A stretch of DNA of 64,000 bases, from positions 1-64,000 of the forward strand of contig REDR01000055.1 of NCBI GenBank assembly GCA_007693385.1, given 5' to 3'. The stretch comes from Anaerolineaceae bacterium. Its GTDB lineage: Bacteria; Chloroflexota; Anaerolineae; Aggregatilineales; Phototrophicaceae. The position numbers and the translations under genes are program-made. The notes below the pieces were generated by a model. That model was not told the DNA's origin, did not search any database, and saw only the letters and a program-made list of their open reading frames with translations. Below are positions 1-64,000 of this stretch, one piece after another (position 1 is the first letter of the stretch; every line of letters begins with the position of its first letter).

Positions 1-1061
1 GCGCCGGTACAACCGCATCAGCCGATGCTACCGTCACCATCGAGCAGGAACAACTCGAGCCGATTGTCGCGGATTTCTCCTTATCGCAGAATCCCGATAA
101 TCCGTTCAACTTTACTTTCGTAGCTTCTGCACAGGGCGGCACAGGTAGCTTCACTTACTCATGGGACTTCGGCGACGGTCAATCCCAAACCGATCTGCCT
201 ACCCCGGATGTTGCCCACACTTATGGTAATACCGGAAGTTACACGGTAACGCTGACTGTGAATGATGGTCAAGAGACGGTGCCAGTTAGCCGTAATCTGT
301 CGATCACTCAGCAATCGATCACGCCAATACTGCCCGACATTGAAGAAGTGTCGTCTGATCTGACGCAGATATATAACGCCGCAACCAATCCCGATCAAGA
401 GACGCCACGTGATACAAGTTCGATTGCGATAATCGGCGACCAGACAGCGACAGATCCCAACTTCCTCGCGCCGTTCGCATCTGGACGTAACTATACGTTG
501 GCTGACGGTACAGATCAGTTGCAATCGGTCATCACACGCTTTGAGAATAGCTTGGATCAACGCCGCAGTTTGTCGAACATCAATGAGATGATCCAGGCAT
601 CGCCGCGTCCTGAGTGTGAGGGTCAGACGGAGTTAGTCTGCTACATCAATGAGCGCAATGCAATCACCGTCATAATCGGTGTCGGCTATCAAGACGCACT
701 GAATATGACCAATCCGGCTGAGTTTGCTGATCGTCTGACACAGGCAATTAATCAGGCGAAAGGCGCTAATGCTGTGCCGGTATTGCTAACCCTGTATCCG
801 TCGAATGATGCCACCATGCAGGAAGGAATCAACGCAATCAATCAGGTTATCATCGACGTTGGCGCGAGTAATAACGTACCGGTGATTAACGTATGGCGTG
901 GTTTGAGTGGTTTGCCGGATAACGGTATCTCAGGCACAACACCCAACGTTGATCCATCCGGTGAAGGTTTCCTGTCGCCGAACACACAGGGCGGCATCAA
1001 CGCCATGAACTTCTTCACGCTCAGTACGTTGAACGACATCGTGAATCAGGTGTTTGATTAG
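1..1061 (+). CDS. PKD-domain protein with degenerate SGNH-like C-terminal domain (5' truncated)
   Basis: The gene is already open at the window edge; complete codons begin at base 3 and the stop is at 1059-1061, giving 352 visible residues. A PKD (immunoglobulin-like) repeat is clear around 100-300, with YSWDFGDG at 156-179 and a typical HTYxxxGxYTVTLTV ending. The remainder, from about 415, resembles the SGNH/GDSL hydrolase domain seen in secreted Chloroflexota proteins, including an ECxGQxxLVC element and a GLSGLPDNG element. The block-I serine is replaced (GDQ at 435-443), the GTND block reads GVGYQD (678-695), and no clear DxxH block is left. It is probably exported and binds a surface glycan rather than hydrolysing an ester. 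The PKD assignment is secure; the SGNH relationship and loss of activity are inference. Confidence 0.75.
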   Translation, partial: AGTTASADATVTIEQEQLEPIVADFSLSQNPDNPFNFTFVASAQGGTGSFTYSWDFGDGQSQTDLPTPDVAHTYGNTGSYTVTLTVNDGQETVPVSRNLSITQQSITPILPDIEEVSSDLTQIYNAATNPDQETPRDTSSIAIIGDQTATDPNFLAPFASGRNYTLADGTDQLQSVITRFENSLDQRRSLSNINEMIQASPRPECEGQTELVCYINERNAITVIIGVGYQDALNMTNPAEFADRLTQAINQAKGANAVPVLLTLYPSNDATMQEGINAINQVIIDVGASNNVPVINVWRGLSGLPDNGISGTTPNVDPSGEGFLSPNTQGGINAMNFFTLSTLNDIVNQVFD

Positions 1062-1091
1062 CTCTACTTTTGTCTGGATGCATGATAAAAT

Positions 1092-1115
1092 GGGAGCCTC
1101 TTAACGGAGGCTCTC
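1092..1115 (+). promoter_or_regulatory. Hairpin sequestering the Shine-Dalgarno sequence of the THUMP methyltransferase gene
   Basis: Bases 1092-1100 pair with 1107-1115 in a 9-bp stem (one G-U pair) with a 6-base loop. The only good ribosome-binding site for the ATG at 1116, GGAGG at 1106-1110, lies almost wholly inside the 3' arm, which ends directly at the start codon. A -10-like GATAAA at 1084-1089 would place the mRNA 5' end close to the hairpin. The pairing is seen directly; control of translation by this structure is inference. Confidence 0.5.
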
Positions 1116-2126
1116 ATGTTTGATTGTGTCATCGAATTAGATGTCCTGCCCGGCATTGAAAACATCTGCCAAGCTGAGCTAGCTGATAAGTTGGGCATCA
1201 CGTCAGTTGAAGTTGATATCGGCGCAGTGAGATTCGCATATCGCGGTGAATTGAGGCGCTTAAACCAGCTCAAGTCGGTTAATGCGGCTTATGTGTTGTT
1301 GACATACGACATCCCGCGCCCTAAAGCCCTGTTAGGCCATCAGAACTTTCAGCGCCTAACGGAGGCTATGGAGCATGTGCTGAACAACGACAATTTCAGC
1401 ACGATGAATCTAAACGCGGCTGGATCGGATTCCAGCATAATGGAGCGGTTAAAACAGACAATCGCGGCGTGTGGCGGTCTGCAAGTCGTGTCAAACAACA
1501 ATGCCGATCTATTGGTACGTGTACGTAAGAAATCCGGTCAGTGGCAAGTATTGTTGCGTACAACAGCCCGTCCGTATTCCGCCCGAGAATGGCGCATTCA
1601 CGACATGGAAGGTGCGCTAAACGGCCCTGCGGCATATGCTATGAACTCCCTGATCCTGCCTGAGGCTTCCACCGTAATCAACTTCATGTGCGGCTCTGGC
1701 ACGCTCTTGATTGAACATGACGGTTTTTTAACAGGCCGCAAATACTATGGGATTGACGCGGATAAAGAGGCTCTCGACATCGCCGCTAACCATGTAAGCA
1801 TGACAACCGATGCGGAACATCAGATCGCTCTAATACAAGGTGATGCGACAAAATCACCCTTTCCACATGGTATCGCCGATGTTATCACAGCTGATATGCC
1901 GTTCGGTCAATTGGTCGGTTCGCATGACATGAACCGAAAGCTGTATCCTGCGGTCTTATCGGAGATACATCGCGTTTTAAGCAGTGATGGTCGGGCAATC
2001 TTGCTTACACATGAAGTTCGATTAATGTCGCGAATTACCGCAGATCGACAATGGATTACTGAGTCGATTATCAAAGTCAACTTGCGTGGATTACATCCAC
2101 GTATCTATGTATTACGCAAGACTTGA
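1116..2126 (+). CDS. THUMP-domain RNA (tRNA) methyltransferase
   Basis: This 336-residue protein has the THUMP methyltransferase layout: an RNA-binding N-terminal half (about 1-165) and a Rossmann SAM-dependent methyltransferase half. Motif I appears as NFMCGSGTLLIE, as in proteins with the family signature DPxCGSGTxxIE. The acidic SAM-ribose residue follows in YYGIDAD, and the catalytic motif IV is DMPFGQ, the form found in the Trm11/Trm14/THUMPD group that makes N2-methylguanosine in tRNA. The target position cannot be told from sequence. The ATG at 1116 follows GGAGG at the right distance. It sits between unrelated secreted-protein genes and is probably transcribed on its own. Confidence 0.82.
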   Translation: MFDCVIELDVLPGIENICQAELADKLGITSVEVDIGAVRFAYRGELRRLNQLKSVNAAYVLLTYDIPRPKALLGHQNFQRLTEAMEHVLNNDNFSTMNLNAAGSDSSIMERLKQTIAACGGLQVVSNNNADLLVRVRKKSGQWQVLLRTTARPYSAREWRIHDMEGALNGPAAYAMNSLILPEASTVINFMCGSGTLLIEHDGFLTGRKYYGIDADKEALDIAANHVSMTTDAEHQIALIQGDATKSPFPHGIADVITADMPFGQLVGSHDMNRKLYPAVLSEIHRVLSSDGRAILLTHEVRLMSRITADRQWITESIIKVNLRGLHPRIYVLRKT

Positions 2127-2145
2127 GTATGTAATTGGGGATGAT

Positions 2146-3726
2146 ATGCGATACAAGTTGGCCTTATTCTTTTTGATTACGTCGATAATCGCCGGATGCC
2201 AGCCGGAGGAAGTTCCGGCTTATCTGGTGCGTTTACAGGTTGATGGCAGTGAATATGTTTATCAGCACACCGAACCAACCACCGTCGAACGCTTTTTGCG
2301 TGAGGCCGGCGTTGAATTGGCCGACCTTGACCGCGTATATCCCGAACCATGGACGCAAATATCCGATGAAATGCGTATCACCGTTATCAGGGAACGCGAA
2401 GAAGAATATTGCGAAGAAGAAGAGATACCTTTCCGACAACAGGTGCAGTTAGCAGAAGGAATCGAGCAAGAGCAGATCGCGCAGGTTGGCCGTAATGGGA
2501 TAGAGGAAGTCTGTTATCGTGTGCGGATCGTTAACGATGTCCGTCAACAACCGCGCGAAGTGAGACGTTTCACGTTACAAGAGCCGACAGACGAAATCAT
2601 CTTCGTTAGTCCATCACAGGAACTTGAGGCGGTCACGATTAGCGGAACACTATTTTATATCAACAATAGCAACGCATGGGTCATGCGCGGTGATAGCACA
2701 CGTCGGCGTCCGATTACCAGCTCTGGGGAGCTAGATGGCCGCGTTTTCTCCGCTTCCGCAGATGGTCGGCAACTGCTGTTCACCCAGCGCACAGACAACA
2801 ACGCCACATTCAATAATTTATGGTACATACCGGATTCACTAGCACCCTTCCCCGAACAGATTCAACTCTTACCGCAGGATATTCTCTACGCAGATTGGGT
2901 TCCGGGTCGCAACAATACGTTTAGCTACTCCACAGCCGAGCGTCAACAAGCATCGCCCGGTTGGCGGGCATTTAATGATCTATGGGTGATGTCCATTGAC
3001 CCCAATACCGGCGAACAAATCCGTATTGAAATGATACTCGACCAGTCATCAGGCGGAATCGCCGGGTGGTGGGGAACGAAATATTCGTGGTCGCCGGATG
3101 GTCAAAAGCTAGTATGGATACGTGCTGATGGGATCGGGTTAGTTGACATCGAAGAAAACACGCTGGACGCGGCGCTATTGCAATATGAATACTTCAGCCC
3201 GCCAGCGCAGGATTGGTCATGGCGCACGACGGTCTCGTGGTCGCCGGATAGTCAGATTATACTGGCAACCACGCACGGCGCACCAGTCGGCACCGAACCA
3301 GCCACAGCTAGTCCGGTTTTTAACGTCAGCATGGCCGCCGCCGATGGTAGTTATCGCGCCGACATCGTGCCGCGCACGGGAATATGGTCTACGCCTAAGT
3401 TCTCCCCCAATATCGCGCAAAACGAAGGTGAGATCGCCGGGCGCATGGCCTATCTACAGGCCAGACAATGGGATGCCAGTATCAATGGCGAGTATGATTT
3501 AATCATTGCTGATCGTGACGGTAGCAATGCGACAATCATATTCCCTGAGCGTAACCAACCGGGTCTGCGTGCCGACCAATTCGCACAGGATTTCACATGG
3601 AGTCCGGACGGCGGGCGCATCGCGTTAATTTATATGGGCAATCTGTGGATCGTGAATGTCGAGACCGGACAAAGCCATCAGATCACACAGGACGGGCGGG
3701 CATCAAAACCGGTATGGGTCGAATGA
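2146..3726 (+). CDS. Lipoprotein with DUF348-like, G5 and TolB-type beta-propeller domains
   Basis: The start chosen at 2146 gives a 526-residue precursor with a lipoprotein signal peptide ending in IIAGC (Cys18); an earlier in-frame ATG at 2086 would bury this signal. After the lipobox comes a DUF348-like segment (about 26-83), then a G5-like segment (about 85-155) with the usual IPF start and a hydrophobic IIFV end. The rest carries repeated WSPDGxxLxW/I blades typical of WD40-like/TolB propellers. G5 domains bind cell-wall sugars, so a lipid-anchored, wall- or polysaccharide-associated scaffold is likely. The stop overlaps the next start by four bases (ATGA), tying it to the polysaccharide operon. 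No enzymatic function is evident. Confidence 0.78.
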   Translation: MRYKLALFFLITSIIAGCQPEEVPAYLVRLQVDGSEYVYQHTEPTTVERFLREAGVELADLDRVYPEPWTQISDEMRITVIREREEEYCEEEEIPFRQQVQLAEGIEQEQIAQVGRNGIEEVCYRVRIVNDVRQQPREVRRFTLQEPTDEIIFVSPSQELEAVTISGTLFYINNSNAWVMRGDSTRRRPITSSGELDGRVFSASADGRQLLFTQRTDNNATFNNLWYIPDSLAPFPEQIQLLPQDILYADWVPGRNNTFSYSTAERQQASPGWRAFNDLWVMSIDPNTGEQIRIEMILDQSSGGIAGWWGTKYSWSPDGQKLVWIRADGIGLVDIEENTLDAALLQYEYFSPPAQDWSWRTTVSWSPDSQIILATTHGAPVGTEPATASPVFNVSMAAADGSYRADIVPRTGIWSTPKFSPNIAQNEGEIAGRMAYLQARQWDASINGEYDLIIADRDGSNATIIFPERNQPGLRADQFAQDFTWSPDGGRIALIYMGNLWIVNVETGQSHQITQDGRASKPVWVE

Positions 3727-6700
3727 AGCGACAGACCATTGTTTTGATCGCGTCTTTATTCGCTTTAATGGGTAGCAGTGTAGCGCTTTTTTCATCAATT
3801 GAATCGCGTGATTTTAACCTGCGCGGTTACGAGAATCCATTAAACACACTCGACCTGCCCTATCGCATACCTCGTTTCGGCGTGAATGCCGATTTACGGC
3901 AATACGATCCGGACGAACTCCGACGAAATCTCGATATGATGAGAGAACTCGGCGTCGTATGGATACGCCAATTTGTTGATTGGGCGGACGTGGAAACCAT
4001 ACCCGATGAATTCGATTGGTCAGTATGGGATCAGATATTAGATGCGCTATCCGATTATCCACAACTGCGCATGATTCCGGTATTGGTCAACGCGCCGGAT
4101 TGGGCATCCAATCACGATTGTATCGGCTGTACATTTGACTGGTCAGTTCCGGATAATCCCGCAGACTTCGCCCGCTTTGTCGGGGAATTTGCGGCGCGTT
4201 ACGGCAATGAAATTCACTACTACCAGATATGGGATGAGCCGAACTTATCTTCGGCATGGGGAGGGAGAAATCCCAACCCCGCGCACTATATCGCGTTGTT
4301 GCGGTCTGCTTATGACGCCGCACACGGTAACGACTCTGATGCGCATATCATCGCCGCCGCACTCGCACCAACCGTCGAATCCGGGCCACGTAATATCAAC
4401 GAAGCGATCTATTTGCGCGGTTTGTATCAACTCGGATTAAAAGCCGTGAGTGATTCCATAGCAGGCAAACCGTACGGATTCAACTCTCCGCCTGATGATC
4501 GCCGCATTCGCCACGACTTCCTGAATTTCTCGCGCATTATCACATTGCGAGAGATTATGTTGGAACACGATGACAGCGAAAAAATGTTATGGGCGAGTAG
4601 CTGGGGGTGGAATAGCTTGCCCGATGATTGGGGCGGCGACCCTTCGATATGGGGCACGGTTAACCATGAAGGGCAAATCAGTTACACAGATCAGGCAATA
4701 AGGCGCGTTTACGACGAGTGGCCGTGGTTGGGCGGTCTGCTAATCGAGTCGTGGCAACCCGACGCAGAACCCGACGATCCTATCTGGGGATTCGCGCTGG
4801 TCGATACAATGGGCGAACCGACGCCGCTCTACAATTCTGTTGGCAATACAATATCCTACTTTGCAGGGCGAGCAACCAACGGATTTTATCATGCAAACAA
4901 CCCGCACGCCGTCTATCATGGTGCGTGGACAGTCAGCGAAGCAGGCGCAGACATTGGTTGGGTGCAGGACAGCCATCTGACATTCGATTTTTACGGACGC
5001 GGAATAGGAGTCATCACCCGTCAAGATAATTATGTCGCCAATTTATATGCGACTGTTAACGGCTTATCGGCCAATCGTCTGCCATCCGATGGGAATGGTA
5101 ACGCTTATCTGGCATTGCGTAGCGATACACTGACGCCTCGCCTGAAAAACATCCTTCTCGCCGATAGTTTATCGCTAGGTGAACACCGTCTACAGATCAC
5201 TGCGGATGAGTTGATACCGGATGAACCTTTTCAACGCTGGCCGATAGTCGGATTTGCCGTATCTTCAGGAGATTTAGGGCGATCTTATACCGGTCAGATT
5301 ACGGTGGCATGGTTCGCGTTCAGTGTCTCATTGATTGCTTTCGCCGTCAGTGCTATACAGTTCAAATGGAGGCCGCTACACTCACGTTTTGCTCGTCTAT
5401 GGCGACCATTAAATGATGTCTCGCGTATATTTTTGAGTTTCACAGCATCCACCTTATTAATGCTGAGTCTGCTGGCAACATGGCATGATGGCTATCCACA
5501 ATTCTTCAAGCGTGAACCTGTCCAGATCGTTTTATCACTGCTAACGGCAGGATTGATTTATTGGCATAGTTTCGGGCTATTATTCACGCTACTTCTTGCT
5601 GGGTTGCTCTTCTTCATCATTTACAACGATCTTCGAATCGGCTTATTGCTGGTCGCCTTCTGGTCTCCATTTTTTCTGTTTCCGGTTGAGCTGTATCGCT
5701 TCGCATTCCCGACAGTCGAAGTGATGCTAATGTTGACATTTACCGCGTATGTTTTTCGCTTGTTGACAAATTGGGCAACACATTATCGGAACGGTAATCA
5801 ATCATCACCGAGAAAATTTGAGACGATGCGCGTCAAACTGGAGATTATCGATTGGTTGGTTATCGCGTGGCTGATTCTCGGCCTAATCGCGCTGACTTAT
5901 TCCGAGCGTCGCGCTGTTGCGCTGACCGATTTCCGTACGATCTTCCTACAACCGGCCATATTCTACCTGATCTTGCGATATGTACAGCCGGACATCGTTC
6001 TGCTACGGCGCTTGATATTTGCGGTGATCGCCGCCGCGTTGGTCGTTTCGACAATCGGCATCTATCAGATGTTGGCGGGCACGTTCATTGAAGCGGAAGC
6101 TGGTGCACGGCGACTGGCTAGCGTTTACGGATCGCCAAACAATGCGGCGCTTTTTCTGGGACGTGTGTTGCCATTCTTGATCGCTATAGCGCTAGTTTTC
6201 CAACATCGAAAAAAGCTATTGATCGCTATGTTGATCTTGATGACACTGGTTGGTTCAGCATTGTTATTGACTCAAAGTGCCGGCGCGATCTTTCTCGGCC
6301 TGCCGTTCGCGCTAATCACGGTTTTAGTGGCACTATTCGGCAGGCGTTCCTTACGCCCTATCACGGCTTTATTCCTGCTGGGCTTACTAGCGACCATGAT
6401 CGCTGTACAAATGCCGCGCTTCGAGCGCTTGCTAGACTTAACATCAGGCACGAACTTCTATCGAATTCGCGTGTGGCAAAGCGCTGAACAGATGATCGGA
6501 GATCATCCAATTACAGGTATTGGGCTGGATCAATTCTTGTATGAATATCGCGGCAGGTATATTCTGCCGGATGCTTGGGAAGAACCGGATTTGTCACATC
6601 CACATAATATCGTCCTAGACTTTTGGTTAAGGCTCGGCGTAGCCGGTGTTCTATATTTTATGGCGGCGGTATTTTTCATCTCTAGACTACTTGCGGATCA

Positions 6701-6899
6701 GATCGCTAGATTCAAACTTAGGACATCATGGAATCTAGCGTTGAGCGTCGGCGTTGCGGGCGGCTTCGTTAATCTGCTAGCGCACGGGCTGGTTGATAAC
6801 AGCGTCTTCGTGATCGATTTAGCTTATGTGTTCATGTTGTTTCTCGGCATTCTTGCAACGTTGAATACTCATACCGATGCTAGAACAGGGCGCGGTTAG
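3723..6899 (+). CDS. Glycoside-hydrolase-like domain fused to O-antigen ligase/Wzy-type membrane domain
   Basis: The ATG at 3723 overlaps the previous stop and yields 1058 residues. A signal anchor (about 4-25) precedes a (beta/alpha)8 glycosidase-like domain of the GH39/GH5-like clan (about 40-420). The acid/base motif is present as WDEPN (Glu172), but the place expected to hold the nucleophile in a W-x-T-E-x-G-W motif reads WASSWGW (Ser293). A beta-sandwich region (about 425-520) follows. Roughly ten membrane helices then contain an O-antigen-ligase domain, with RxxVWQSA, a TGIGLDQF loop and the HPHN motif (His959, His961). The ligase half polymerises or transfers lipid-linked glycan at the outer face of the membrane; the extracellular half is probably glycan-binding or a modified glycosidase. 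An exact GH family was not assigned. Confidence 0.75.
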   Translation: MKRQTIVLIASLFALMGSSVALFSSIESRDFNLRGYENPLNTLDLPYRIPRFGVNADLRQYDPDELRRNLDMMRELGVVWIRQFVDWADVETIPDEFDWSVWDQILDALSDYPQLRMIPVLVNAPDWASNHDCIGCTFDWSVPDNPADFARFVGEFAARYGNEIHYYQIWDEPNLSSAWGGRNPNPAHYIALLRSAYDAAHGNDSDAHIIAAALAPTVESGPRNINEAIYLRGLYQLGLKAVSDSIAGKPYGFNSPPDDRRIRHDFLNFSRIITLREIMLEHDDSEKMLWASSWGWNSLPDDWGGDPSIWGTVNHEGQISYTDQAIRRVYDEWPWLGGLLIESWQPDAEPDDPIWGFALVDTMGEPTPLYNSVGNTISYFAGRATNGFYHANNPHAVYHGAWTVSEAGADIGWVQDSHLTFDFYGRGIGVITRQDNYVANLYATVNGLSANRLPSDGNGNAYLALRSDTLTPRLKNILLADSLSLGEHRLQITADELIPDEPFQRWPIVGFAVSSGDLGRSYTGQITVAWFAFSVSLIAFAVSAIQFKWRPLHSRFARLWRPLNDVSRIFLSFTASTLLMLSLLATWHDGYPQFFKREPVQIVLSLLTAGLIYWHSFGLLFTLLLAGLLFFIIYNDLRIGLLLVAFWSPFFLFPVELYRFAFPTVEVMLMLTFTAYVFRLLTNWATHYRNGNQSSPRKFETMRVKLEIIDWLVIAWLILGLIALTYSERRAVALTDFRTIFLQPAIFYLILRYVQPDIVLLRRLIFAVIAAALVVSTIGIYQMLAGTFIEAEAGARRLASVYGSPNNAALFLGRVLPFLIAIALVFQHRKKLLIAMLILMTLVGSALLLTQSAGAIFLGLPFALITVLVALFGRRSLRPITALFLLGLLATMIAVQMPRFERLLDLTSGTNFYRIRVWQSAEQMIGDHPITGIGLDQFLYEYRGRYILPDAWEEPDLSHPHNIVLDFWLRLGVAGVLYFMAAVFFISRLLADQIARFKLRTSWNLALSVGVAGGFVNLLAHGLVDNSVFVIDLAYVFMLFLGILATLNTHTDARTGRG

Positions 6900-6921
6900 T
6901 GCATGTTTGATTAGCATAGTG

Positions 6922-6954
6922 TGGCATGGTAAACTTCGGCATGTTGGCATGGTA
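6922..6954 (+). repeat. 10-base direct repeat upstream of the UDP-glucuronate decarboxylase gene
   Basis: TGGCATGGTA occurs at 6922-6931 and again at 6945-6954, 23 bases apart, in the only real gap of the polysaccharide operon. A perfect TATAAT follows at 6957-6962. Repeats just upstream of a -10 box could be an operator, but nothing else supports this. Confidence 0.4.
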
Positions 6955-6976
6955 GATATAATTGGGAGATAGACTT

Positions 6977-7909
6977 TTGCGCGTTTTAGTGACTGGCGGA
7001 GCTGGCTTTTTAGGCTCGCATCTGTGCGAGCGTTTTATATCCGAAGGTGATGAAGTCATCGCTATGGACAACCTGTTGACGGGCGATGTACGCAATTTCG
7101 CACACCTACAAGACAACCCGCGTTTTTCTTTCATTCAGCACGATGTTTCTCGCTTCATCGAAGTAGATGGCGAGCTGGACGCGATATTGCATTTTGCATC
7201 ACCAGCCAGCCCGATAGATTATCTAAACTATCCGATACAGACCCTCAAAGTGGGCGCTTTAGGCACACACAACACGCTGGGGTTGGCTAAGCAAAAAAAT
7301 GCACGATATTTACTTGCTTCCACATCGGAAATATACGGCGATCCACTGGTACATCCACAGCCGGAAACTTACGTCGGTAACGTGGATACCATCGGGCCGC
7401 GCGGTGTTTATGACGAAGCAAAACGGTTCGCCGAATCAATGGTCATGGCTTATCATCGCACGCATGATCTTGATACACGCATTGTCCGCATATTCAACAC
7501 ATACGGGCCACGTATGCGTCTGGATGATGGGCGCGTTGTCCCTAATTTCATCGGGCAGGCGTTACGCGGACAGGAACTAACGATATACGGTGACGGATCA
7601 CAAACGCGCAGTTTTCAATACGTCGATGATCTCATCGAAGGCGTATATCGTCTGCTCCACGCAGATTATCATTTACCTGTGAATATCGGCAACCCATCAG
7701 AGATGTCAATTTTGCAATTCGCACAATTCGTCAACGAAATCACAGAAAACGCCGCCGGGATCACCTACGTCGACGAACGCATCAAAGGTGATCCACAGAC
7801 GCGGCAACCAGACATTGCCCGAGCTCGGGAATTATTGGGTTGGCAACCCCGCGTTGATCTTGAACACGGCCTGCAACGGACGATAGATTACTTCCGCGAG
7901 TTGGTGTGA
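6977..7909 (+). CDS. UDP-glucuronate decarboxylase (UDP-xylose synthase), SDR family
   Basis: This extended short-chain dehydrogenase converts UDP-glucuronate to UDP-xylose with bound NAD. The [11 protein letters not shown] nucleotide-binding loop starts the protein. [25 protein letters not shown] (catalytic Tyr and Lys), [10 protein letters not shown] and the DGRVVPNF and QTRSFQYV blocks match the UXS subfamily closely. I chose the TTG at 6977 because GGGAG at 6964-6968 lies 8 bases upstream; a TTG at 6962 would add five residues. That gives 310 residues, the usual size. The stop overlaps the next gene's GTG by four bases. It supplies a nucleotide sugar to the glycosyltransferase and ligases around it. 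Confidence 0.88.
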
Positions 7910-9369
7910 CGGCGATAAGCACCCGGCTACGCTCGGAACGTAGCTATCAAGAAATCTTATATTTCGCGCTGGCTGTCCTGTCTGGCATCTTAATCGTAAG
8001 CGTTGATGCGCTCGCGGTGGTTGTCGTTTCTGGTTTTTTGCTTATCGGCTTGTTGTCATTCACGAAGCCCGTTGTCGCGCTGATTTTTCTGCTCACTTTA
8101 GCGCCTGCTCGCACGCTGATAGCCACCGAATCACCTATCGCCCTGCCGCTTGACATCGGTCAGATGCTATTCCTATTCTTTATCGGCGTATGGCTGTCAC
8201 GACATATCATGTCCCGCCAAACACCGCTCCGTCTGCCGGCATTGCCTGTTGTGTTCGCATTGGTCGGCTTCATCGTCTTGACTGCATTGACGGTCTTCAA
8301 TGCGACATCACTTAGTCACTGGTTGACGGAATGGTTTAAGTGGGTAATCGCCTTTGTGATGCTGGTTTACACCATCAATAGCAAGGTGTCTTATAGCTGG
8401 TTGGTGTTCGCGTTGACCGTCGCCGGAGTAGCTCAAGCGATTGTCGGTATCTACATTTTTTTTGGTGGTAGTGGCGCGGATCATCTGATGATCCCGGGCG
8501 ACTTTTTTCGCGCTTTCGGTACTTTCGGACAGCCCAACCCCTTCGGCGGGTTCATGGGCATCATCGCCCCATTGACTTTGATGATGACACTGGGCTATAC
8601 ACACTTATATTTGTTGAAATCCCGTGATATACGCTACCTTGCCATCGCGATGTTTTACGCTATCGCTTCCGTAATCATCGTTAGCGCTTTAATCGCTTCG
8701 TGGAGCCGTGGTGCATGGCTCGGTTTTGTTGCTTCATCAACTATCGTTTTAGTCGCCCTACCCCGTCGGACGTGGCAGAATGTCATCGTTTTGCTAGTTT
8801 TAGCTGTGTTGGGTAGCTCTGTTCTGATAAGCGGCATTTTACCGGCAATAATCGCCGAACGCCTAACATCAGCCGTACAGGACTTATTGGTTATCCGCGA
8901 TGTGCGCGGCGTATTCATCACAATAGAGAACTACGCAGTCATTGAGCGTCTGGCACACTGGCAAACAGCCATCGCCATGACGACAGATCACCCATGGTTA
9001 GGCGTTGGCATGGGCAATTACGATGTGGCTTATGCGAATTACAGCTTGCTGAACTGGCCTCTATCGCTACAGCACGCGCACAATTACTACTTGAATGTTC
9101 TGGGTGAGGCTGGCATTATTGGCCTCGCAGGATACCTTGCTTTATTTGTGACGATTTTCGCATCAAGCTGGCACGCTCGTACACACCCCGACATCATATC
9201 GCGCTATATCGTGATCGGATTGATCGGCACATGGACTTATTTATCGATCCACAGTTTTTTGGATAACCTGTACGTCAACAATGTGTTTATTCATGTGGGT
9301 GTGATGCTGGGTTTGTTAGTTGCGTTGCATCGAGATGTGAGCGGTAAGACAGGCTTTAAGGTGATATGA
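7906..9369 (+). CDS. O-antigen ligase / Wzy-type polymerase
   Basis: This is a 487-residue polytopic protein with about 11-12 hydrophobic helices. A large outer loop holds the Wzy_C/WaaL signature: [10 protein letters not shown], a SWSRGAWLG helix, and the [18 protein letters not shown] segment with the conserved histidines. It joins lipid-linked sugar repeats outside the cytoplasmic membrane. It starts with GTG in a GTGA overlap with the decarboxylase gene and ends in an ATGA overlap with the GtrA gene, so the three are translationally coupled. It is a second ligase-type domain beside the fusion protein at 3723-6899; which of the two polymerises and which transfers cannot be told from sequence. 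Confidence 0.83.
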
Positions 9370-10049
9370 CGGGATCAGAAGCTGGTATAACCGAAAGTAA
9401 TGAGGCCGTGACAGGGCAAACAACCAGGGGATTTCACACGCCGATTGATAAAATCATCGAAGCTATTGCGGCGCGGTTCGGTGGCGAGAAGGCGAAAGAA
9501 CTGGAACGCTTTATCAAGTTTGCAATTGTCGGTATCACCGGCGCAGTCGTCGATCTCGGATTACTGGCTTTGTTACAGGTTACATTTTTACCCCCAGCGG
9601 CTTATATCTCCAGCCCATTGGGATTTAGCCTCGCCACATTGCCGTTAAACATGGAAATTTTCGCTATCCCGTTACATTTCAATGTGGCGGTAGCGACGAC
9701 AATCGCATTCATTGCCGCTGTAGTCAGTAATTTTATATGGACGATGCTCTGGGTATATCCGGAGTCCCGTTCCAGAAGCAAGCGCCGCCAGCTCGTACAG
9801 TTTGCGTTCATCAGCGTCATAGGTTGGTCAGCACGCACATTATGGATTACGTTGATGTACGTTTCCATCGGCGCATGGATCGCGCCGATGCTAGAGCCAC
9901 TCATTCAGGTCTTCAACGCAACATTCACACTTGATCCGGTTAGCGAGAAGAGCATCGGTAGTGTGGTCGCCCAGTTGATCGCTATGGTCGTGGTGATGCT
10001 GTGGAATTTCTTCGCCAATCGCTACTGGACATTCAACGATGTCGATTGA
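9366..10049 (+). CDS. GtrA-family membrane protein
   Basis: This 227-residue protein has a hydrophilic N-terminus of about 50 residues and then four transmembrane helices. It shows the family's opening KFAIVGITGAVVDLGL, the inner NFIWTMLW element, and the terminal NFFANRYWTF motif. GtrA proteins are thought to help flip polyprenyl-linked sugars for surface polysaccharide modification. The loop between helices 1 and 2 is longer than usual. It is coupled to the upstream O-antigen ligase by a 4-base overlap and lies 6 bases before the glycosyltransferase gene. Confidence 0.88.
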   Translation: MTGSEAGITESNEAVTGQTTRGFHTPIDKIIEAIAARFGGEKAKELERFIKFAIVGITGAVVDLGLLALLQVTFLPPAAYISSPLGFSLATLPLNMEIFAIPLHFNVAVATTIAFIAAVVSNFIWTMLWVYPESRSRSKRRQLVQFAFISVIGWSARTLWITLMYVSIGAWIAPMLEPLIQVFNATFTLDPVSEKSIGSVVAQLIAMVVVMLWNFFANRYWTFNDVD

Positions 10050-10055
10050 TGCGCT

Positions 10056-11189
10056 GTGGCAACCATAGGGATTGATTACACACCGGCTTATGAACAAGGT
10101 GCCGGGATAGGTCGCTATGTGCGCGATTTAGTCTCGGCGCTTACTCATAGCGGTACGCAAAATCAATATAAGCTCCTCGTTGCCGGGTTGCAGGCGGATC
10201 GTCCGTTAGTGCCGGAATATAACCCTAATTTTCAATGGCGTCCCACACGTCTCACGCCGGTGTTTTTAGCTCGTATGTGGCATCGTCTGCGCGTGCCCCT
10301 GCCAGTCAATTGGTTCACCGGCCAGATCGACCTGTTTCACGCAACGGATTTTGTGCTACCGCCACTCACATCAAGCACACGATCTATCCTGACCGTACAC
10401 GATTTATCTTTTGTGCGCGTGCCAGAAACAGCCACACCGTCGCTCAAACGCTATTTAGATGACGTTGTGCCGCGTTCCGTGCGGCGTGCGGATCATATAT
10501 TAGCGGACTCGCAGGCAACAAAAGACGATCTGATCGAATTGTATGGCACACCGTCGAATAAAATCACCGTGTTATTGAGCGGCGTAGATGAACGCTTTAA
10601 GCCATCAACACGCCCCCGCGATCATCTGCGCGACAGGTACAATTTGCCGGATGGTGACTATATCTTCAGTATCGGGACAGTACAGCCACGTAAAAATTAT
10701 GAGCGCCTCGTGACTGCTCTTGCTCGACTGCGCGAACGTGGATATGAGATACAACTGGTCATAGCTGGCGCTAAAGGCTGGCTCGACACGCCCATCTATG
10801 ACGCAGTTCATCGGCTAGGTGTGAGCGACGCCGTGCATTTTCTCGGTTTTGTCGCCGATGAAGACCTGCCCGATCTCTATACTCACGCGACAGCTTTCGC
10901 GTTTCCATCGCTTTATGAAGGGTTCGGCTTTCCGGTTCTGGAGAGTATGGCCTGTGGAACGCCGGTTTTAACATCAAATGTATCTTCTTTGCCGGAAGTC
11001 GCCGGAAAATCCGCTTTGACCGTTGACCCTTACGACATCGAAGCGATAACTGATGGGCTTGAGCGCCTATTGAGTGACTCCGCTCTGCGCCAACACTGCA
11101 TCGAAGAAGGCTTCCGGCATGTCCAACGCTTCAACTGGGCACAATCCGCGCAGTTGCTTCTGCGCGTTTATCAAGACGTGTTAACCTGA
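10056..11189 (+). CDS. Family 4 glycosyltransferase (GT-B)
   Basis: The 377-residue protein has the two-Rossmann GT-B layout. The N-terminal acceptor half begins IGIDYTPAYEQGAGIGRYVRDL. The donor half carries YIFSIGTVQPRKNYERL, VIAGAKGW, and the retaining-enzyme E-x7-E motif in EGFGFPVLESMACGTPV. It transfers a sugar from a nucleotide donor to a growing lipid-linked glycan on the cytoplasmic face. The donor and acceptor are not identifiable, but its neighbour makes UDP-xylose. The start is GTG at 10056. It is the last gene of the polysaccharide operon; an extended -10 box for the next gene lies just after its stop. Confidence 0.9.
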   Translation: MATIGIDYTPAYEQGAGIGRYVRDLVSALTHSGTQNQYKLLVAGLQADRPLVPEYNPNFQWRPTRLTPVFLARMWHRLRVPLPVNWFTGQIDLFHATDFVLPPLTSSTRSILTVHDLSFVRVPETATPSLKRYLDDVVPRSVRRADHILADSQATKDDLIELYGTPSNKITVLLSGVDERFKPSTRPRDHLRDRYNLPDGDYIFSIGTVQPRKNYERLVTALARLRERGYEIQLVIAGAKGWLDTPIYDAVHRLGVSDAVHFLGFVADEDLPDLYTHATAFAFPSLYEGFGFPVLESMACGTPVLTSNVSSLPEVAGKSALTVDPYDIEAITDGLERLLSDSALRQHCIEEGFRHVQRFNWAQSAQLLLRVYQDVLT

Positions 11190-11193
11190 CGGA

Positions 11194-11202
11194 TGCTATA
11201 AT
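11194..11202 (+). promoter_or_regulatory. Extended -10 promoter element before the thioesterase gene
   Basis: TGCTATAAT at 11194-11202 is a perfect extended -10 element (TGn plus TATAAT). Transcription from it would leave a leader of about 30 bases before the ATG at 11240. No good -35 hexamer is visible, which fits an extended -10 promoter. Confidence 0.45.
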
Positions 11203-11239
11203 CAATCATGATGTAGTCGAGCCAAATGAAGGAATCAAC

Positions 11240-11731
11240 ATGACAGAGCAAGCGAAAAAAATATCAGACTCCCGCGTGACTTTGAATGTGGTCATGGGGC
11301 CGCAGGATACCAACGGATTAGGCAACGTGCACGGCGGCGTCATTATGAAACTGGTAGACGAAGCCGCCGGTTTTGTCGCTTTGCGCCATTCACGCCGCCC
11401 TAGCGTCACCGTCGCCATCGACTCGATGACGTTCATGCAACCGATTCATGTCGGGATGCTGGTCACGTTTAATGCCGAATTGACTTACGTTGGGCGTACT
11501 TCCATGGAGGTGCGCGTTGAAGTCATCACGGAGAATCCACTTGAAGGTACGTCGCGGCTATCGAACACTGCCTATCTCGTGTTCGTTGCGCTGGGTGATG
11601 ATGGCCGACCAACAGAGGTGCCGTCGTTGGTTTACGAGACCGATGAACAGCGCCGCAGGGCAGACGCCGCCGTAGAACGGCAAGAATTCCGCAAGAAACA
11701 GCGCCAACAGGAAGCTGAACACGGTGGTTAA
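11240..11731 (+). CDS. Hotdog-fold acyl-CoA thioesterase
   Basis: This is a 163-residue single hotdog-domain thioesterase of the YciA/BFIT (cytosolic long-chain acyl-CoA hydrolase) group. It hydrolyses acyl-CoA to fatty acid and CoA. The signature GNVHGGVIMKLVDEAAGFVA is present, with the catalytic Asp in VDEAAG, followed by VDSMTF-like core strands (IDSMTFMQPIHVG). The C-terminal 40 residues are charged (RR, EE, KK) and probably helical. GAAGGAATCAAC precedes the ATG. Its last 8 bases overlap the start of the next gene. Confidence 0.88.
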   Translation: MTEQAKKISDSRVTLNVVMGPQDTNGLGNVHGGVIMKLVDEAAGFVALRHSRRPSVTVAIDSMTFMQPIHVGMLVTFNAELTYVGRTSMEVRVEVITENPLEGTSRLSNTAYLVFVALGDDGRPTEVPSLVYETDEQRRRADAAVERQEFRKKQRQQEAEHGG

Positions 11732-12869
11732 GACATCCGCGCTCGTCAAATTACTCGAAGAAGCCGGCGCAGAGCGTGTACTGGAGGCTCATGCTCCTGA
11801 TTTTGGATTGGCGGATAACCTGCCCTACCCTTTCCTCGCAATCGTCGGACAAGTCGAGATGCGGACGGCGCTATTGTTGTCTGTCGTTAATCCATCAGTT
11901 GGCGGGGTTTTGTTGATCGGACCGCGCGGCATCGCCAAGACAACTGCCGTCCGCAGTCTGACCGGCATCCTGCCGGAAGTTGAAGTTAGCGACTGTGAAG
12001 AAGGCGTTCTCGCTGATGATTTACAAAGCGAAGATGCCCGGATGTTGTATCCTGACTGCTACGAAAAGTATCATGCTGGCGAACCAATATCACATCATGA
12101 AATGGTCAAGCTGGTTGAGTTGCCGTTGAATGCAAGGCTTGAGGATGTAGTCGGCGGGATTAACGAACGGGTGGCGGTGCAACGTAAAGAAATTCGATTA
12201 GAGCGCGGTATTCTGGCGCGTGCGGATAATAATCTGCTTTACATCGATGAGGTTAATCTGTTGGATGACCAGATCACCGACGCGATCCTTGATGCGTCCG
12301 CGCAAGGACAATACACAGTACGACGTGGCGCGATGGTCGGCACTTATCGCTCACGCTTTGTCCTGATCGGTTCTATGAACCCTGAAGAAGGTCGTCTGCG
12401 CCCACAAATTATGGATCGCTTCGGATTGCGCGTCAACGTTAGCGGGTTGACCATCGCTGAAGAACGGCTGGAGGTTTACAGGCGCGTCAAGAGTTATCGC
12501 CAGAACCCGCAACAATTCGTCCGTCAATGGGAATGGGCGACAACAGAAGCGCAGGAACAGGTCGTCGCCGCTCGTGAGTTACTGAAGAAAACCGACATCG
12601 ACGAAAAGGCGCTGAAAGGCGGCTTACAGTTGGTGAGTGAATTGGAGATCGACTCCGCACGAGCCGAATATACCATGTTTGAGGCGGCACGCGCTCACGC
12701 CGCCTCTGATGGCCGCGTTCTCGCTACGATGGACGATATGCGGGCTGTCGCACCGCTAGCTTTGCGCCAGCGCCGAAGTGATTTTATGGTCAATTATTTT
12801 GAGATGCAAAAGCGTGAGGACGATCAGATAATCGAACGCTTTGACGCGATCAGGGAGAAGATGCGTTGA
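11724..12869 (+). CDS. ChlI/BchI-type AAA+ ATPase (magnesium-chelatase-like), stand-alone
   Basis: The 381-residue protein is a full ChlI-like AAA+ ATPase. It has a Walker A variant GPRGIAKTT (the family usually has GxxGTGKST), the LPLNARLEDVVGGI region, Walker B LLYIDEVNLLDD and the MNPEEGRLRPQIMDRFGL arginine-finger/sensor stretch. A C-terminal helical domain follows. Genuine chelatases need ChlD (VWA) and ChlH, and neither is here. The next gene encodes a membrane protein coupled by a TTGA overlap. It may be a MoxR-like chaperone acting on that protein, or work with ChlD/ChlH encoded elsewhere. The GTG start at 11724 is within the end of the thioesterase gene. Confidence 0.8.
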   Translation: MVKTSALVKLLEEAGAERVLEAHAPDFGLADNLPYPFLAIVGQVEMRTALLLSVVNPSVGGVLLIGPRGIAKTTAVRSLTGILPEVEVSDCEEGVLADDLQSEDARMLYPDCYEKYHAGEPISHHEMVKLVELPLNARLEDVVGGINERVAVQRKEIRLERGILARADNNLLYIDEVNLLDDQITDAILDASAQGQYTVRRGAMVGTYRSRFVLIGSMNPEEGRLRPQIMDRFGLRVNVSGLTIAEERLEVYRRVKSYRQNPQQFVRQWEWATTEAQEQVVAARELLKKTDIDEKALKGGLQLVSELEIDSARAEYTMFEAARAHAASDGRVLATMDDMRAVAPLALRQRRSDFMVNYFEMQKREDDQIIERFDAIREKMR

Positions 12870-13477
12870 GATGGCTTATCTTTATTCTGCTGATATTAGC
12901 AGGCGGAGCGTATACGCTGACATGGGTCAACACACCGCCGGTTGCGTTATCATTCAACGCCTATGACCTCGCCGAATGGGTCACTTTGCATCCCGTCGCA
13001 GAGAACACCTCACATCCGATGCAGACGGCGCTGATGTTGCGGCTGGCGCTGGTGTTACTTATCTGGATGCTCGCTCTACACGTCAGATATAACTTCAATG
13101 CAAACGGGCGTGGACGTTGGGCGGGTTACGCTGTTCTGCTAGCTTTACTTGCGGCGATATTCCCACCGCTGGAAATCCTGACCGAACCACAAAACACGAA
13201 TTACCAGCAACAAGCCATCCTGTTCTCTGCCGCTGTACTCGGGACAATGGTGGCGCTTTCCGGTTGGTTTATGCGTTATACTCGCTGGCTGATAAATCTT
13301 ATCGGCGTGGGGGCAATCGTTTGTAGCTTCGCCGGTCTTTTGGCGGCGCGTAATTTGCTAATCGGGTTCAGTATGCCGGTGATATTTGGCTGGGGTGGAT
13401 TTTTATTCGTTCTTGCGGTGGGTATGTCAATGGCGATAAACACGCTAACAAGGTCGTCAGACCCTGTTAGCAAATAG
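12866..13477 (+). CDS. Hypothetical membrane protein coupled to the ChlI-like ATPase
   Basis: I do not recognise a family. The 203 residues form about six hydrophobic segments: an N-terminal signal-anchor-like helix, a periplasmic loop of about 35 residues (YDLAEWVTLHP), and then five closely spaced helices. The start is TTG at 12866 in a TTGA overlap with the ATPase gene; no ATG lies in frame nearby. The tight coupling suggests the two proteins work together. The last codons lie inside a strong inverted repeat (13444-13471). Confidence 0.6.
   Translation: MRWLIFILLILAGGAYTLTWVNTPPVALSFNAYDLAEWVTLHPVAENTSHPMQTALMLRLALVLLIWMLALHVRYNFNANGRGRWAGYAVLLALLAAIFPPLEILTEPQNTNYQQQAILFSAAVLGTMVALSGWFMRYTRWLINLIGVGAIVCSFAGLLAARNLLIGFSMPVIFGWGGFLFVLAVGMSMAINTLTRSSDPVSK
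13444..13471. terminator. Inverted repeat between convergent genes, possible terminator
   Basis: GCTAACA (13444-13450) pairs with TGTTAGC (13465-13471), and inside it GGTC pairs with GACC around a 4-base loop. On the minus strand, downstream of acpP, it is followed by GTGTTTATC, a weak U-tract. It also occupies the last codons of the membrane-protein gene. It could terminate acpP transcription. Confidence 0.45.
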
Positions 13478-13489
13478 TGCTTGCGTGAT

Positions 13490-13723
13490 TTACATGCGCT
13501 CGGTGATATATTCGACAGCCTGCCCGACTGTCTCGATCTTCTGCGCATCTTCGTCGGTGATTTCACCGCCGAACTCCTCTTCAAATGCCATGATCAGCTC
13601 GACCAGATCGAGCGAGTCGGCTTCCAGATCATCACGAAAGTTCGCGTTAGACGTGACACGCTCTTCGTCTACGCCGAGTAGTTCCGCTACGATAGCCTTT
13701 ACACGTTCCTCAACGGATGCCAT
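13490..13723 (-). CDS. acpP: Acyl carrier protein
   Basis: This is a 77-residue acidic acyl carrier protein, the usual length. It carries growing fatty acyl chains on a phosphopantetheine arm attached to the serine of the DSLD motif ([18 protein letters not shown]). Helix I and the ITDEDAQKI helix III match AcpP of type II fatty acid synthesis. GGGAGGG lies 6 bases before the ATG. It stands alone, away from fab genes, with its own perfect -10 box at 13777-13772. Confidence 0.95.
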
Positions 13724-13771
13724 AATTCCCTCCCGATGTTAGGATGTTTTTAACTTGTGACAGTAGGCAAC

Positions 13772-13800
13772 ATTATACCGATAAACACCCCCTGTACCAG
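13772..13800 (-). promoter_or_regulatory. Probable sigma-70 promoter for acpP
   Basis: On the minus strand a perfect TATAAT (13777-13772) sits 17 bases downstream of CTGGTA (13800-13795), a weak -35 match. The predicted leader is about 40 bases. The region also faces the start of fni, so it holds both 5' ends. Confidence 0.5.
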
Positions 13801-13827
13801 TGTAATGTAGTATAAGGACGACTTTTA

Positions 13828-14868
13828 ATGACAAATATCCCTCCCACAACCGAGACACGGAAGGTCGATCACATCCGGATTAATCTGGAAGAAAACGTTC
13901 AATTCCCGCGCCTCAAGACCGGACTCGATGACTTCCGCTTCATACACGATGCGCTACCTGAACTCAACTTAGACGACATAGACACCTCTGTAGAACTTTT
14001 CGGCAAGACGTTGAAATCGCCATTATTGATCTCGTCGATGACCGGCGGCACCGAGTTAGCACGGCGCATCAATCGCAATCTAGCGGAAGCGGCGCAGGTG
14101 CACAATATAGCGATGGGACTCGGTTCGCAGAGAGCGGCCATCGAAGATGACCTGCTCGCCGAAAGCTATAACGTGCGCGACATCGCCCCCGATATCGTGC
14201 TTTTCGCCAACGTCGGCGCGGTACAATTGAACTACGGCTACGGTATCGATCAGTGTCGGCGGGCAGTTGACATGGTCGAGGCGTCGGCGCTGATCCTGCA
14301 TTTCAACGTGCTACAGGAAGCCGTCCAACCGGAAGGCGACACGAATTTTGCCGGATTGCTCAAAAAGGTTGAAATCATCGCTCGACAATCTGATGTGCCG
14401 GTGATCGCAAAAGAGGTTGGCTGGGGATTTTCCGAGCGGACGGTGCGCCAGCTCAAAGATGCCGGCATCGCCGCGATTGATGTCGCCGGTGCTGGTGGGA
14501 CATCATGGAGTGAAGTCGAATATCATCGCGCACCTTCGGCATTTCACGCGCAGGTGGCCGCCGCATTCAGCGATTGGGGTATCCCGACAGCACAGGCAAT
14601 ACAGTATGCAGTAAAAGCCGCCCCCGATTTACCGGTGTTTGCCAGTGGCGGTCTGCGTGACGGTATCGACATCGCCAAATCTGTCGCTCTGGGCGCGACA
14701 CTGGGCGGTATGGCCGGGCCTTTCCTCAAGGTGGCGAACGATAGCGTTGAAGCCGTTGATCAATTCATACGCATCACTAGCCGTCAGTTGGAAGTCGCCA
14801 TGTTGTGCGCCGGTGTGCGCTCTATTCATCAATTACGCAACACCGACGTATTGATCCACACAAAATGA
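13828..14868 (+). CDS. fni: Type 2 isopentenyl-diphosphate delta-isomerase
   Basis: The 346-residue TIM-barrel flavoenzyme interconverts isopentenyl and dimethylallyl diphosphate using reduced FMN. It shows the substrate- and FMN-binding blocks of the family: R-x-x-H-I-R-I-N-L at the N-terminus, ISSMTGGT, MGLGSQR, FANVGAVQL, HFNVLQEAVQPEGD, VIAKEVGWG, VAGAGGTSW and FASGGLRDGIDIAKS. It is full length. Type 2 enzymes are typical of Chloroflexota, archaea and Gram-positives. It is convergent with hemW, 8 bases away. Confidence 0.95.
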   Translation: MTNIPPTTETRKVDHIRINLEENVQFPRLKTGLDDFRFIHDALPELNLDDIDTSVELFGKTLKSPLLISSMTGGTELARRINRNLAEAAQVHNIAMGLGSQRAAIEDDLLAESYNVRDIAPDIVLFANVGAVQLNYGYGIDQCRRAVDMVEASALILHFNVLQEAVQPEGDTNFAGLLKKVEIIARQSDVPVIAKEVGWGFSERTVRQLKDAGIAAIDVAGAGGTSWSEVEYHRAPSAFHAQVAAAFSDWGIPTAQAIQYAVKAAPDLPVFASGGLRDGIDIAKSVALGATLGGMAGPFLKVANDSVEAVDQFIRITSRQLEVAMLCAGVRSIHQLRNTDVLIHTK

Positions 14869-14876
14869 TGTGATGG

Positions 14877-16103
14877 CTAAATCAACTCACGGAAGATGAT
14901 ATTGCTCAGTAGGCGGCCATTTTCCGTGAGTTTGATTCGTTCATCCTGCCGAATCAGTAAGCCGTCTTTTAGGAATTTTGCCATCTTTTCGCCGTGCAAA
15001 TCCATCAAATCCACGCCGAAGCGCTTCTGAAATGACGGCAAATGCACGCCTTCGTCCAACAGCCGAAAACTCATGATAAGCGTTTCGCCAATTTCATCCA
15101 TGACGCTCAACTGGTTCGCCTCATCCACAGCAGGAGTTAACGGAAAATCTAGTGTCGCATTGTCATCAGCCAGCATTGTGGAAATATATTTAGCAGGCGC
15201 TCGCATCACAGCATAACGTACGCCCGCCGCGAAGCCGTGTGCGCCCGGCCCTACCCCGATGTATGGTTCGTTACGCCAATATTGCAGATTGTGACAACAC
15301 ATTAGATCATCACGGCACCAATTACTGATTTCGTATTGTTGATACCCCGCCTGTGCTAGTTGTTCCGTCGCATAGTCGTACATATCCGCCGCGAGATCGT
15401 CGTCTGGCTCCGGCATCTGACCACTATTGACCCAATCGTCCATCGGTGTACCCGCCTCCAAGCCGAGCGCGTAAAGTGAGAAATGTTGAACATCCATCGC
15501 TAGCGCCGTCTGAACTGTATCCTGCCATGTCGCCATTGTCTGTCGTGGCGCACCGTAGATGAGATCGAGATTAATATTATCAAATCCGGCTAATCTCGCC
15601 ATTTTGACCGCCGCAATCACGGTATGCCGGTCATGCCGTCGCGCGAACAGACGTAATTCTTCATCGTTGGCAGATTGCATCCCGATACTGATACGGTTGA
15701 TGCCGGCGCGTCGCAATCCCGATAAATATTCAATCGACAAGTCGTTTGGGTTGGCTTCCGTCGTGATCTCTGCGCTCGGCGACAGCGTAAAATGTTGCCG
15801 GATACCCGATAGGATTGATTCGAATTGCGCCGTACTCAACAGAGTCGGCGTCCCGCCCCCAAAGAACACCGTCCCTACAGTCTTATAAGGGTTATTTCTG
15901 GCGACATAGGCAATCTCTCGATTCAGTGCATCGACAAACGCCGGAATCAGATTTTCCATCTTGGTATACGTGTTAAATGCACAGTAAGTACATTTAGATG
16001 TACAGAACGGGATATGTATATAAATTGATAGCGTCTGACATTCCCGCGCCATTGATTGATTGCGGTATTGATATGTGTCTAATATAATGGGTTGAGAGTT
16101 CAT
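14877..16103 (-). CDS. hemW: HemW-type radical SAM protein (heme chaperone)
   Basis: The protein is related to oxygen-independent coproporphyrinogen oxidase. IHIPFCTSKCTYCAF holds the CxxxCxxC cluster motif, FFGGGTPT follows, and the HNLQYW motif typical of HemW rather than HemN is present before GVGPGAHGF. HemW proteins bind heme and transfer it to target proteins, and generally lack oxidase activity. I chose the ATG at 16103 (408 residues), with AGGA at 9 bases; a TTG at 16121 or an ATG 12 residues downstream are alternatives. The C-terminal winged-helix-like region (LNEAGELL-type) is intact. It is divergent from the Ser/Thr kinase gene, with under 30 bases between them. Confidence 0.9.
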   Translation of the reverse strand: MNSQPIILDTYQYRNQSMARECQTLSIYIHIPFCTSKCTYCAFNTYTKMENLIPAFVDALNREIAYVARNNPYKTVGTVFFGGGTPTLLSTAQFESILSGIRQHFTLSPSAEITTEANPNDLSIEYLSGLRRAGINRISIGMQSANDEELRLFARRHDRHTVIAAVKMARLAGFDNINLDLIYGAPRQTMATWQDTVQTALAMDVQHFSLYALGLEAGTPMDDWVNSGQMPEPDDDLAADMYDYATEQLAQAGYQQYEISNWCRDDLMCCHNLQYWRNEPYIGVGPGAHGFAAGVRYAVMRAPAKYISTMLADDNATLDFPLTPAVDEANQLSVMDEIGETLIMSFRLLDEGVHLPSFQKRFGVDLMDLHGEKMAKFLKDGLLIRQDERIKLTENGRLLSNIIFRELI

Positions 16104-16131
16104 TTTTTCATTTTCCTGCAATCATAAACGG

Positions 16132-18090
16132 ATGTATAGGGATATGCCAGAAACAACGCAATTTGGCAACACTGCAAATGACGGTAAAACCGCATCAATC
16201 GACGGTGGGCTAAACGCCAACAGTATTTTACGGAATCGCTATCGTATACTGGGCATCGTCGGCGGTGGCGGACAGGGTGCTGTCTACAGCGCCCGCGACT
16301 TGAACTTTGAAGCGAAGCGCCTCGTCGCTATCAAAGAGATGCGTTATGCTTCAAAAGACCCTAACGTGCGCTCGGTAGCTCTAGCGACATTCCAGCGCGA
16401 AGCCAATATTTTAGCAACGCTCACACATCCTACCATTCCAAAAATTTATGACTTTTTCGACCAGAACAACCGCGCTTATCTGGTTATGGAATTCGTCAAC
16501 GGTAGCGACCTTGAGGTTTTGCTCGGCAAGACCCGCGAATTACCGATGGAGAAAATCATCGAATGGTCAATTGATCTGTGCGATGTGTTGCACTATCTAC
16601 ACACACAGCCAAAACCGATCATCTTCCGCGACGTTAAACCGGCGAACATTATGGCGGATAGTCTGGGCAAAGCCCGTCTGATCGACTTCGGCATCGCCAA
16701 AATATTCGTCAGTGGCGTCAAGAACACTATGATCGGCACAGAGGGCTACTCCGCGCCCGAGCAATATAAGGGCGATGTTAGTCCACTGAGCGATGTCTAT
16801 GGATTGGGCGCGACGATCCATCACATTGTAACACGCAAAGACCCGCGCATCGAACAGCCCTTCAGCTTCAGCGAGCGCCCTTTGCGTGATTTCAACCCGA
16901 ATGCGCCGGAATATCTGCAAAAGATACTGGATCGTGCGCTGGACATGGACCCTTCACAACGTTATCAAACATGCGAAGAGATGAAGCAAGACCTCATTCG
17001 ACTGCGTGATGGTGGTGGTGCTGGTTCTGCTCCGGGCGTGACCAGTCGGCGACGTGAAGATGGGACGAGCTTCTTCGATGATGAACTATCAGCCTCCAAC
17101 TATGGCCCGCGCTGGACTTTCCAGACGGAAGACGAAATACGGGGTGGCGTGGCGGTGCATAATGACCGTGTGCTGGTTGGATCGTATGACACCAATATAT
17201 GGTCAATAAGTCTCGACGATGGCGATTTCCAGTGGAAACATGCCACGATGGGCGGCGTAGCGACGACACCCGTCGTTGATACTAAAAACGGATTGGTTTT
17301 CGCCGGTTCGGAAGATCATAACTTCTATGCCATCGACATCGAGACGGGGCGCGAAGCGTGGAAATACACCACCGGCGGACGGATCCGTTCATCGCCACGT
17401 CTGGCACACGATCACGTCTTCTTCGGCAGTGATGACGGCAAAGTATACGCATTAGCCACTGGTAGCGGGCGTGTGCTGTGGGAAACTGATGTCAACGCCG
17501 AAGTCCGCACCCGGCCTTATGTCACCAATAATCTGGTTATTGTCGGCACAGAAGGCGGCGAGCTGTGGGGGCTAGAACTGTCCGGCGTGCGTAAATGGAG
17601 CATGGACATCTCACGGCGGGCGCGGCAGATTTCATCTTCACCTATCGTCAACGAAAAAGAAGGTATCTGCTACGTCGGATGCTTTGACGGCAATATGTAC
17701 GCTGTCGATATTACAGGCGGTCATACCGTATGGCGTGCCCGTGTGGGCAAGCCGGTCATATCATCAGTGGCATTGTCGGACAACGGCGATACGATATACT
17801 TCGGCTGTGTGGATGGCAATCTGTACGCTTTCAATAGCGATACCTCCAAAGAGCGTTGGCGCTTCACGACGGAACAGCCAATTGTCGCCACGCCTATCGT
17901 GCACAATGACAAAATCTATTTTGGCGGCACGGATGGCATTTTCTACTGCATTGAAGCCAAGAATGGCAAAGAAAGCTGGCGGTACGAAACTGGTAACGCG
18001 ATCACCGGCATCCCGCAGGTCGTTGATGACCGCTTGATCCTCATTGGTTCGATGGATTATAAACTATACGCATTCCCGTTGGTGGGCTAG
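16132..18090 (+). CDS. Serine/threonine protein kinase with PQQ-type beta-propeller
   Basis: The first 300 or so of 652 residues are a Hanks-type kinase. They contain the glycine loop GGGGQGAVYSA, Lys68 in VAIKE, the catalytic loop FRDVKPAN (Asp167; HRD is FRD here), Asp185 in DFG and the TEGYSAPEQY activation segment. The rest is a seven- or eight-bladed PQQ-like propeller, with repeated W-x-x-x-T and VYFGSxDGxxYAxD blades. There is no transmembrane helix between the domains, so the propeller is probably cytoplasmic and binds a ligand or partner. It opens a tight operon with PP2C, J-VWA and FHA genes. The ATG at 16132 is preferred; an ATG at 16144 is possible. Confidence 0.9.
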   Translation: MYRDMPETTQFGNTANDGKTASIDGGLNANSILRNRYRILGIVGGGGQGAVYSARDLNFEAKRLVAIKEMRYASKDPNVRSVALATFQREANILATLTHPTIPKIYDFFDQNNRAYLVMEFVNGSDLEVLLGKTRELPMEKIIEWSIDLCDVLHYLHTQPKPIIFRDVKPANIMADSLGKARLIDFGIAKIFVSGVKNTMIGTEGYSAPEQYKGDVSPLSDVYGLGATIHHIVTRKDPRIEQPFSFSERPLRDFNPNAPEYLQKILDRALDMDPSQRYQTCEEMKQDLIRLRDGGGAGSAPGVTSRRREDGTSFFDDELSASNYGPRWTFQTEDEIRGGVAVHNDRVLVGSYDTNIWSISLDDGDFQWKHATMGGVATTPVVDTKNGLVFAGSEDHNFYAIDIETGREAWKYTTGGRIRSSPRLAHDHVFFGSDDGKVYALATGSGRVLWETDVNAEVRTRPYVTNNLVIVGTEGGELWGLELSGVRKWSMDISRRARQISSSPIVNEKEGICYVGCFDGNMYAVDITGGHTVWRARVGKPVISSVALSDNGDTIYFGCVDGNLYAFNSDTSKERWRFTTEQPIVATPIVHNDKIYFGGTDGIFYCIEAKNGKESWRYETGNAITGIPQVVDDRLILIGSMDYKLYAFPLVG

Positions 18091-18099
18091 GAGACAATC

Positions 18100-19128
18100 A
18101 TGGACTTATTTCGCCGTATATTTGGCAAAACCTCTGAGGAAATGCCCATCGAAAAACCGGCAGACTCAGCATCCAATGTGACTGAAGAAGGCGGAGGCAA
18201 TGAGCTAATCGACCCCAATGCAACCGCCGAACTGAGCGAAGACCCGCAAGACTTCGATCCGCAAACCCGTCCGGTGCGTCCTGCCGCGCTCAACAGCGCT
18301 CAAGACGGCATGACACGCCCGTTAGAACAAGCGGATATATTCGAGTTGTCGTCGGTCAATAGCGGAAGCATCGTATTCGGTCAGGCCAGCGATGTCGGCT
18401 TGGTGCGTAGTAATAATCAAGATGCGGTGCTGTCCTTCTTCAGCGCCAGCACCAGCGTTGACGAATACCCCGACTTCGGGCTATTCGTTGTCGCTGACGG
18501 CATGGGCGGGCATCAGGAAGGCGAAAAAGCGTCAGCCATTGCGACACGCACTATCGCCGCGCACGTCGCTAGTAGCATCTACATGCCAATCATCAGCGGC
18601 ACAGCACAAGAAAACCTCCCCCCTATTGGTGAGGCGCTGGTGGAGGGGGTGCAAAAGTCCAACAAAGGCGTGATGGATAGCGTGCCTGACGGAGGCACGA
18701 CGGTCACTGCGGTGGCGGTAATGAACGATTTAGCTTACGTCGCCCATGTCGGTGATAGCCGCGCCTATCTGATGACATCGGAAGGTATCGAGCAGATCAC
18801 ACGCGATCATTCACTCGTCCAGCGCCTGATCGAGTTGAATCAACTGACGCGGGAAGAAGCGGAGACGCATCCGCAGAAAAATGTCTTATATCGCGCTCTG
18901 GGACAAAACGAATCCGTCGAAGTCGATACGCTGACACGGCGACTGCCGGTGAATTCCAGATTATTGCTGTGCAGTGATGGGCTGTGGGGACAATTAGAAG
19001 AGCGTGATCTGTATGAAATCGCGTTCAATACTTCTAATCCGCAGGAAGCCTGTGATAAGTTGGTCGCATTAGCGAAGAATAATGGCGGGACGGACAATAT
19101 CACAATCATCCTGTTGAAAATCTCATAG
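18100..19128 (+). CDS. PP2C-family serine/threonine phosphatase
   Basis: The 342-residue protein has an acidic, Pro/Glu-rich N-terminal extension of about 85 residues followed by a complete PP2C domain. Metal-binding blocks are visible: RSNNQDA, VVADGMGGHQEGE, VAHVGDSRAYL, LLLCSDGLWG and GGTDNIT. It removes phosphate from Ser/Thr and is the natural antagonist of the kinase encoded 9 bases upstream. CTAGGAGAC precedes the ATG. The extension could hold phosphorylation sites or an FHA ligand, which is speculative. Confidence 0.93.
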   Translation: MDLFRRIFGKTSEEMPIEKPADSASNVTEEGGGNELIDPNATAELSEDPQDFDPQTRPVRPAALNSAQDGMTRPLEQADIFELSSVNSGSIVFGQASDVGLVRSNNQDAVLSFFSASTSVDEYPDFGLFVVADGMGGHQEGEKASAIATRTIAAHVASSIYMPIISGTAQENLPPIGEALVEGVQKSNKGVMDSVPDGGTTVTAVAVMNDLAYVAHVGDSRAYLMTSEGIEQITRDHSLVQRLIELNQLTREEAETHPQKNVLYRALGQNESVEVDTLTRRLPVNSRLLLCSDGLWGQLEERDLYEIAFNTSNPQEACDKLVALAKNNGGTDNITIILLKIS

Positions 19129-19141
19129 ACGACAAACTATC

Positions 19142-20644
19142 ATGACAAACTGGAATAAGAACCCTTACCGTGTTCTCGGTGTGCCGCAAGGCGCTTCTGT
19201 GAAAGAGATAAGGTCTGTTTATCGCAATGTCGCTAATCGGTTGCATCCGGATAAAAATCCGAATAATGCCGCCGCCGCCGCCCAATTTCAAGAGGTCGCG
19301 CTAGCGCACGAGATTTTATCGAACGCGCACAGACGGCAGGCTTATGATGACAGGCCGCGTACCAGCACTTACGAATTTACCATGCGGACGTTATCCAGCC
19401 GCAAAACTTTGCGCGTTCTTGACGAACCGCAGGTTATTTACTTGCTGACCAAGATTCAACCCGATCCAGCCGCTAAAGAGGAGATCAAAAATCGCCCTAC
19501 CCGTCTGAATTTAACGCTGGTTTTGGATCAAAGCAACTCAATGAAGGGCGCACGTATCGAAAAAGTTAAGATCGCCGCGCATCAAATCATCGACAATCTA
19601 TCAGACATGGATATTCTATCCGTCGTCACCTTCAATGACCGCTCTGAGACGATCATCGAAGCGACGCCCGCTAAAGATAAACCATCACTCAAAGCGAAAG
19701 TTAGCTTGATCGCGCCTTCCGGCGGCACAGAGATACACAAAGGGCTAGAAGCTGGCGCTATTGAATGCCGCAAGTTCCTGCAAAATGATCTGGTCAATCA
19801 CATCATCTTGCTGACGGACGGACACACATTCGGCGATCAGGAACGCACACTCGAATTAGTGGATGAACTGACACGCGAAGGTATCGGCGTCAGTGCGATG
19901 GGCTTGGGGCATGATTGGAACGATCAGTTCCTTGACGATCTAGCCTCGCGCAGTGGCGGCACATCTTCCTACATCACCTCAGCGAATGCCGTCGTGCGCT
20001 TCCTCAATGACCATGTGCGCAGTCTGGTCAATGCGTTTGCGGAGCGCATGTCTTTCTTCGTCGCGGTAGACGCCGGCGTGAAGTTAGAATCCGCTTTCCG
20101 CCTATCACCATCACCACAGCCATTAAAAGTCGGCAACAACATCATCCCATTAGGCAGTCTACAGATTGACCGCCCTATCTCAGTTCTGTTTCAGATTAAT
20201 CTACCGGCCAATATGGAGGTTGGGCGCTGTCACATTGCCCGCATCGCCGCCGAAGGAAATGTCTTGAGCAGTGATCCTCCGATCTGCTATGATGTAAATG
20301 ATATTGTGGTCAACACACAGCACGAACCGACACGTGAGGAGACACCATCCACAATATTAGAAGCGCTGAGTAAGTTGACGCTTTATAAACTGCAAGAACG
20401 CGCTCAAGAAGCCATCGAACAAGGTGACGCTGACGAAGCAACGAAACGTCTGAAAAACCTTGCAACGCGCTTTCTGGCGATGGGACAGGAGGAATTGGCA
20501 CAACAAGCCAGCGAAGAAGCCGGACGCATCCATAGCACGCGGCAATTTTCCGAGCGTGGACGCAAAACGCTGAAATATCAAACCCGTCACTTATTGGATG
20601 GTGGAGATCAAACTCGCCAGTACAGTGACGAGGCAGAGGAATAA
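19142..20644 (+). CDS. J-domain/von Willebrand A fusion protein
   Basis: Residues 7-70 are a DnaJ J-domain with the HPD motif intact (35-37). Residues about 120-300 are a VWA domain with a full MIDAS start, D129-x-S131-x-S133, and LLTDG. A beta-rich region and a charged helical C-terminal part (about 390-500, QERAQEAIEQGDADEATKRL) follow, similar to the C-terminus of Chloroflexota VWA proteins that sit with FHA genes. There is no glycine/phenylalanine or zinc-finger region, so it is not a classical DnaJ. The J-domain would bring DnaK to whatever the VWA domain holds. It lies between the PP2C and FHA genes. Confidence 0.85.
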   Translation: MTNWNKNPYRVLGVPQGASVKEIRSVYRNVANRLHPDKNPNNAAAAAQFQEVALAHEILSNAHRRQAYDDRPRTSTYEFTMRTLSSRKTLRVLDEPQVIYLLTKIQPDPAAKEEIKNRPTRLNLTLVLDQSNSMKGARIEKVKIAAHQIIDNLSDMDILSVVTFNDRSETIIEATPAKDKPSLKAKVSLIAPSGGTEIHKGLEAGAIECRKFLQNDLVNHIILLTDGHTFGDQERTLELVDELTREGIGVSAMGLGHDWNDQFLDDLASRSGGTSSYITSANAVVRFLNDHVRSLVNAFAERMSFFVAVDAGVKLESAFRLSPSPQPLKVGNNIIPLGSLQIDRPISVLFQINLPANMEVGRCHIARIAAEGNVLSSDPPICYDVNDIVVNTQHEPTREETPSTILEALSKLTLYKLQERAQEAIEQGDADEATKRLKNLATRFLAMGQEELAQQASEEAGRIHSTRQFSERGRKTLKYQTRHLLDGGDQTRQYSDEAEE

Positions 20645-20646
20645 CC

Positions 20647-21147
20647 ATGAAACTGTGCCCTTACTGTGGTCATAAAAACCTTGAAGGCGTGCTGTTCTGC
20701 GAAGAGTGTGGCGATAACCTATCCGATGCGCTGGACTCGACGTTGCCGACACGCCGCTTCGAGGATGCACTTTCTGAGTTTTCGGCTAAAGCGACATGGG
20801 GTTCGGCCAGCGTCGGGCAGATTAGATCAGTGGTGATACACTTCCGAAATACTGATAACCCGCTCGTCGTAGAACTGGCTGAGCGCATTGTGTTTGGTCG
20901 CGCCGATACCAGTAGCACTCGCCAGCCCGATGTCGATTTAACGCCTTATGGCGCACTTGAAAAAGGTGTTTCACGCATTCATGCCGCCATTGAACGCAGT
21001 GACGATGTGCTAACTTTAGTCGATGTCGGCAGTTCTAACGGCACCAATCTGAACGGCCAGCGTCTCGCTCCGGATCAACCGCGCGTACTGCGCGATGGCG
21101 ACGAGATACACTTTGGTAAACTGATTGCACATTTTTATTTCAGATAA
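20647..21147 (+). CDS. Zinc-ribbon and FHA-domain protein
   Basis: The 166-residue protein begins with a zinc ribbon (Cys4, Cys7, Cys18, Cys21) and ends with an FHA phosphothreonine-binding domain. The FHA motifs are IVFGRAD, GVSRIHAAIE and VGSSNGTNLNGQRL. It is probably the reader of threonines phosphorylated by the kinase of the same operon. It starts 2 bases after the J-VWA stop. The linker between the ribbon and the FHA domain is about 40 residues. Confidence 0.9.
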   Translation: MKLCPYCGHKNLEGVLFCEECGDNLSDALDSTLPTRRFEDALSEFSAKATWGSASVGQIRSVVIHFRNTDNPLVVELAERIVFGRADTSSTRQPDVDLTPYGALEKGVSRIHAAIERSDDVLTLVDVGSSNGTNLNGQRLAPDQPRVLRDGDEIHFGKLIAHFYFR

Positions 21148-21159
21148 CACGGAGTTTCC

Positions 21160-21405
21160 ATGCACACGGTCTTAGTACATATCGCTGATTCGGAACCAAT
21201 CAAGGCGGAAGTTGATGAACTTCCGTCGCCGCAAGATGTCACTGTGCTGTGCAGAAACCCGCGCCAGCGCACCGACAAAGACTTAGGTATGCTTGATGAA
21301 GGCGTCACGACGGTGATCTTTCCGATGCATCGCGTCAACTATATACAGGTGCTACCGCGTCCTGACGAAGAGATTGAATTCCCGATGCCGTTCCGTAATG
21401 ACTAG
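21160..21405 (+). CDS. Small conserved-looking protein in the signalling operon
   Basis: I do not recognise this 81-residue protein. It is soluble, mixed alpha/beta in pattern, acidic toward the C-terminus, and rich in prolines ([23 protein letters not shown]). It lies 12 bases after the FHA gene and 8 before the response regulator, with a reasonable ribosome site (ACGGAG). Its position suggests an accessory or adaptor role in the kinase system. Confidence 0.6.
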
Positions 21406-21413
21406 AAGAAACC

Positions 21414-22148
21414 ATGCAAAACATACCAAAAAGCAAGCAAAGAGAAGGCAAACGCATCCTTATCGTTGATGATGAGCCACGTGTGATCGGTCTCATAAGG
21501 ATGAATCTTGAACTTGAAGGCTATCAGGTCATCGAAGCGCATAACGGCTTAGAGGCACTGGACGCCGTGCGAACTAAGCTACCCGACGCCATCCTGCTTG
21601 ATGTGATGATGCCTAATCTTGATGGGTTTGAAACTCTGCGGATGTTGCGCGAATTCTCCAATATTCCGGTCATTATGCTCACCGCAAAAGGCGAAGAGAA
21701 TGACCGCGTTTACGGACTCGAACTGGGCGCGGATGATTATGTCACCAAGCCATTCAGCCCGCGCGAACTATCCAGCCGCGTCAAAGCCGTCTTACGTCGT
21801 GCCGAGATGCCGTCGTCAGCTCCCGGACAAGCGATCTTGACGATTGATGATCGCCTACAGGTAGACTTCAACCGGCGTGAGGTGATCGTCAACGGCAAGC
21901 GCGTCAAGCTACGCCCTACCGAGTATTTACTCCTGTATCATCTGATACAAAATGCCGGATGGACTGTGCCACACGATCAACTATTGGCTAAAGTCTGGGG
22001 CTATGAATACCGCGACGAATCACACTACGTCCGGCTGTACGTCAACTATCTGCGCGAGAAAATAGAAGAGAATCCGTCGAAGCCTAAATATATCCTGACG
22101 GAGCGCGGAGTCGGTTATCGTTTCGTGGATTTTCGTGAAGACATATAA
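21414..22148 (+). CDS. OmpR/PhoB-family response regulator
   Basis: The 244-residue protein has a receiver domain with DDEP, the phospho-acceptor Asp in [11 protein letters not shown], and the conserved Thr and Lys (MLTAKG, VTKPF). A C-terminal winged-helix DNA-binding domain has the [11 protein letters not shown] and [14 protein letters not shown] segments. No histidine kinase gene is adjacent; placement as last gene of the Ser/Thr-kinase operon hints at cross-control by Ser/Thr phosphorylation. A strong hairpin terminator follows 3 bases after the stop. Confidence 0.93.
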
Positions 22149-22150
22149 CA

Positions 22151-22195
22151 AAAAGCCGGGGAAGACCTTACATCATTGGTAATTCTCCGGCTTTT
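22151..22195. terminator. Bidirectional rho-independent terminator
   Basis: AAAAGCCGGGGAA (22151-22163) pairs with TTCTCCGGCTTTT (22183-22195), with one G-U pair and a 19-base loop. The A- and T-runs serve both strands. It separates the signalling operon from the convergent deaminase-like gene. Confidence 0.8.
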
Positions 22196-22208
22196 ATCAG
22201 ATTTATTC

Positions 22209-23267
22209 TTATGATTCTGCGGGTGACTCGCCCTGCTCCATCGCTTTCCGCAGTTGGCTGATTTCATTAAGAAACATCGCCGATAACTCGGCTTTGGTCG
22301 GTTCGTCCAGAAAACTATATTGCAATCCGTTGAGTACCAGTTGATCGATCTCATCCATCGTCAAGTCAGCATCCCGTGCGGCCTGCAAATACACATCTGT
22401 CGTATTCTGCCCGAATATCTCTGGCAGGTCGGCGCTCAACGTCAACGCGAGATGCCGATCTAATAGAGCACGTAGCGGATAACTGCCGCTTTCGTTCAAC
22501 TTCTTCAGCGCTTTGGCGCGAGACGGCGTGGCGATGACCGCTATATCTTGCTCGATGATCGCCGCAATAGCGGCTGGACTGTCCAACAGACCCACCGCAT
22601 CAACGATTCGATCCGGTGCAAGATGCGCCAGCACTTCGTCAATCGCTTCTGCGCCCGCAATCTCACCGGAGCGAGTGAAGGTCGGCACGTTCTTCTTTTC
22701 TGCGGTCTGAAACGCTCGTTCAAACTGTCCGATAGGTTGCGCGTCCTCGCGTCCGGTCAGCCCATAGCCGACAATGTGGTGTTTCTTACCCGCCGCACTC
22801 GACGCCATACGCATCACTTCGTCGGCGCGGCGCGGCTCTTCGCGTGAGACGACTAGATTCCATCGAATAATAATGCCCCACCCTCTCTGTGCGCGGTCAC
22901 GGCCATCATTCAGCGCGGTCATGAAGGTATCAAACGTCATGTTGCCCGGCATGAAAAGCGACGGGTTGACGCTGATCTCGGCATACTTCACATTCTGTTT
23001 AGAGAGTGTGAGGCCGGCATCGTATACAATACGTGCCAGATCATCCGGATAACGCAACCAACCACAAACTCCCTGCACCAATTCGTCCAGACGGTTCGTG
23101 TCGCGCTTTTCCAGAAGATCACGGGTGGCGATGTACGGCTTCCGCGCCTCCACCATGATTTCGTTCTGCTCGGCGACCATCAACCATGCTTCCGCCCTCA
23201 CAGCGCCTTCTAGCGAAATATTCAGCTCCGCTTTGGGCATTGATTCGATATAACCGGCAATATCCAT
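22209..23267 (-). CDS. Adenosine-deaminase-fold protein lacking the zinc ligands (probable pseudoenzyme)
   Basis: The 352 residues follow adenosine deaminase from end to end, but the metal and catalytic positions are changed. The zinc HxH of PKxELHxHLEG is Asn16-x-Ser18 in PKAELNISLEGA. The third histidine ligand (THAGE) is Arg199 in TRSGE, with Glu202 kept. RIGHG reads RIVDA (Asp223). The final SDDP reads SADLP, leaving one Asp (280). Deamination by the known mechanism should not be possible. It may bind a nucleoside or a protein partner. It follows pyrG by 40 bases with GAGGAA before its ATG, so the two are probably co-transcribed. The reading frame is intact, with no sign of decay. Confidence 0.85.
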   Translation of the reverse strand: MDIAGYIESMPKAELNISLEGAVRAEAWLMVAEQNEIMVEARKPYIATRDLLEKRDTNRLDELVQGVCGWLRYPDDLARIVYDAGLTLSKQNVKYAEISVNPSLFMPGNMTFDTFMTALNDGRDRAQRGWGIIIRWNLVVSREEPRRADEVMRMASSAAGKKHHIVGYGLTGREDAQPIGQFERAFQTAEKKNVPTFTRSGEIAGAEAIDEVLAHLAPDRIVDAVGLLDSPAAIAAIIEQDIAVIATPSRAKALKKLNESGSYPLRALLDRHLALTLSADLPEIFGQNTTDVYLQAARDADLTMDEIDQLVLNGLQYSFLDEPTKAELSAMFLNEISQLRKAMEQGESPAES

Positions 23268-23307
23268 TATTCATTCCTCAAAATCTATCACCAAAACGGG
23301 ACACGCG

Positions 23308-24945
<1,638 letters not shown>

Positions 24946-24960
24946 TTATCATCCATCCAC

Positions 24961-24994
24961 AAAAACTGCGGCGGGAAGATCAATCATCCCGCCG
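24961..24994 (-). terminator. Rho-independent terminator after the roadblock gene
   Basis: On the minus strand CGGCGGGA (24994-24987) pairs with TCCCGCCG (24976-24969), with an additional inner pairing of GAT and ATC, and is followed by CAGTTTTT. It ends transcription of the roadblock gene before pyrG. Confidence 0.75.
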
Positions 24995-25044
24995 GTGTCA
25001 ATGATACAAATACGCGCGACGCACGCACGCGATGCAACTACAGC

Positions 25045-25416
25045 CTAAACCAGCTTTTCAAGATCGTCAGCAGTGCGACGCATATCCAGAAAAATCAGAC
25101 CGAGCTTAGCGCCTTCACGCACTAGCGTCGTCAAAACGGCTTCTTCCCCGATAGACATCAGGATAACGTAGCCGCTATCGCCCCTGACGTAAACCTGATC
25201 CAGCGAACCGCGCCCCAGTTCGCTAGCGATGCGTTCACCTAGCGATAGCATGGCCGCCGACATCGCAGAAACGCGGTCTTCTTCAATGCCTGCGGGCAAC
25301 GATGAAGCCATAATCAAGCCGTCTACGCTGACCACAGCCGAAGCTTCAATTTCTGGTGTGGTTGCCTGTAAGTCACGTAGACGATCAACCATCAACTCTG
25401 TCCGCGATTTTGCCAT
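25045..25416 (-). CDS. Roadblock/LC7-domain protein
   Basis: This is a 123-residue single roadblock/LC7 domain, which in bacteria regulates Ras-like GTPases such as MglA or forms homodimeric scaffolds. The pattern EASAVVSVDGLIMASSLP, the GRGSLDQVYVRGDSGYVILM strands and the closing GLIFLDMRRTADDL helix are typical. The ATG at 25416 has GAGGAG 7 bases upstream; an in-frame start at 25452 would lack a ribosome site. No GTPase gene is nearby. Confidence 0.87.
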   Translation of the reverse strand: MAKSRTELMVDRLRDLQATTPEIEASAVVSVDGLIMASSLPAGIEEDRVSAMSAAMLSLGERIASELGRGSLDQVYVRGDSGYVILMSIGEEAVLTTLVREGAKLGLIFLDMRRTADDLEKLV

Positions 25417-25695
25417 GTCTCGTCTCCTCTCGAATGTAGTCCGGCCATCCATCGCCGGTCAAATGTCACCGAATGCTCACCCGCAACCGGGGGAATTTAA
25501 CTGAAGTAGTCGCCTAACCCACAATTATACAGCACCTGCGCCTTTCAGCAAGTTACAGAGCCTATCCAGTTTTACGACTTCGATTATACTTCACAGTGGG
25601 CGTCCGTAGGGTAATCGTTAATGGTCTGCCCTTCTCATCTTAAACAGTTTGTCCGATACTCTATTGTGTGACCGATCTTGGAGTTTAGAGAATCT

Positions 25696-26682
25696 ATGAC
25701 AAACCAAACACATCGTAACGACTCGGTTCCCGGCGTGAACTTCGTGCAAAATGTGGCGGAACGCATCATTCAAAATGTCGGGCAAGTCATCATGGGCAAG
25801 CGTAATGAAATACGCCAGACTGTACTCGGCCTGCTATCGCAAGGCCACATTCTGATTGAGGACATCCCGGGCGTCGGCAAAACGATGATGACGAAAGCGC
25901 TGGCTCGTTCGATTGGTGCGGAATTTAGCCGAATTCAGTTTACCCCCGACATGCTCCCGTCGGACGTAACCGGTATTTCGATGTTCAATCAAAAAACACG
26001 CGAGTTTGAATTCCGGCCCGGCCCTATCGTCGCACAGATCGTACTGGCTGACGAGATCAACCGCGCCACGCCCAAGACACAGGCCGCCCTGCTAGAAGCG
26101 ATGGAAGAGCGCCAGATCACAGTGGACGGCATCACCCACATGATGCCGACACCATTCTTGATTCTAGCGACGCAAAACCCCATCGAATACGAAGGTACGT
26201 TTCCCCTACCGGAAGCGCAATTAGACCGCTTCTTAGTCCGTATTCGACTGGGTTATCCGAGTCCGTCTGAGGAACTAAACGTGCTATCCGCCCAACAGTA
26301 CGCTCATCCGGTTGATAACATGCAAAAGACGGTCAGTGTTGCCGAACTGGTGCAAGCACAAAAAGCGGTGCGCGATGTTTACGTCGCCGAAGAAGTCATG
26401 CAGTACATCATTCACATCGTTACCGCCACCCGCAATCACAAAGATGTCGAACTCGGTAGCAGTCCGCGTGGCTCGCTGGCGCTTTTCCGCACCGCACAAA
26501 CACGGGCGGCGATGGCCGGACGCGATTACGTCATCCCTGATGATGTCAAAGCACTGGCGGAAATCACGCTGGCGCATCGTATCTTCCTCAACCTTGATGC
26601 ACGAGCGCGGGAAATTCCGGAGCGCAGTGTTATTCAGGACGTGGTAGCGGCGACACCCGTACCCGGCGCCTCTGCAAGATAG
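25696..26682 (+). CDS. MoxR-family AAA+ ATPase
   Basis: The protein is a MoxR chaperone-like ATPase with Walker A in [10 protein letters not shown], Walker B in [13 protein letters not shown], the [12 protein letters not shown] sensor loop and the [11 protein letters not shown] element. I start it at the ATG at 25696 (328 residues); a TTG at 25678 would add six residues. MoxR proteins remodel or insert metal into VWA-type partners. The DUF58 gene follows 7 bases downstream, the usual pairing. A second MoxR-DUF58 pair lies at 54730-56597. Confidence 0.93.
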
Positions 26683-26689
26683 GAAAACA

Positions 26690-27946
26690 ATGCCTAGCAG
26701 ACGCAACGCGATTTATATTTTGATCGTCATGAGCCTGATAACCGGCGTGTTCACCGGACGGGCTTTCTTCTTCAACCTCGCTTACATGCTATTCGGCATC
26801 CTCATTATCTCGTGGATATGGGTGTGGACGGCGATTCGGTGGATCGGCCTCACGCGCCGCACGCGCACGCGCCGCGCACAGGTCGGCCAAATCTTCGAAG
26901 AGAGTTTCGCCTTTCGCAATCGCTCATTCTTGCCCAAGCTATGGCTGGAAATCATCGATCAATCAACCTTACCCGGCCATCGCGCCAGCCATATCGTGCC
27001 ATCTGTAACGATAGGTGGTCAATATAGCTGGCAGGTACGCACGCGATGCACGGTGCGCGGTGAGTTCCGGCTGGGGCCAATGCTGGTATCTAGCGGTGAT
27101 CCATTCGGTCTATTCACGTTGACACGCACCATACCGGCCACATCAAGGATGATCGTATATCCGCGCATGATTCAACTCAACAAACTTGAGTTACCGATGG
27201 GCATGTTATCCGGCGGCGAATCGCAACGGCGGCGAACGCATTATGTCACGACCAACGCGGCAGGCGTGCGTGATTACGCGCCCGGCGATAGCTTTAATCG
27301 CATCCACTGGCGCACATCCGCCCGCAAAGAGCGTCTGGTCGTTAAAGAATTCGAGCTTGATCCACTGGTAGACATCTGGCTCATTGCAGACTTCTCGGCG
27401 GAGTCACTGGTTGAAGATAGCAACATCATCAAGCGCGTTAACGGGGATGGGCCGGTGATCGCCTCTTCATCGGATATACCCCCATCGACGGAAGAATATG
27501 TGACAGTGGTTGCCGCATCATTAGCGCGATATTTCATACAAATGGAGCGTGTGATCGGTTTTGCCGCCTACATCCCCAACCGTGAGGTATATCAGCCGGA
27601 ACGCAGTAACCGCCAATTAACGCGCATTCTCGAAGCGTTGGCGGTAGCACGTAGCACATCAACTTATACGCTCGGCCAGATGCTCACATTGGAAACGCCA
27701 CACATGACGCGGGGCACGACGTTGATTATCGTCACATCGTCACAAAATCCGGATTGGGTTAGACGCGCTCAAATCCTCACGCGGCGCGGTATTAAACCAA
27801 TGTGCATTTACATCGAGGGCGACTCCTTCGCGTCCGCACCGCCCGCGGATGAAATTATCAGCCGGTTGCGCTCCGCAAAAATTCCCGTACTTCGCCTTCG
27901 TAATGGCAACGACATAAACGCGATATTACAGCAAAGACCATTATAA
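26690..27946 (+). CDS. DUF58-domain membrane protein
   Basis: The 418 residues start with two transmembrane helices (about 8-50), then a beta-rich segment, and then the DUF58 core with RDYAPGDSFNRIHW and the conserved SARKERLVVKEFE. A VWA-like fold follows, with DIWLIADFSAES. DUF58 proteins are the standard partner of MoxR. AGGAAAAC precedes the ATG. The usual transglutaminase-like third member is absent here and is replaced by the spermidine-synthase-like gene. Confidence 0.9.
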   Translation: MPSRRNAIYILIVMSLITGVFTGRAFFFNLAYMLFGILIISWIWVWTAIRWIGLTRRTRTRRAQVGQIFEESFAFRNRSFLPKLWLEIIDQSTLPGHRASHIVPSVTIGGQYSWQVRTRCTVRGEFRLGPMLVSSGDPFGLFTLTRTIPATSRMIVYPRMIQLNKLELPMGMLSGGESQRRRTHYVTTNAAGVRDYAPGDSFNRIHWRTSARKERLVVKEFELDPLVDIWLIADFSAESLVEDSNIIKRVNGDGPVIASSSDIPPSTEEYVTVVAASLARYFIQMERVIGFAAYIPNREVYQPERSNRQLTRILEALAVARSTSTYTLGQMLTLETPHMTRGTTLIIVTSSQNPDWVRRAQILTRRGIKPMCIYIEGDSFASAPPADEIISRLRSAKIPVLRLRNGNDINAILQQRPL

Positions 27947-27948
27947 CA

Positions 27949-29523
27949 ATGAACGCCAAAACCTATCTTTATTTCGTTGTATTCATCAGTGGTATGGTCA
28001 CATTAGCCGTCGAATTGTCAGCCGCCCGACTAATCGGTAATGTTTTCGGCGCCAGCAATCTGGTCTGGGCGAATGTCATCGGCCTCATCCTGCTTTATTT
28101 AGCGATTGGTTATTTCATCGGCGGCATCTGGGCAGACCGATCACCGTATTTCAGCACACTCTATAAGATCATCTTATGGGCGGCTTTCCTCAGCGCTATC
28201 ATCCCGCTTGTATCGCGCCCCATCTTGCGGGCGGCGGCACAGGCTGTCGTCGGCGCGGAAGCGGCGCTGGCGATAGGGTCATTCGTCAGTGTGCTGGTGC
28301 TTTTCTCCGTGCCGGTCACTTTATTGGGGTGTGTCTCCCCGTTCGCCATCCGGCTCGCCATTGATGATCCCAACTCCGCCGGACGCATTGCCGGACGCAT
28401 CTACGCAATCAGCACAATCGGCAGTCTGATCGGGACATTTCTGCCGGTGCTTTTTATCATCCCGCAGATAGGCACAACGCGGACTTTTCTTGTCTTCGCC
28501 GGCACTTTATACGCCGTTGGATTCATCGGGTTATGGCTGGCCGATAATTCCTTCAAGATATTGCGCTGGCTGTGGATGCCCGCAGTCGTGGCGCTGGTAG
28601 CAGTGTGGGCATTTAACGGCCCGCTACGCCCGCCCATCGAAGGCTCTGAACTGCTGTACGAGTCCGAGAGCGCTTATAATTATATTCAAGTGGTGGAAAA
28701 TGCGGACGGCTACCGCGATTTGTTGCTCAACGAAGGACAGGGAATCCATAGCCGCTATCATCCGGAACGAATCTTTTTCGGCGGCACATGGGAACTATTT
28801 TTAGCCGCACCCTATTTCAATACGCCGCCATTCGCGCCGCAGGATGTCGAAAGCCTGCTAGTTATCGGTCTGGCGGCGGGCACGATCCCGCGCCAGACCA
28901 TCCACATTTACGGCGATATTCCGATGGATGGTCTGGAGATTGACCCGCGCATCATCGAGGTAGGCGCGGAATTCTTCGATATGAACGAGACACTTATGCC
29001 GTCATTGACGACACATGCACAGGATGGACGCTACGGCCTGCGCCAATTAGACCGCACCTACACCGTCATCGCCATCGACGCCTATCGCCCGCCATATATC
29101 CCATGGCACTTGACGACGGTTGAGTTCTTCCAGGAGGTGCGCGACTTACTAGCGCCGGATGGCGTGGTGGCGATAAATGTCGGCAGAACATCGACTGACC
29201 GCCGTCTGGTCGATGCGATGGCGCAGACAATGAGCATGGTGTTCCCGTCGGTTCACGCGATTGATGTCCCCCGCGCCTTCAATACGCTGTTGATCGCCAC
29301 ACCCACCCCTACCGATCCAGATAACTTAGCGCGTAACATGGACGCGATCAACAGCGAGACATATCCCGATCTAGTCGCCATCCTCAATATCGCCGCCCGT
29401 CATGTAGTCGAAAATGGCGAGTCGCGCATTGTATTCACCGATGACCGCGCCCCATTAGAAACGCTGGTTGATTCGCTAGTCTTGAACTTCCTGTTATATG
29501 GTGATCTTGATGAAGTTCGTTAA
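27949..29523 (+). CDS. Membrane spermidine-synthase-like protein (MFS-type helices plus Rossmann domain)
   Basis: The first 220 or so of 524 residues form seven or eight hydrophobic helices with the fused-MFS/spermidine synthase start GMVTLAVELSAARLIGNVFG. The rest is a spermidine-synthase-like Rossmann domain, with LLVIGLAAGTIPRQ in place of a clean GGGxG loop, VDGLEIDP-type ribose-binding acid (GLEIDPRI), and IAIDAYRPP. The aminopropyl-transferase chemistry is unproven for these membrane forms. It starts 2 bases after the DUF58 stop. Confidence 0.83.
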   Translation: MNAKTYLYFVVFISGMVTLAVELSAARLIGNVFGASNLVWANVIGLILLYLAIGYFIGGIWADRSPYFSTLYKIILWAAFLSAIIPLVSRPILRAAAQAVVGAEAALAIGSFVSVLVLFSVPVTLLGCVSPFAIRLAIDDPNSAGRIAGRIYAISTIGSLIGTFLPVLFIIPQIGTTRTFLVFAGTLYAVGFIGLWLADNSFKILRWLWMPAVVALVAVWAFNGPLRPPIEGSELLYESESAYNYIQVVENADGYRDLLLNEGQGIHSRYHPERIFFGGTWELFLAAPYFNTPPFAPQDVESLLVIGLAAGTIPRQTIHIYGDIPMDGLEIDPRIIEVGAEFFDMNETLMPSLTTHAQDGRYGLRQLDRTYTVIAIDAYRPPYIPWHLTTVEFFQEVRDLLAPDGVVAINVGRTSTDRRLVDAMAQTMSMVFPSVHAIDVPRAFNTLLIATPTPTDPDNLARNMDAINSETYPDLVAILNIAARHVVENGESRIVFTDDRAPLETLVDSLVLNFLLYGDLDEVR

Positions 29524-30190
29524 CGGTGCGATACGCTTATTCTTCACGCTGGCCGTGCCGATTCTGCTGGTACTTTTCAGTGTGCGGCTAATCATGACTC
29601 CGCTATTTCTACAGATAGAATATAACCGTCCCGGCTTTCCCGATGATCCCTATGGCTTCACGCGAGAGGAGCGATTGCTCCATGCCGGTCAAATGCTGGA
29701 TTATTTGATCTACAATCAACCAGTAGAAGCCATATCCGAGCTAACCTTCCCTGACGGCGAACCGTTATTCAACCCGCGTGAAGTGCGCCACATGGAAGAT
29801 GTGCAAGTCGTCACTCGAATTGCTTACTTTATTCTGTTTTTTATGTCGCTCGCCACCGCTATCATAAGTTTGTATTCGGCTAGACGTGAAGAAAGCCGTG
29901 CCGCCCTACGAATTGGCCTAACGCAAGGTGCTGTCCTGACATTGGCGCTAATCGGTGCTATAGTAGTGTTAGCGATATTCGCTTGGGATTTGTTCTTTAA
30001 CAGTTTCCATGAACTTCTCTTCGATCCCGGAACATGGCGATTCGCCTTTTCGGACACGCTCATCAGATTATTTCCGGAGCAGTTCTGGTTTGACGCGGCC
30101 ATCCTCATCGGCGGACTCAGCGGCATCGGGGCGCTAGGGATTTTATGGCTTACAGGGGCGGGCTTGCGTTTTCCGTATCTGTCAAAATAG
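29510..30190 (+). CDS. TIGR01906/DUF1461-family integral membrane protein
   Basis: The 226-residue protein has an N-terminal helix, an extracytoplasmic loop with YGFTREERLLHAGQMLDYL, and three further helices. This is the TIGR01906 (DUF1461) pattern, whose function is unknown. The ATG at 29510 is preceded by GGTGAT at 29500-29505, a good anti-Shine-Dalgarno match; an in-frame ATG at 29498 is possible. It overlaps the end of the previous gene by 14 bases. Confidence 0.85.
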   Translation: MKFVNGAIRLFFTLAVPILLVLFSVRLIMTPLFLQIEYNRPGFPDDPYGFTREERLLHAGQMLDYLIYNQPVEAISELTFPDGEPLFNPREVRHMEDVQVVTRIAYFILFFMSLATAIISLYSARREESRAALRIGLTQGAVLTLALIGAIVVLAIFAWDLFFNSFHELLFDPGTWRFAFSDTLIRLFPEQFWFDAAILIGGLSGIGALGILWLTGAGLRFPYLSK

Positions 30191-30208
30191 TTTACACGGC
30201 GAAGATAC

Positions 30209-31480
30209 GTGACAAGAAAATGGCTGATAATCGGTATCGGCGTTAAACGCTGGATCGTGCTGGGGGCAATCGGTAATTTATCGTTCGCGCTGGGCATTGT
30301 GTTGGCGCTGGACTTGCTGGACGATGTGTTTGATCGTCGCTGGCTGGCCGTCATCGCGCTGTGGCTATGCGGGTTGTACATTATTGCCACCGCATTCTAT
30401 AAGCTATCGCGTAATCTGCTGGCACCCTATCGCCGTTATCAGCATGGCCGTGTTGTCGATGTGGTTTACGCTCACCGTCAGCGCGGCAAAGGATTAAAAG
30501 TCGTCGCTATCGGCGGTGGTACCGGCTTGCCCGCCGTATTACGCGGGTTGAAAGCGCACACCAGTAACATCACCGCTATCGTCACTGTCGCTGATGATGG
30601 CGGCAGTTCAGGGCAATTACGACGCGCACTGGGCGTTCTACCGCCCGGCGATCTACGAAGCAACGTAGTCGCACTGGCTGACGACGAAAGCCTGATGACA
30701 CAACTCTTTCAATACCGCTTCAATCATGGCGGTGATCTGGGTGGGCACGCATTCGGCAATCTGTTCATCGCCGCGCTAGCCGGTATCAGTGGCGGCCTCG
30801 ATGTCGCCTTGCCGGAGATTGAGCGCGTGCTGAACATTCAGGGGCGCGTGTTGCCCTCTACACTGGATGATGTCGAACTGGTCGCTAAGGTGCGGCTACG
30901 AACGAAAAACCGTGTTATTCGCGTACAAGGCGAATCCAAGATCGGGCAAATGGACGGGCGCATAGAAGAAATGATGATCGTCCCGCCCGATGCAATGGCC
31001 TATCATCAGAGCGTACAGGCTATATTAGAGGCTGATCTGATTGTCATTGGGCCGGGTAGCCTGTACACCAGTATTCTTCCGAATTTGCTGGTTAAAGGTA
31101 TACAGGACGCGCTCGAACAATCGAAAGCGCTGAAAGTATACGTGTGCAACGTGGCGACACAGCCCGGCGAGACAACACAATACAGCGTCGCCGATCATGT
31201 GTTAGCGTTAGAGAAGTACATCGGCGAAGACGTGTTGCAGGTAGTGTTGGCAAACAGCGCTACCCCGCCAGCTAATTCAGCAACGCACTATGTCGCGCCA
31301 GCACCGGACGATCATCCGGTGAGACAACGTTATCATCTCCACTATACGGATTTGACCGACGTTGAGCATCCATGGCGGCATGATCCTAAAAAATTGGCTC
31401 ATGCCCTGATAAAATTACTTGATGAACGGACAGGATATACCGAATACACGGTATCCGATCCGTTGAATATAGAGGATTAA
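30209..31480 (+). CDS. yvcK: YvcK/CofD-family gluconeogenesis factor
   Basis: The 423-residue protein begins with one or two membrane helices and then the YvcK core: VVAIGGGTGLPAVLRGL, VADDGGSSGQLRRALGVLPPGD and DLIVIGPGSLYTSILPNLLV. In Firmicutes YvcK binds UDP-sugars and controls cell-wall precursor flux on gluconeogenic carbon sources. The membrane-anchored N-terminus is common outside Firmicutes. It lies directly upstream of gap-pgk-tpiA, which fits that role. The start is GTG at 30209. Confidence 0.88.
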   Translation: MTRKWLIIGIGVKRWIVLGAIGNLSFALGIVLALDLLDDVFDRRWLAVIALWLCGLYIIATAFYKLSRNLLAPYRRYQHGRVVDVVYAHRQRGKGLKVVAIGGGTGLPAVLRGLKAHTSNITAIVTVADDGGSSGQLRRALGVLPPGDLRSNVVALADDESLMTQLFQYRFNHGGDLGGHAFGNLFIAALAGISGGLDVALPEIERVLNIQGRVLPSTLDDVELVAKVRLRTKNRVIRVQGESKIGQMDGRIEEMMIVPPDAMAYHQSVQAILEADLIVIGPGSLYTSILPNLLVKGIQDALEQSKALKVYVCNVATQPGETTQYSVADHVLALEKYIGEDVLQVVLANSATPPANSATHYVAPAPDDHPVRQRYHLHYTDLTDVEHPWRHDPKKLAHALIKLLDERTGYTEYTVSDPLNIED

Positions 31481-31498
31481 CCGAAAGGAATCAGTTTT

Positions 31499-32509
31499 AT
31501 GGCTATTAAAGTCGGTATTAATGGGTTTGGCCGCATTGGTCGTCAGGTATTGAAGACCCTGCTAGAATACTATCCGAACGACGCTGAGATCGTCGCTTTT
31601 AACGATCTCGGCGACCTCGAAACAATGGCGCATCTTCTCCGCTATGACTCAGTTCATGGACGGTTTGACGGTACGGTAGAAGTTGAAGGTTCGACGTTGA
31701 TCGTCAACGGCAAACGAATCAAAGCGCTTTCCGAGCGTGATCCGGCCAATCTCGGCTGGGGTGATCTGGGCGTTGATGTCGTCGTCGAAAGCACCGGCAT
31801 CTTCACCAGCCGCGACGCCGCCGCCAAGCATCTGGAAGCTGGCGCTAAGAAAGTCATCATTTCCGCACCGGCTAAGGGCGAAGACCTGACAATCGTGCTG
31901 GGCGTCAACGAAGACCGGTACGATTCGGCTTCGCATCACATCGTATCCAATGCTTCCTGCACCACCAACTGCCTCGCACCGCCCGCCAAAGTCGTCAACG
32001 ACAAATACGGCATCCAGCGTGCATTCATGACCACCATTCACAGCTACACCAACGACCAGAGCATCCTCGATTTGCCGCATAAAGACCTGCGCCGCGCCCG
32101 TGCCGCCGCAGTCAGCATGATTCCGACCACGACCGGCGCGGCGAAGGCCGTCTCGCTCGTGATCCCGGAACTAGCCGGTAAGTTCGACGGTATGGCCGTT
32201 CGCGTGCCCACGCCGACAGTCTCGCTGGTTGACTTCGTTGCCGTCGTCGATAACCCGCCGAAAGACAAAGCCGAGTTGATCGCCGCCTTTGAAGAGGCCG
32301 CAGGTGGCCGCATGAAGGGCGTTTTGGATGTCTCTCATGAACCGCTAGTGTCATGTGACTACATCGGCAACCCCTTCTCCAGCATCGTTGATGCGCTCTC
32401 TTGCGCGGTAGACGGCAATCTGGTCAAGGTCATCACATGGTATGACAACGAATGGGGTTACGCTACCCGTTGCGCCGATCTCGTCAAGTACATCGGTGAT
32501 CGCCTGTAA
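31499..32509 (+). CDS. gapA: Glyceraldehyde-3-phosphate dehydrogenase, type I
   Basis: This is a full-length 336-residue GAPDH: NAD-binding [10 protein letters not shown], the catalytic Cys in [12 protein letters not shown], the catalytic His in THSYT-like IHSYTNDQ, and WYDNEWGY. It converts glyceraldehyde-3-phosphate to 1,3-bisphosphoglycerate. It is first of three glycolytic genes in pathway order; a strong hairpin separates it from pgk and may set relative expression. Confidence 0.97.
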
Positions 32510-32546
32510 GTCGGCTGTGTGATATCGGTATTTGATCTATAGACTG

Positions 32547-32575
32547 ATAGGCGGGGATGATTCATCTCCGCCTAT
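32547..32575 (+). terminator. Hairpin between gapA and pgk (terminator or attenuator)
   Basis: ATAGGCGGGGATG (32547-32559) pairs with CATCTCCGCCTAT (32563-32575), with one G-U pair and a 3-base loop. It is followed by TTGCTTAGTTT. Since pgk and tpiA follow closely, partial termination or an mRNA end-stabilising stem is likely. Confidence 0.65.
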
Positions 32576-32599
32576 TTGCTTAGTTTCAGGAGTGAATAT

Positions 32600-33787
32600 A
32601 TGAACAAAATGTCTGTACGCGATTACGATTTCTCGGGGAAGCATGTGCTGATCCGTGTTGATTTCAATGTGCCGCTTGATGGCGATAGAGTAACCGATGA
32701 CACGCGCATCCGCGCCGCCCTGCCCACTATCGAGCACATCCTGAAGGGTGCGCCGCGTAGCGTCATCCTGATGTCGCATCTGGGACGACCAAAGGGCGAG
32801 AGAAATCCGAAATTCTCACTCTCCCCCATCGCGCCGGTGCTGGCCGCTCTGTTAGGCCGTGATGTGGAATTTGTAGGCGATACCGTCGGCGATGAAGTGC
32901 TGGCGGCGCGGGACGCTTTACCGACGGGCGGCGTGTTATTGCTGGAAAATACGCGCTTCTATGCCGGTGAAACTAAGAACGATGTGGAACTGTCGCAGTC
33001 ACTGGCGCAAATTGGCGATGTGTTCGTCAACGATGCGTTCGGCTCGGCGCACCGCGCTCATTCGTCCACTGTCGGCGTGGCGGATCATCTACCCGCGATT
33101 GCCGGTTTCCTGCTGGAAAAAGAGATCAACTATCTGGCGAATGCCATCAAACAGCCGGAACAGCCTTTCGTCGCCATTCTTGGCGGCGCCAAAGTCTCTG
33201 ATAAAATTGGGGTGATCGAATCTCTGCTGGATAAAGTCGATAAACTGCTGATCGGTGGCGGGATGGCGAACACCTTCTTCAAGGCGCAGGGTTATGAACT
33301 CGGTAATTCGCTGGTCGAAGCCGACGCGGTAGAAACCGCCCGCGCATTGCTCGAAAAGAGTGGCGATAAGCTCGTCTTGCCCACCGATGCTGTCATCGGC
33401 GATAAATTCGACAACGGCGCGGAACGGCGAACGGTCAAAGTCAGTGAGGGCATCCCCGAAGGTTGGGCAATCTACGACATCGGCGTGGAAACGCTGGCCG
33501 AGTTCGGGCGTGTGCTGGACAGCGCGAGAACAGTTGTCTGGAATGGGCCGATGGGCGTTTTTGAAATGTCTAATTTCGCTAAAGGCACATTCGCCGTCGC
33601 GCAGATGTTGGCTGACGCCACCGAAAAAGGCGCGGTGACGATCATCGGTGGGGGTGACAGCGCCGCCGCTATTGAAGAGTCTGGCCTGTCGGATAAGATC
33701 ACCCACATCTCAACAGGCGGCGGTGCTAGCCTTGAGATGCTTGAAGGTAAAGAACTGCCCGGTCTCGTCGCACTCAAAGACAAATAG
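32600..33787 (+). CDS. pgk: Phosphoglycerate kinase
   Basis: The 395-residue enzyme makes ATP from 1,3-bisphosphoglycerate. Family signatures are present: [46 protein letters not shown], and GGGDSAAA with [10 protein letters not shown]. The ATG at 32600 has AGGAGTG 5 bases upstream; an ATG at 32576 would overlap the hairpin and has no ribosome site. tpiA follows 29 bases downstream. Confidence 0.97.
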
Positions 33788-33816
33788 CATACAATCAATC
33801 TGAGGAGGAACATTCT

Positions 33817-34587
33817 ATGAGAACACCGATCATTGCGGGCAACTGGAAGATGTTTAAGGGCGCTGATGAAGCCGTTGATTTCGTCAAAGAATTAGCGCCC
33901 GCGCTTGAGTCATACACCGGCGTTGAGCGCGTCGTCGCGCCGACTTTTTTGGCCGTTAAAGGCGTCGCCGATGCGTTAAAGTCGACCGGAATCAAAGTTG
34001 CGGCGCAAAATGCACATTGGGAAGATAGCGGCGCGTTCACGTCACAGGTAGCCGCCGGGATGCTGGTCGGGCTGGTTGAATATGTCATCATCGGCCATTC
34101 CGAATGCCGCGAATACCTGCAAGAAACTGATGAGATGGTCAACAAAAAAGCTAAATCGCTTCTGGCGCACGGCCTCAAACCGATCATTGCTGTCGGCGAG
34201 AGCCTTGAGCAGAACGAAGCCGGTCAAACCGAATCATTCGTTGGCGGTCAGGTACGCGCCGCACTCGAAGGCATTACCCCAGCGCAGATGGCCGATGTGG
34301 TCATCGCTTATGAACCAATCTGGGCAATTGGCACTGGCAAAAGCGCCAGCGCGGAGCTAGCCAACGCCATCATCGGCGATACCATCCGCCAGACATTGCG
34401 CGATCTGTACGGCGATGAAGTCGCCGACCAGACGCGGATTCAATACGGCGGTAGCGTCAAGCCGGAAAATATGCTCGAATACATGAGCCAGCCGGATATT
34501 GACGGGGCATTGGTCGGCGGCGCGTCATTGAAAGTTGACGCCTTCACCGATCTCGTACGTCTGGCGGCACAGGCTAAAGGTGTATAA
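33817..34587 (+). CDS. tpiA: Triosephosphate isomerase
   Basis: The 256-residue TIM barrel has all catalytic residues: Lys in AGNWKMFK, His in IIGHSECRE, and Glu in [11 protein letters not shown]. The phosphate loops YGGSVKPEN and [10 protein letters not shown] are intact. It interconverts dihydroxyacetone phosphate and glyceraldehyde-3-phosphate. GAGGAGG lies before the ATG. The M50-like membrane gene starts 6 bases after its stop. Confidence 0.97.
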
Positions 34588-34593
34588 ATCCCC

Positions 34594-35880
34594 GTGAGCG
34601 TTGAAGGCATCCTTCTAGCTGGTATATTCGTGTTGGTGACATTTAACGCGATGCGTCAGATGGAAAGGTGGCTTCATCGCCACATCTTCAAAGTTGGCTG
34701 GCTTTTGACTAGAAACTTCGACACGACGACTCTGCTGTACTACACTTTTTTTCTACCCGGTATCGTCGTCAACCAATTCGTGCGGTGGCTGGTAGCGGGC
34801 TTGTTAGATGTCCGCGCCGACGCCGCCATTTCTTTACCTCAAAAGCAGGAAATCGGTGAACTAAATCTCAACTTCATACAGATCAACACGCGGGGCATCA
34901 GTTCATTCAAATTAGCAATCATTAAGATTACACCGTTCATCGCCGGTCTGGTGCTGGTCTTATTGATCGCGGAACACATCTTCGACATCAGCGACGTTAG
35001 TCGAAGTTTTCAAGATGGCACAATGGAAAGCGTGACCGATAGCTTGCGCCAGATGCTTTCAACGACTGATTTCTGGCTATGGACTTATATTCTGTTCACC
35101 ATCAGCAACACGATGACGCCGGATTTCTCGCTTATCCGCAACTACACGCGCTTTCTATTTTTCGCGTTCGTCGCCCTTATCATCTTATTGGCGTTCGGCG
35201 TCGGGCAGGCCGTCATTGATGATCTACTCAGCGGCCCCATCGCTAACGGGCTTAATTTGCTCTCAACTGCATTCATTATCATCATCGTTTTGAACTTTCT
35301 CGGCGTGGTCGTGCTAGCGATCATCGAGAATGTTGTCGAATACATCACCGGCGCGAGCGCGATATTCAAAGGGAATGAGATGAAAGTCATGTCCCGCGAA
35401 GAAGCCCGCATCGAACGTGAGAAAAAACGGGAACTCGAGCGCAAGCGTGCCGAAAAAGCGAAACGCGCCCGCCAACAGAAGACCGGCGACGGCTTACCAT
35501 CCGTGTATAAAATAGCGCTTGCTATCCCCGCCGGCCCGAATGAAGAACACGTGACCGTCGTCAACGAACGGCTATCAGCAAGCACCGACGACCAATCCGA
35601 TGTAGAAGATGTGGATGAAGGTCAAAGCGTTACGCCAACTCTTGCCGATTCTGGCGTTTCGTCGCGGTCAGCCATGCCACCATCCCGCGACATCCGCTTC
35701 AATACCAATGCCGACGCGCCAGACGAAGAACCAGACGAAGAGCCTGAAGAGGATGATTACGAGTATGATGACATCCACGACGAGCGCTATGACGACGAAG
35801 ACGACGATGTGGTAGATGACGAAACCGCAGAAGATGAATCTGATGGCGAGCCGGTATCATCCGAAGATGATAGATTTTGA
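34594..35880 (+). CDS. M50-like membrane protein with degenerate protease motif and acidic tail
   Basis: The 428-residue protein has about six membrane helices (to residue 265), a basic helical stretch (about 268-300, many Lys/Arg/Glu), and a very acidic C-terminus (about 370-428, runs of Asp and Glu). The segment PGIVVNQFVRWLVAGLLDVR resembles the PGxxLHELSHxLAAxLLGVR helix of a Chloroflexota M50-like membrane family, but the HExxH residues are replaced (NQFVR). If that alignment is right it is a pseudoprotease. The GTG start at 34594 follows tpiA by 6 bases. The last 94 bases overlap the convergent transferase gene. Confidence 0.6.
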   Translation: MSVEGILLAGIFVLVTFNAMRQMERWLHRHIFKVGWLLTRNFDTTTLLYYTFFLPGIVVNQFVRWLVAGLLDVRADAAISLPQKQEIGELNLNFIQINTRGISSFKLAIIKITPFIAGLVLVLLIAEHIFDISDVSRSFQDGTMESVTDSLRQMLSTTDFWLWTYILFTISNTMTPDFSLIRNYTRFLFFAFVALIILLAFGVGQAVIDDLLSGPIANGLNLLSTAFIIIIVLNFLGVVVLAIIENVVEYITGASAIFKGNEMKVMSREEARIEREKKRELERKRAEKAKRARQQKTGDGLPSVYKIALAIPAGPNEEHVTVVNERLSASTDDQSDVEDVDEGQSVTPTLADSGVSSRSAMPPSRDIRFNTNADAPDEEPDEEPEEDDYEYDDIHDERYDDEDDDVVDDETAEDESDGEPVSSEDDRF

Positions 35881-36920
35881 CCCAACTGTGCGACCAGCAT
35901 AAAACCGGCCATAATCAACAGGATCATCGTGGAAAAAGCAATGAATTTGAACATCTGGCTACTGGTAATCAGCGTTAAGGTGCCGAAACAAGCGCAGAAC
36001 AGATAGTAAATAGACACGATCTGGCGCTGGGTCAAGCCGATATCCAGCAAGCGCAGATGAATATGCCCCCTATCCCCCAGCATTGGGTTGCGTCCCTGCC
36101 GCAAACGGTTGGCTACCTGCCATGTTAAATCCATCAATGGCAAGCCCATCACCAGCAAGATCGTCGCCATCTTCGCCCCGCCGATGATCGCCAGCACACC
36201 GATCACATAACCTAGATACATCGCACCGCCACCCAGAAATATCCGCGCTGGATAAAAGTTATACAACAAAAATGCGGCAGATGATCCGACGAGCGCCAGA
36301 GGTAGCAGGCTAACGCTAGTCTGGTTAAGGATGAAGGCGCTATGAATGAACAACACAATGCCGGTAATCAGCGAGATGCCGCCGACTAAACCATCCAACC
36401 CATCCATGAAATTGACGGTGTTAATCATCAGCCCCAGCCAGAACATCGTCAGCGTCACCGTGACGATATGCGGCCAGCCGTCCACTTGCTGGCCGGTCAA
36501 TGGATTGTTGAATGTCTCTATGAAAATCTGGAAGAATATCGCAATTCCCGCGACGATTATCTGCGCCGCGCCGAGTTGCACCGGATTTAATTCGTATTTA
36601 TCATCCAGTACACCCACCGCGCACATCAACGTCCCGCCGATCAGCAAGCCGGTCAAGCGGATAACTTCATTCGGATCGAAGCGCGGTACATTCAGATATT
36701 GTGCGGCGACGATGGCACAGGTAAAACCGAGAAAAACCGCCACCCCGCCCAGTTTAGACACGCCGCGCTGATCGCCTTCATTCGTGCGACGGCCACCGGC
36801 GCGGGCGACGATACCCCATCTTTTGCCGAGCGCGATCATCACTGGCATACTCAACGCGGTGACGCTAAAACCGATCATTACCGTGATGATGAAAGCGCTG
36901 ATTTCCGGTGTCAACGACAT
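35787..36920 (-). CDS. Undecaprenyl-phosphate sugar-1-phosphate transferase (WecA/MraY family)
   Basis: This is a polytopic transferase of 377 residues with about ten helices. It carries the family's GDQRGVSKLGGVAVFLGF start, the VGVLDDKYELNP aspartate motif, NTVNFMDGLDGLVGG, and the H-I-H-x-R loop (DRGHIHLRL). It attaches a sugar-1-phosphate to undecaprenyl phosphate, the first step of teichoic-acid-like or O-antigen assembly. I chose the ATG at 36920, one base after the upp stop; a start at 36980 would overlap upp. The C-terminus is a Ser-rich tail (SSSTTSSSSSS) encoded antisense to the acidic tail of the neighbouring gene. Confidence 0.88.
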   Translation of the reverse strand: MSLTPEISAFIITVMIGFSVTALSMPVMIALGKRWGIVARAGGRRTNEGDQRGVSKLGGVAVFLGFTCAIVAAQYLNVPRFDPNEVIRLTGLLIGGTLMCAVGVLDDKYELNPVQLGAAQIIVAGIAIFFQIFIETFNNPLTGQQVDGWPHIVTVTLTMFWLGLMINTVNFMDGLDGLVGGISLITGIVLFIHSAFILNQTSVSLLPLALVGSSAAFLLYNFYPARIFLGGGAMYLGYVIGVLAIIGGAKMATILLVMGLPLMDLTWQVANRLRQGRNPMLGDRGHIHLRLLDIGLTQRQIVSIYYLFCACFGTLTLITSSQMFKFIAFSTMILLIMAGFMLVAQLGQNLSSSDDTGSPSDSSSAVSSSTTSSSSSS

Positions 36921-36921
36921 G

Positions 36922-37548
36922 CTAACCGGTTCCGAATTGACGATCACCGGCATCGCCGAGTCCGGGCACGATGAAGCCAATTTCGTTCAGCTTTTCATCG
37001 ATTGCCGCCACATGAATCGGCACATCAGGATGATTGCTCGATAGATGCTCGATGCCTTCCGGTGCGGCCAGCAAGCCCAGATACTTGATGCGCTTAACAC
37101 CCCATTGCTTGAGGATGTCCACCGTCGCCACCGCCGAACCGCCAGTTGCTAGCATCGGATCAAGCACAAGGCAAATCTGCACTGTCGGGTCAGTAGGCAG
37201 TTTGTTGTAATATTGCACCGGACGCAACGTTTCCTCATCGCGGTAGATGCCGATATGCCACACCTGCACATTAGGCAGTAGTTCCATCACGCCATCAACC
37301 AGACCCAAACCGGCGCGTAAAATCGGCACTAGCCCGATGGTCTCTTTCGCTTTATAGCCTTCAGCCGCCCCCATCGGCGTTTGAACCGTCGTTTCATTCA
37401 ACGTCAAATCCTGCGTGGCTTCGTAACAGAGCAAGAGCGCCAGCTCATAGACCAGATCACGAAATGCGCGATGGTCTGTATCGACATCACGGAGCATCGT
37501 GAGTTTGTGTTGGACGAGTGGATGACTTGAGACGAATACCTGTGACAT
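36922..37548 (-). CDS. upp: Uracil phosphoribosyltransferase
   Basis: The 208-residue enzyme salvages uracil to UMP using PRPP. The PRPP-binding loop is [10 protein letters not shown], and [11 protein letters not shown] and the C-terminal [12 protein letters not shown] uracil-binding block are intact. The ATG at 37548 has GGAG 10 bases upstream; a GTG at 37557 is too close to it. A consensus promoter lies directly upstream, and the WecA-like gene is probably co-transcribed. Confidence 0.96.
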
Positions 37549-37581
37549 AGTGAACACGCTCCTTTTATGTAGCTCCGGCTG

Positions 37582-37610
37582 AGTTTAGCCGATTCATATT
37601 TGCTTGTCAA
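37582..37610 (-). promoter_or_regulatory. Sigma-70 promoter for upp
   Basis: On the minus strand TTGACA (37610-37605, perfect -35) is followed after exactly 17 bases by TAAACT (37587-37582, -10). The predicted start is about 25 bases before the upp ATG. Confidence 0.7.
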
Positions 37611-37686
37611 AGTAGTCTGTGCAGATGCGGCACGATTAGCTATACTACGGGAATAGAACAATTTTTTCACCTGTGGAGATTGATTT

Positions 37687-38727
37687 ATGGCGGGGGATGA
37701 CCGCATTATTGGCTCGGGGCGTCATAAGAACGATCAAGAGAACGTCGCCCTGCGTCCGTATAAACTCGACGACATCGTTGGGCAGGATAAAGTCCGCGAA
37801 AATCTGCGCGTTATCGTGGAGGCGGCGCTTGGACGCGGCGAACCCGCCGACCATTTGCTGTTTTATGGCCCGCCCGGACTCGGCAAAACATCACTAGCTT
37901 ATGTTGTCGCTAACGAGATGCAAGCCAAAATCCACATCACCGCCGGGCCATCCATCGAACGAGCCGGTGATCTGGCCGCCATCCTCACCCACATGAAGCA
38001 GAGCGACATCCTGTTCATCGACGAAGTACATCGTCTCGGACGCGCTGTTGAAGAGATACTGTATCCAGCTATGGAAGACTTTAAGCTGGATATTGTCATC
38101 GGCAAAGGTCCGGCGGCTAAGAACGTACGTCTGAATTTGCCGCGATTCACCGTCATCGGCGCGACAACGCGGCTTTCTCTGCTGGCCGGGCCATTACGTG
38201 ACCGCTTCGGCGCTCGTTTCCGTATGGAATTCTACGATCAGCAATCAATGGAGTTCATCATCTCCCGCGCCGCCGCCCTGCTCAAAGTCGAGATCAAACC
38301 ACAGGGCACAGCCGAAATCGCGCGCCGTTCACGCGGAACGCCACGCGTCGCCCTGCGCTTGTTGCGGCGCGTGCGCGACTATGCCCAGACTCGCGCCGAA
38401 GGGGTCATCACCGGCGCGGTAGCCGGTGATGCATTACAACTGATGGAAATTGATCATTTAGGTCTGGATGAAATTGACCGCCTGATCTTACAGACCATCA
38501 TCGAGAAATTCGGCGGCGGCCCGGTGGGATTGGACACCATCGCGGCGGCCATCAGCGAAGATCGGGCGACGATCATGGACGTTTACGAGCCGTATTTGCT
38601 TCAACTCGGCTTTCTGGATCGCACGCCGCGCGGACGCATCGCCACGCCGCACGCCTACGAGCATATCGGCATCCCCTACCCCGATGACCACGATAACCCA
38701 TCATCCGACCAGCCAACGCTTTTCTGA
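37687..38727 (+). CDS. ruvB: Holliday junction branch-migration helicase RuvB
   Basis: The 346-residue AAA+ motor drives Holliday junction migration with Ruv[13 protein letters not shown], Walker [10 protein letters not shown], Walker [12 protein letters not shown], the sensor [19 protein letters not shown], and the C-terminal winged helix ending RTPRGRIAT are all present. It stands divergent from upp and 14 bases upstream of queA. ruvA and ruvC are not in this window. Confidence 0.97.
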
Positions 38728-38741
38728 GGAATACAGCCCGC

Positions 38742-39809
38742 ATGGACATACACGAATTCGATTATGATTTACCGGAGTCGTACATCGCACAAGAACCGAT
38801 AGAGCCGCGTGATGCGTCGCGCTTGATGGTCATTGACCGTGCGCAACGCACTATCGAACATCGCACTTTCCGCGATATTGGCGACTACCTCAACGATACG
38901 GACGTGATCGTGATGAATAACAGCCGCGTCATTCCGGCGCGTCTACCCGCGCATCGCGTCGATACTGGCGGCAAGATGGAGGTCTTGCTTCTGCGTCGTC
39001 TGGATGAGCGCACATGGCGCGTGCTGGTCGGCGGCAAACAGGCCAAACGCGACACGGTGATCGGCTTTGCCGGACAAACTGTGCAGGCTGTTGTCGTCGA
39101 AGAACACGCGGAATCCGAGCGCACGATTCGCTTTAATCAGCCGGTGGATGACTTGCTGGAAGCTATCGGCCAGATGCCGCTACCGCCTTACATCCACAAA
39201 CCAATCACCGATGCCGAGCGTTATCAGACCGTTTACAGCCGTCATGAAGGCTCCGCCGCCGCCCCAACCGCCGGATTGCACATGACGCCGGAATTGCTGA
39301 TTAATCTGCGCGAGCGCGGCATTCAGCTAGCGTATTGTATGTTGCACATCGGGTTAGATACTTTTCAGCCGGTGCGCGTGCAGGACATCCGTCAGCATCA
39401 CATTCATAGCGAATGGGCGTCTCTGTCGTCCGAAGATGCGCGGACGATTAACGAAGCGAAGCTATCCGGCGGGCGCATCATCGCGCTGGGTACAACATCA
39501 GCCCGCACGCTAGAAACCGCCGCGATACTCAGCGCGGGCGGCCAACCATCCGATCCCGCCGCCGTTGATAATGTATGTGCGTGGCGTCCGGTCATCGCGT
39601 TTGAAGGCGATACGGATTTGTTCATCTATCCGGGTTATCGCTGGCGGGTTGTCGATGCGCTCATCACCAATTTTCATCTACCGAAGTCCACACTGCTGAT
39701 GATGATAGCCTCATTCATGGGTAAAGAATTCGCGCTGGAAGCGTATCAGATTGCCATGTCGATGAACTATCGTTTCTTCTCTTTTGGCGATGCCATGCTG
39801 ATACGCTAA
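38742..39809 (+). CDS. queA: S-adenosylmethionine:tRNA ribosyltransferase-isomerase
   Basis: The 355-residue QueA makes epoxyqueuosine in tRNA. The FDYDLPESYIAQEPIEPRDASRL-type start, NNSRVIPARL, RHEGSAAAPTAGLHMT, LHIGLDTFQPV and TNFHLPKSTLLMMIASF blocks are intact. Its position just after ruvB matches the common ruvB-queA pairing. The rplU promoter begins right after its stop. Confidence 0.96.
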   Translation: MDIHEFDYDLPESYIAQEPIEPRDASRLMVIDRAQRTIEHRTFRDIGDYLNDTDVIVMNNSRVIPARLPAHRVDTGGKMEVLLLRRLDERTWRVLVGGKQAKRDTVIGFAGQTVQAVVVEEHAESERTIRFNQPVDDLLEAIGQMPLPPYIHKPITDAERYQTVYSRHEGSAAAPTAGLHMTPELLINLRERGIQLAYCMLHIGLDTFQPVRVQDIRQHHIHSEWASLSSEDARTINEAKLSGGRIIALGTTSARTLETAAILSAGGQPSDPAAVDNVCAWRPVIAFEGDTDLFIYPGYRWRVVDALITNFHLPKSTLLMMIASFMGKEFALEAYQIAMSMNYRFFSFGDAMLIR

Positions 39810-39817
39810 AGTCGTCG

Positions 39818-39883
39818 TTGACGGTTAGCCCCCGCATAGCGTATAATTCGGGCTGTCACAGCCCCCGTCAAAGGGGCGTTTTG
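39818..39883 (+). promoter_or_regulatory. rplU promoter and leader
   Basis: TTGACG (39818-39823) and TATAAT (39842-39847) are separated by 18 bases, a strong sigma-70 promoter. Two inverted repeats follow and share bases: GGGCTG/CAGCCC (39850-39864) and GCCCC/GGGGC (39861-39865 with 39873-39877, then GTTTT). The likely start near 39854 lies within the first, so only the second would be fully transcribed. The promoter is well supported; an attenuator role is tentative. Confidence 0.65.
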
Positions 39884-39957
39884 TATGCCTATTCTTCCCC
39901 GTCAGATGCCCGTCATCGCGGTGCGCTCACGGTGGAAAGCGAAGAATGGAGAAAACC

Positions 39958-40272
39958 ATGTATGCAGTAATCCGTTCCGGCGGACGCCAGTATCGCGCCG
40001 AAGTCGGCAAGACTATCGACGTGGAGCGCCTGCCCCACGAAGTCGATCAGGCTATCGAAATAAATGATGTTCTACTGCTGAACGATGGCGATAAGACCAT
40101 CATCGGTCAGCCACTCGTCGAAGGCGCGACGGTCAAGGCGACTGTCGTCGATCAATTTCGCGGCAAAAAAGTAACCGTGTTCAAGTATCGCCAGCGCACT
40201 AATTACCGTCGTCGTTACGGCCATCGTCAATATTACACCCGTATTCGTATCGACGATATTTCAGCCGGTTAA
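39958..40272 (+). CDS. rplU: 50S ribosomal protein L21
   Basis: The 104-residue protein starts YAVIRSGGRQYRAEVG and ends with the basic FKYRQRTNYRRRYGHRQ block that contacts 23S rRNA. The ATG at 39958 has GGAG 7 bases upstream; an ATG at 39946 has none. L27 follows directly, the standard L21-L27 operon. Confidence 0.97.
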   Translation: MYAVIRSGGRQYRAEVGKTIDVERLPHEVDQAIEINDVLLLNDGDKTIIGQPLVEGATVKATVVDQFRGKKVTVFKYRQRTNYRRRYGHRQYYTRIRIDDISAG

Positions 40273-40302
40273 TGTAAGGAAACAAGCGGAAGGGTTTTTG
40301 TA

Positions 40303-40608
40303 ATGGCTCATAAAAAAGGTGGCGGTTCAACAAGTAATGGCCGCGACAGCAATTCCAAACGACTCGGCGTAAAGCGCTTCGGTGGCGAATTCGTCATTCC
40401 GGGCAACATCATCGTCAGACAACGCGGCACGAAATTTCATCCCGGCCTGAACGTCGGCATCGGTAAAGATCACACCATCTTCGCCAAGACGGAAGGTTTC
40501 GTCGTGTTCGAGCGTATTCGTGGCCGCAAGGGGCAAAAGCAAATCAGCGTTTATCCCGAACTGCCGCAAAAAGAATCGAACGGCGCAGAACCCGCCGCCG
40601 GCGACTAA
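40303..40608 (+). CDS. rpmA: 50S ribosomal protein L27
   Basis: The 101-residue protein begins [15 protein letters not shown], with the flexible N-terminal tail reaching the peptidyl-transferase centre already exposed; there is no Firmicutes-type cleaved prepeptide. [10 protein letters not shown] and the IGKDHTIFA strand are typical. The C-terminus is about 15 residues longer than in E. coli. Confidence 0.97.
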
Positions 40609-40635
40609 TTGCTCACATTTATAACCTAGATTAAT

Positions 40636-40669
40636 CATCACGCCACTCTCGACCTCAAGAGCCGTGATG
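40636..40669 (+). ncRNA. Candidate L31 mRNA leader hairpin
   Basis: Between rpmA and rpmE, CATCACG (40636-40642) pairs with CGTGATG (40663-40669), and inside it CTCT pairs with AGAG. The structure ends 11 bases before the AGAGGAG ribosome site of rpmE. Several bacterial groups have L31 leaders that bind L31 and repress translation. This may be a Chloroflexota version, judged only from one sequence. Confidence 0.4.
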
Positions 40670-40688
40670 TCATCTTAGAGGAGACAAA

Positions 40689-41150
40689 ATGAAAAAAGAC
40701 CTGCACCCTCAATGGCACAGCGAGGCGACTGTCGTCTGCGCTTGCGGTAATACGTGGGTAACCGGCGCGACTGTTCCGGAAATCCGCACCGACATCTGCT
40801 CCGCTTGCCATCCGTTCTACACGGGCGAACAGCGCATCGTGGACACCGAAGGCCGTTACGATCAATTCATGCGCCGTCTACAGCGCCGTGACGACAAAGC
40901 GGCAGAAGTTGAAGCCCGCGAAGCGGCTAAAGTGCCGATGGATTTGCCGCTTGAAGAACTCGGCTTGAACATGCGCTTCGTCAACATTCTAGCGGAAAAC
41001 GGCATCAAAAACGTGCAAGACTTCCTCGAAAAATTGGACGAAGGCGGCGAAGAGGGCATCCTCGATCTGCCCGGCATTGGCCGTAAGGCGCTGAGCGACA
41101 TCAAGAAATCGCTCCGCACCCGTGGCTACGAGTTGCCAGCCGAAAGCTAG
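40689..41150 (+). CDS. rpmE: Ribosomal protein L31 fused to an RNA-polymerase alpha-CTD-like helix-hairpin-helix domain
   Basis: Residues 1-68 of 153 are a zinc-type L31 (Cys17, Cys19, Cys37, Cys40; [19 protein letters not shown]). A charged helical linker (about 69-90) leads to a second domain, about 90-150. It begins [16 protein letters not shown], with [11 protein letters not shown] and [17 protein letters not shown], closely following the RNA polymerase alpha C-terminal domain pattern (LxLSxRxxNxLxxxGIxTVxxLL, IxNxGxKSLxEIxxxL). Normal L31 is about 70 residues. The frame is continuous with no internal start needed. The extra domain could bind DNA, RNA or RNA polymerase, possibly linking transcription with the ribosome. 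A rho-independent terminator follows. Confidence 0.88.
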
Positions 41151-41175
41151 ACTCGCTTAACTTGCCTCACCAAAG

Positions 41176-41209
41176 AAGCAGTCATACAGATCAGTGTGTG
41201 ACTGCTTTT
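41176..41209 (+). terminator. Rho-independent terminator after rpmE
   Basis: AAGCAGTCA (41176-41184) pairs with TGACTGCTT (41199-41207) around a 14-base loop and ends in a short T-run (CTTTTG). It closes the rplU-rpmA-rpmE unit. Confidence 0.7.
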
Positions 41210-41213
41210 GCGT

Positions 41214-41219
41214 TATAAT
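41214..41219 (+). promoter_or_regulatory. Perfect -10 box before tdk
   Basis: TATAAT at 41214-41219 lies 36 bases before the tdk GTG and just past the rpmE terminator. No convincing -35 is seen at 16-18 bases. Confidence 0.35.
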
Positions 41220-41254
41220 CTCACAGGATCAACGATGCTATTGAGGGGATCATC

Positions 41255-41824
41255 GTGAAACACTCTAATGGGCGCGTAGAGGTCATCTGCGGCAGTATGT
41301 TTTGTGGCAAAACAGAAGAACTTATCCGGCGTATTCGCCGCGCCATCATCGCCAAACAATGCGTACAAGTATTCAAACCAGAAATTGATGATCGTTATGG
41401 GCTGGAATATGTCAGTAGCCACAACGGACAACGGATCAACGCGCAAGCCGTCAAACATTCCAGCGAAATCTTCAACTATCTCATGCCGGAGACAACAGTC
41501 GTCGCTGTGGACGAAGCCCAGTTCTTTGACGGTGGTATCTGTCAGATCGTGGATAATCTAGCAGATCGCGGTCTGCGGGTTATCGTCGCTGGCCTCGATC
41601 TCGATTTCCGCGCTGAGCCGTTCGGCCCGATGCCGATTTTGATGTGTCAGGCCGAGTATGTCACCAAGTTGCACGCGATTTGTGTCGTATGCGGAGAACT
41701 GGCCTGTCGCACACAACGCCTCGTCAACGGACAACCCGCTCGTTACGATGATCCGATCATTAAAGTCGGCGCACAGGAGACGTACGAACCACGTTGCCGT
41801 GAACATCATATTGTGGTTAAATAA
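41255..41824 (+). CDS. tdk: Thymidine kinase (type II)
   Basis: The 189-residue enzyme phosphorylates thymidine. The P-loop [18 protein letters not shown], the DEAQFF switch, and the zinc site CVVCG plus a late Cys-Arg-Glu-His are present. Translation begins at GTG (41255), with GAGGGG 7 bases upstream. Confidence 0.95.
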
Positions 41825-41896
41825 CGATGTAATATGCCATCAACGCGATGGATTGTTTCTAATGTGCGTGTATGATGAAGTTAAAGGGAAGCAAGT

Positions 41897-43066
41897 ATGA
41901 GTGTAGCGGCATTACCCAAGCAAGGCTCACATGCGGAAGAGCAAGAAAGTAGCTTGTGGCTACGCAGTAAGCGATGGGATTTATTTTACATCACATTCAG
42001 CGTCATTGTCGTGCCGATCCCCTATCTGGTTTATTTGCTCGGCGTGCAATTTGGCCTACATGACGACGTAAGCCGTAATCTGGTCAATGGCTTCGTGGCA
42101 GTAGCTATCGGTGGCCCGCACATGATGTCAACGTTCTTGCGTACCGGCCTCGATGACGATTTCAAAAAGCGCTATCCGATGCTGTTGCGCTCATCTATTA
42201 TCATACCGATTGTTGTCGTCTCGATGGCGTTCCTCAACCTGACGCTGTTGCTCACCGTGTTCTTTTTCTGGGCGGCGTTGCACGTGTTACATCAGGTGAC
42301 ATATATCGTCGAGCTATACAACCACAAAGAGCATAACTACGTCCGCAAGACTGCCGTCAGTATGCAATCACGCATGATTGATTATGCGGTAGTGCTAACC
42401 TGTCTGTTTCCGATGGCGGCCTTTAAGATCAGTCAAGGCGCTTTCGATATTGGCGTCAACGACCTGACACGGGTCATACCTGGCGTATTCCAGCATGAAT
42501 GGCTGTTCTGGTCAATGTCGGGTATTTTCGCGCTAGCCCTGACCGCTTATCTGTGGAAGACGTGGAACGAATACCGCGCCGGTATCATCAATGTGCCTAA
42601 GACGGTTTTCATCCTATTCACTGTGACCATCGCCTTCACCATGCCCGCCCTGCCCAATCTAGACACCGCCTTTCAAGGGCTGAATACATGGCACAGTTTC
42701 CAATATCTGGCGATCACCTTCTATATCATCAAGATAAAACAGGAATACGGCAAGCTAAACGACAGCGCGCCGCTCGTCTCACGCTTCAGCAAGATGAAGG
42801 ATTCTCGGGGATTGTATCTACTGAGTACCATCATGTTATTCGGTTCGGTGGTGGTGTTCATCGTGGTTTACACGCTGGCGCACATCATCACACCATCGGC
42901 GGCTGTTGTCGATGTGACCAATCCGACGCATGTGGCCAACTGGCGATTTGATGTCGCTTACTACACGTCGATCCTGTCATTCCTGTGGATACACTATTAC
43001 CATGACCATTTTCTGTTCACAGATTTTGAAGCGCTCGACGGCGCGTACTACAAGATCGAACACTGA
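41897..43066 (+). CDS. Polytopic membrane protein with conserved-looking histidines, unknown function
   Basis: The 389-residue protein has about nine transmembrane helices. Histidines sit in helix-end motifs: GGPHMMSTFLRT, ALHVLHQVTYI, NTWHSFQYLAI and IHYYHDHFLF. This is the spacing expected for a membrane metal site, and the GxPH start faintly recalls Brp/Blh-type beta-carotene cleavage proteins, though I would not name it on that basis. AGGGAAGCAAGT precedes the ATG. A hairpin follows its stop. No neighbour suggests a pathway. Confidence 0.65.
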   Translation: MSVAALPKQGSHAEEQESSLWLRSKRWDLFYITFSVIVVPIPYLVYLLGVQFGLHDDVSRNLVNGFVAVAIGGPHMMSTFLRTGLDDDFKKRYPMLLRSSIIIPIVVVSMAFLNLTLLLTVFFFWAALHVLHQVTYIVELYNHKEHNYVRKTAVSMQSRMIDYAVVLTCLFPMAAFKISQGAFDIGVNDLTRVIPGVFQHEWLFWSMSGIFALALTAYLWKTWNEYRAGIINVPKTVFILFTVTIAFTMPALPNLDTAFQGLNTWHSFQYLAITFYIIKIKQEYGKLNDSAPLVSRFSKMKDSRGLYLLSTIMLFGSVVVFIVVYTLAHIITPSAAVVDVTNPTHVANWRFDVAYYTSILSFLWIHYYHDHFLFTDFEALDGAYYKIEH

Positions 43067-43105
43067 TCTTATATAGATAGAAGTCACGCAGTTGATCCTG
43101 TGCAA

Positions 43106-43135
43106 GGGCATCGGTACCGATAAAAACCGTTGCCC
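43106..43135. terminator. Possible terminator between convergent genes
   Basis: GGGCA and CGGT (43106-43115) pair with ACCG and TGCCC (43126-43135), interrupted by one T-T mismatch, with a 10-base loop and AATTT after it on the plus strand. It lies between the histidine-rich membrane gene and the M23 gene. Confidence 0.45.
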
Positions 43136-43173
43136 AATTTCTCGATAATTATTTTTCTTGGGACGCATCTTCA

Positions 43174-44685
43174 TCATGGGAAGCGTTCGCGCACCCACTG
43201 CATCGGATCAACCGGCACACCATTCACCCATAATTCCCAATGCAAATGTGCGCCGGTAGCGCGGCCTGTATTGCCGACTAACCCGACAATCTGACCGACA
43301 CGCACCGTATCCCCTATATTGACCAGACGCTCGCTCATGTGGCAATACACGGTATAAACGCCCCAACCATGATCGATCATGACTGTCGAGCCACGTATAT
43401 TGAGCGTATCCGCCAGCACGACACGCCCACCCGCAGATGCTAAAATCGGCGTGCCGGGCGCTCCGGCGAAGTCCGCCCCACTGTGAAAACGGTCAAAAGC
43501 GCTCCCGTTATAAGAGCGACGCGCCCCGAACGAAGAATTCATCGCGGCGGCGGCCGGTAAGCTCATCGCGCCTTCCCAGTAGCGATCCAGCGTCAGACGC
43601 GATGCGACATTGCGTAAGATATTCATCTCATTCTCTTCAACGCCGGTTGATAGCAAATGCATCTGATCTTCCGGCAAGCTCAGGCGTTGGCTACCATAAT
43701 TTCCGGCGTTCACCCGTATATTGAGCGTGATGATACTCTCCTCTACCCCTGCGCCGTTCAATACGATGCGAAGCGGATAAACGTCCGCCTCCGTGAAGAT
43801 CGGCACCGGCAAGAAAGCGACATGAGATAAGCCACCCGATACCGCAATGAAATTGATTTCGCGGCCTAAGAACTCTCCGGTTATCGTCGCCGGTGATTGC
43901 GTGTCGATGATTAAACGTCCGGTTTTCCCCTCAGTCAGCACTAGAGGATTCAACGCGATTTCGTTGATCCACGCCGGTAGATCGCCGCCGTTAACCGAGA
44001 TCTGCGCTTCTGCGCCCGGAATGACGATCTGCTGGCCGGCAAAAATACGCGATGCACTGGTAATGCCGTTAGCGGCCTGAATAGCCGACATCGGCACGCC
44101 ATACGCGGTAGCGATACCGAACAGCGTCTCACCGCGCTGGATAGTGTGCGTCGCCGTGATTTGCGATTCAGGCAGATCAAGCGGTGCATCCGACACGATA
44201 GCGGGTGCGGGGCGCGGCGCTTCATCTTCCCTGCGAACCCTGATTTCCTGCCCCACAGCGATTCGATTAGGGTCTGTGATGTCGTTGAGCACCATCAACT
44301 CATCAACGCTCACACCATAAAAATCAGCAATACCGCGCAGATTCTCGCCCGGCCTGACGATATGTACCGCAGATGGTGGCGCGGTCACGGCGGACTGATT
44401 GCCCTCTGCGACGATCAAACGCTGTCCGACCATGATGCTACTTGGATTGGTGATCGCGTTTAGCGCGGCCAATTCGCTGACCGTCAAGCCGTATCTTTGC
44501 GCGATACGGAATAAATTCTCGCCGCGTTGCACCACATGGATGACGATATTCGGATCATCTTCCGGAATCGTATCCGCGATAATGTGTGTCCCGTTAATCT
44601 GCGAGATCAGCGCGAACAGGGCAAAAAACAACAGAACGCTAAGACGCGGTTTCGTCAAACTGCAAAAAGTCGCCGATTTCGACAC
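43174..44685 (-). CDS. LysM-containing M23 family metallopeptidase
   Basis: The protein has a signal peptide (SVLLFFALFALIS), three LysM repeats separated by short linkers, a beta-rich middle part, and a C-terminal M23 (LytM/lysostaphin-type) endopeptidase. The M23 zinc residues are in HSGADFAG (HxxxD) and HLHWELW (HxH). LysM domains bind peptidoglycan and the peptidase cleaves its cross-bridges. The start is uncertain: I use the GTG at 44685 (503 residues); a TTG at 44658 and an ATG at 44742 are alternatives. The 5' end overlaps the DUF192 gene. Confidence 0.9.
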   Translation of the reverse strand: MSKSATFCSLTKPRLSVLLFFALFALISQINGTHIIADTIPEDDPNIVIHVVQRGENLFRIAQRYGLTVSELAALNAITNPSSIMVGQRLIVAEGNQSAVTAPPSAVHIVRPGENLRGIADFYGVSVDELMVLNDITDPNRIAVGQEIRVRREDEAPRPAPAIVSDAPLDLPESQITATHTIQRGETLFGIATAYGVPMSAIQAANGITSASRIFAGQQIVIPGAEAQISVNGGDLPAWINEIALNPLVLTEGKTGRLIIDTQSPATITGEFLGREINFIAVSGGLSHVAFLPVPIFTEADVYPLRIVLNGAGVEESIITLNIRVNAGNYGSQRLSLPEDQMHLLSTGVEENEMNILRNVASRLTLDRYWEGAMSLPAAAAMNSSFGARRSYNGSAFDRFHSGADFAGAPGTPILASAGGRVVLADTLNIRGSTVMIDHGWGVYTVYCHMSERLVNIGDTVRVGQIVGLVGNTGRATGAHLHWELWVNGVPVDPMQWVRERFP

Positions 44686-45016
44686 GATCAAGTATATCCG
44701 TATTCGCTTCAAGGAAATATTGCGCGGGCGACTGCGGCGCATAGGCTAAGCGCCACGGTTTCGCCAGCTTCTTATCTACCACCTGCCCGCTTCCGTCTAG
44801 CCACACCACGCCAATCGTCAGGCGCATGAATAGCATATGTATCGTGGTATCCACCCGCGACTCGCGCCCGCCGACGAATAGCAAACCATCTGTCGGCGGC
44901 AGGTCTTTGACCATCATCAAGCCACGAAAGCGGCACCACGTCGAAGCGCACCACTTCACACGCGGCAAGATGATGGCATTTGTGTCTCGATGGCGCAAAA
45001 TGCGATAGGCGCTCAT
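44639..45016 (-). CDS. DUF192-family protein
   Basis: The 125-residue protein shows the DUF192 pattern: CRFRGLMMVKDLPPTDGLLF, the IHMLFMRLTIGVVWLD core and the PWRLAYAPQSPAQYFLE strand. Most family members are exported, but this one has no signal peptide. Function is unknown. Its start overlaps the stop of the LysM gene (ATGA), and its end runs into the M23 gene, so the three are coupled. Confidence 0.85.
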   Translation of the reverse strand: MSAYRILRHRDTNAIILPRVKWCASTWCRFRGLMMVKDLPPTDGLLFVGGRESRVDTTIHMLFMRLTIGVVWLDGSGQVVDKKLAKPWRLAYAPQSPAQYFLEANTDILDRVEIGDFLQFDETAS

Positions 45017-46689
45017 GGTATGGTCAGCACCTGTCCCACGAAGATCAAGTTGCGGTTGACAATGCCGTTAGCCTGCACGATAGCGTCGGCCGATACGCCG
45101 AAGCGTGCGCTAATGCGGAATAGCGTATCGCCCGGACGCACAGTGTAGGTTTGCGGCTGTGCTGGTTGTTCCGATTCAGGCGGTGGCGCATCCGTTCCCG
45201 GAATAATGAGTCGTTGCCCGACAAAGATACGGTTGATATTGACGATGCCGTTTCGTTGTGCGATGGCGGCCACTGTGGTATCAAAGCGCCGCGCAATCGT
45301 TGACAACGTATCTCCGCGTTGCACGGTATAAGTCGTTTCGCTGGTAGGCGGCGGCACGACGATTTCATCGGTTGGCGCGGGCGTCGGCGTATCAGACGGG
45401 ATCGGCGTCGGTGATGGCGTAGAGGTAGCTGGCGCGGAAATCGGCACCGGAATGATGAGGCGTTGTCCCACGAAGATCAGATTATCCGCATTCAGATCGT
45501 TAGCACGGTTGATCGCCTGTATGGTACTGCCGTACAGCGCCGCTAACCGGCCTACCGTGTCGCCGCGCCGCACGGTATGGTTCACCGTGTTGAGGAATGT
45601 CTCGTCGGGTTCTGGCGGCTGAGTTTGGGTCGGTTGAGCAGTTGGTGGGATGGTCGGATCAACCGGCACCGGGTCGATGATGCCGCCGGGTGCCTCCGTC
45701 GGGTCAAGATCAATAATCTCCAATGTTGGCGTCGGGTCTTCATCCGGTGGCCGCGTGAAAAGCGGCAGTGGTGTCTCGGTTGGTTGCGGCGTATCCGTTG
45801 ATGTGGCGGTAGCCGTAGCGGTTGGCGAGTCTGTAGCGGTGACCGTTGGTTCTGGCGTGTCCGTCGCTAATTCCTCTGTTTCAACCGGCTCATCGGTTAG
45901 TTCTGGCTCATCCGTTGGATCGGGTTCGTCCGTCGGCTCTTCTGTTGGGTCATCCGTCGGTTCTTCTGTCGGCTCATCTGTTGGATCAGGCGCGTCCGTC
46001 GGTTCTTCCGTTGGTTCATCTATAGGTTGCTCGGAGTCAATCGTTGGTGACAACACTGCGTCATCAATGTAGATGAAAGTATTCTGTACCGGAAAATCGA
46101 CTATGGAGCGAATCCACACGCTGATTGTATCGCCATCGGCCACCGCTATCTGGCTGTATTGACGATAGGCGTCATACTGTTGAACCGGAATTGACCATTC
46201 GATGTCGTCACTCTCAGGATCAGTACCGCCCGTCGGATCAATGCCAACCTGCACGGTCACATCACCCGGATCACGACTGACATCAATATCATCAAAGTTG
46301 GACGACCACACATACACATAAGCGCTAAAGCGGACTTCTGTGCCATCAGGTACGGTCACGAGCTGATACAACCCGCCGTCATGTGCCCACCACGTATTGT
46401 TATACATAGTCTGGGCGTTTTCGCCGCTACGGACGCGCCCTTCGTCGGCAGTTGCCGCTTCATATACCGGCTGACGGTTACGCCACGACGGTTGATCGGA
46501 TGCACGAGTGATATGCCATGGTGTCCAGCCCTGCGCGACCTGTCGGACAGGATCACCCCCCTGCCCGATGTAGGGCGCTTCAAAGCCGGGGTTTACCAGC
46601 AAATTCTCTTCTTCCTCTTCCTGTGCGTATAACGTCAATGTACCAAACGCTAAAGCAAGGATGATAAAAACACGCAACAACTTTTCCAT
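45013..46689 (-). CDS. Secreted LysM protein with N-terminal beta-sandwich and Pro/Thr/Glu linker
   Basis: The 558-residue precursor has a signal peptide (FIILALAFGTLTLYAQ). A carbohydrate-binding-like beta-sandwich (about 28-210, opening NLLVNPGFEAP) follows. Next comes a long Pro/Thr/Asp/Glu-rich linker of repeated EPTDEP units (about 215-385), and three LysM domains at the C-terminus ending IFVGQxLxIP. It probably anchors to peptidoglycan by LysM and displays the sandwich domain through the stalk. It is first in a coupled set with DUF192 and the M23 peptidase. Confidence 0.88.
   Translation of the reverse strand: MEKLLRVFIILALAFGTLTLYAQEEEEENLLVNPGFEAPYIGQGGDPVRQVAQGWTPWHITRASDQPSWRNRQPVYEAATADEGRVRSGENAQTMYNNTWWAHDGGLYQLVTVPDGTEVRFSAYVYVWSSNFDDIDVSRDPGDVTVQVGIDPTGGTDPESDDIEWSIPVQQYDAYRQYSQIAVADGDTISVWIRSIVDFPVQNTFIYIDDAVLSPTIDSEQPIDEPTEEPTDAPDPTDEPTEEPTDDPTEEPTDEPDPTDEPELTDEPVETEELATDTPEPTVTATDSPTATATATSTDTPQPTETPLPLFTRPPDEDPTPTLEIIDLDPTEAPGGIIDPVPVDPTIPPTAQPTQTQPPEPDETFLNTVNHTVRRGDTVGRLAALYGSTIQAINRANDLNADNLIFVGQRLIIPVPISAPATSTPSPTPIPSDTPTPAPTDEIVVPPPTSETTYTVQRGDTLSTIARRFDTTVAAIAQRNGIVNINRIFVGQRLIIPGTDAPPPESEQPAQPQTYTVRPGDTLFRISARFGVSADAIVQANGIVNRNLIFVGQVLTIP
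45870..46025 (-). repeat. Short tandem repeats encoding the (E/D)PT linker
   Basis: Imperfect 12- to 18-base units encode Glu-Pro-Thr-(Asp/Glu) repeats in the LysM protein. The composition is unlike the rest of the gene. On the plus strand this leaves a long antisense open frame rich in Val-Gly-Ser, which is not a gene. Such a tract may vary in length between strains. Confidence 0.75.
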
Positions 46690-46802
46690 GGGCTTCCCTC
46701 AATGGGTGACGATAGCAAATATAAATGTCAGTATAGCGCATGGTCTAAATCAGCGCCAAGCGTATAATCAAACATGACGTTCATTATACTACGAGTATCG
46801 CT

Positions 46803-47096
46803 ATGAAAAATGCAATTGTTGGATTATGTCAGATGGAACTTTACCTTCCCGCCGTCAATTCACTGAAGGAGAAGCGCTCCGTCATCAAGCCGATATTGAA
46901 CCGTCTACCGCAGAAATTCAACGTCGCTTGTTCGGAGATTGATCATCAGGATGTGTGGCGTTCATCACAAATCGCGGTTGTGTGTGTCAGCAATTCATCG
47001 CGCCATGTGCGTGACGTGCTACAATCGTCAATAGATTGGCTGGAATCAAATTTTCCAGATGTTTTAATTACAAATCAAAAAATTGAGGTTTTATGA
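46803..47096 (+). CDS. DUF503-family protein
   Basis: The 97-residue protein matches the DUF503 (YlxP-like) family: LPAVNSLKEKRSVIKPILNRLPQKF-type core, then VACSEIDHQD and IAVVCVSNSS. The family has a ferredoxin-like fold and may help ribosome assembly. A TATAAT (46763-46768) lies 34 bases upstream. It overlaps the SucC-like gene by ATGA, an unusual partner. Confidence 0.85.
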   Translation: MKNAIVGLCQMELYLPAVNSLKEKRSVIKPILNRLPQKFNVACSEIDHQDVWRSSQIAVVCVSNSSRHVRDVLQSSIDWLESNFPDVLITNQKIEVL

Positions 47097-48031
47097 GACT
47101 TAAATCATATCAAGTTAAACGCCGTTTAGCACAATTCGGCATTCGCATAACGGAGGATGAGCCGCCGGAAGCCGCCATCTCGCTGTATCTGGGCATCGGG
47201 CAAGATCGCAGTATCGGTAAACTGGCGCTGGTTGGCTCAACGGAGCGCGACATACAGATCGACTACGCCGTTAAATCCAGTCCCGGAGCGTTTCATCGGG
47301 AGGATATCGACCCGCTTATCGGCTTACGCTCATATCAGGTCTTGCGGATGGCCGGTGATTTGAACCTGCCCCGCCCGTTATATCGCCCACTCGATAAGAT
47401 CGCACAGGCGATGTATAACTGTTACATCGCCAGCGACGCCACCATTCTCGAAATCAACCCGTTTCTCATCGCACCGGATAACCAGCTTTTCCCGATGGCG
47501 GCCAAGATGACCGTCGATGATAACGCGCTATTTCGACAACGTGATCTCGCGGAGTCGCTTGAGCTATCGCCCGATGAAGTGGAAATCAAAGCGATGGGCA
47601 TTACCTACATCCAGCTTGACGGGCAAATCGGCTGTATTGCCAACGGCGCGGGGCTGGCGATGGCGACGATGGACATCATCAATCTCTACGGTCAGGGGAA
47701 TGCGCGTCCGGCTAATTTTCTCGATGTCGGCGGCGGTGCGGACGCCGGTAAGATCGAGCGAGCGCTACACAAATTACAGGAAAACACGGATATTCAAATA
47801 ACGCTAATCAACATATTCGGCGGCATGACGCGCTGTGATGAAGTAGCCGAAGGTATCATCAATATCTGCCAGCGCCAGCCGTTAGCATGGCCGCTAGTTG
47901 TCCGCTTGCGAGGCACGAATGCCCAGCTCGGCCAGCAAATGATTATCGACGCTTGTCTGCCTGATGTCCGTCTGGCGGATACCATGACACACGCCGCACT
48001 GATCGCCGTTGATAAGGTGGTGACCTCATGA
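47093..48031 (+). CDS. sucC: Succinyl-CoA synthetase beta-like subunit lacking the N-terminal ATP-grasp segment
   Basis: At 312 residues it is about 75 shorter than SucC. The first 20 residues ([15 protein letters not shown]) match the SucC N-terminus. The sequence then jumps to the [11 protein letters not shown] segment that corresponds to SucC beyond residue 110, so the ATP-binding segment with the GGRGKAGGV loop is missing. Later parts are kept: [40 protein letters not shown] and [11 protein letters not shown]. The frame is uninterrupted. It can probably still pair with SucD and handle CoA/phosphohistidine steps, but how it would bind nucleotide is unclear. It overlaps sucD by ATGA. Confidence 0.87.
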
Positions 48032-48882
48032 GCATATTGACACAGAATCGGCGCGTTTTGATACAGGGCATGACCGGCAAACGCGGCAGTTTTCACACAG
48101 CACAGATGAGTGATGCAGGCACGGATATTGTCGGCGGCGTATCACCCGGCAGAGGCGGCGACTGGGTGCATGGCAAGCCGGTATTCGATAGCGTCGAACT
48201 CGCCGTCGAAGTCACCGAAGCCAACACATCGGTGATATTCGTGCCCGCCGCTTTCGCCGCCGACGCCATCTACGAAGCGGTAGACGCCGGTATTGAGTTG
48301 GTCATCTGCATCACCGAAGGCATCCCGCTTTTAGACATGCTCAAGGTGTATGATTACGTCAAACGCAGTCAAAGCCGCTTGATCGGTCCAAATTGCCCCG
48401 GCATCCTGACGCCCGGCGTCGCCAGTATCGGCATCGTGCCGGTGCATGTCGCCCAACCCGGCCATGTCGGTGTCGTCTCGCGTAGCGGAGCGCTGACTTA
48501 TGATGTGGTGAATACGCTGTCATCCAAAAATATCGGCCAGAGTACCATCATCGGCATCGGCGGTGATCCGTTTGTCGGCACGACATTCATCGACGTGTTG
48601 CAGATGTTCGAGAATGATCCCGATACCAGCGACATCGTTCTGCTCGGCGAGATCGGCGGACGTGGCGAAATTGACGCGGCGCGATATATCAAGAAGCGGA
48701 TGACGAAGCGCGTTATCACCTTCGTCGCCGGACTCAGTGCACCGCCCAATCGTCGCATGGGGCACGCGGGCGCCATCGTTGAAGGCGGGCACGGCACAGC
48801 CGAAGAGAAGATTGAGGCGTTACGAAACGCGGGGGCGCGTGTCGTCTACAATCCAGAGGAAATCGCAGACCATCTACGCTAA
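48028..48882 (+). CDS. sucD: Succinyl-CoA synthetase alpha subunit
   Basis: The 284-residue subunit has the CoA-binding start [31 protein letters not shown], and the active-site His in [19 protein letters not shown] that is transiently phosphorylated. It looks fully functional, unlike its shortened beta partner. The stop lies 6 bases from the convergent TPR/SH3 gene. Confidence 0.94.
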
Positions 48883-48888
48883 CGAAAA

Positions 48889-49647
48889 TCAGCGCGGAAA
48901 ATCCACATACTCAAATGCAAAACGGGTGATCCACCCCTGCCGCCCGTCCGGTAGGATAAAACGCGCCCACCCGCCCTGTCTTTCCAGTATACGGACTTCC
49001 GCGCCGCTATATAGCTCGAACATTTCCAGATATTCATTAGAGGGGCCACTGAGTACCGGCGTAGCAAGTTCCGTGATGACCGCGCCCGGCCTGTAGGTAT
49101 CAGCATATAACCGCGCAAATGATAACACACTCAGTACCAGAACGATGAGCGCACTCAACGCCAGCACACGCCGCAAAGTCCGCTTCCAGCGCACCAATGA
49201 TAAGCCGAGCAGAACGAACCAGCCCGACCACACGATTAACGCCACCGTAGCCAATTCGCGCTCGGTGGCGATGGTGTATGTGGTTGAAGCTAGATTGTCG
49301 ATGATATGCGCCGGATCGCTCTGATAATTGGCGCGGATGGCGCGTACCCGCATGATGCTAGCGTCGATGGTCATATTGCGCGGATTCTGACGTTGTGCGC
49401 GTAGGTAATGCAACATCGCCAGCCCGATTTGTCCGTCTTCGTAGTAAGCATTCCCCAGATTGAACAATATCTCCGGCGCATTGATGCCATCATCCACCAA
49501 CGAGCGATAAAGCATGATTGCACGGGCATAATCTCTGGCATGATAGGCGGCTTCTGCGTCGTCCAGTATATCGCGCTCCTGTTGTGCCCCTACCGGTGAG
49601 AAACTTAACAGGATGAGCAAGCAAAGCACGATCACGCGCCACATCAT
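48889..49647 (-). CDS. TPR and SH3 domain membrane protein (BatE-like)
   Basis: The 252 residues hold a signal peptide, two or three TPR helices (DAEAAYHARDYARAIMLYR, LFNLGNAYYEDGQIGLAMLHY), two membrane helices (about 135-180), and a C-terminal bacterial SH3 domain (VRILERQGGWARFILPDG). This is the BatE arrangement at the end of Bat (Bacteroides aerotolerance-type) operons. It overlaps batD-like by ATGA and is the last gene of a nearly 9-kb operon. Confidence 0.84.
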   Translation of the reverse strand: MMWRVIVLCLLILLSFSPVGAQQERDILDDAEAAYHARDYARAIMLYRSLVDDGINAPEILFNLGNAYYEDGQIGLAMLHYLRAQRQNPRNMTIDASIMRVRAIRANYQSDPAHIIDNLASTTYTIATERELATVALIVWSGWFVLLGLSLVRWKRTLRRVLALSALIVLVLSVLSFARLYADTYRPGAVITELATPVLSGPSNEYLEMFELYSGAEVRILERQGGWARFILPDGRQGWITRFAFEYVDFPR

Positions 49648-51008
49648 CGCTCGTCCTCCACGACTTCATGCCATGCCGCGTCCAGCGCGGTCACGCTCTG
49701 CTCTGCGAAGCGCACCACCTTCGCAACATCAGCGTCGGATAGCGTCGGGATATAATCCAACGATTGCGCCTTGATGATCGCGTCTTCTATCTCGTCAATA
49801 CGCGCATCAGCGATGACGCCCATCAAACGATCACGAATATCAGTCGGCGAAGGTGGCGGCCTGCGATTCAACCTATCCCCAACGTACAGGCAGATAATAC
49901 GCTCGATGCGTTGACCGGCCTCCTCTAACGGATAATCGGCGATGGTTTTCAGCCGTCGTAGTGCCCGCCGTAGAGCGTAGTGCGTGCGCCTGTACGTTGC
50001 GCGACGTTTCTGTTCGCGGCCGAAAAACGTAATAACGCCCGCCGTCAGCGCGAAGAAAGGCGCGATGAGCCACAACGCCCACAATGGCCGCGCCAGATGC
50101 ACCTCTGCTGACCGGTGGATAGCGTCCACTGGTAGCAGTTGCAGTTGTGGTAGTGCTTGCCGGTCTGCTCGTATATCGCGTCCGGCCTCACCCGGGAACA
50201 CATTGATCGTGAAGTCCCATGAATCGCTCTCCACGAAGACCTCACGACTCGGGTCAAAGTGGCTGAAGCGGATGTCGTTTATTTCCAGCGTGCCAGCACG
50301 TAGCGGTATCAACAACCACTCAAAAACGCGGCGACCAAAAGGAAGGTTAATCAGCGTGCGATCAGGCGCTTCTAGCGCCTGCGGTGGCCCGGTGATAACG
50401 CGCCAATCATCGCTTAACTCGATTATAGGGCGCGGCAGAAGCGGAAAATTGCCCGTGCCCTGTATATCCACAGTTAACCGTACCGGCTCGCCAACCGCCA
50501 CCGACAATTGATCGACTGCCGCACCCATCGCATATTGACCAACCGCGCCACTAAATGAGGTTGGAGCATCGTCAGGAAATGATCGAACGGAGACATCTAC
50601 CGTGTTACTGCGAAATTCTCCGCCTTCAGCGAGTGGCGCATCATCGACACGCAGGACTGACGGCGCGATACGTAAATCACCTTCGATCAGTGGCGCAAGT
50701 TCAACGACAAGCTGACCGACGTTATATTGCACGCCGTCCACCACCTCCACGCTATTATCAAACTCGAATATATCGCCCACCCAGAAGCCGTTAAAATCCG
50801 GCAGGATAAGCGGTTCAAAACGGGCTAGCCGGTCAAGATCATACGCATAATAGCGCAACGTGTAGAACACCATCTCGTTGATGTATGGCGTGCTATTATC
50901 TATCGTCGCCACGACGAAATATTCATCATTCTGTGCGGTGGTCGGACGCCCGACGACGAAGCAGAGGATTAGCGAGACGCCTATCAGCGAGAATGCACGC
51001 CGGATCAT
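49644..51008 (-). CDS. BatD-like oxygen-tolerance family membrane protein
   Basis: The 454-residue protein has a signal peptide, two or three periplasmic beta-sandwich modules (VATIDNSTPYINEMVFYTLRY, AVDQLSVAVGEPVRLTVDI), a membrane helix (LWALWLIAPFFALTAGVITFF), and a cytoplasmic helical tail. This is the BatD layout. I chose the ATG at 51008, which overlaps the TPR gene's stop as TGATG; a GTG and a TTG lie just before it. Confidence 0.84.
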   Translation of the reverse strand: MIRRAFSLIGVSLILCFVVGRPTTAQNDEYFVVATIDNSTPYINEMVFYTLRYYAYDLDRLARFEPLILPDFNGFWVGDIFEFDNSVEVVDGVQYNVGQLVVELAPLIEGDLRIAPSVLRVDDAPLAEGGEFRSNTVDVSVRSFPDDAPTSFSGAVGQYAMGAAVDQLSVAVGEPVRLTVDIQGTGNFPLLPRPIIELSDDWRVITGPPQALEAPDRTLINLPFGRRVFEWLLIPLRAGTLEINDIRFSHFDPSREVFVESDSWDFTINVFPGEAGRDIRADRQALPQLQLLPVDAIHRSAEVHLARPLWALWLIAPFFALTAGVITFFGREQKRRATYRRTHYALRRALRRLKTIADYPLEEAGQRIERIICLYVGDRLNRRPPPSPTDIRDRLMGVIADARIDEIEDAIIKAQSLDYIPTLSDADVAKVVRFAEQSVTALDAAWHEVVEDER

Positions 51009-51763
51009 CACCAATCATTCTCCATCGATTCGCCGCTCCCGCCATCTTCTAACTCAAATTCGCGTAGCGATTGCTGATCTTGCTCGACTTGATCGAGTAT
51101 GCGCTCCGCCTGCTCTATGGTCAAGCCACCCTGCGGAAGCGGCACGACGGTGGCGCTATCCTCCTGATCGCTACGATCTTGCCCGCCGGATTCTGGTGGC
51201 TGTGTCGGGTCGAAGTCTACCGGCGGCGGCGTGACCGTCGGCGGATCGAACCCGCCGGGATCATCGGTTGGCGTCATAGATGGGTCGGTCTGCTGATCGT
51301 CCGGTTCGGTTTGCTGTTGTTGGGCGGTGGCCGTTGGCTGGACATAGCGCAACAGCAACACTTCCAGATTATGCCGCATCTGGTCATCAGCCGGATTGAG
51401 ACGCAATCCGGCACGATACGCTTCGATAGCGTTGGCATCTTCACGTGTTTCCGCGTAGGCGTTACCCAGACTGAAATAAACACGGCTCCGCAAGTCGCCT
51501 TCCGCGCTCAACAGCGCTTGATTAAAGGCGTCAATAGCGCGGCTGAAGTCATCCAACGCCACATAAGCCAGCCCCGCATTATAATAAAGCTCAGCGCGGT
51601 CTGGCTCGTTGACCTGTGCTTGCTGATACAAACGCAGAGCCTCCAGCGCATCGCCCGCATTCAATGCGCGATTGCCCTCATTGGTCGTCTGCGCCACACC
51701 AACACACCCACCTATCAGCAAGACGGCTAGCATTCCTAGCCCGTAGATCAAACGATTTGTCAT
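51008..51763 (-). CDS. TPR lipoprotein (BatC-like)
   Basis: The 251-residue protein starts with a lipoprotein signal ending LIGGC (Cys20), then three TPR repeats (ALRLYQQAQVNEPDRAELYY, AIDAFNQALLSAEG, AIEAYRAGLRLNPAD). A Pro/Thr/Asp-rich segment and a charged helical end (LTIEQAERILDQVEQDQQ) follow, as in Bat-operon TPR proteins. Its position between BatB and BatD supports the assignment. Confidence 0.84.
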   Translation of the reverse strand: MTNRLIYGLGMLAVLLIGGCVGVAQTTNEGNRALNAGDALEALRLYQQAQVNEPDRAELYYNAGLAYVALDDFSRAIDAFNQALLSAEGDLRSRVYFSLGNAYAETREDANAIEAYRAGLRLNPADDQMRHNLEVLLLRYVQPTATAQQQQTEPDDQQTDPSMTPTDDPGGFDPPTVTPPPVDFDPTQPPESGGQDRSDQEDSATVVPLPQGGLTIEQAERILDQVEQDQQSLREFELEDGGSGESMENDW

Positions 51764-52764
51764 GGGCGGCGCTCCGGTATCATCGTCTCAACGGTCATCA
51801 ACATCAAGCCGAAGAAGATAAACAGCGCGAAACGCTCCACGCGCCGGATTTGCAGGCGATTTTCCAATTCTTGCGCCTCAATTTCGTTGATAGCGTTAGC
51901 AAGGTCAATGTTCTCAATGCCGCTTTCGCCCGCCCGTCGGTAAATACCGCCTGTCGTCTCCGCAATTTGCAGTAGCAGATCCTCCTCTAGCCGCGTCGTG
52001 ATAACATTACCGGCGCGGTCTGTGCGTGCGCCGATAGTAGCTTGTCCGTCCGCAGATAGTTCGGGGATCGTCGTGCCGCTTAATGTGCCATAGCCGACAG
52101 CATGAATCACAATATCACGCTCGGCGGCCATTTGTGCCGCAGAAAGCACGCCCCCCTCATGATCTTCGCCATCGCTCAACAGAACGATAACCGAGCGTCC
52201 GGCCACGCGCTCATCGAGTGTTTCCATCGCCAGCAATAGCGCCCCACGAATCGCTGTGCCCTGTCGCGTGATGGCGCGTGTGCTGGCCGCGTCGAGAAAT
52301 GTCAGCGCTGAACGCGAATCGGTAGTTAGCGGGAATTGCACAATCGCATCGGCGGCGAACAGTACCAATCCGACCAGATTGCCCTCGTTGTCCTCAAACA
52401 ACGTACGCGCCGTCAATTTAGCGCGTTCCAGTCGATTCGGACTGACATCTTCCGCCTTCATGCTACGGCTAACGTCCAGAACCACCATCACCGCTACGCC
52501 CTCCGCCGTGACGACCTCCTCCGCAATGCCCCATGTCGGTTGTGCCAGCGCGATAATCAGCAAAGCCAGCACGATCAATTTCAGGATATGCTTGATGCGG
52601 CGGCGACGCGGACTGACTGAATCCGCTAATTGGCTGATAATCGCCGGATCGCCCAACCGTGCCATACGCCGGTCACGCGCACCAGCACGCCAGATGATAA
52701 ACAGGGCAATTGGCGGCAATGTAAGCAATAAAATCAGGGCGAATGGATAGGAAAACATAATCAC
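51760..52764 (-). CDS. VWA-domain membrane protein (BatB-like)
   Basis: The 334 residues run from a membrane hairpin (about 1-20 and 60-80) to a VWA domain with MIDAS motif D-V-S-R-S (VVLDVSRSMKAED) and IVLLSDGEDHEGG, ending in another helix. MIDAS-competent VWA proteins in Bat operons are thought to be MoxR clients. It starts at a GTG overlapping the batA stop (GTGA); the next ATG at 52758 is an alternative. Confidence 0.88.
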   Translation of the reverse strand: MIMFSYPFALILLLTLPPIALFIIWRAGARDRRMARLGDPAIISQLADSVSPRRRRIKHILKLIVLALLIIALAQPTWGIAEEVVTAEGVAVMVVLDVSRSMKAEDVSPNRLERAKLTARTLFEDNEGNLVGLVLFAADAIVQFPLTTDSRSALTFLDAASTRAITRQGTAIRGALLLAMETLDERVAGRSVIVLLSDGEDHEGGVLSAAQMAAERDIVIHAVGYGTLSGTTIPELSADGQATIGARTDRAGNVITTRLEEDLLLQIAETTGGIYRRAGESGIENIDLANAINEIEAQELENRLQIRRVERFALFIFFGLMLMTVETMIPERRP

Positions 52765-53774
52765 GGCACCGTCTGGAATAACGTCTCTTTGAGGATGATC
52801 TCGGCGGTCAACAACATCAACGCCAGCAGTATAAAGATCGCGGCCTGATCTTGCCAGCGCACGAATATCTGGCGTTCCACGTTGGAGCGTTCTAGCCGGT
52901 TGATCTCAGCATAGACCGCCTGTAATTCGGCGGTATCTTCCGCTTGGAAATAGCGGCCATCGGCGATTTGTGCCACACGCTGAAGCGTCGGTTCGTCAAG
53001 GTCGCTCTCCATCATGATAACATCTCCACTCTGCAATGGCACCGGAATCTCACCATCAACGCGCCCCATGCCCACCGTATACACGCGGATTCCTAAAGTT
53101 TGCGCGATCTCCGCCGCGATGAGCGGATCAAGTCCGGCATTGTTCACGCCATCGGTCAGCAAGATGATCACGCGACTCGGCGCATCACTATCACGGAGCA
53201 TATTAACCGCCGAAGCGATGCCCAGCCCGATGGCGGTCCCGTCCAATCCGGCGGCACCCGCACCCAATTCGGAGATCAACCGCATATCTTCCAGCAGGCG
53301 CAAAACAACCGGATAATCCAGCGTTAGCGGCGCTTGATGATACGCATTTCTGGCAAAGGCAACTAACCCGATACGGTCAAATTCACGCCCTTCGATGAAG
53401 TCACGTATCACATCTTTTGCCGCGTCAAGGCGGTTACGCGGCTCGAAATCCAGCGCCGCCATGCTGGACGATATATCCATAGCGATCACAATGTCGATGC
53501 CCTGCCCGCGCAGAACGTCCATGCTTGAACCGCTTTGCGGGCGTGCCAGCGCGACGACCAATAGTATCCACGCGATGAGGCGCAGAACGTCCGGTAGCGA
53601 TCCCAGCCGCACCCGCCAGCCATGCCCGCCACCAAAATCAAGCAGGCGCACATCAGAAAAACGCAAAGATGCGCGTTCCGGCTTCAGCCACTTTTGCCAC
53701 AGATACGGCAATACCGGCACGATTGCCAACAACAGCAGAATTGGATGAGCGAAGCGTAATTCTTCGGTAATCAT
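52761..53774 (-). CDS. VWA-domain membrane protein (BatA-like)
   Basis: The 337-residue protein parallels its neighbour BatB: helices near 12-30 and 60-78, a VWA domain with intact MIDAS D-I-S-S-S (IAMDISSSMAAL) and IILLTDGVNNAG, and a C-terminal membrane helix (AAIFILLALMLLTAEIIL). BatA and BatB probably arose by duplication. It overlaps the genes on both sides by four bases. Confidence 0.88.
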   Translation of the reverse strand: MITEELRFAHPILLLLAIVPVLPYLWQKWLKPERASLRFSDVRLLDFGGGHGWRVRLGSLPDVLRLIAWILLVVALARPQSGSSMDVLRGQGIDIVIAMDISSSMAALDFEPRNRLDAAKDVIRDFIEGREFDRIGLVAFARNAYHQAPLTLDYPVVLRLLEDMRLISELGAGAAGLDGTAIGLGIASAVNMLRDSDAPSRVIILLTDGVNNAGLDPLIAAEIAQTLGIRVYTVGMGRVDGEIPVPLQSGDVIMMESDLDEPTLQRVAQIADGRYFQAEDTAELQAVYAEINRLERSNVERQIFVRWQDQAAIFILLALMLLTAEIILKETLFQTVP

Positions 53775-54733
53775 CGTTCATCACGTCCTTTGACATATTC
53801 ATCAGAGCGTACCAGCCAGCGCCTGATGTGTTCTGTCGCCTGCTCAAGCATCGCGTTATCAACACCTACACCCGCGTATCGCGCAGTTTCCAGTTTTCGC
53901 AATATCGACCCCAGATCATCCAGATCGGATTGCGGCAGAAGTTTCATATCTTTCAACACGATCAGCAATTCATCATCGGTCAACACTTCCGTTTCTATAC
54001 GCCACAAGCGACGGATATAAACGCGGATGCTATCGCGCAATGTATCAATTTTTTGCCGTGTCCCCGTCTGCAAAGACGCAGATTCCAGTATCTTCAGCGC
54101 TTCGGCTAGCGGCGATAGGCGCTTGAGTGCGGATAGCCTTGCGGCGCGTCGCGCACGGCGTCCCCGTAAAAATCGGCGTCCACCCCACAACGCCCCGCCA
54201 ACCATCGCCATCATGATGACATAAACCCACACTGGCAGGTAGAAGAAACCGACGGGCGATCTATTCGGGAATAGAAAAAGTTGATTGAGGTCTTGTGTCG
54301 GCAGGACGCTGAACACACTGAAAAAAACATCCGTGACGCGGGCGCGTAAGATTTGCGTCTCGCCTTCACGCTGATACAGAACTACCGTCGGCGGCGTCAC
54401 ATGGTCGCCAGTCGTCCAGATTGTCACCTGAAATGTTTGCGTGTAGCGCGTATCGCCGTTAGCTAGTTCTTCAGTGATGATCGCGTCGATTTCCTGCACT
54501 TCAAAGGCGTCCCAGTCACCTTCAATCGCCGGCCACTCGATTAGGCGGATATGTGGCGGATGCTCAACAGTCAATTGCAAGGTGAACGGTTCGCCGATAT
54601 AGGGCGTCGTCAGGTCACTTTCAAAACGGGCGTCGAGTGTGTCACGCAGATCATCGGATTGCGCAAACGACGAGCCGCCCGTCAATCCGAAACAACAAAC
54701 GATGAAGTAAATCACAAACAGATAACGCATCAC
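53771..54733 (-). CDS. DUF4381-like membrane protein of the Bat operon
   Basis: The 320-residue protein has a signal peptide, one extracytoplasmic beta-sandwich (about 28-140), a membrane helix (LPVWVYVIMMAMVGGALWGG), and a basic, helical cytoplasmic domain (RRLWRIETEVLTDDELL, LRKLETARYAG). It resembles a short BatD or a DUF4381 protein, which usually lies between DUF58 and BatA, as here. The start is GTG with a GTGA overlap. Confidence 0.75.
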   Translation of the reverse strand: MMRYLFVIYFIVCCFGLTGGSSFAQSDDLRDTLDARFESDLTTPYIGEPFTLQLTVEHPPHIRLIEWPAIEGDWDAFEVQEIDAIITEELANGDTRYTQTFQVTIWTTGDHVTPPTVVLYQREGETQILRARVTDVFFSVFSVLPTQDLNQLFLFPNRSPVGFFYLPVWVYVIMMAMVGGALWGGRRFLRGRRARRAARLSALKRLSPLAEALKILESASLQTGTRQKIDTLRDSIRVYIRRLWRIETEVLTDDELLIVLKDMKLLPQSDLDDLGSILRKLETARYAGVGVDNAMLEQATEHIRRWLVRSDEYVKGRDER

Positions 54734-55620
54734 GAGATATTTCTAGCTCGCTTCTTGAAAAAGTGCATCAATGCCGCGATATAGTCATCTTCGACGGATA
54801 TATTGATGCGGTCAACACCGGCTCTATTCAGCAGAGCCGCCGTCGCTTCGTTGAAGCGCGTGGTTTGGCGCTGGAATTGCTCGCGCCATCGCCGCGACGA
54901 TGTATCGATGATCTGTGTCTGGCCGGTCTCGGCGTCGTGCAGATGTACCAGCCCGACATCTTGCGTCCAGCGCGTCTCTAGCGGATCACTGAGCATAACC
55001 GCCACCAGATCATGCCGCCTGCTCGTGACCAATAATTCGCGCTCGTATTCTTCCGGCGCGGCCAGAAAATCCGATATGAAGAATATAATGCCGCGTTGTT
55101 TCATCAGGCGATTGACTGATTGCAACGCCAGCGCGATATTCGTGCCGGTATTGCGCGGACGCTCCGCCAGCAAATCGCGGATGATGCCCAGCGTATGATT
55201 ACGCCCTTTTCGTGGTGGTGTGTACGTCTCGATGGTATCGCCGAAGATCATCAGGCCGACTTTATCGTTGTTGGCGATGGCGGTTAGCGTCAGTGTCGCG
55301 CCGATGTCTACCGCCAGACTGTGCTTATTCTGTCCGGCAGTGCCGAACAGCGCCGACGAGCTACCATCCAGCACAATCATCACATTCAGCTCGCGCTCTT
55401 CGACGTACTGCTTGATGTAAGCGCCGTCTTCGCGGGCGGTGATGTTCCATTCGATGTCACGAATATCATCGCCGGGCTGATACGGACGCACGCCGTCAAA
55501 TGTGATGCCGCGCCCTTTGAAAACCGAATGATATGCACCGGCGAACGCCTCTTTAATCAGGCGGCGCGTTCTGATCTCGATTTGTTTGATGCGCTTGATG
55601 GCTTCCGGTGTCAGGCTCAC
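54730..55620 (-). CDS. DUF58-family VWA-like protein
   Basis: The 296-residue soluble protein carries the DUF58 core (FKGRGITFDGVRPYQPGDDI, RDIEWNITAREDGAYIKQY) and a VWA-like half with MIVLDGSSS and ISDFLAAPEEY. Unlike the 418-residue DUF58 protein at 26690 it has no membrane helices. It partners the MoxR protein with a 4-base overlap. Confidence 0.92.
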   Translation of the reverse strand: MSLTPEAIKRIKQIEIRTRRLIKEAFAGAYHSVFKGRGITFDGVRPYQPGDDIRDIEWNITAREDGAYIKQYVEERELNVMIVLDGSSSALFGTAGQNKHSLAVDIGATLTLTAIANNDKVGLMIFGDTIETYTPPRKGRNHTLGIIRDLLAERPRNTGTNIALALQSVNRLMKQRGIIFFISDFLAAPEEYERELLVTSRRHDLVAVMLSDPLETRWTQDVGLVHLHDAETGQTQIIDTSSRRWREQFQRQTTRFNEATAALLNRAGVDRINISVEDDYIAALMHFFKKRARNIS

Positions 55621-56597
55621 GGTACGTTCGTCTTGCCCAATATTTGCCGTAATACGGCATCGACTTTGATATTCTCAGCATCCGCTTCAAAAGATAAGAT
55701 CAAGCGATGGCGCAATACATCCAGCGCGACGCGCTTCACGTCTTCCGGCGTCACGAAAGCCCGCCCACGCAGAAAAGCATGCGCTTTCGCCGCCCGTATC
55801 AACGATAATGTCGCACGTGGCGACGCGCCGTTCTCAATGTAGTTCTCAATCCCTTTGATCTTGTCCGGTTGTCGTGTCGCCTCAACAATATCCAGCACGT
55901 AATCTTTAATACGGCCATCCAGATTAATCTGCTGAACAGTCTGTCGTATGTGGATAATTTGCTCACCGGTAATCATCGGACGCGGCGGCGCGGGTGGTGC
56001 GCCGGTCATGCGGTCAATGATCTCATCTTCTTCAGCGCGTGACGGGTAGCCGATGACCACTTTGAGCATGAAGCGGTCAAGCTGTGCTTCCGGTAGCGGA
56101 TACGTGCCTTCCTGTTCCAGTGGATTCTGTGTCGCCAGTACCATAAACGGCTCGGCCAGCAGGCGTGTCTCCTCACCCAGCGTCACCTGTCGCTCTTCCA
56201 TCGCTTCCAGCAAAGCCGACTGTACTTTTGCCGGTGCGCGGTTGATCTCATCAGCCAGTATGATATTAGCGAAGATCGGGCCCGGCCTCGTGGTAAATTC
56301 GCCGGTTCGTGGATTATATATCTGTGTGCCGGTGATGTCGGCGGGTAACAAGTCCGGCGTGAACTGTATGCGCTGGAAGTCAGCGCTGATCGTGCCGGCC
56401 AGCGTGCGGACGGTCAACGTTTTCGCCAATCCGGGCACGCCCTCAATCAACACATGGCCGCCGCAGAGTAGCGCGATCAACAGCCGTTCAATCAAACTAT
56501 TCTGCCCGACGATTACCCGTTGCGTCTCGTGGAATACCTTCTGGACGCTTTGCGCCTCACGCTGGACACGTTCCGTCAATTGTTGGATGGACACCAT
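55617..56597 (-). CDS. MoxR-family AAA+ ATPase of the Bat operon
   Basis: The 326-residue ATPase has Walker A EGVPGLAKTLTVRTLAG, Walker [21 protein letters not shown], and the helical lid with GASPRATLSLIRAAKAHA. It is the motor of the Bat system, acting on VWA partners BatA/BatB. AGAGGAA precedes the ATG. It differs from the MoxR at 25696 at many positions (about half look identical), so this is an old duplication. Confidence 0.93.
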   Translation of the reverse strand: MVSIQQLTERVQREAQSVQKVFHETQRVIVGQNSLIERLLIALLCGGHVLIEGVPGLAKTLTVRTLAGTISADFQRIQFTPDLLPADITGTQIYNPRTGEFTTRPGPIFANIILADEINRAPAKVQSALLEAMEERQVTLGEETRLLAEPFMVLATQNPLEQEGTYPLPEAQLDRFMLKVVIGYPSRAEEDEIIDRMTGAPPAPPRPMITGEQIIHIRQTVQQINLDGRIKDYVLDIVEATRQPDKIKGIENYIENGASPRATLSLIRAAKAHAFLRGRAFVTPEDVKRVALDVLRHRLILSFEADAENIKVDAVLRQILGKTNVP

Positions 56598-56606
56598 AGA
56601 TTCCTC

Positions 56607-56900
56607 TTAGAAAAAGCGGCAAAAATTAACGGGGTCTGCCGTGTTGCAGGTCGATAGCGCGTCGATCAACACGACGGCCAATGTGCCGGTGCAAGCGCAT
56701 CCAGCCAGCACCATCACGCACCCGCATCCGGGCAACGGCCCGGCCTGAAATAGCGACAGGAATACATCAAGCACGCTGAACACGATGTTCAGGATACCAC
56801 TGAATATCGGCAGGATGATGAACAGGAATACAGCGAGTAAACACGCCCCGCCGCACAATAAAACCAATGTGGTGATGTTGATCTGGCCGAGTATTTCCAT
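56607..56900 (-). CDS. Small cysteine-rich membrane protein
   Basis: I do not recognise this 97-residue protein. It has two or three hydrophobic helices and seven cysteines, several grouped in GCGCVMVLAGCACTG, with others near the C-terminus (CNTADPVNFC). The cysteines fit metal binding, lipidation or disulfides. The frame overlaps its neighbour by one base (TGATG) and lies 9 bases before moxR, so it belongs to the Bat operon. Confidence 0.6.
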   Translation of the reverse strand: MEILGQINITTLVLLCGGACLLAVFLFIILPIFSGILNIVFSVLDVFLSLFQAGPLPGCGCVMVLAGCACTGTLAVVLIDALSTCNTADPVNFCRFF

Positions 56901-57322
56901 CAGTCACATGCTCCACTTTCAACCCCGACAGATGCCCAATCAACCGTTTCATCCTCGCGTGAATAACAGTGACAATTCGTGACGTTCTCGCCCTCCCCTT
57001 CCCAGAGCAAGAAGCGGATGTTATTCTGCACGCATAGATTATCTGAGTCCGCACGGTGTACGCTAGATGTCGTGATATTCAGGCCGCGATAGTCCATGTC
57101 CATGATGAGCCTGACCTGTAACACCGGATGCTGATGCTTATTCGGGACATCACCGCCGCGCCCTAACGTCATTTCGCCCTGAAAAGCCAGCAAAAGGATA
57201 AAAAACGGTACCGACATCAAAGCCAGCCACGCCACCAGAATCAGCAAACAACCCGGACGCTTCCACCACGCTCGGCGCTTGCGCTCCACGACGACATAAT
57301 CAATTTCCGGATAATCACTCAT
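56900..57322 (-). CDS. Single-pass membrane protein of the Bat operon, unknown function
   Basis: The 140-residue protein has a short basic N-terminus (RKRRAWWKRPGC), one membrane helix (LLILVAWLALMSVPFFILLL) and an outward domain of about 90 residues containing four cysteines (NLCVQNN, NCHCYSR, and SGACD at the end). Paired cysteines suggest disulfides outside the membrane. It overlaps the NUDIX gene by ATGA. No family recognised. Confidence 0.6.
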   Translation of the reverse strand: MSDYPEIDYVVVERKRRAWWKRPGCLLILVAWLALMSVPFFILLLAFQGEMTLGRGGDVPNKHQHPVLQVRLIMDMDYRGLNITTSSVHRADSDNLCVQNNIRFLLWEGEGENVTNCHCYSREDETVDWASVGVESGACD

Positions 57323-57834
57323 GGTTGGCTGAACCTCAACTGTATATTATCCGCCTCATCATAGCTGACATGCACATGATACGGCATCTCATCATCCCGC
57401 ATATTCAGAACACGCGGGATGATCTGCGGCAAATCTTCAACTAGCTCCAAACTTAGCACATCTTTCCGGCTAATCCAATGCAATGTCCCTTCGCGCTCAT
57501 CGCTAACACATTCACGGCTGGCCGCCCGTGCGCGAAATGTGAATAATATGATGCCATTCTGCCCGCCGGTATCAACCATGTGCGTACCGCAGAACGCGAT
57601 ATGATCCACGCGCAAACCGGACTCTTCGTATATCTCGCGGATTGCGCCTTCAACCGGCGTTTCATCGCGCTCGATATGCCCGCCTAGCCCATTATAAAGA
57701 TTAGGAAAAATGCGCCGGGTGGCCGCCCGCCGCATCAACAGAACATCATCGCCATGCGTGACGAAGCACAACGTTCTGGGAATAACCAGCCATCTTTGAT
57801 TGGTAGCATCCGCGCCTTGATCGTGCGATCCCAT
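57319..57834 (-). CDS. NUDIX hydrolase
   Basis: The protein is a MutT/NUDIX pyrophosphohydrolase with the full box G-x5-E-x7-REUxEExGU (GGHIERDETPVEGAIREIYEESGL, split by family spacing). It probably removes pyrophosphate from a damaged or dinucleotide substrate. I place the start at the ATG at 57834 (171 residues), with GGAGATGAT 6 bases upstream; an ATG at 57858 lacks a ribosome site. It leads the long minus-strand Bat operon. Confidence 0.9.
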   Translation of the reverse strand: MGSHDQGADATNQRWLVIPRTLCFVTHGDDVLLMRRAATRRIFPNLYNGLGGHIERDETPVEGAIREIYEESGLRVDHIAFCGTHMVDTGGQNGIILFTFRARAASRECVSDEREGTLHWISRKDVLSLELVEDLPQIIPRVLNMRDDEMPYHVHVSYDEADNIQLRFSQP

Positions 57835-57955
57835 GCCAATATCATCTCCATCTATCATCTACACTCGGCTATTGTCGGGTTAGCCTGTTCGTGCTACGCT
57901 TTCTCTCAAAAAACATCTTATTTTTCAAATACACAGATGAGAGGAGTCCTGCCCG

Positions 57956-58768
57956 ATGGGATTCAATGCACCTCCCCCCGATTTACGCATTGTACAGGTT
58001 TCTTCACTACATGCACACGAAGAACACGACAATCAGCGCTCCGAACCATTGATGCAACGCCTGCAACAGTCGGAATATTTTCTCAATCCGCCCATTGTAG
58101 CGCCTATATCGTCGGGGCAATATGTCATTCTGGATGGCGCTAACCGTTGTTTTTCGTTTGCGCGGCTGGGCTACCCGCATATTCTGGTGCAGGTGGTCAG
58201 CTATGACAGCGGATTAATTCAGCTTGATACATGGCAACATATTGTCGGATCGTGGAAATTAAAAGCATTCATTGAGGCAATCCGGGCGCTCAATCTGGTC
58301 GAAGTCGAATGGCGGCAGATGGCGGGCGCGTTATGTCATATCCTATTCAAAGACGGGCGTGTAATGTCCCTACGCGCCCCTGTGGAGACCGTACACGAAC
58401 GTAACGCGGTATTACGCTCCTTCGTATCCATCTATCAGCAGAACGCCTCACTGCACCGTACCGCGATAGTCGAGCCAAGCGAGATATGGCCGCTATTCCC
58501 GAATGCATTCGCGTTGGTCGTATTCCCGCCCTACCAACCGTCAGACATCATCGCGGCGGCCAAGCACGACGCCTATTTGCCGCCCGGCATCAGCCGCCAC
58601 ATCATTCAAGGCCGCGCCCTGATGGTCAATTATCCGATGGATGCTTTACGCGATCCGGTGGTAGAATTGGAGCAGAAAAACCGCGTACTTAGCGATTGGA
58701 TAAAGCGCAAGCTAGAAAATCGACAGGTGCGCTACTATTCGGAATCCACTTACCAATTTAGCGAATGA
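57956..58768 (+). CDS. ParB-fold SbnI/SerK-like protein (putative free serine kinase)
   Basis: The 270-residue protein follows the ParB-fold free serine kinases, archaeal SerK and staphylococcal SbnI. It has LHAHE with the catalytic-type Glu22, a YVILDGANR nucleotide loop (Asp60, Arg64; SerK has DGHHR), and a VVSYDSGLIQLDTW segment. A C-terminal PPGISRHIIQGR matches the SerK SPKTTRH region. SerK makes O-phosphoserine from free serine and ADP or ATP. The two His of DGHHR are Ala-Asn here, so activity is not assured; a regulatory role, as in some ParB-fold proteins, is possible. GAGAGGAG precedes the ATG. Confidence 0.65.
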   Translation: MGFNAPPPDLRIVQVSSLHAHEEHDNQRSEPLMQRLQQSEYFLNPPIVAPISSGQYVILDGANRCFSFARLGYPHILVQVVSYDSGLIQLDTWQHIVGSWKLKAFIEAIRALNLVEVEWRQMAGALCHILFKDGRVMSLRAPVETVHERNAVLRSFVSIYQQNASLHRTAIVEPSEIWPLFPNAFALVVFPPYQPSDIIAAAKHDAYLPPGISRHIIQGRALMVNYPMDALRDPVVELEQKNRVLSDWIKRKLENRQVRYYSESTYQFSE

Positions 58769-58784
58769 CGAAGGCACAGAATCA

Positions 58785-59213
58785 ATGACACAAACCATTG
58801 ATGAAGTTCTACAACAACTCAAGCTCTACACCGATGACACCGACTATAAATTGCTAAGATTGCACCCCCGCGCTGTGACTCTCGCCGCCGGAATCGCGGC
58901 GGAAGTGGCCGATCCTTTCGTGCTGTGCATGGCCGATAAGGATGAAGTGACACTGGTCATCGCGGCGGAGCGCGTCGCCGATTTTGCGGATCGCCTGCGC
59001 GATCATGTCATCAGTGATGCGAACTATCGACTCATCACGCTCGATGTCGCGCTAAGTCCGTCCTTAGTCGGCTTCATGGCGAAGATCAGCGCGGTGCTGG
59101 CGTCAGCCGGTATCAGCTTGCTGGCGCTCTCCGCGTTTTCACGCGATCATCTGCTGATTCCATCCGATCAGTTTGATCGTGCATGGCAAGCGCTGGAGGC
59201 ATTAAAGCGATGA
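58785..59213 (+). CDS. ACT-domain protein (CASTOR-like double ACT)
   Basis: The 142-residue protein is a tandem ACT protein of the small amino-acid-sensing type. The second ACT is clear: LVGFMAKISAVLASAGISLLALSAFSRDHLLIPSDQ, a pattern of the ACT_7 group that binds amino acids. The first is more diverged (YKLLRLHPRAVTLAAGI). It lies 16 bases after the SerK-like gene and its stop overlaps the next start, suggesting amino acid sensing tied to that enzyme. Confidence 0.83.
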   Translation: MTQTIDEVLQQLKLYTDDTDYKLLRLHPRAVTLAAGIAAEVADPFVLCMADKDEVTLVIAAERVADFADRLRDHVISDANYRLITLDVALSPSLVGFMAKISAVLASAGISLLALSAFSRDHLLIPSDQFDRAWQALEALKR

Positions 59214-59578
59214 TGAATGTGAATTTCTTCAATAACGGCGATTACAAACCGCAACCGAAGGATAAGGTCAAAATCAATGAACTGACCGTATTCGTACAAC
59301 CAGATCGCCGCCGAATTCGCATCGGCATCAAGATCACGCCATTTCAAGAGCGCCCCAACCTGCTCATCACATTGCGGCGGGCAGACGGTCAATTACTCGA
59401 TGATGTGACCGTCATTGAGACGATGCACTTTGATAACGAATTCACCATGCACCTACGCGGCGCTGATGATCCGGCGGGGGCGTATACCGTCACGGTTGAT
59501 CTATTCTATGAGACACGCAACCCGCCACAAGATCAAAAGACGACAGCATTCGACATCCCGACGGAGCAGGAAGCGTGA
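59210..59578 (+). CDS. Small beta-rich hypothetical protein
   Basis: The 122-residue protein is not recognised. Alternating hydrophobic strands (VKINELTVFVQ, RIRIGIKITPF, PNLLITLRRADG, YTVTVDLFYETR) suggest an immunoglobulin-like sandwich, and no signal peptide is seen. It starts in an ATGATGA overlap with the ACT gene and ends in a GTGA overlap with the JAMM gene, so it is co-translated with both. Confidence 0.6.
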   Translation: MMNVNFFNNGDYKPQPKDKVKINELTVFVQPDRRRIRIGIKITPFQERPNLLITLRRADGQLLDDVTVIETMHFDNEFTMHLRGADDPAGAYTVTVDLFYETRNPPQDQKTTAFDIPTEQEA

Positions 59579-60117
59579 GGGCATCGCTGATTGTGCCGCC
59601 GCACGTCTATTCATCACTGGTTATGGTGGCGCGAGATTGCCTGCCGGATGAATCGTGCGGCATTCTCGCCGGTCATCATCACGGGCGGGTAGAACGCATC
59701 TTTCCGGTTGACAACATCGCGGAACAACCCGCCAACCAGTTCCGCATCGATTCGCGTGCTTTGAACCAGCATCTACCGCAAATCCGCGCTGATGGTCTGC
59801 AAGTCATCGGTTTCTTTCATTCGCATCCGGCAACGCCGCCCGTCCCTTCCCCGCACGACATCACCGGTATGCACGATATGCACGCCCTGCATTTGATCGT
59901 CAGCTTGAAAGGTTCCGCGCCCCGTCTGGCCGCGTGGCGCATCGAAGGGGCGCGGATCAGCGCGGTTGACCTGATACTCGATGACTGCCCCGCCCCGCCA
60001 GAAGCAGAATCTTTTTGGAATGAGGCGGCCACACCTGCTATCATGGTAGGCGTCGCGCTGATTGCGATAATTTCGCTTATTGTTTTATCATTTAACCTGT
60101 TGCCACCGGCACCATAA
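59575..60117 (+). CDS. JAMM/MPN+ metalloprotease with C-terminal membrane anchor
   Basis: The 180-residue protein has the complete JAMM zinc site: Glu26 (PDESCGIL), HSHP (His82, His84), Ser92 and Asp95. This is the prokaryotic Mec/QbsD group, which cleaves C-terminal adducts from ubiquitin-like sulfur carriers such as CysO-cysteine. A hydrophobic helix ends the chain (about 153-175, MVGVALIAIISLIVLSF), anchoring the enzyme with its catalytic domain in the cytoplasm. It starts at GTG. No ThiS/CysO-like carrier gene lies beside it. Confidence 0.87.
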   Translation: MRASLIVPPHVYSSLVMVARDCLPDESCGILAGHHHGRVERIFPVDNIAEQPANQFRIDSRALNQHLPQIRADGLQVIGFFHSHPATPPVPSPHDITGMHDMHALHLIVSLKGSAPRLAAWRIEGARISAVDLILDDCPAPPEAESFWNEAATPAIMVGVALIAIISLIVLSFNLLPPAP

Positions 60118-60129
60118 AAGGTAAAAAAG

Positions 60130-61041
60130 ATGGAATATCTATATGCACTCATCATCGGATTGATTGCCGGAATGATCGTCAACATTCTCGCGGATGATCT
60201 GCCGTTACGCCGTGCGCCGCGTCTGCCGCGCTACATCCCGCTTCGCAAAAAGCAAGCCGTCCGCAAGCCGGTTTTCAACGAAGACGGCGAGAACATCACC
60301 CTGCAATACGCCCGCGAAGACGACGAGCCGCGTCCATTCGTCGCATGGCTGGGCATCACCGCGTTTCTATTCGGCAAGCGCGAATCGTCAGATGGAAGCG
60401 CCAAACTGAGTTGGCGCTATCCCATCGCGGAGGTTATGACCATCGCCTTCATGTTGCTGGCCGTCTTCGCGGCTGGCCTGCTGAATCAGGATGAAGTCAT
60501 GGTCAATGACCTGCAATTGGCGTTCTGGTTTTTCTACATGGCGGCTTTCTCGCTCATCATCGTGATCGACATGGAACATAAGCTGATTTTATTCGCGGTC
60601 ATCATCCCCTCTTCGATAGTGGCCGTCATTGATGCGATCATACCGGGGTCTTATCGTCCGGATATTGTCGAAGCGATGTACGGCGGAATGCTCGGCTTTC
60701 TCGTCTTCTTCATAATCTACAACGGCGGATTCCTGTTCACATACATAGCCGGACGGCTACGCGGCGAAGATGTGACCGGGGTCGCATTCGGTTACGGGGA
60801 TGTCATGATGGCGACTTTAAGCGGCTTGTTGCTCGGCTGGCAAGCGTTGATATTCGCCACCGTCTTCGCCATCTTTCTCGGTTCGTTTGGGGCGATTGCC
60901 GTCATCCTGATACAGGTATTCCAGAAGCGCTACAGCGCCTTCACCGCGATTCCGTATGGGCCATTCATCGTCATCGGCACGATGATTATGCTTCTATTCG
61001 GTGAGACGTTGGTGCCCGGTATCTTCGGCTGGTCGGCCTAA
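60130..61041 (+). CDS. A24-type prepilin peptidase
   Basis: The 303-residue polytopic protein carries the two aspartates of A24 peptidases, in VIDMEHKLI and in the GxGD motif FGYGDVMM, with PYGPFIVIG after them. The N-terminus keeps a remnant of the canonical start (GLIAGMIVNILADDLP) and a large cytoplasmic loop, but the CPxC zinc motifs of the methyltransferase part are absent. It cleaves type IV pilin-like leader peptides. Its stop overlaps the convergent mnmA stop. Confidence 0.87.
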   Translation: MEYLYALIIGLIAGMIVNILADDLPLRRAPRLPRYIPLRKKQAVRKPVFNEDGENITLQYAREDDEPRPFVAWLGITAFLFGKRESSDGSAKLSWRYPIAEVMTIAFMLLAVFAAGLLNQDEVMVNDLQLAFWFFYMAAFSLIIVIDMEHKLILFAVIIPSSIVAVIDAIIPGSYRPDIVEAMYGGMLGFLVFFIIYNGGFLFTYIAGRLRGEDVTGVAFGYGDVMMATLSGLLLGWQALIFATVFAIFLGSFGAIAVILIQVFQKRYSAFTAIPYGPFIVIGTMIMLLFGETLVPGIFGWSA

Positions 61042-62138
61042 TTATCGGTGAAGCGCGAGTCACGCTCGATGATGCCGCCACCCAGACACACGCGCCCGTC
61101 GTAGATCACAGCGCCCTGTCCCGGCGTGATGTCGCGCAATGGCTCGGCGAATTGCACATGAACCCGCGTTTCATCTAGCGGCGTGATGTGTGCGGGGACG
61201 GGGCGTGCCTTGTAGCGTATCTTGACCTGTGCATCAAATGGCTGATCCGGCACGTTGTCGCTCGTCCAGTTCATACGCTTCGCAATCAGCCGATCATCGC
61301 CGAGATCAAGTCGCGTGCCGACGATCAGCGCATTGCGGTACGGGTTGGTTGCGATGACATAAAGCGGCTCAGAATACGTCACGCCTAGCCCCTTGCGCTG
61401 GCCGATGGTGTAATTCGCCAGCCCATGATGCTCACCGATTACTTCGCCGCTTTTGAGTACAATCGGCCCCGATTGCATCATATCGTCGGCAAAATCGCGC
61501 AGGAATCGCCGGTAGTCGCCGTCGCCTAAAAAGCACAAATCCTGACTATCCTGCTTGCTGGCAGTCGGCAGGCCGAACTTGCGTGCCATTTCGCGCACGT
61601 CGGTTTTCGGGTAACGGCCAATCGGAAACAGCGTCCGCGCCATGTGTTTCTGTTGGAGCACACACAGCACATAGCTCTGATCTTTCGCGTCATCGACGCC
61701 CATCTCAAGCTGATATGCGCCGCTTTCCGTCTGTTGAATCTGTGCGTAGTGTCCGGTTGCCAGATAATCGGCATCGAGCGCCATCGCGTTCTCGAATAGA
61801 TACGTGAAGCGGATGTGACGATTACATTCGATACACGGATTCGGCGTCACGCCTTGCCGATGCTGGTCGATGAAATACGACACGATCTTATCGCGGAATA
61901 CGTCTTTTGTATCCAGCACATAAAACGGTATCTTGAGTTTATCGGCGATGCGCCGCGCATCGTTCATCTGCTCCGGCGTGCAACAGCGGTTATGCCCTTT
62001 GCCGTCCTGACTTTCCTCCGCCCATAAGCGCATCATCATCCCGATGACATCATAACCCTGCTCAACCAGCAAGGCCGCCGCCACCGAGCTATCAACGCCG
62101 CCACTCATGGCGACGACAACTCGTTTTCTATCTGTCAC
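61038..62138 (-). CDS. mnmA: tRNA-specific 2-thiouridylase MnmA
   Basis: The 366-residue enzyme thiolates U34 of Lys, Glu and Gln tRNAs. The PP-loop VVAMSGGVDSSVAAALL, the catalytic Cys pair (NPCIECNRH and QDLCFLGDGDY), and the GLGVTYSEPLYV region are intact. The downstream sulfur donor, a cysteine desulfurase, is encoded just upstream with a 4-base overlap, which makes the pair self-contained. Confidence 0.96.
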   Translation of the reverse strand: MTDRKRVVVAMSGGVDSSVAAALLVEQGYDVIGMMMRLWAEESQDGKGHNRCCTPEQMNDARRIADKLKIPFYVLDTKDVFRDKIVSYFIDQHRQGVTPNPCIECNRHIRFTYLFENAMALDADYLATGHYAQIQQTESGAYQLEMGVDDAKDQSYVLCVLQQKHMARTLFPIGRYPKTDVREMARKFGLPTASKQDSQDLCFLGDGDYRRFLRDFADDMMQSGPIVLKSGEVIGEHHGLANYTIGQRKGLGVTYSEPLYVIATNPYRNALIVGTRLDLGDDRLIAKRMNWTSDNVPDQPFDAQVKIRYKARPVPAHITPLDETRVHVQFAEPLRDITPGQGAVIYDGRVCLGGGIIERDSRFTDN

Positions 62139-63304
62139 GATACAATTCTCTTCAACTTCCTGACTTTTTCGACCGCCGCCGCGATTCCTTCAATCGCATA
62201 AGCGACATCTTCTTCAGTTGTGGTCTGTCCCACCGTCAAACGCAGGCTACCAATCGCCAATTCCGGCGCGTAACCCATCGCCAACAGCACGCTGGACGGT
62301 TCGGCATTGCCGGTCTTACAGGCAGACGCGCCGCTAGCTGAAATACCCATCAGATCAAGGTGCATCAAAAGGCGTGTGCTATCCACGTCTTCAAATACGA
62401 AGCTGATATGCGATGGCAGACGATGCACCGGATGTCCGGTGATCTGGCAATCGCTCACTTTTTCGAGGATGCCATCTTTGAGCATGTCGCGCAAGCGGGT
62501 GTAATGCGCCAGCCGTTCATCGCGTTCTTCATAAGCTAGTCGTAACGCTTCCGCCATCCCGACAATGGCCGGCGTGTTCAACGTACCGGCGCGGCGTCCG
62601 GCTTCATGACTGCCGCCAGTCTGACTCGGCGCAAGGTTAATCCCGTCACGGCAATATAGCGCCCCGACGCCTTTCGGCCCATAGAACTTATGCGCCGATA
62701 TGCTGAGCAGATCAACGCCGAGTGCCTGCACGTCTAGCGTCATCTGCCCTGCTGACTGCACCGCGTCCGTATGAAACAGGATGCCCCGTTCGCGCAACTG
62801 TGCGGCGATGCGCGGCATATCGGCTGTTGTTCCAACTTCGTTGTTGGCATAGATGATACTGACTAGCGTCGTGCGTTCATTGCAATTGTCCAGCAGTTCT
62901 TCCACATCAACCGACGCTGTTTTATCTACCGGCACGATAGCGCTATCAAAATCGGAGAAGGCGACCAGTTGCGAGACTGTCCGCGTGACTGCGCTATGCT
63001 CAACAGGCGTCGTTACCAGATGATTGCCGACATCCAAACGCGACCATGCCGCGCCGCGTATCGCCAGATTATCGCTTTCAGAGCCGCCACTGGTAAAGAT
63101 AATCTCCGACGCCCGACAATTCATCAGCGTGGCGATAGTTTCCCGCGCCGTCTCGATGGCGTCTTCGGCGCGGCGTCCGTAACTATGCGCGGAGGATGTA
63201 TTGCCGAATTCATCGGTAAAGTACGGCAACATCTTCTCTAATACACGTGGATCAGTCGGGGTTGTTGCGGAATAATCCAGATACACATTACGATGGGAAA
63301 CCAT
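62135..63304 (-). CDS. Cysteine desulfurase (NifS/IscS-type)
   Basis: The 389-residue PLP enzyme takes sulfur from cysteine as a persulfide. The start VYLDYSATTPTDPRVLEKM, HTDAVQSAG, the PLP lysine in SAHKFYGPKGVGALY, GGSHEAGRRAGTLN, and the catalytic Cys in SGASACKTGNAEPS are all present. It is fused in transcription with mnmA and likely serves tRNA thiolation. No iscU lies alongside. Confidence 0.94.
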   Translation of the reverse strand: MVSHRNVYLDYSATTPTDPRVLEKMLPYFTDEFGNTSSAHSYGRRAEDAIETARETIATLMNCRASEIIFTSGGSESDNLAIRGAAWSRLDVGNHLVTTPVEHSAVTRTVSQLVAFSDFDSAIVPVDKTASVDVEELLDNCNERTTLVSIIYANNEVGTTADMPRIAAQLRERGILFHTDAVQSAGQMTLDVQALGVDLLSISAHKFYGPKGVGALYCRDGINLAPSQTGGSHEAGRRAGTLNTPAIVGMAEALRLAYEERDERLAHYTRLRDMLKDGILEKVSDCQITGHPVHRLPSHISFVFEDVDSTRLLMHLDLMGISASGASACKTGNAEPSSVLLAMGYAPELAIGSLRLTVGQTTTEEDVAYAIEGIAAAVEKVRKLKRIVS

Positions 63305-63327
63305 AGCTTAACATCTTTCATAATGTT

Positions 63328-63357
63328 TTGTTCGTTTGGCAAACATTGTACTATAAT
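63328..63357 (+). promoter_or_regulatory. Possible promoter of the response-regulator gene
   Basis: TATAAT at 63352-63357 lies 18 bases downstream of TTGTTC (63328-63333), giving a leader of about 85 bases before the ATG at 63449. The -35 match is weak. Confidence 0.35.
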
Positions 63358-63448
63358 CGTGTATCACTTGCACGGATTCATAATACGTGTAGCCTAGAAA
63401 AATACGCAGGCAATAATCGCTGATAGCTTCAGCAGAGAGCGAAAGTAC

Positions 63449-64000
63449 ATGAGACACCAACCGCCGCTAATTTTAATCGCGGACGACCAGAAACCGACGG
63501 CGACAATGCTGGAGCGTATTTTTGAATACGAGGGCTATCAAGTAAACTGCGTATACGACGGCGAAAGCGCCATCAAAGCCGCCCACAAGCTCCTGCCTGA
63601 CCTGATTATACTCGATGTTAACATGCCGGTTGTCAGTGGATTTGACGTGTTAACGCATCTGCGTGAGGCGGATCAGACCGCGAAAATCCCCACCATTCTC
63701 ATCACCGCGATGGGTGATTTAACGCACATGCTACACGGTCTGAAAATCGGCGCGGACGATTATATTCGCAAGCCTTTTCATCCCAAGGAATTATTGGCAC
63801 GGGCAGAAAGCAAGATGAAATCGCGACAGTTGGAAGAAGCCCTGCATCGCAAAACGCGCGAAACAGAGGTATTGCTACGCATCAGCGAAGAGCTAAGCCG
63901 ACACATCGAGATTGAACCGCTCATTGAGATCATCCTGTATGTCGTGCTAGACCTGATTCCGTGCGAGAGAACCTTCTGTCTATTTCTGTCCGAAGACCAT
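63449..64000 (+). CDS. Response regulator with output/GAF-like region (3' truncated)
   Basis: The gene is cut by the window end with 184 codons read. Residues about 8-125 are a receiver domain with ADDQKP, the phospho-acceptor Asp in ILDVNMP, Thr/Ala in LITAMG and Lys in IRKPFHP. A coiled linker (SRQLEEALHRKTRETEVL) leads to the start of a GAF-like module (LLRISEELSRHIEIEPLIEII), so the protein is probably a hybrid signal-transduction protein. The type of output domain lies outside the window. Confidence 0.87.
   Translation, partial: MRHQPPLILIADDQKPTATMLERIFEYEGYQVNCVYDGESAIKAAHKLLPDLIILDVNMPVVSGFDVLTHLREADQTAKIPTILITAMGDLTHMLHGLKIGADDYIRKPFHPKELLARAESKMKSRQLEEALHRKTRETEVLLRISEELSRHIEIEPLIEIILYVVLDLIPCERTFCLFLSEDH

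Follow-up and report, generated by a model that had tools for sequence, protein, structure and literature searches.

A gene directly behind pyrG (CTP synthase) in the window, by which we mean the whole stretch of 64,000 nucleotides analysed here, encodes an adenosine deaminase (ADA) homologue in which all three zinc-binding histidines have been replaced. Judging from sequence comparisons, it belongs to a real, family-wide group of pseudo-deaminases with a well documented origin. We consider it close to certain that this protein (hereafter pseudo-ADA) has been retained as something other than a deaminase. On balance, we lean towards the explanation that it is a dead pseudo-deaminase, made together with CTP synthase, that serves as a binding or regulatory partner.

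Gene and operon layout

The reading frame of pseudo-ADA, as read from the sequence, runs undamaged from ATG to TAA over 352 aa. It lies on the same strand as pyrG, separated from it by a gap of 40 bp. The features of the operon are:

22150..22206, minus strand: terminator-like hairpin at the operon end (RNA fold -17 kcal/mol, z = -3.4, then a T run)
22209..23267, minus strand: pseudo-adenosine deaminase gene (352 aa; Pfam A_deaminase 3.7e-41; AlphaFold2 pLDDT 96; in 82/98 family genomes)
23274..23279, minus strand: Shine-Dalgarno sequence GAGGAA, 6 nt before the ATG of pseudo-ADA (read from the sequence)
23308..24942, minus strand: pyrG, CTP synthase, directly upstream (Pfam CTP_synth_N 8e-122, GATase 1e-40)
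25045..25452, minus strand: Roadblock/LC7 gene upstream of pyrG (Pfam Robl_LC7 2e-18)

Co-occurrence with pyrG, which a preliminary description of this DNA had proposed checking, takes the form of strict adjacency: pseudo-ADA is directly downstream of pyrG and on the same strand in all of the copies that have their upstream region on the contig (80/80). The gaps between the two genes are short across relatives, with several overlaps (-11, -4, -1), and in many genera the Shine-Dalgarno sequence of pseudo-ADA lies inside the last pyrG codons or its start overlaps pyrG. Farther out, the flanks are scrambled in several genera; the adjacency to pyrG is maintained nonetheless. Pseudo-ADA is thus probably co-expressed with pyrG, often by translational coupling. 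Given that adjacency persists despite the scrambled flanks, and that the start codons are coupled to the end of pyrG, we suspect that co-expression is still under selection.

Some PyrG proteins (L052, L054, L056, L245, L258 and L259) have C-terminal tails with ELRN/ARK-like endings. Docking of pseudo-ADA on such a tail, with a DExxLRN-like ending shared by several genera, was considered and rejected because the LRN/LRK codons (AAGGAA/GAGGAA) hold the Shine-Dalgarno sequence of the next gene. Read at the codon level, the tail residues form a protein motif to which a ribosome-binding site has given rise.

The Roadblock/LC7 gene precedes pyrG throughout the order, whether the ADA gene is present or absent, and we know of no reason for this pairing. 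Elsewhere in the window, at 16132-21405 on the plus strand, there is a conserved cluster with genes for a Ser/Thr kinase with a beta-propeller, a phosphatase-like protein, a DnaJ-vWA-type protein and a zinc-ribbon FHA protein. The same cluster includes an 81-aa gene (21160-21405, plus strand) that has no Pfam match and is conserved across the family.

Fold and catalytic residues

Residues 11-329 of the window protein match Pfam A_deaminase (PF00962) with 141.7 bits against a cut-off of 27 (E=3.7e-41), and the cut-off of the ADA equivalog model TIGR01430 is not reached (166.9 vs 216.55 bits). Its top PDB matches in a sequence search are all ADAs. An AlphaFold2 model built from the window protein and its relatives has a pLDDT of 96 and a pTM of 0.93, and Foldseek places it nearest to solved ADA structures of human, mouse and bacterial origin (TM about 0.84). 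Structure prediction and comparison with ADA, also proposed earlier, thus give a confident ADA-like model, in agreement with the original statement that sequence and length follow the ADA family and that the frame is undamaged. The window protein has the same barrel fold as ADA (PF00962; TIGR01430; mouse and human ADA1) over its full length, but three of its four zinc ligands are gone, and so are the general base His238 and the substrate-binding Asp296.

An ADA domain is also found in the CARF-ADA (Cad1) CRISPR effectors (PADLOC CARF_ADA 1e-23; Foldseek). The window protein differs in having neither a CARF domain nor a CRISPR context, and kinship with these effectors was rejected because the match is due to the shared domain only.

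In ADA, Glu217 acts as the proton donor and His238 as the general base, and the zinc site consists of three histidines and one aspartate (PMC12063184). The corresponding positions in the window copy, all assigned by alignment, are:

23214..23222, minus strand: former HxH zinc ligands (His15, His17), now N16-I-S18; His at both positions in all intact homologues
22662..22673, minus strand: former HAGE, now R199-S-G-E202; zinc ligand His214 lost, Glu217 kept
22596..22610, minus strand: former RIGHG, now RIVDA (R220-I-V-D223-A224); catalytic His238 is D223
22422..22433, minus strand: former SDDP, now A279-D280-L281-P282; Asp295 kept, Asp296 lost

The alignment to ADA bears out the claim that all three zinc histidines are replaced (by N16, S18 and R199), as well as the change of RIGHG to RIVDA with D223 in place of His238. 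The latter is the fourth histidine lost in this protein, a general base and not a zinc ligand. The SDDP motif has indeed changed (Asp296 is now L281), but its original alignment to SADLP was shifted by one, and ADLP is correct. It follows that the zinc ligand Asp295 is kept, as D280. The proton donor Glu217 is kept as well, as E202. A lack of deaminase activity is predicted from these replacements.

Distribution and loss of catalytic residues

A genome search found pseudo-ADA in 82 of the 98 genomes of the window's family, where it scores at E-values of at most 1.5e-117, compared with 1.4e-70 or weaker for intact paralogues. A search for relatives recovered about 26 orthologues with 31-45% identity, their motifs broken in differing ways. 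All 81 copies that were read are open frames, none of them broken, and every one has lost His238 and Asp296 (81/81). The other catalytic residues have fared differently from copy to copy: Asp295 is kept in 33/81 and Glu217 in 14/81, and between genera the residue found in place of His214 may be Q, R, N, H, S or yet another, and that in place of Glu217 may be D, S, E, A, T or H. None of the seven catalytic residues is left in 29/81 copies and one is left in 31/81. One copy (L010, from G004) keeps five of the seven, with a whole zinc site.

Relatives with altered motifs, for which a search had been suggested, are therefore found clade-wide (82/98 genomes), with motif changes that vary. A single-strain loss is rejected, given the number of genomes that carry the gene and the absence of His238 and Asp296 from every copy read. 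Catalytic residues have been lost throughout the clade while fold and frame were kept under purifying selection, and these proteins thus appear to be pseudoenzymes. Annotation pipelines may call them adenosine deaminase, which would lead to false metabolic predictions for environmental Chloroflexota.

Within the family, pyrG occurs without pseudo-ADA in at least nine genomes. The gene was lost and pyrG kept in a subgroup of genus g17 (L087, L266-L269), and also in genomes of g9, g11 and g16 (L086, L091, L093, L096), apparently by separate losses. Six family genomes lack both pyrG and pseudo-ADA, probably due to assembly gaps, and one has a pyrG fragment only. No second ADA homologue was found in 34 of the 82 genomes that carry pseudo-ADA.

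Outside the family, neither the rest of the order nor a sample of 400 genomes from the phylum yielded anything of the pseudo-ADA type; the best scores there were far lower, and the matches that were read are intact ADAs. When 85,000 species genomes were scanned with an alignment-based query (a single-sequence query gave no matches), this yielded 39 named loci of the pseudo-ADA kind, titled Anaerolineae, Chloroflexi or Aggregatilineales, and below them only intact ADAs. By this distribution, the window belongs to the Chloroflexota, class Anaerolineae, and probably to the order Aggregatilineales.

Probable origin from active, pyrG-linked deaminases

In the sister families f3 and f8, an ADA gene lies directly behind pyrG in 11 genomes and three others, and every catalytic residue is intact in all of these proteins. 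The pseudo-ADA clade is monophyletic (support 100/100) in a tree built from 53 ADAs, where a 99/98 branch sets the pyrG-linked ADAs apart from the unlinked ones, the sole exception being L149. Thus, the tree identifies the pyrG-linked active ADAs of the sister families as kin of the window protein. The exception, at 2557-3573 of L149, is an ADA from a Desulfobulbaceae MAG that is nested among pyrG-linked Chloroflexota ADAs (97/90), either by transfer or through bin contamination.

Since the sister families have a linked and fully intact ADA, the link to pyrG is older than the loss of catalysis. The simplest history is that the link came first and that catalysis was then lost in this family only. 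In this scenario, the ancestor of several Aggregatilineales families would already have had an active ADA behind pyrG, and the window's family would later have lost His238 and Asp296, followed piecemeal by the zinc ligands. This order is probable because no copy read has His238 or Asp296, whereas some genera still have zinc ligands. Most pseudoenzymes turn up singly and leave no trace of their history; in this case, the course of events can be followed because intact, partly disarmed and fully dead forms survive at one fixed locus.

Selection and the shift of conservation

Among 45 close pairs, the median dN/dS is 0.134 for pseudo-ADA vs 0.049 for pyrG, and a value of about 0.13 indicates that the pseudo-ADA protein is constrained. 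Where this constraint falls has changed. In a comparison at equal sample sizes, the entropy of the outer helices alpha1-alpha4 relative to the protein average, in a zone that mixes buried and exposed positions, is 0.72 in the pseudo clade, vs 1.42 in linked and 1.23 in unlinked active ADAs. The reverse holds for the catalytic mouth (the strand ends and loops of beta5-beta8), at 1.18 in the pseudo clade vs 0.45 for the linked and 0.63 for the unlinked active ADAs. The helices, placed by DSSP of the model, and the residues in them that stand out by conservation are:

22998..23048, minus strand: helix alpha1 (74-90), clade-specific Y82, L88, K90
22878..22934, minus strand: helix alpha2 (112-130), clade-specific D121, R125, R128, W130
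22800..22835, minus strand: helix alpha3 (145-156), R146, D149, R153
22692..22733, minus strand: helix alpha4 and its end (179-192), Q181, R184, K191, K192

There are 23 positions newly fixed in the clade, 16 of which are in alpha1-alpha4 and their ends (68/340 columns; P 1e-7, an optimistic value because the helix zone was chosen after the profile was seen). The strongest are D121, W130 and R153 together with W48, P55, W70, K90, R128, R146, R184, K191 and P218, the last nine being present in 84-100% of the clade and 0-15% of active ADAs. Most active ADAs have Asp or Glu at the position of R146, and many have one of these two acidic residues at that of R184. The window copy has 21/23 of the newly fixed residues, with deviations at T48 and R55. 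The spacing of positions 121-125-128, 146-149-153 and 177-181-184 suggests that they form faces of neighbouring helices. We rejected the idea that this surface arose already with the link to pyrG, given that linked active ADAs lack most of the gained residues.

The former catalytic positions vary less than average within genera (8/124 changes, vs 882/6158 for the average), so that the old pocket cannot be regarded as unconstrained. The proposal that the gene is under selection for a role other than deamination gains support from its presence in 82/98 genomes, the dN/dS of about 0.13, the newly fixed residues and the invariant place behind pyrG.

Possible functions

A binding or regulatory subunit is suggested by the kept fold, the lost chemistry, the fixed helix surface and the expression tied to CTP synthase. 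The barrel was kept, while the outer helices alpha1-alpha4 were probably remodelled to give a conserved surface, largely basic and aromatic in character. Pseudo-ADA, made together with CTP synthase, most likely binds a protein partner that is made in matched amounts. That it works by binding a macromolecular partner of some kind seems probable to us. CTP synthase would be the first candidate, with pseudo-ADA as a regulatory or assembly subunit; we hold the identification of PyrG as the partner to be plausible, with somewhat less than even confidence. Both the gene order and the translational coupling are indications of PyrG. The PyrG comparison found no residues specific to genomes with pseudo-ADA and no columns where independent gene-losers deviate together. 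PyrG does not depend on pseudo-ADA in all settings, given the family genomes that have only pyrG. A paralogous ADA is an unlikely partner, and a role as its regulator is disfavoured, because the 34 genomes noted above have no other ADA homologue.

More specifically, and more tentatively, pseudo-ADA could regulate bacterial CTP synthase as a hitherto undescribed subunit, one that evolved from an active ADA operon partner, with active, partly disarmed and dead forms all extant. If the partner is CTP synthase, this would represent a novel means of controlling an essential enzyme.

Pseudo-ADA could also bind a target other than PyrG, its place in the operon being inherited from the active ancestor and now irrelevant. 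The linkage to pyrG is older than the loss of catalysis, PyrG has no matching changes, and several genera retained pyrG after losing pseudo-ADA, all as expected if the target lies elsewhere. We nevertheless consider this unlikely, given the 80/80 adjacency despite scrambled outer flanks in several genera and the coupling of start codons to the end of pyrG.

A somewhat less probable alternative is that the dead pocket binds a nucleoside or nucleotide and informs CTP synthase, or some other protein, of its level. The predicted model retains both fold and pocket, the old catalytic positions change little within genera, and an operon link to a nucleotide enzyme would fit; Gly184, which lines the purine site in ADA, is kept as G172. 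However, between genera the pocket residues occur in many states, which does not fit a site for a single conserved ligand, and constraint has shifted to the outer helices. As a family-wide function of the old pocket, the nucleoside binding suggested earlier is not upheld, since the former pocket residues differ between genera.

New catalysis by a metal-free or differently metallated hydrolase in the old pocket appears very improbable. In its favour, ADA has a versatile hydrolase fold and the window copy retains both Asp295 and Glu217, but these two residues occur in only 33/81 and 14/81 copies, and no new polar residue set is fixed at the pocket across the clade. A decaying relic or pseudogene under relaxed selection, as might be suspected from evolution about 2.7 times faster than that of pyrG by dN/dS and from the loss of the gene in some genera, is rejected on the basis of the dN/dS of about 0.13, the intact frames of all copies read and the newly fixed residues.

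Comparison with known systems

The statement that no role is described for such a protein beside pyrG agrees with the open-licence literature, in which we found no ADA pseudoenzyme, pyrG-ADA operon or inactive amidohydrolase-superfamily ADA of this sort; this absence is weak evidence because only open-licence papers were covered. The pseudo-ADA family is new, and pseudoenzymes paired with nucleotide-synthesis enzymes are already a known kind.

A non-catalytic partner of CTP synthase would have a close parallel in the inactive dihydroorotase PyrC', which, according to work cited in PMC4581275, is needed to assemble the Pseudomonas aspartate transcarbamoylase dodecamer. PyrC' is likewise a dead pseudoenzyme of amidohydrolase fold encoded with a pyrimidine-synthesis enzyme. 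It belongs to another amidohydrolase family and has another partner enzyme. MetCb, the metal-free arginase-family subunit of metformin hydrolase, binds a partner from the same operon (PMC11271267) and, like pseudo-ADA, has lost its metal ligands. It differs in that MetCb partners its own active paralogue, whereas 34 of the pseudo-ADA genomes have no other ADA homologue. In the manner of PyrC' and MetCb, pseudo-ADA is encoded beside its candidate partner, behind pyrG in 80/80 copies with short gaps or overlaps.

Mammalian ADA binds CD26 non-catalytically through helices 76-91 and 126-143 (PMC5818423). Mammalian ADA differs from pseudo-ADA in being still catalytic, and CD26 is a mammalian cell-surface protein; by alignment, the CD26-docking helices match window helices 74-90 and 112-130, where newly fixed residues of the pseudo-ADA clade lie.
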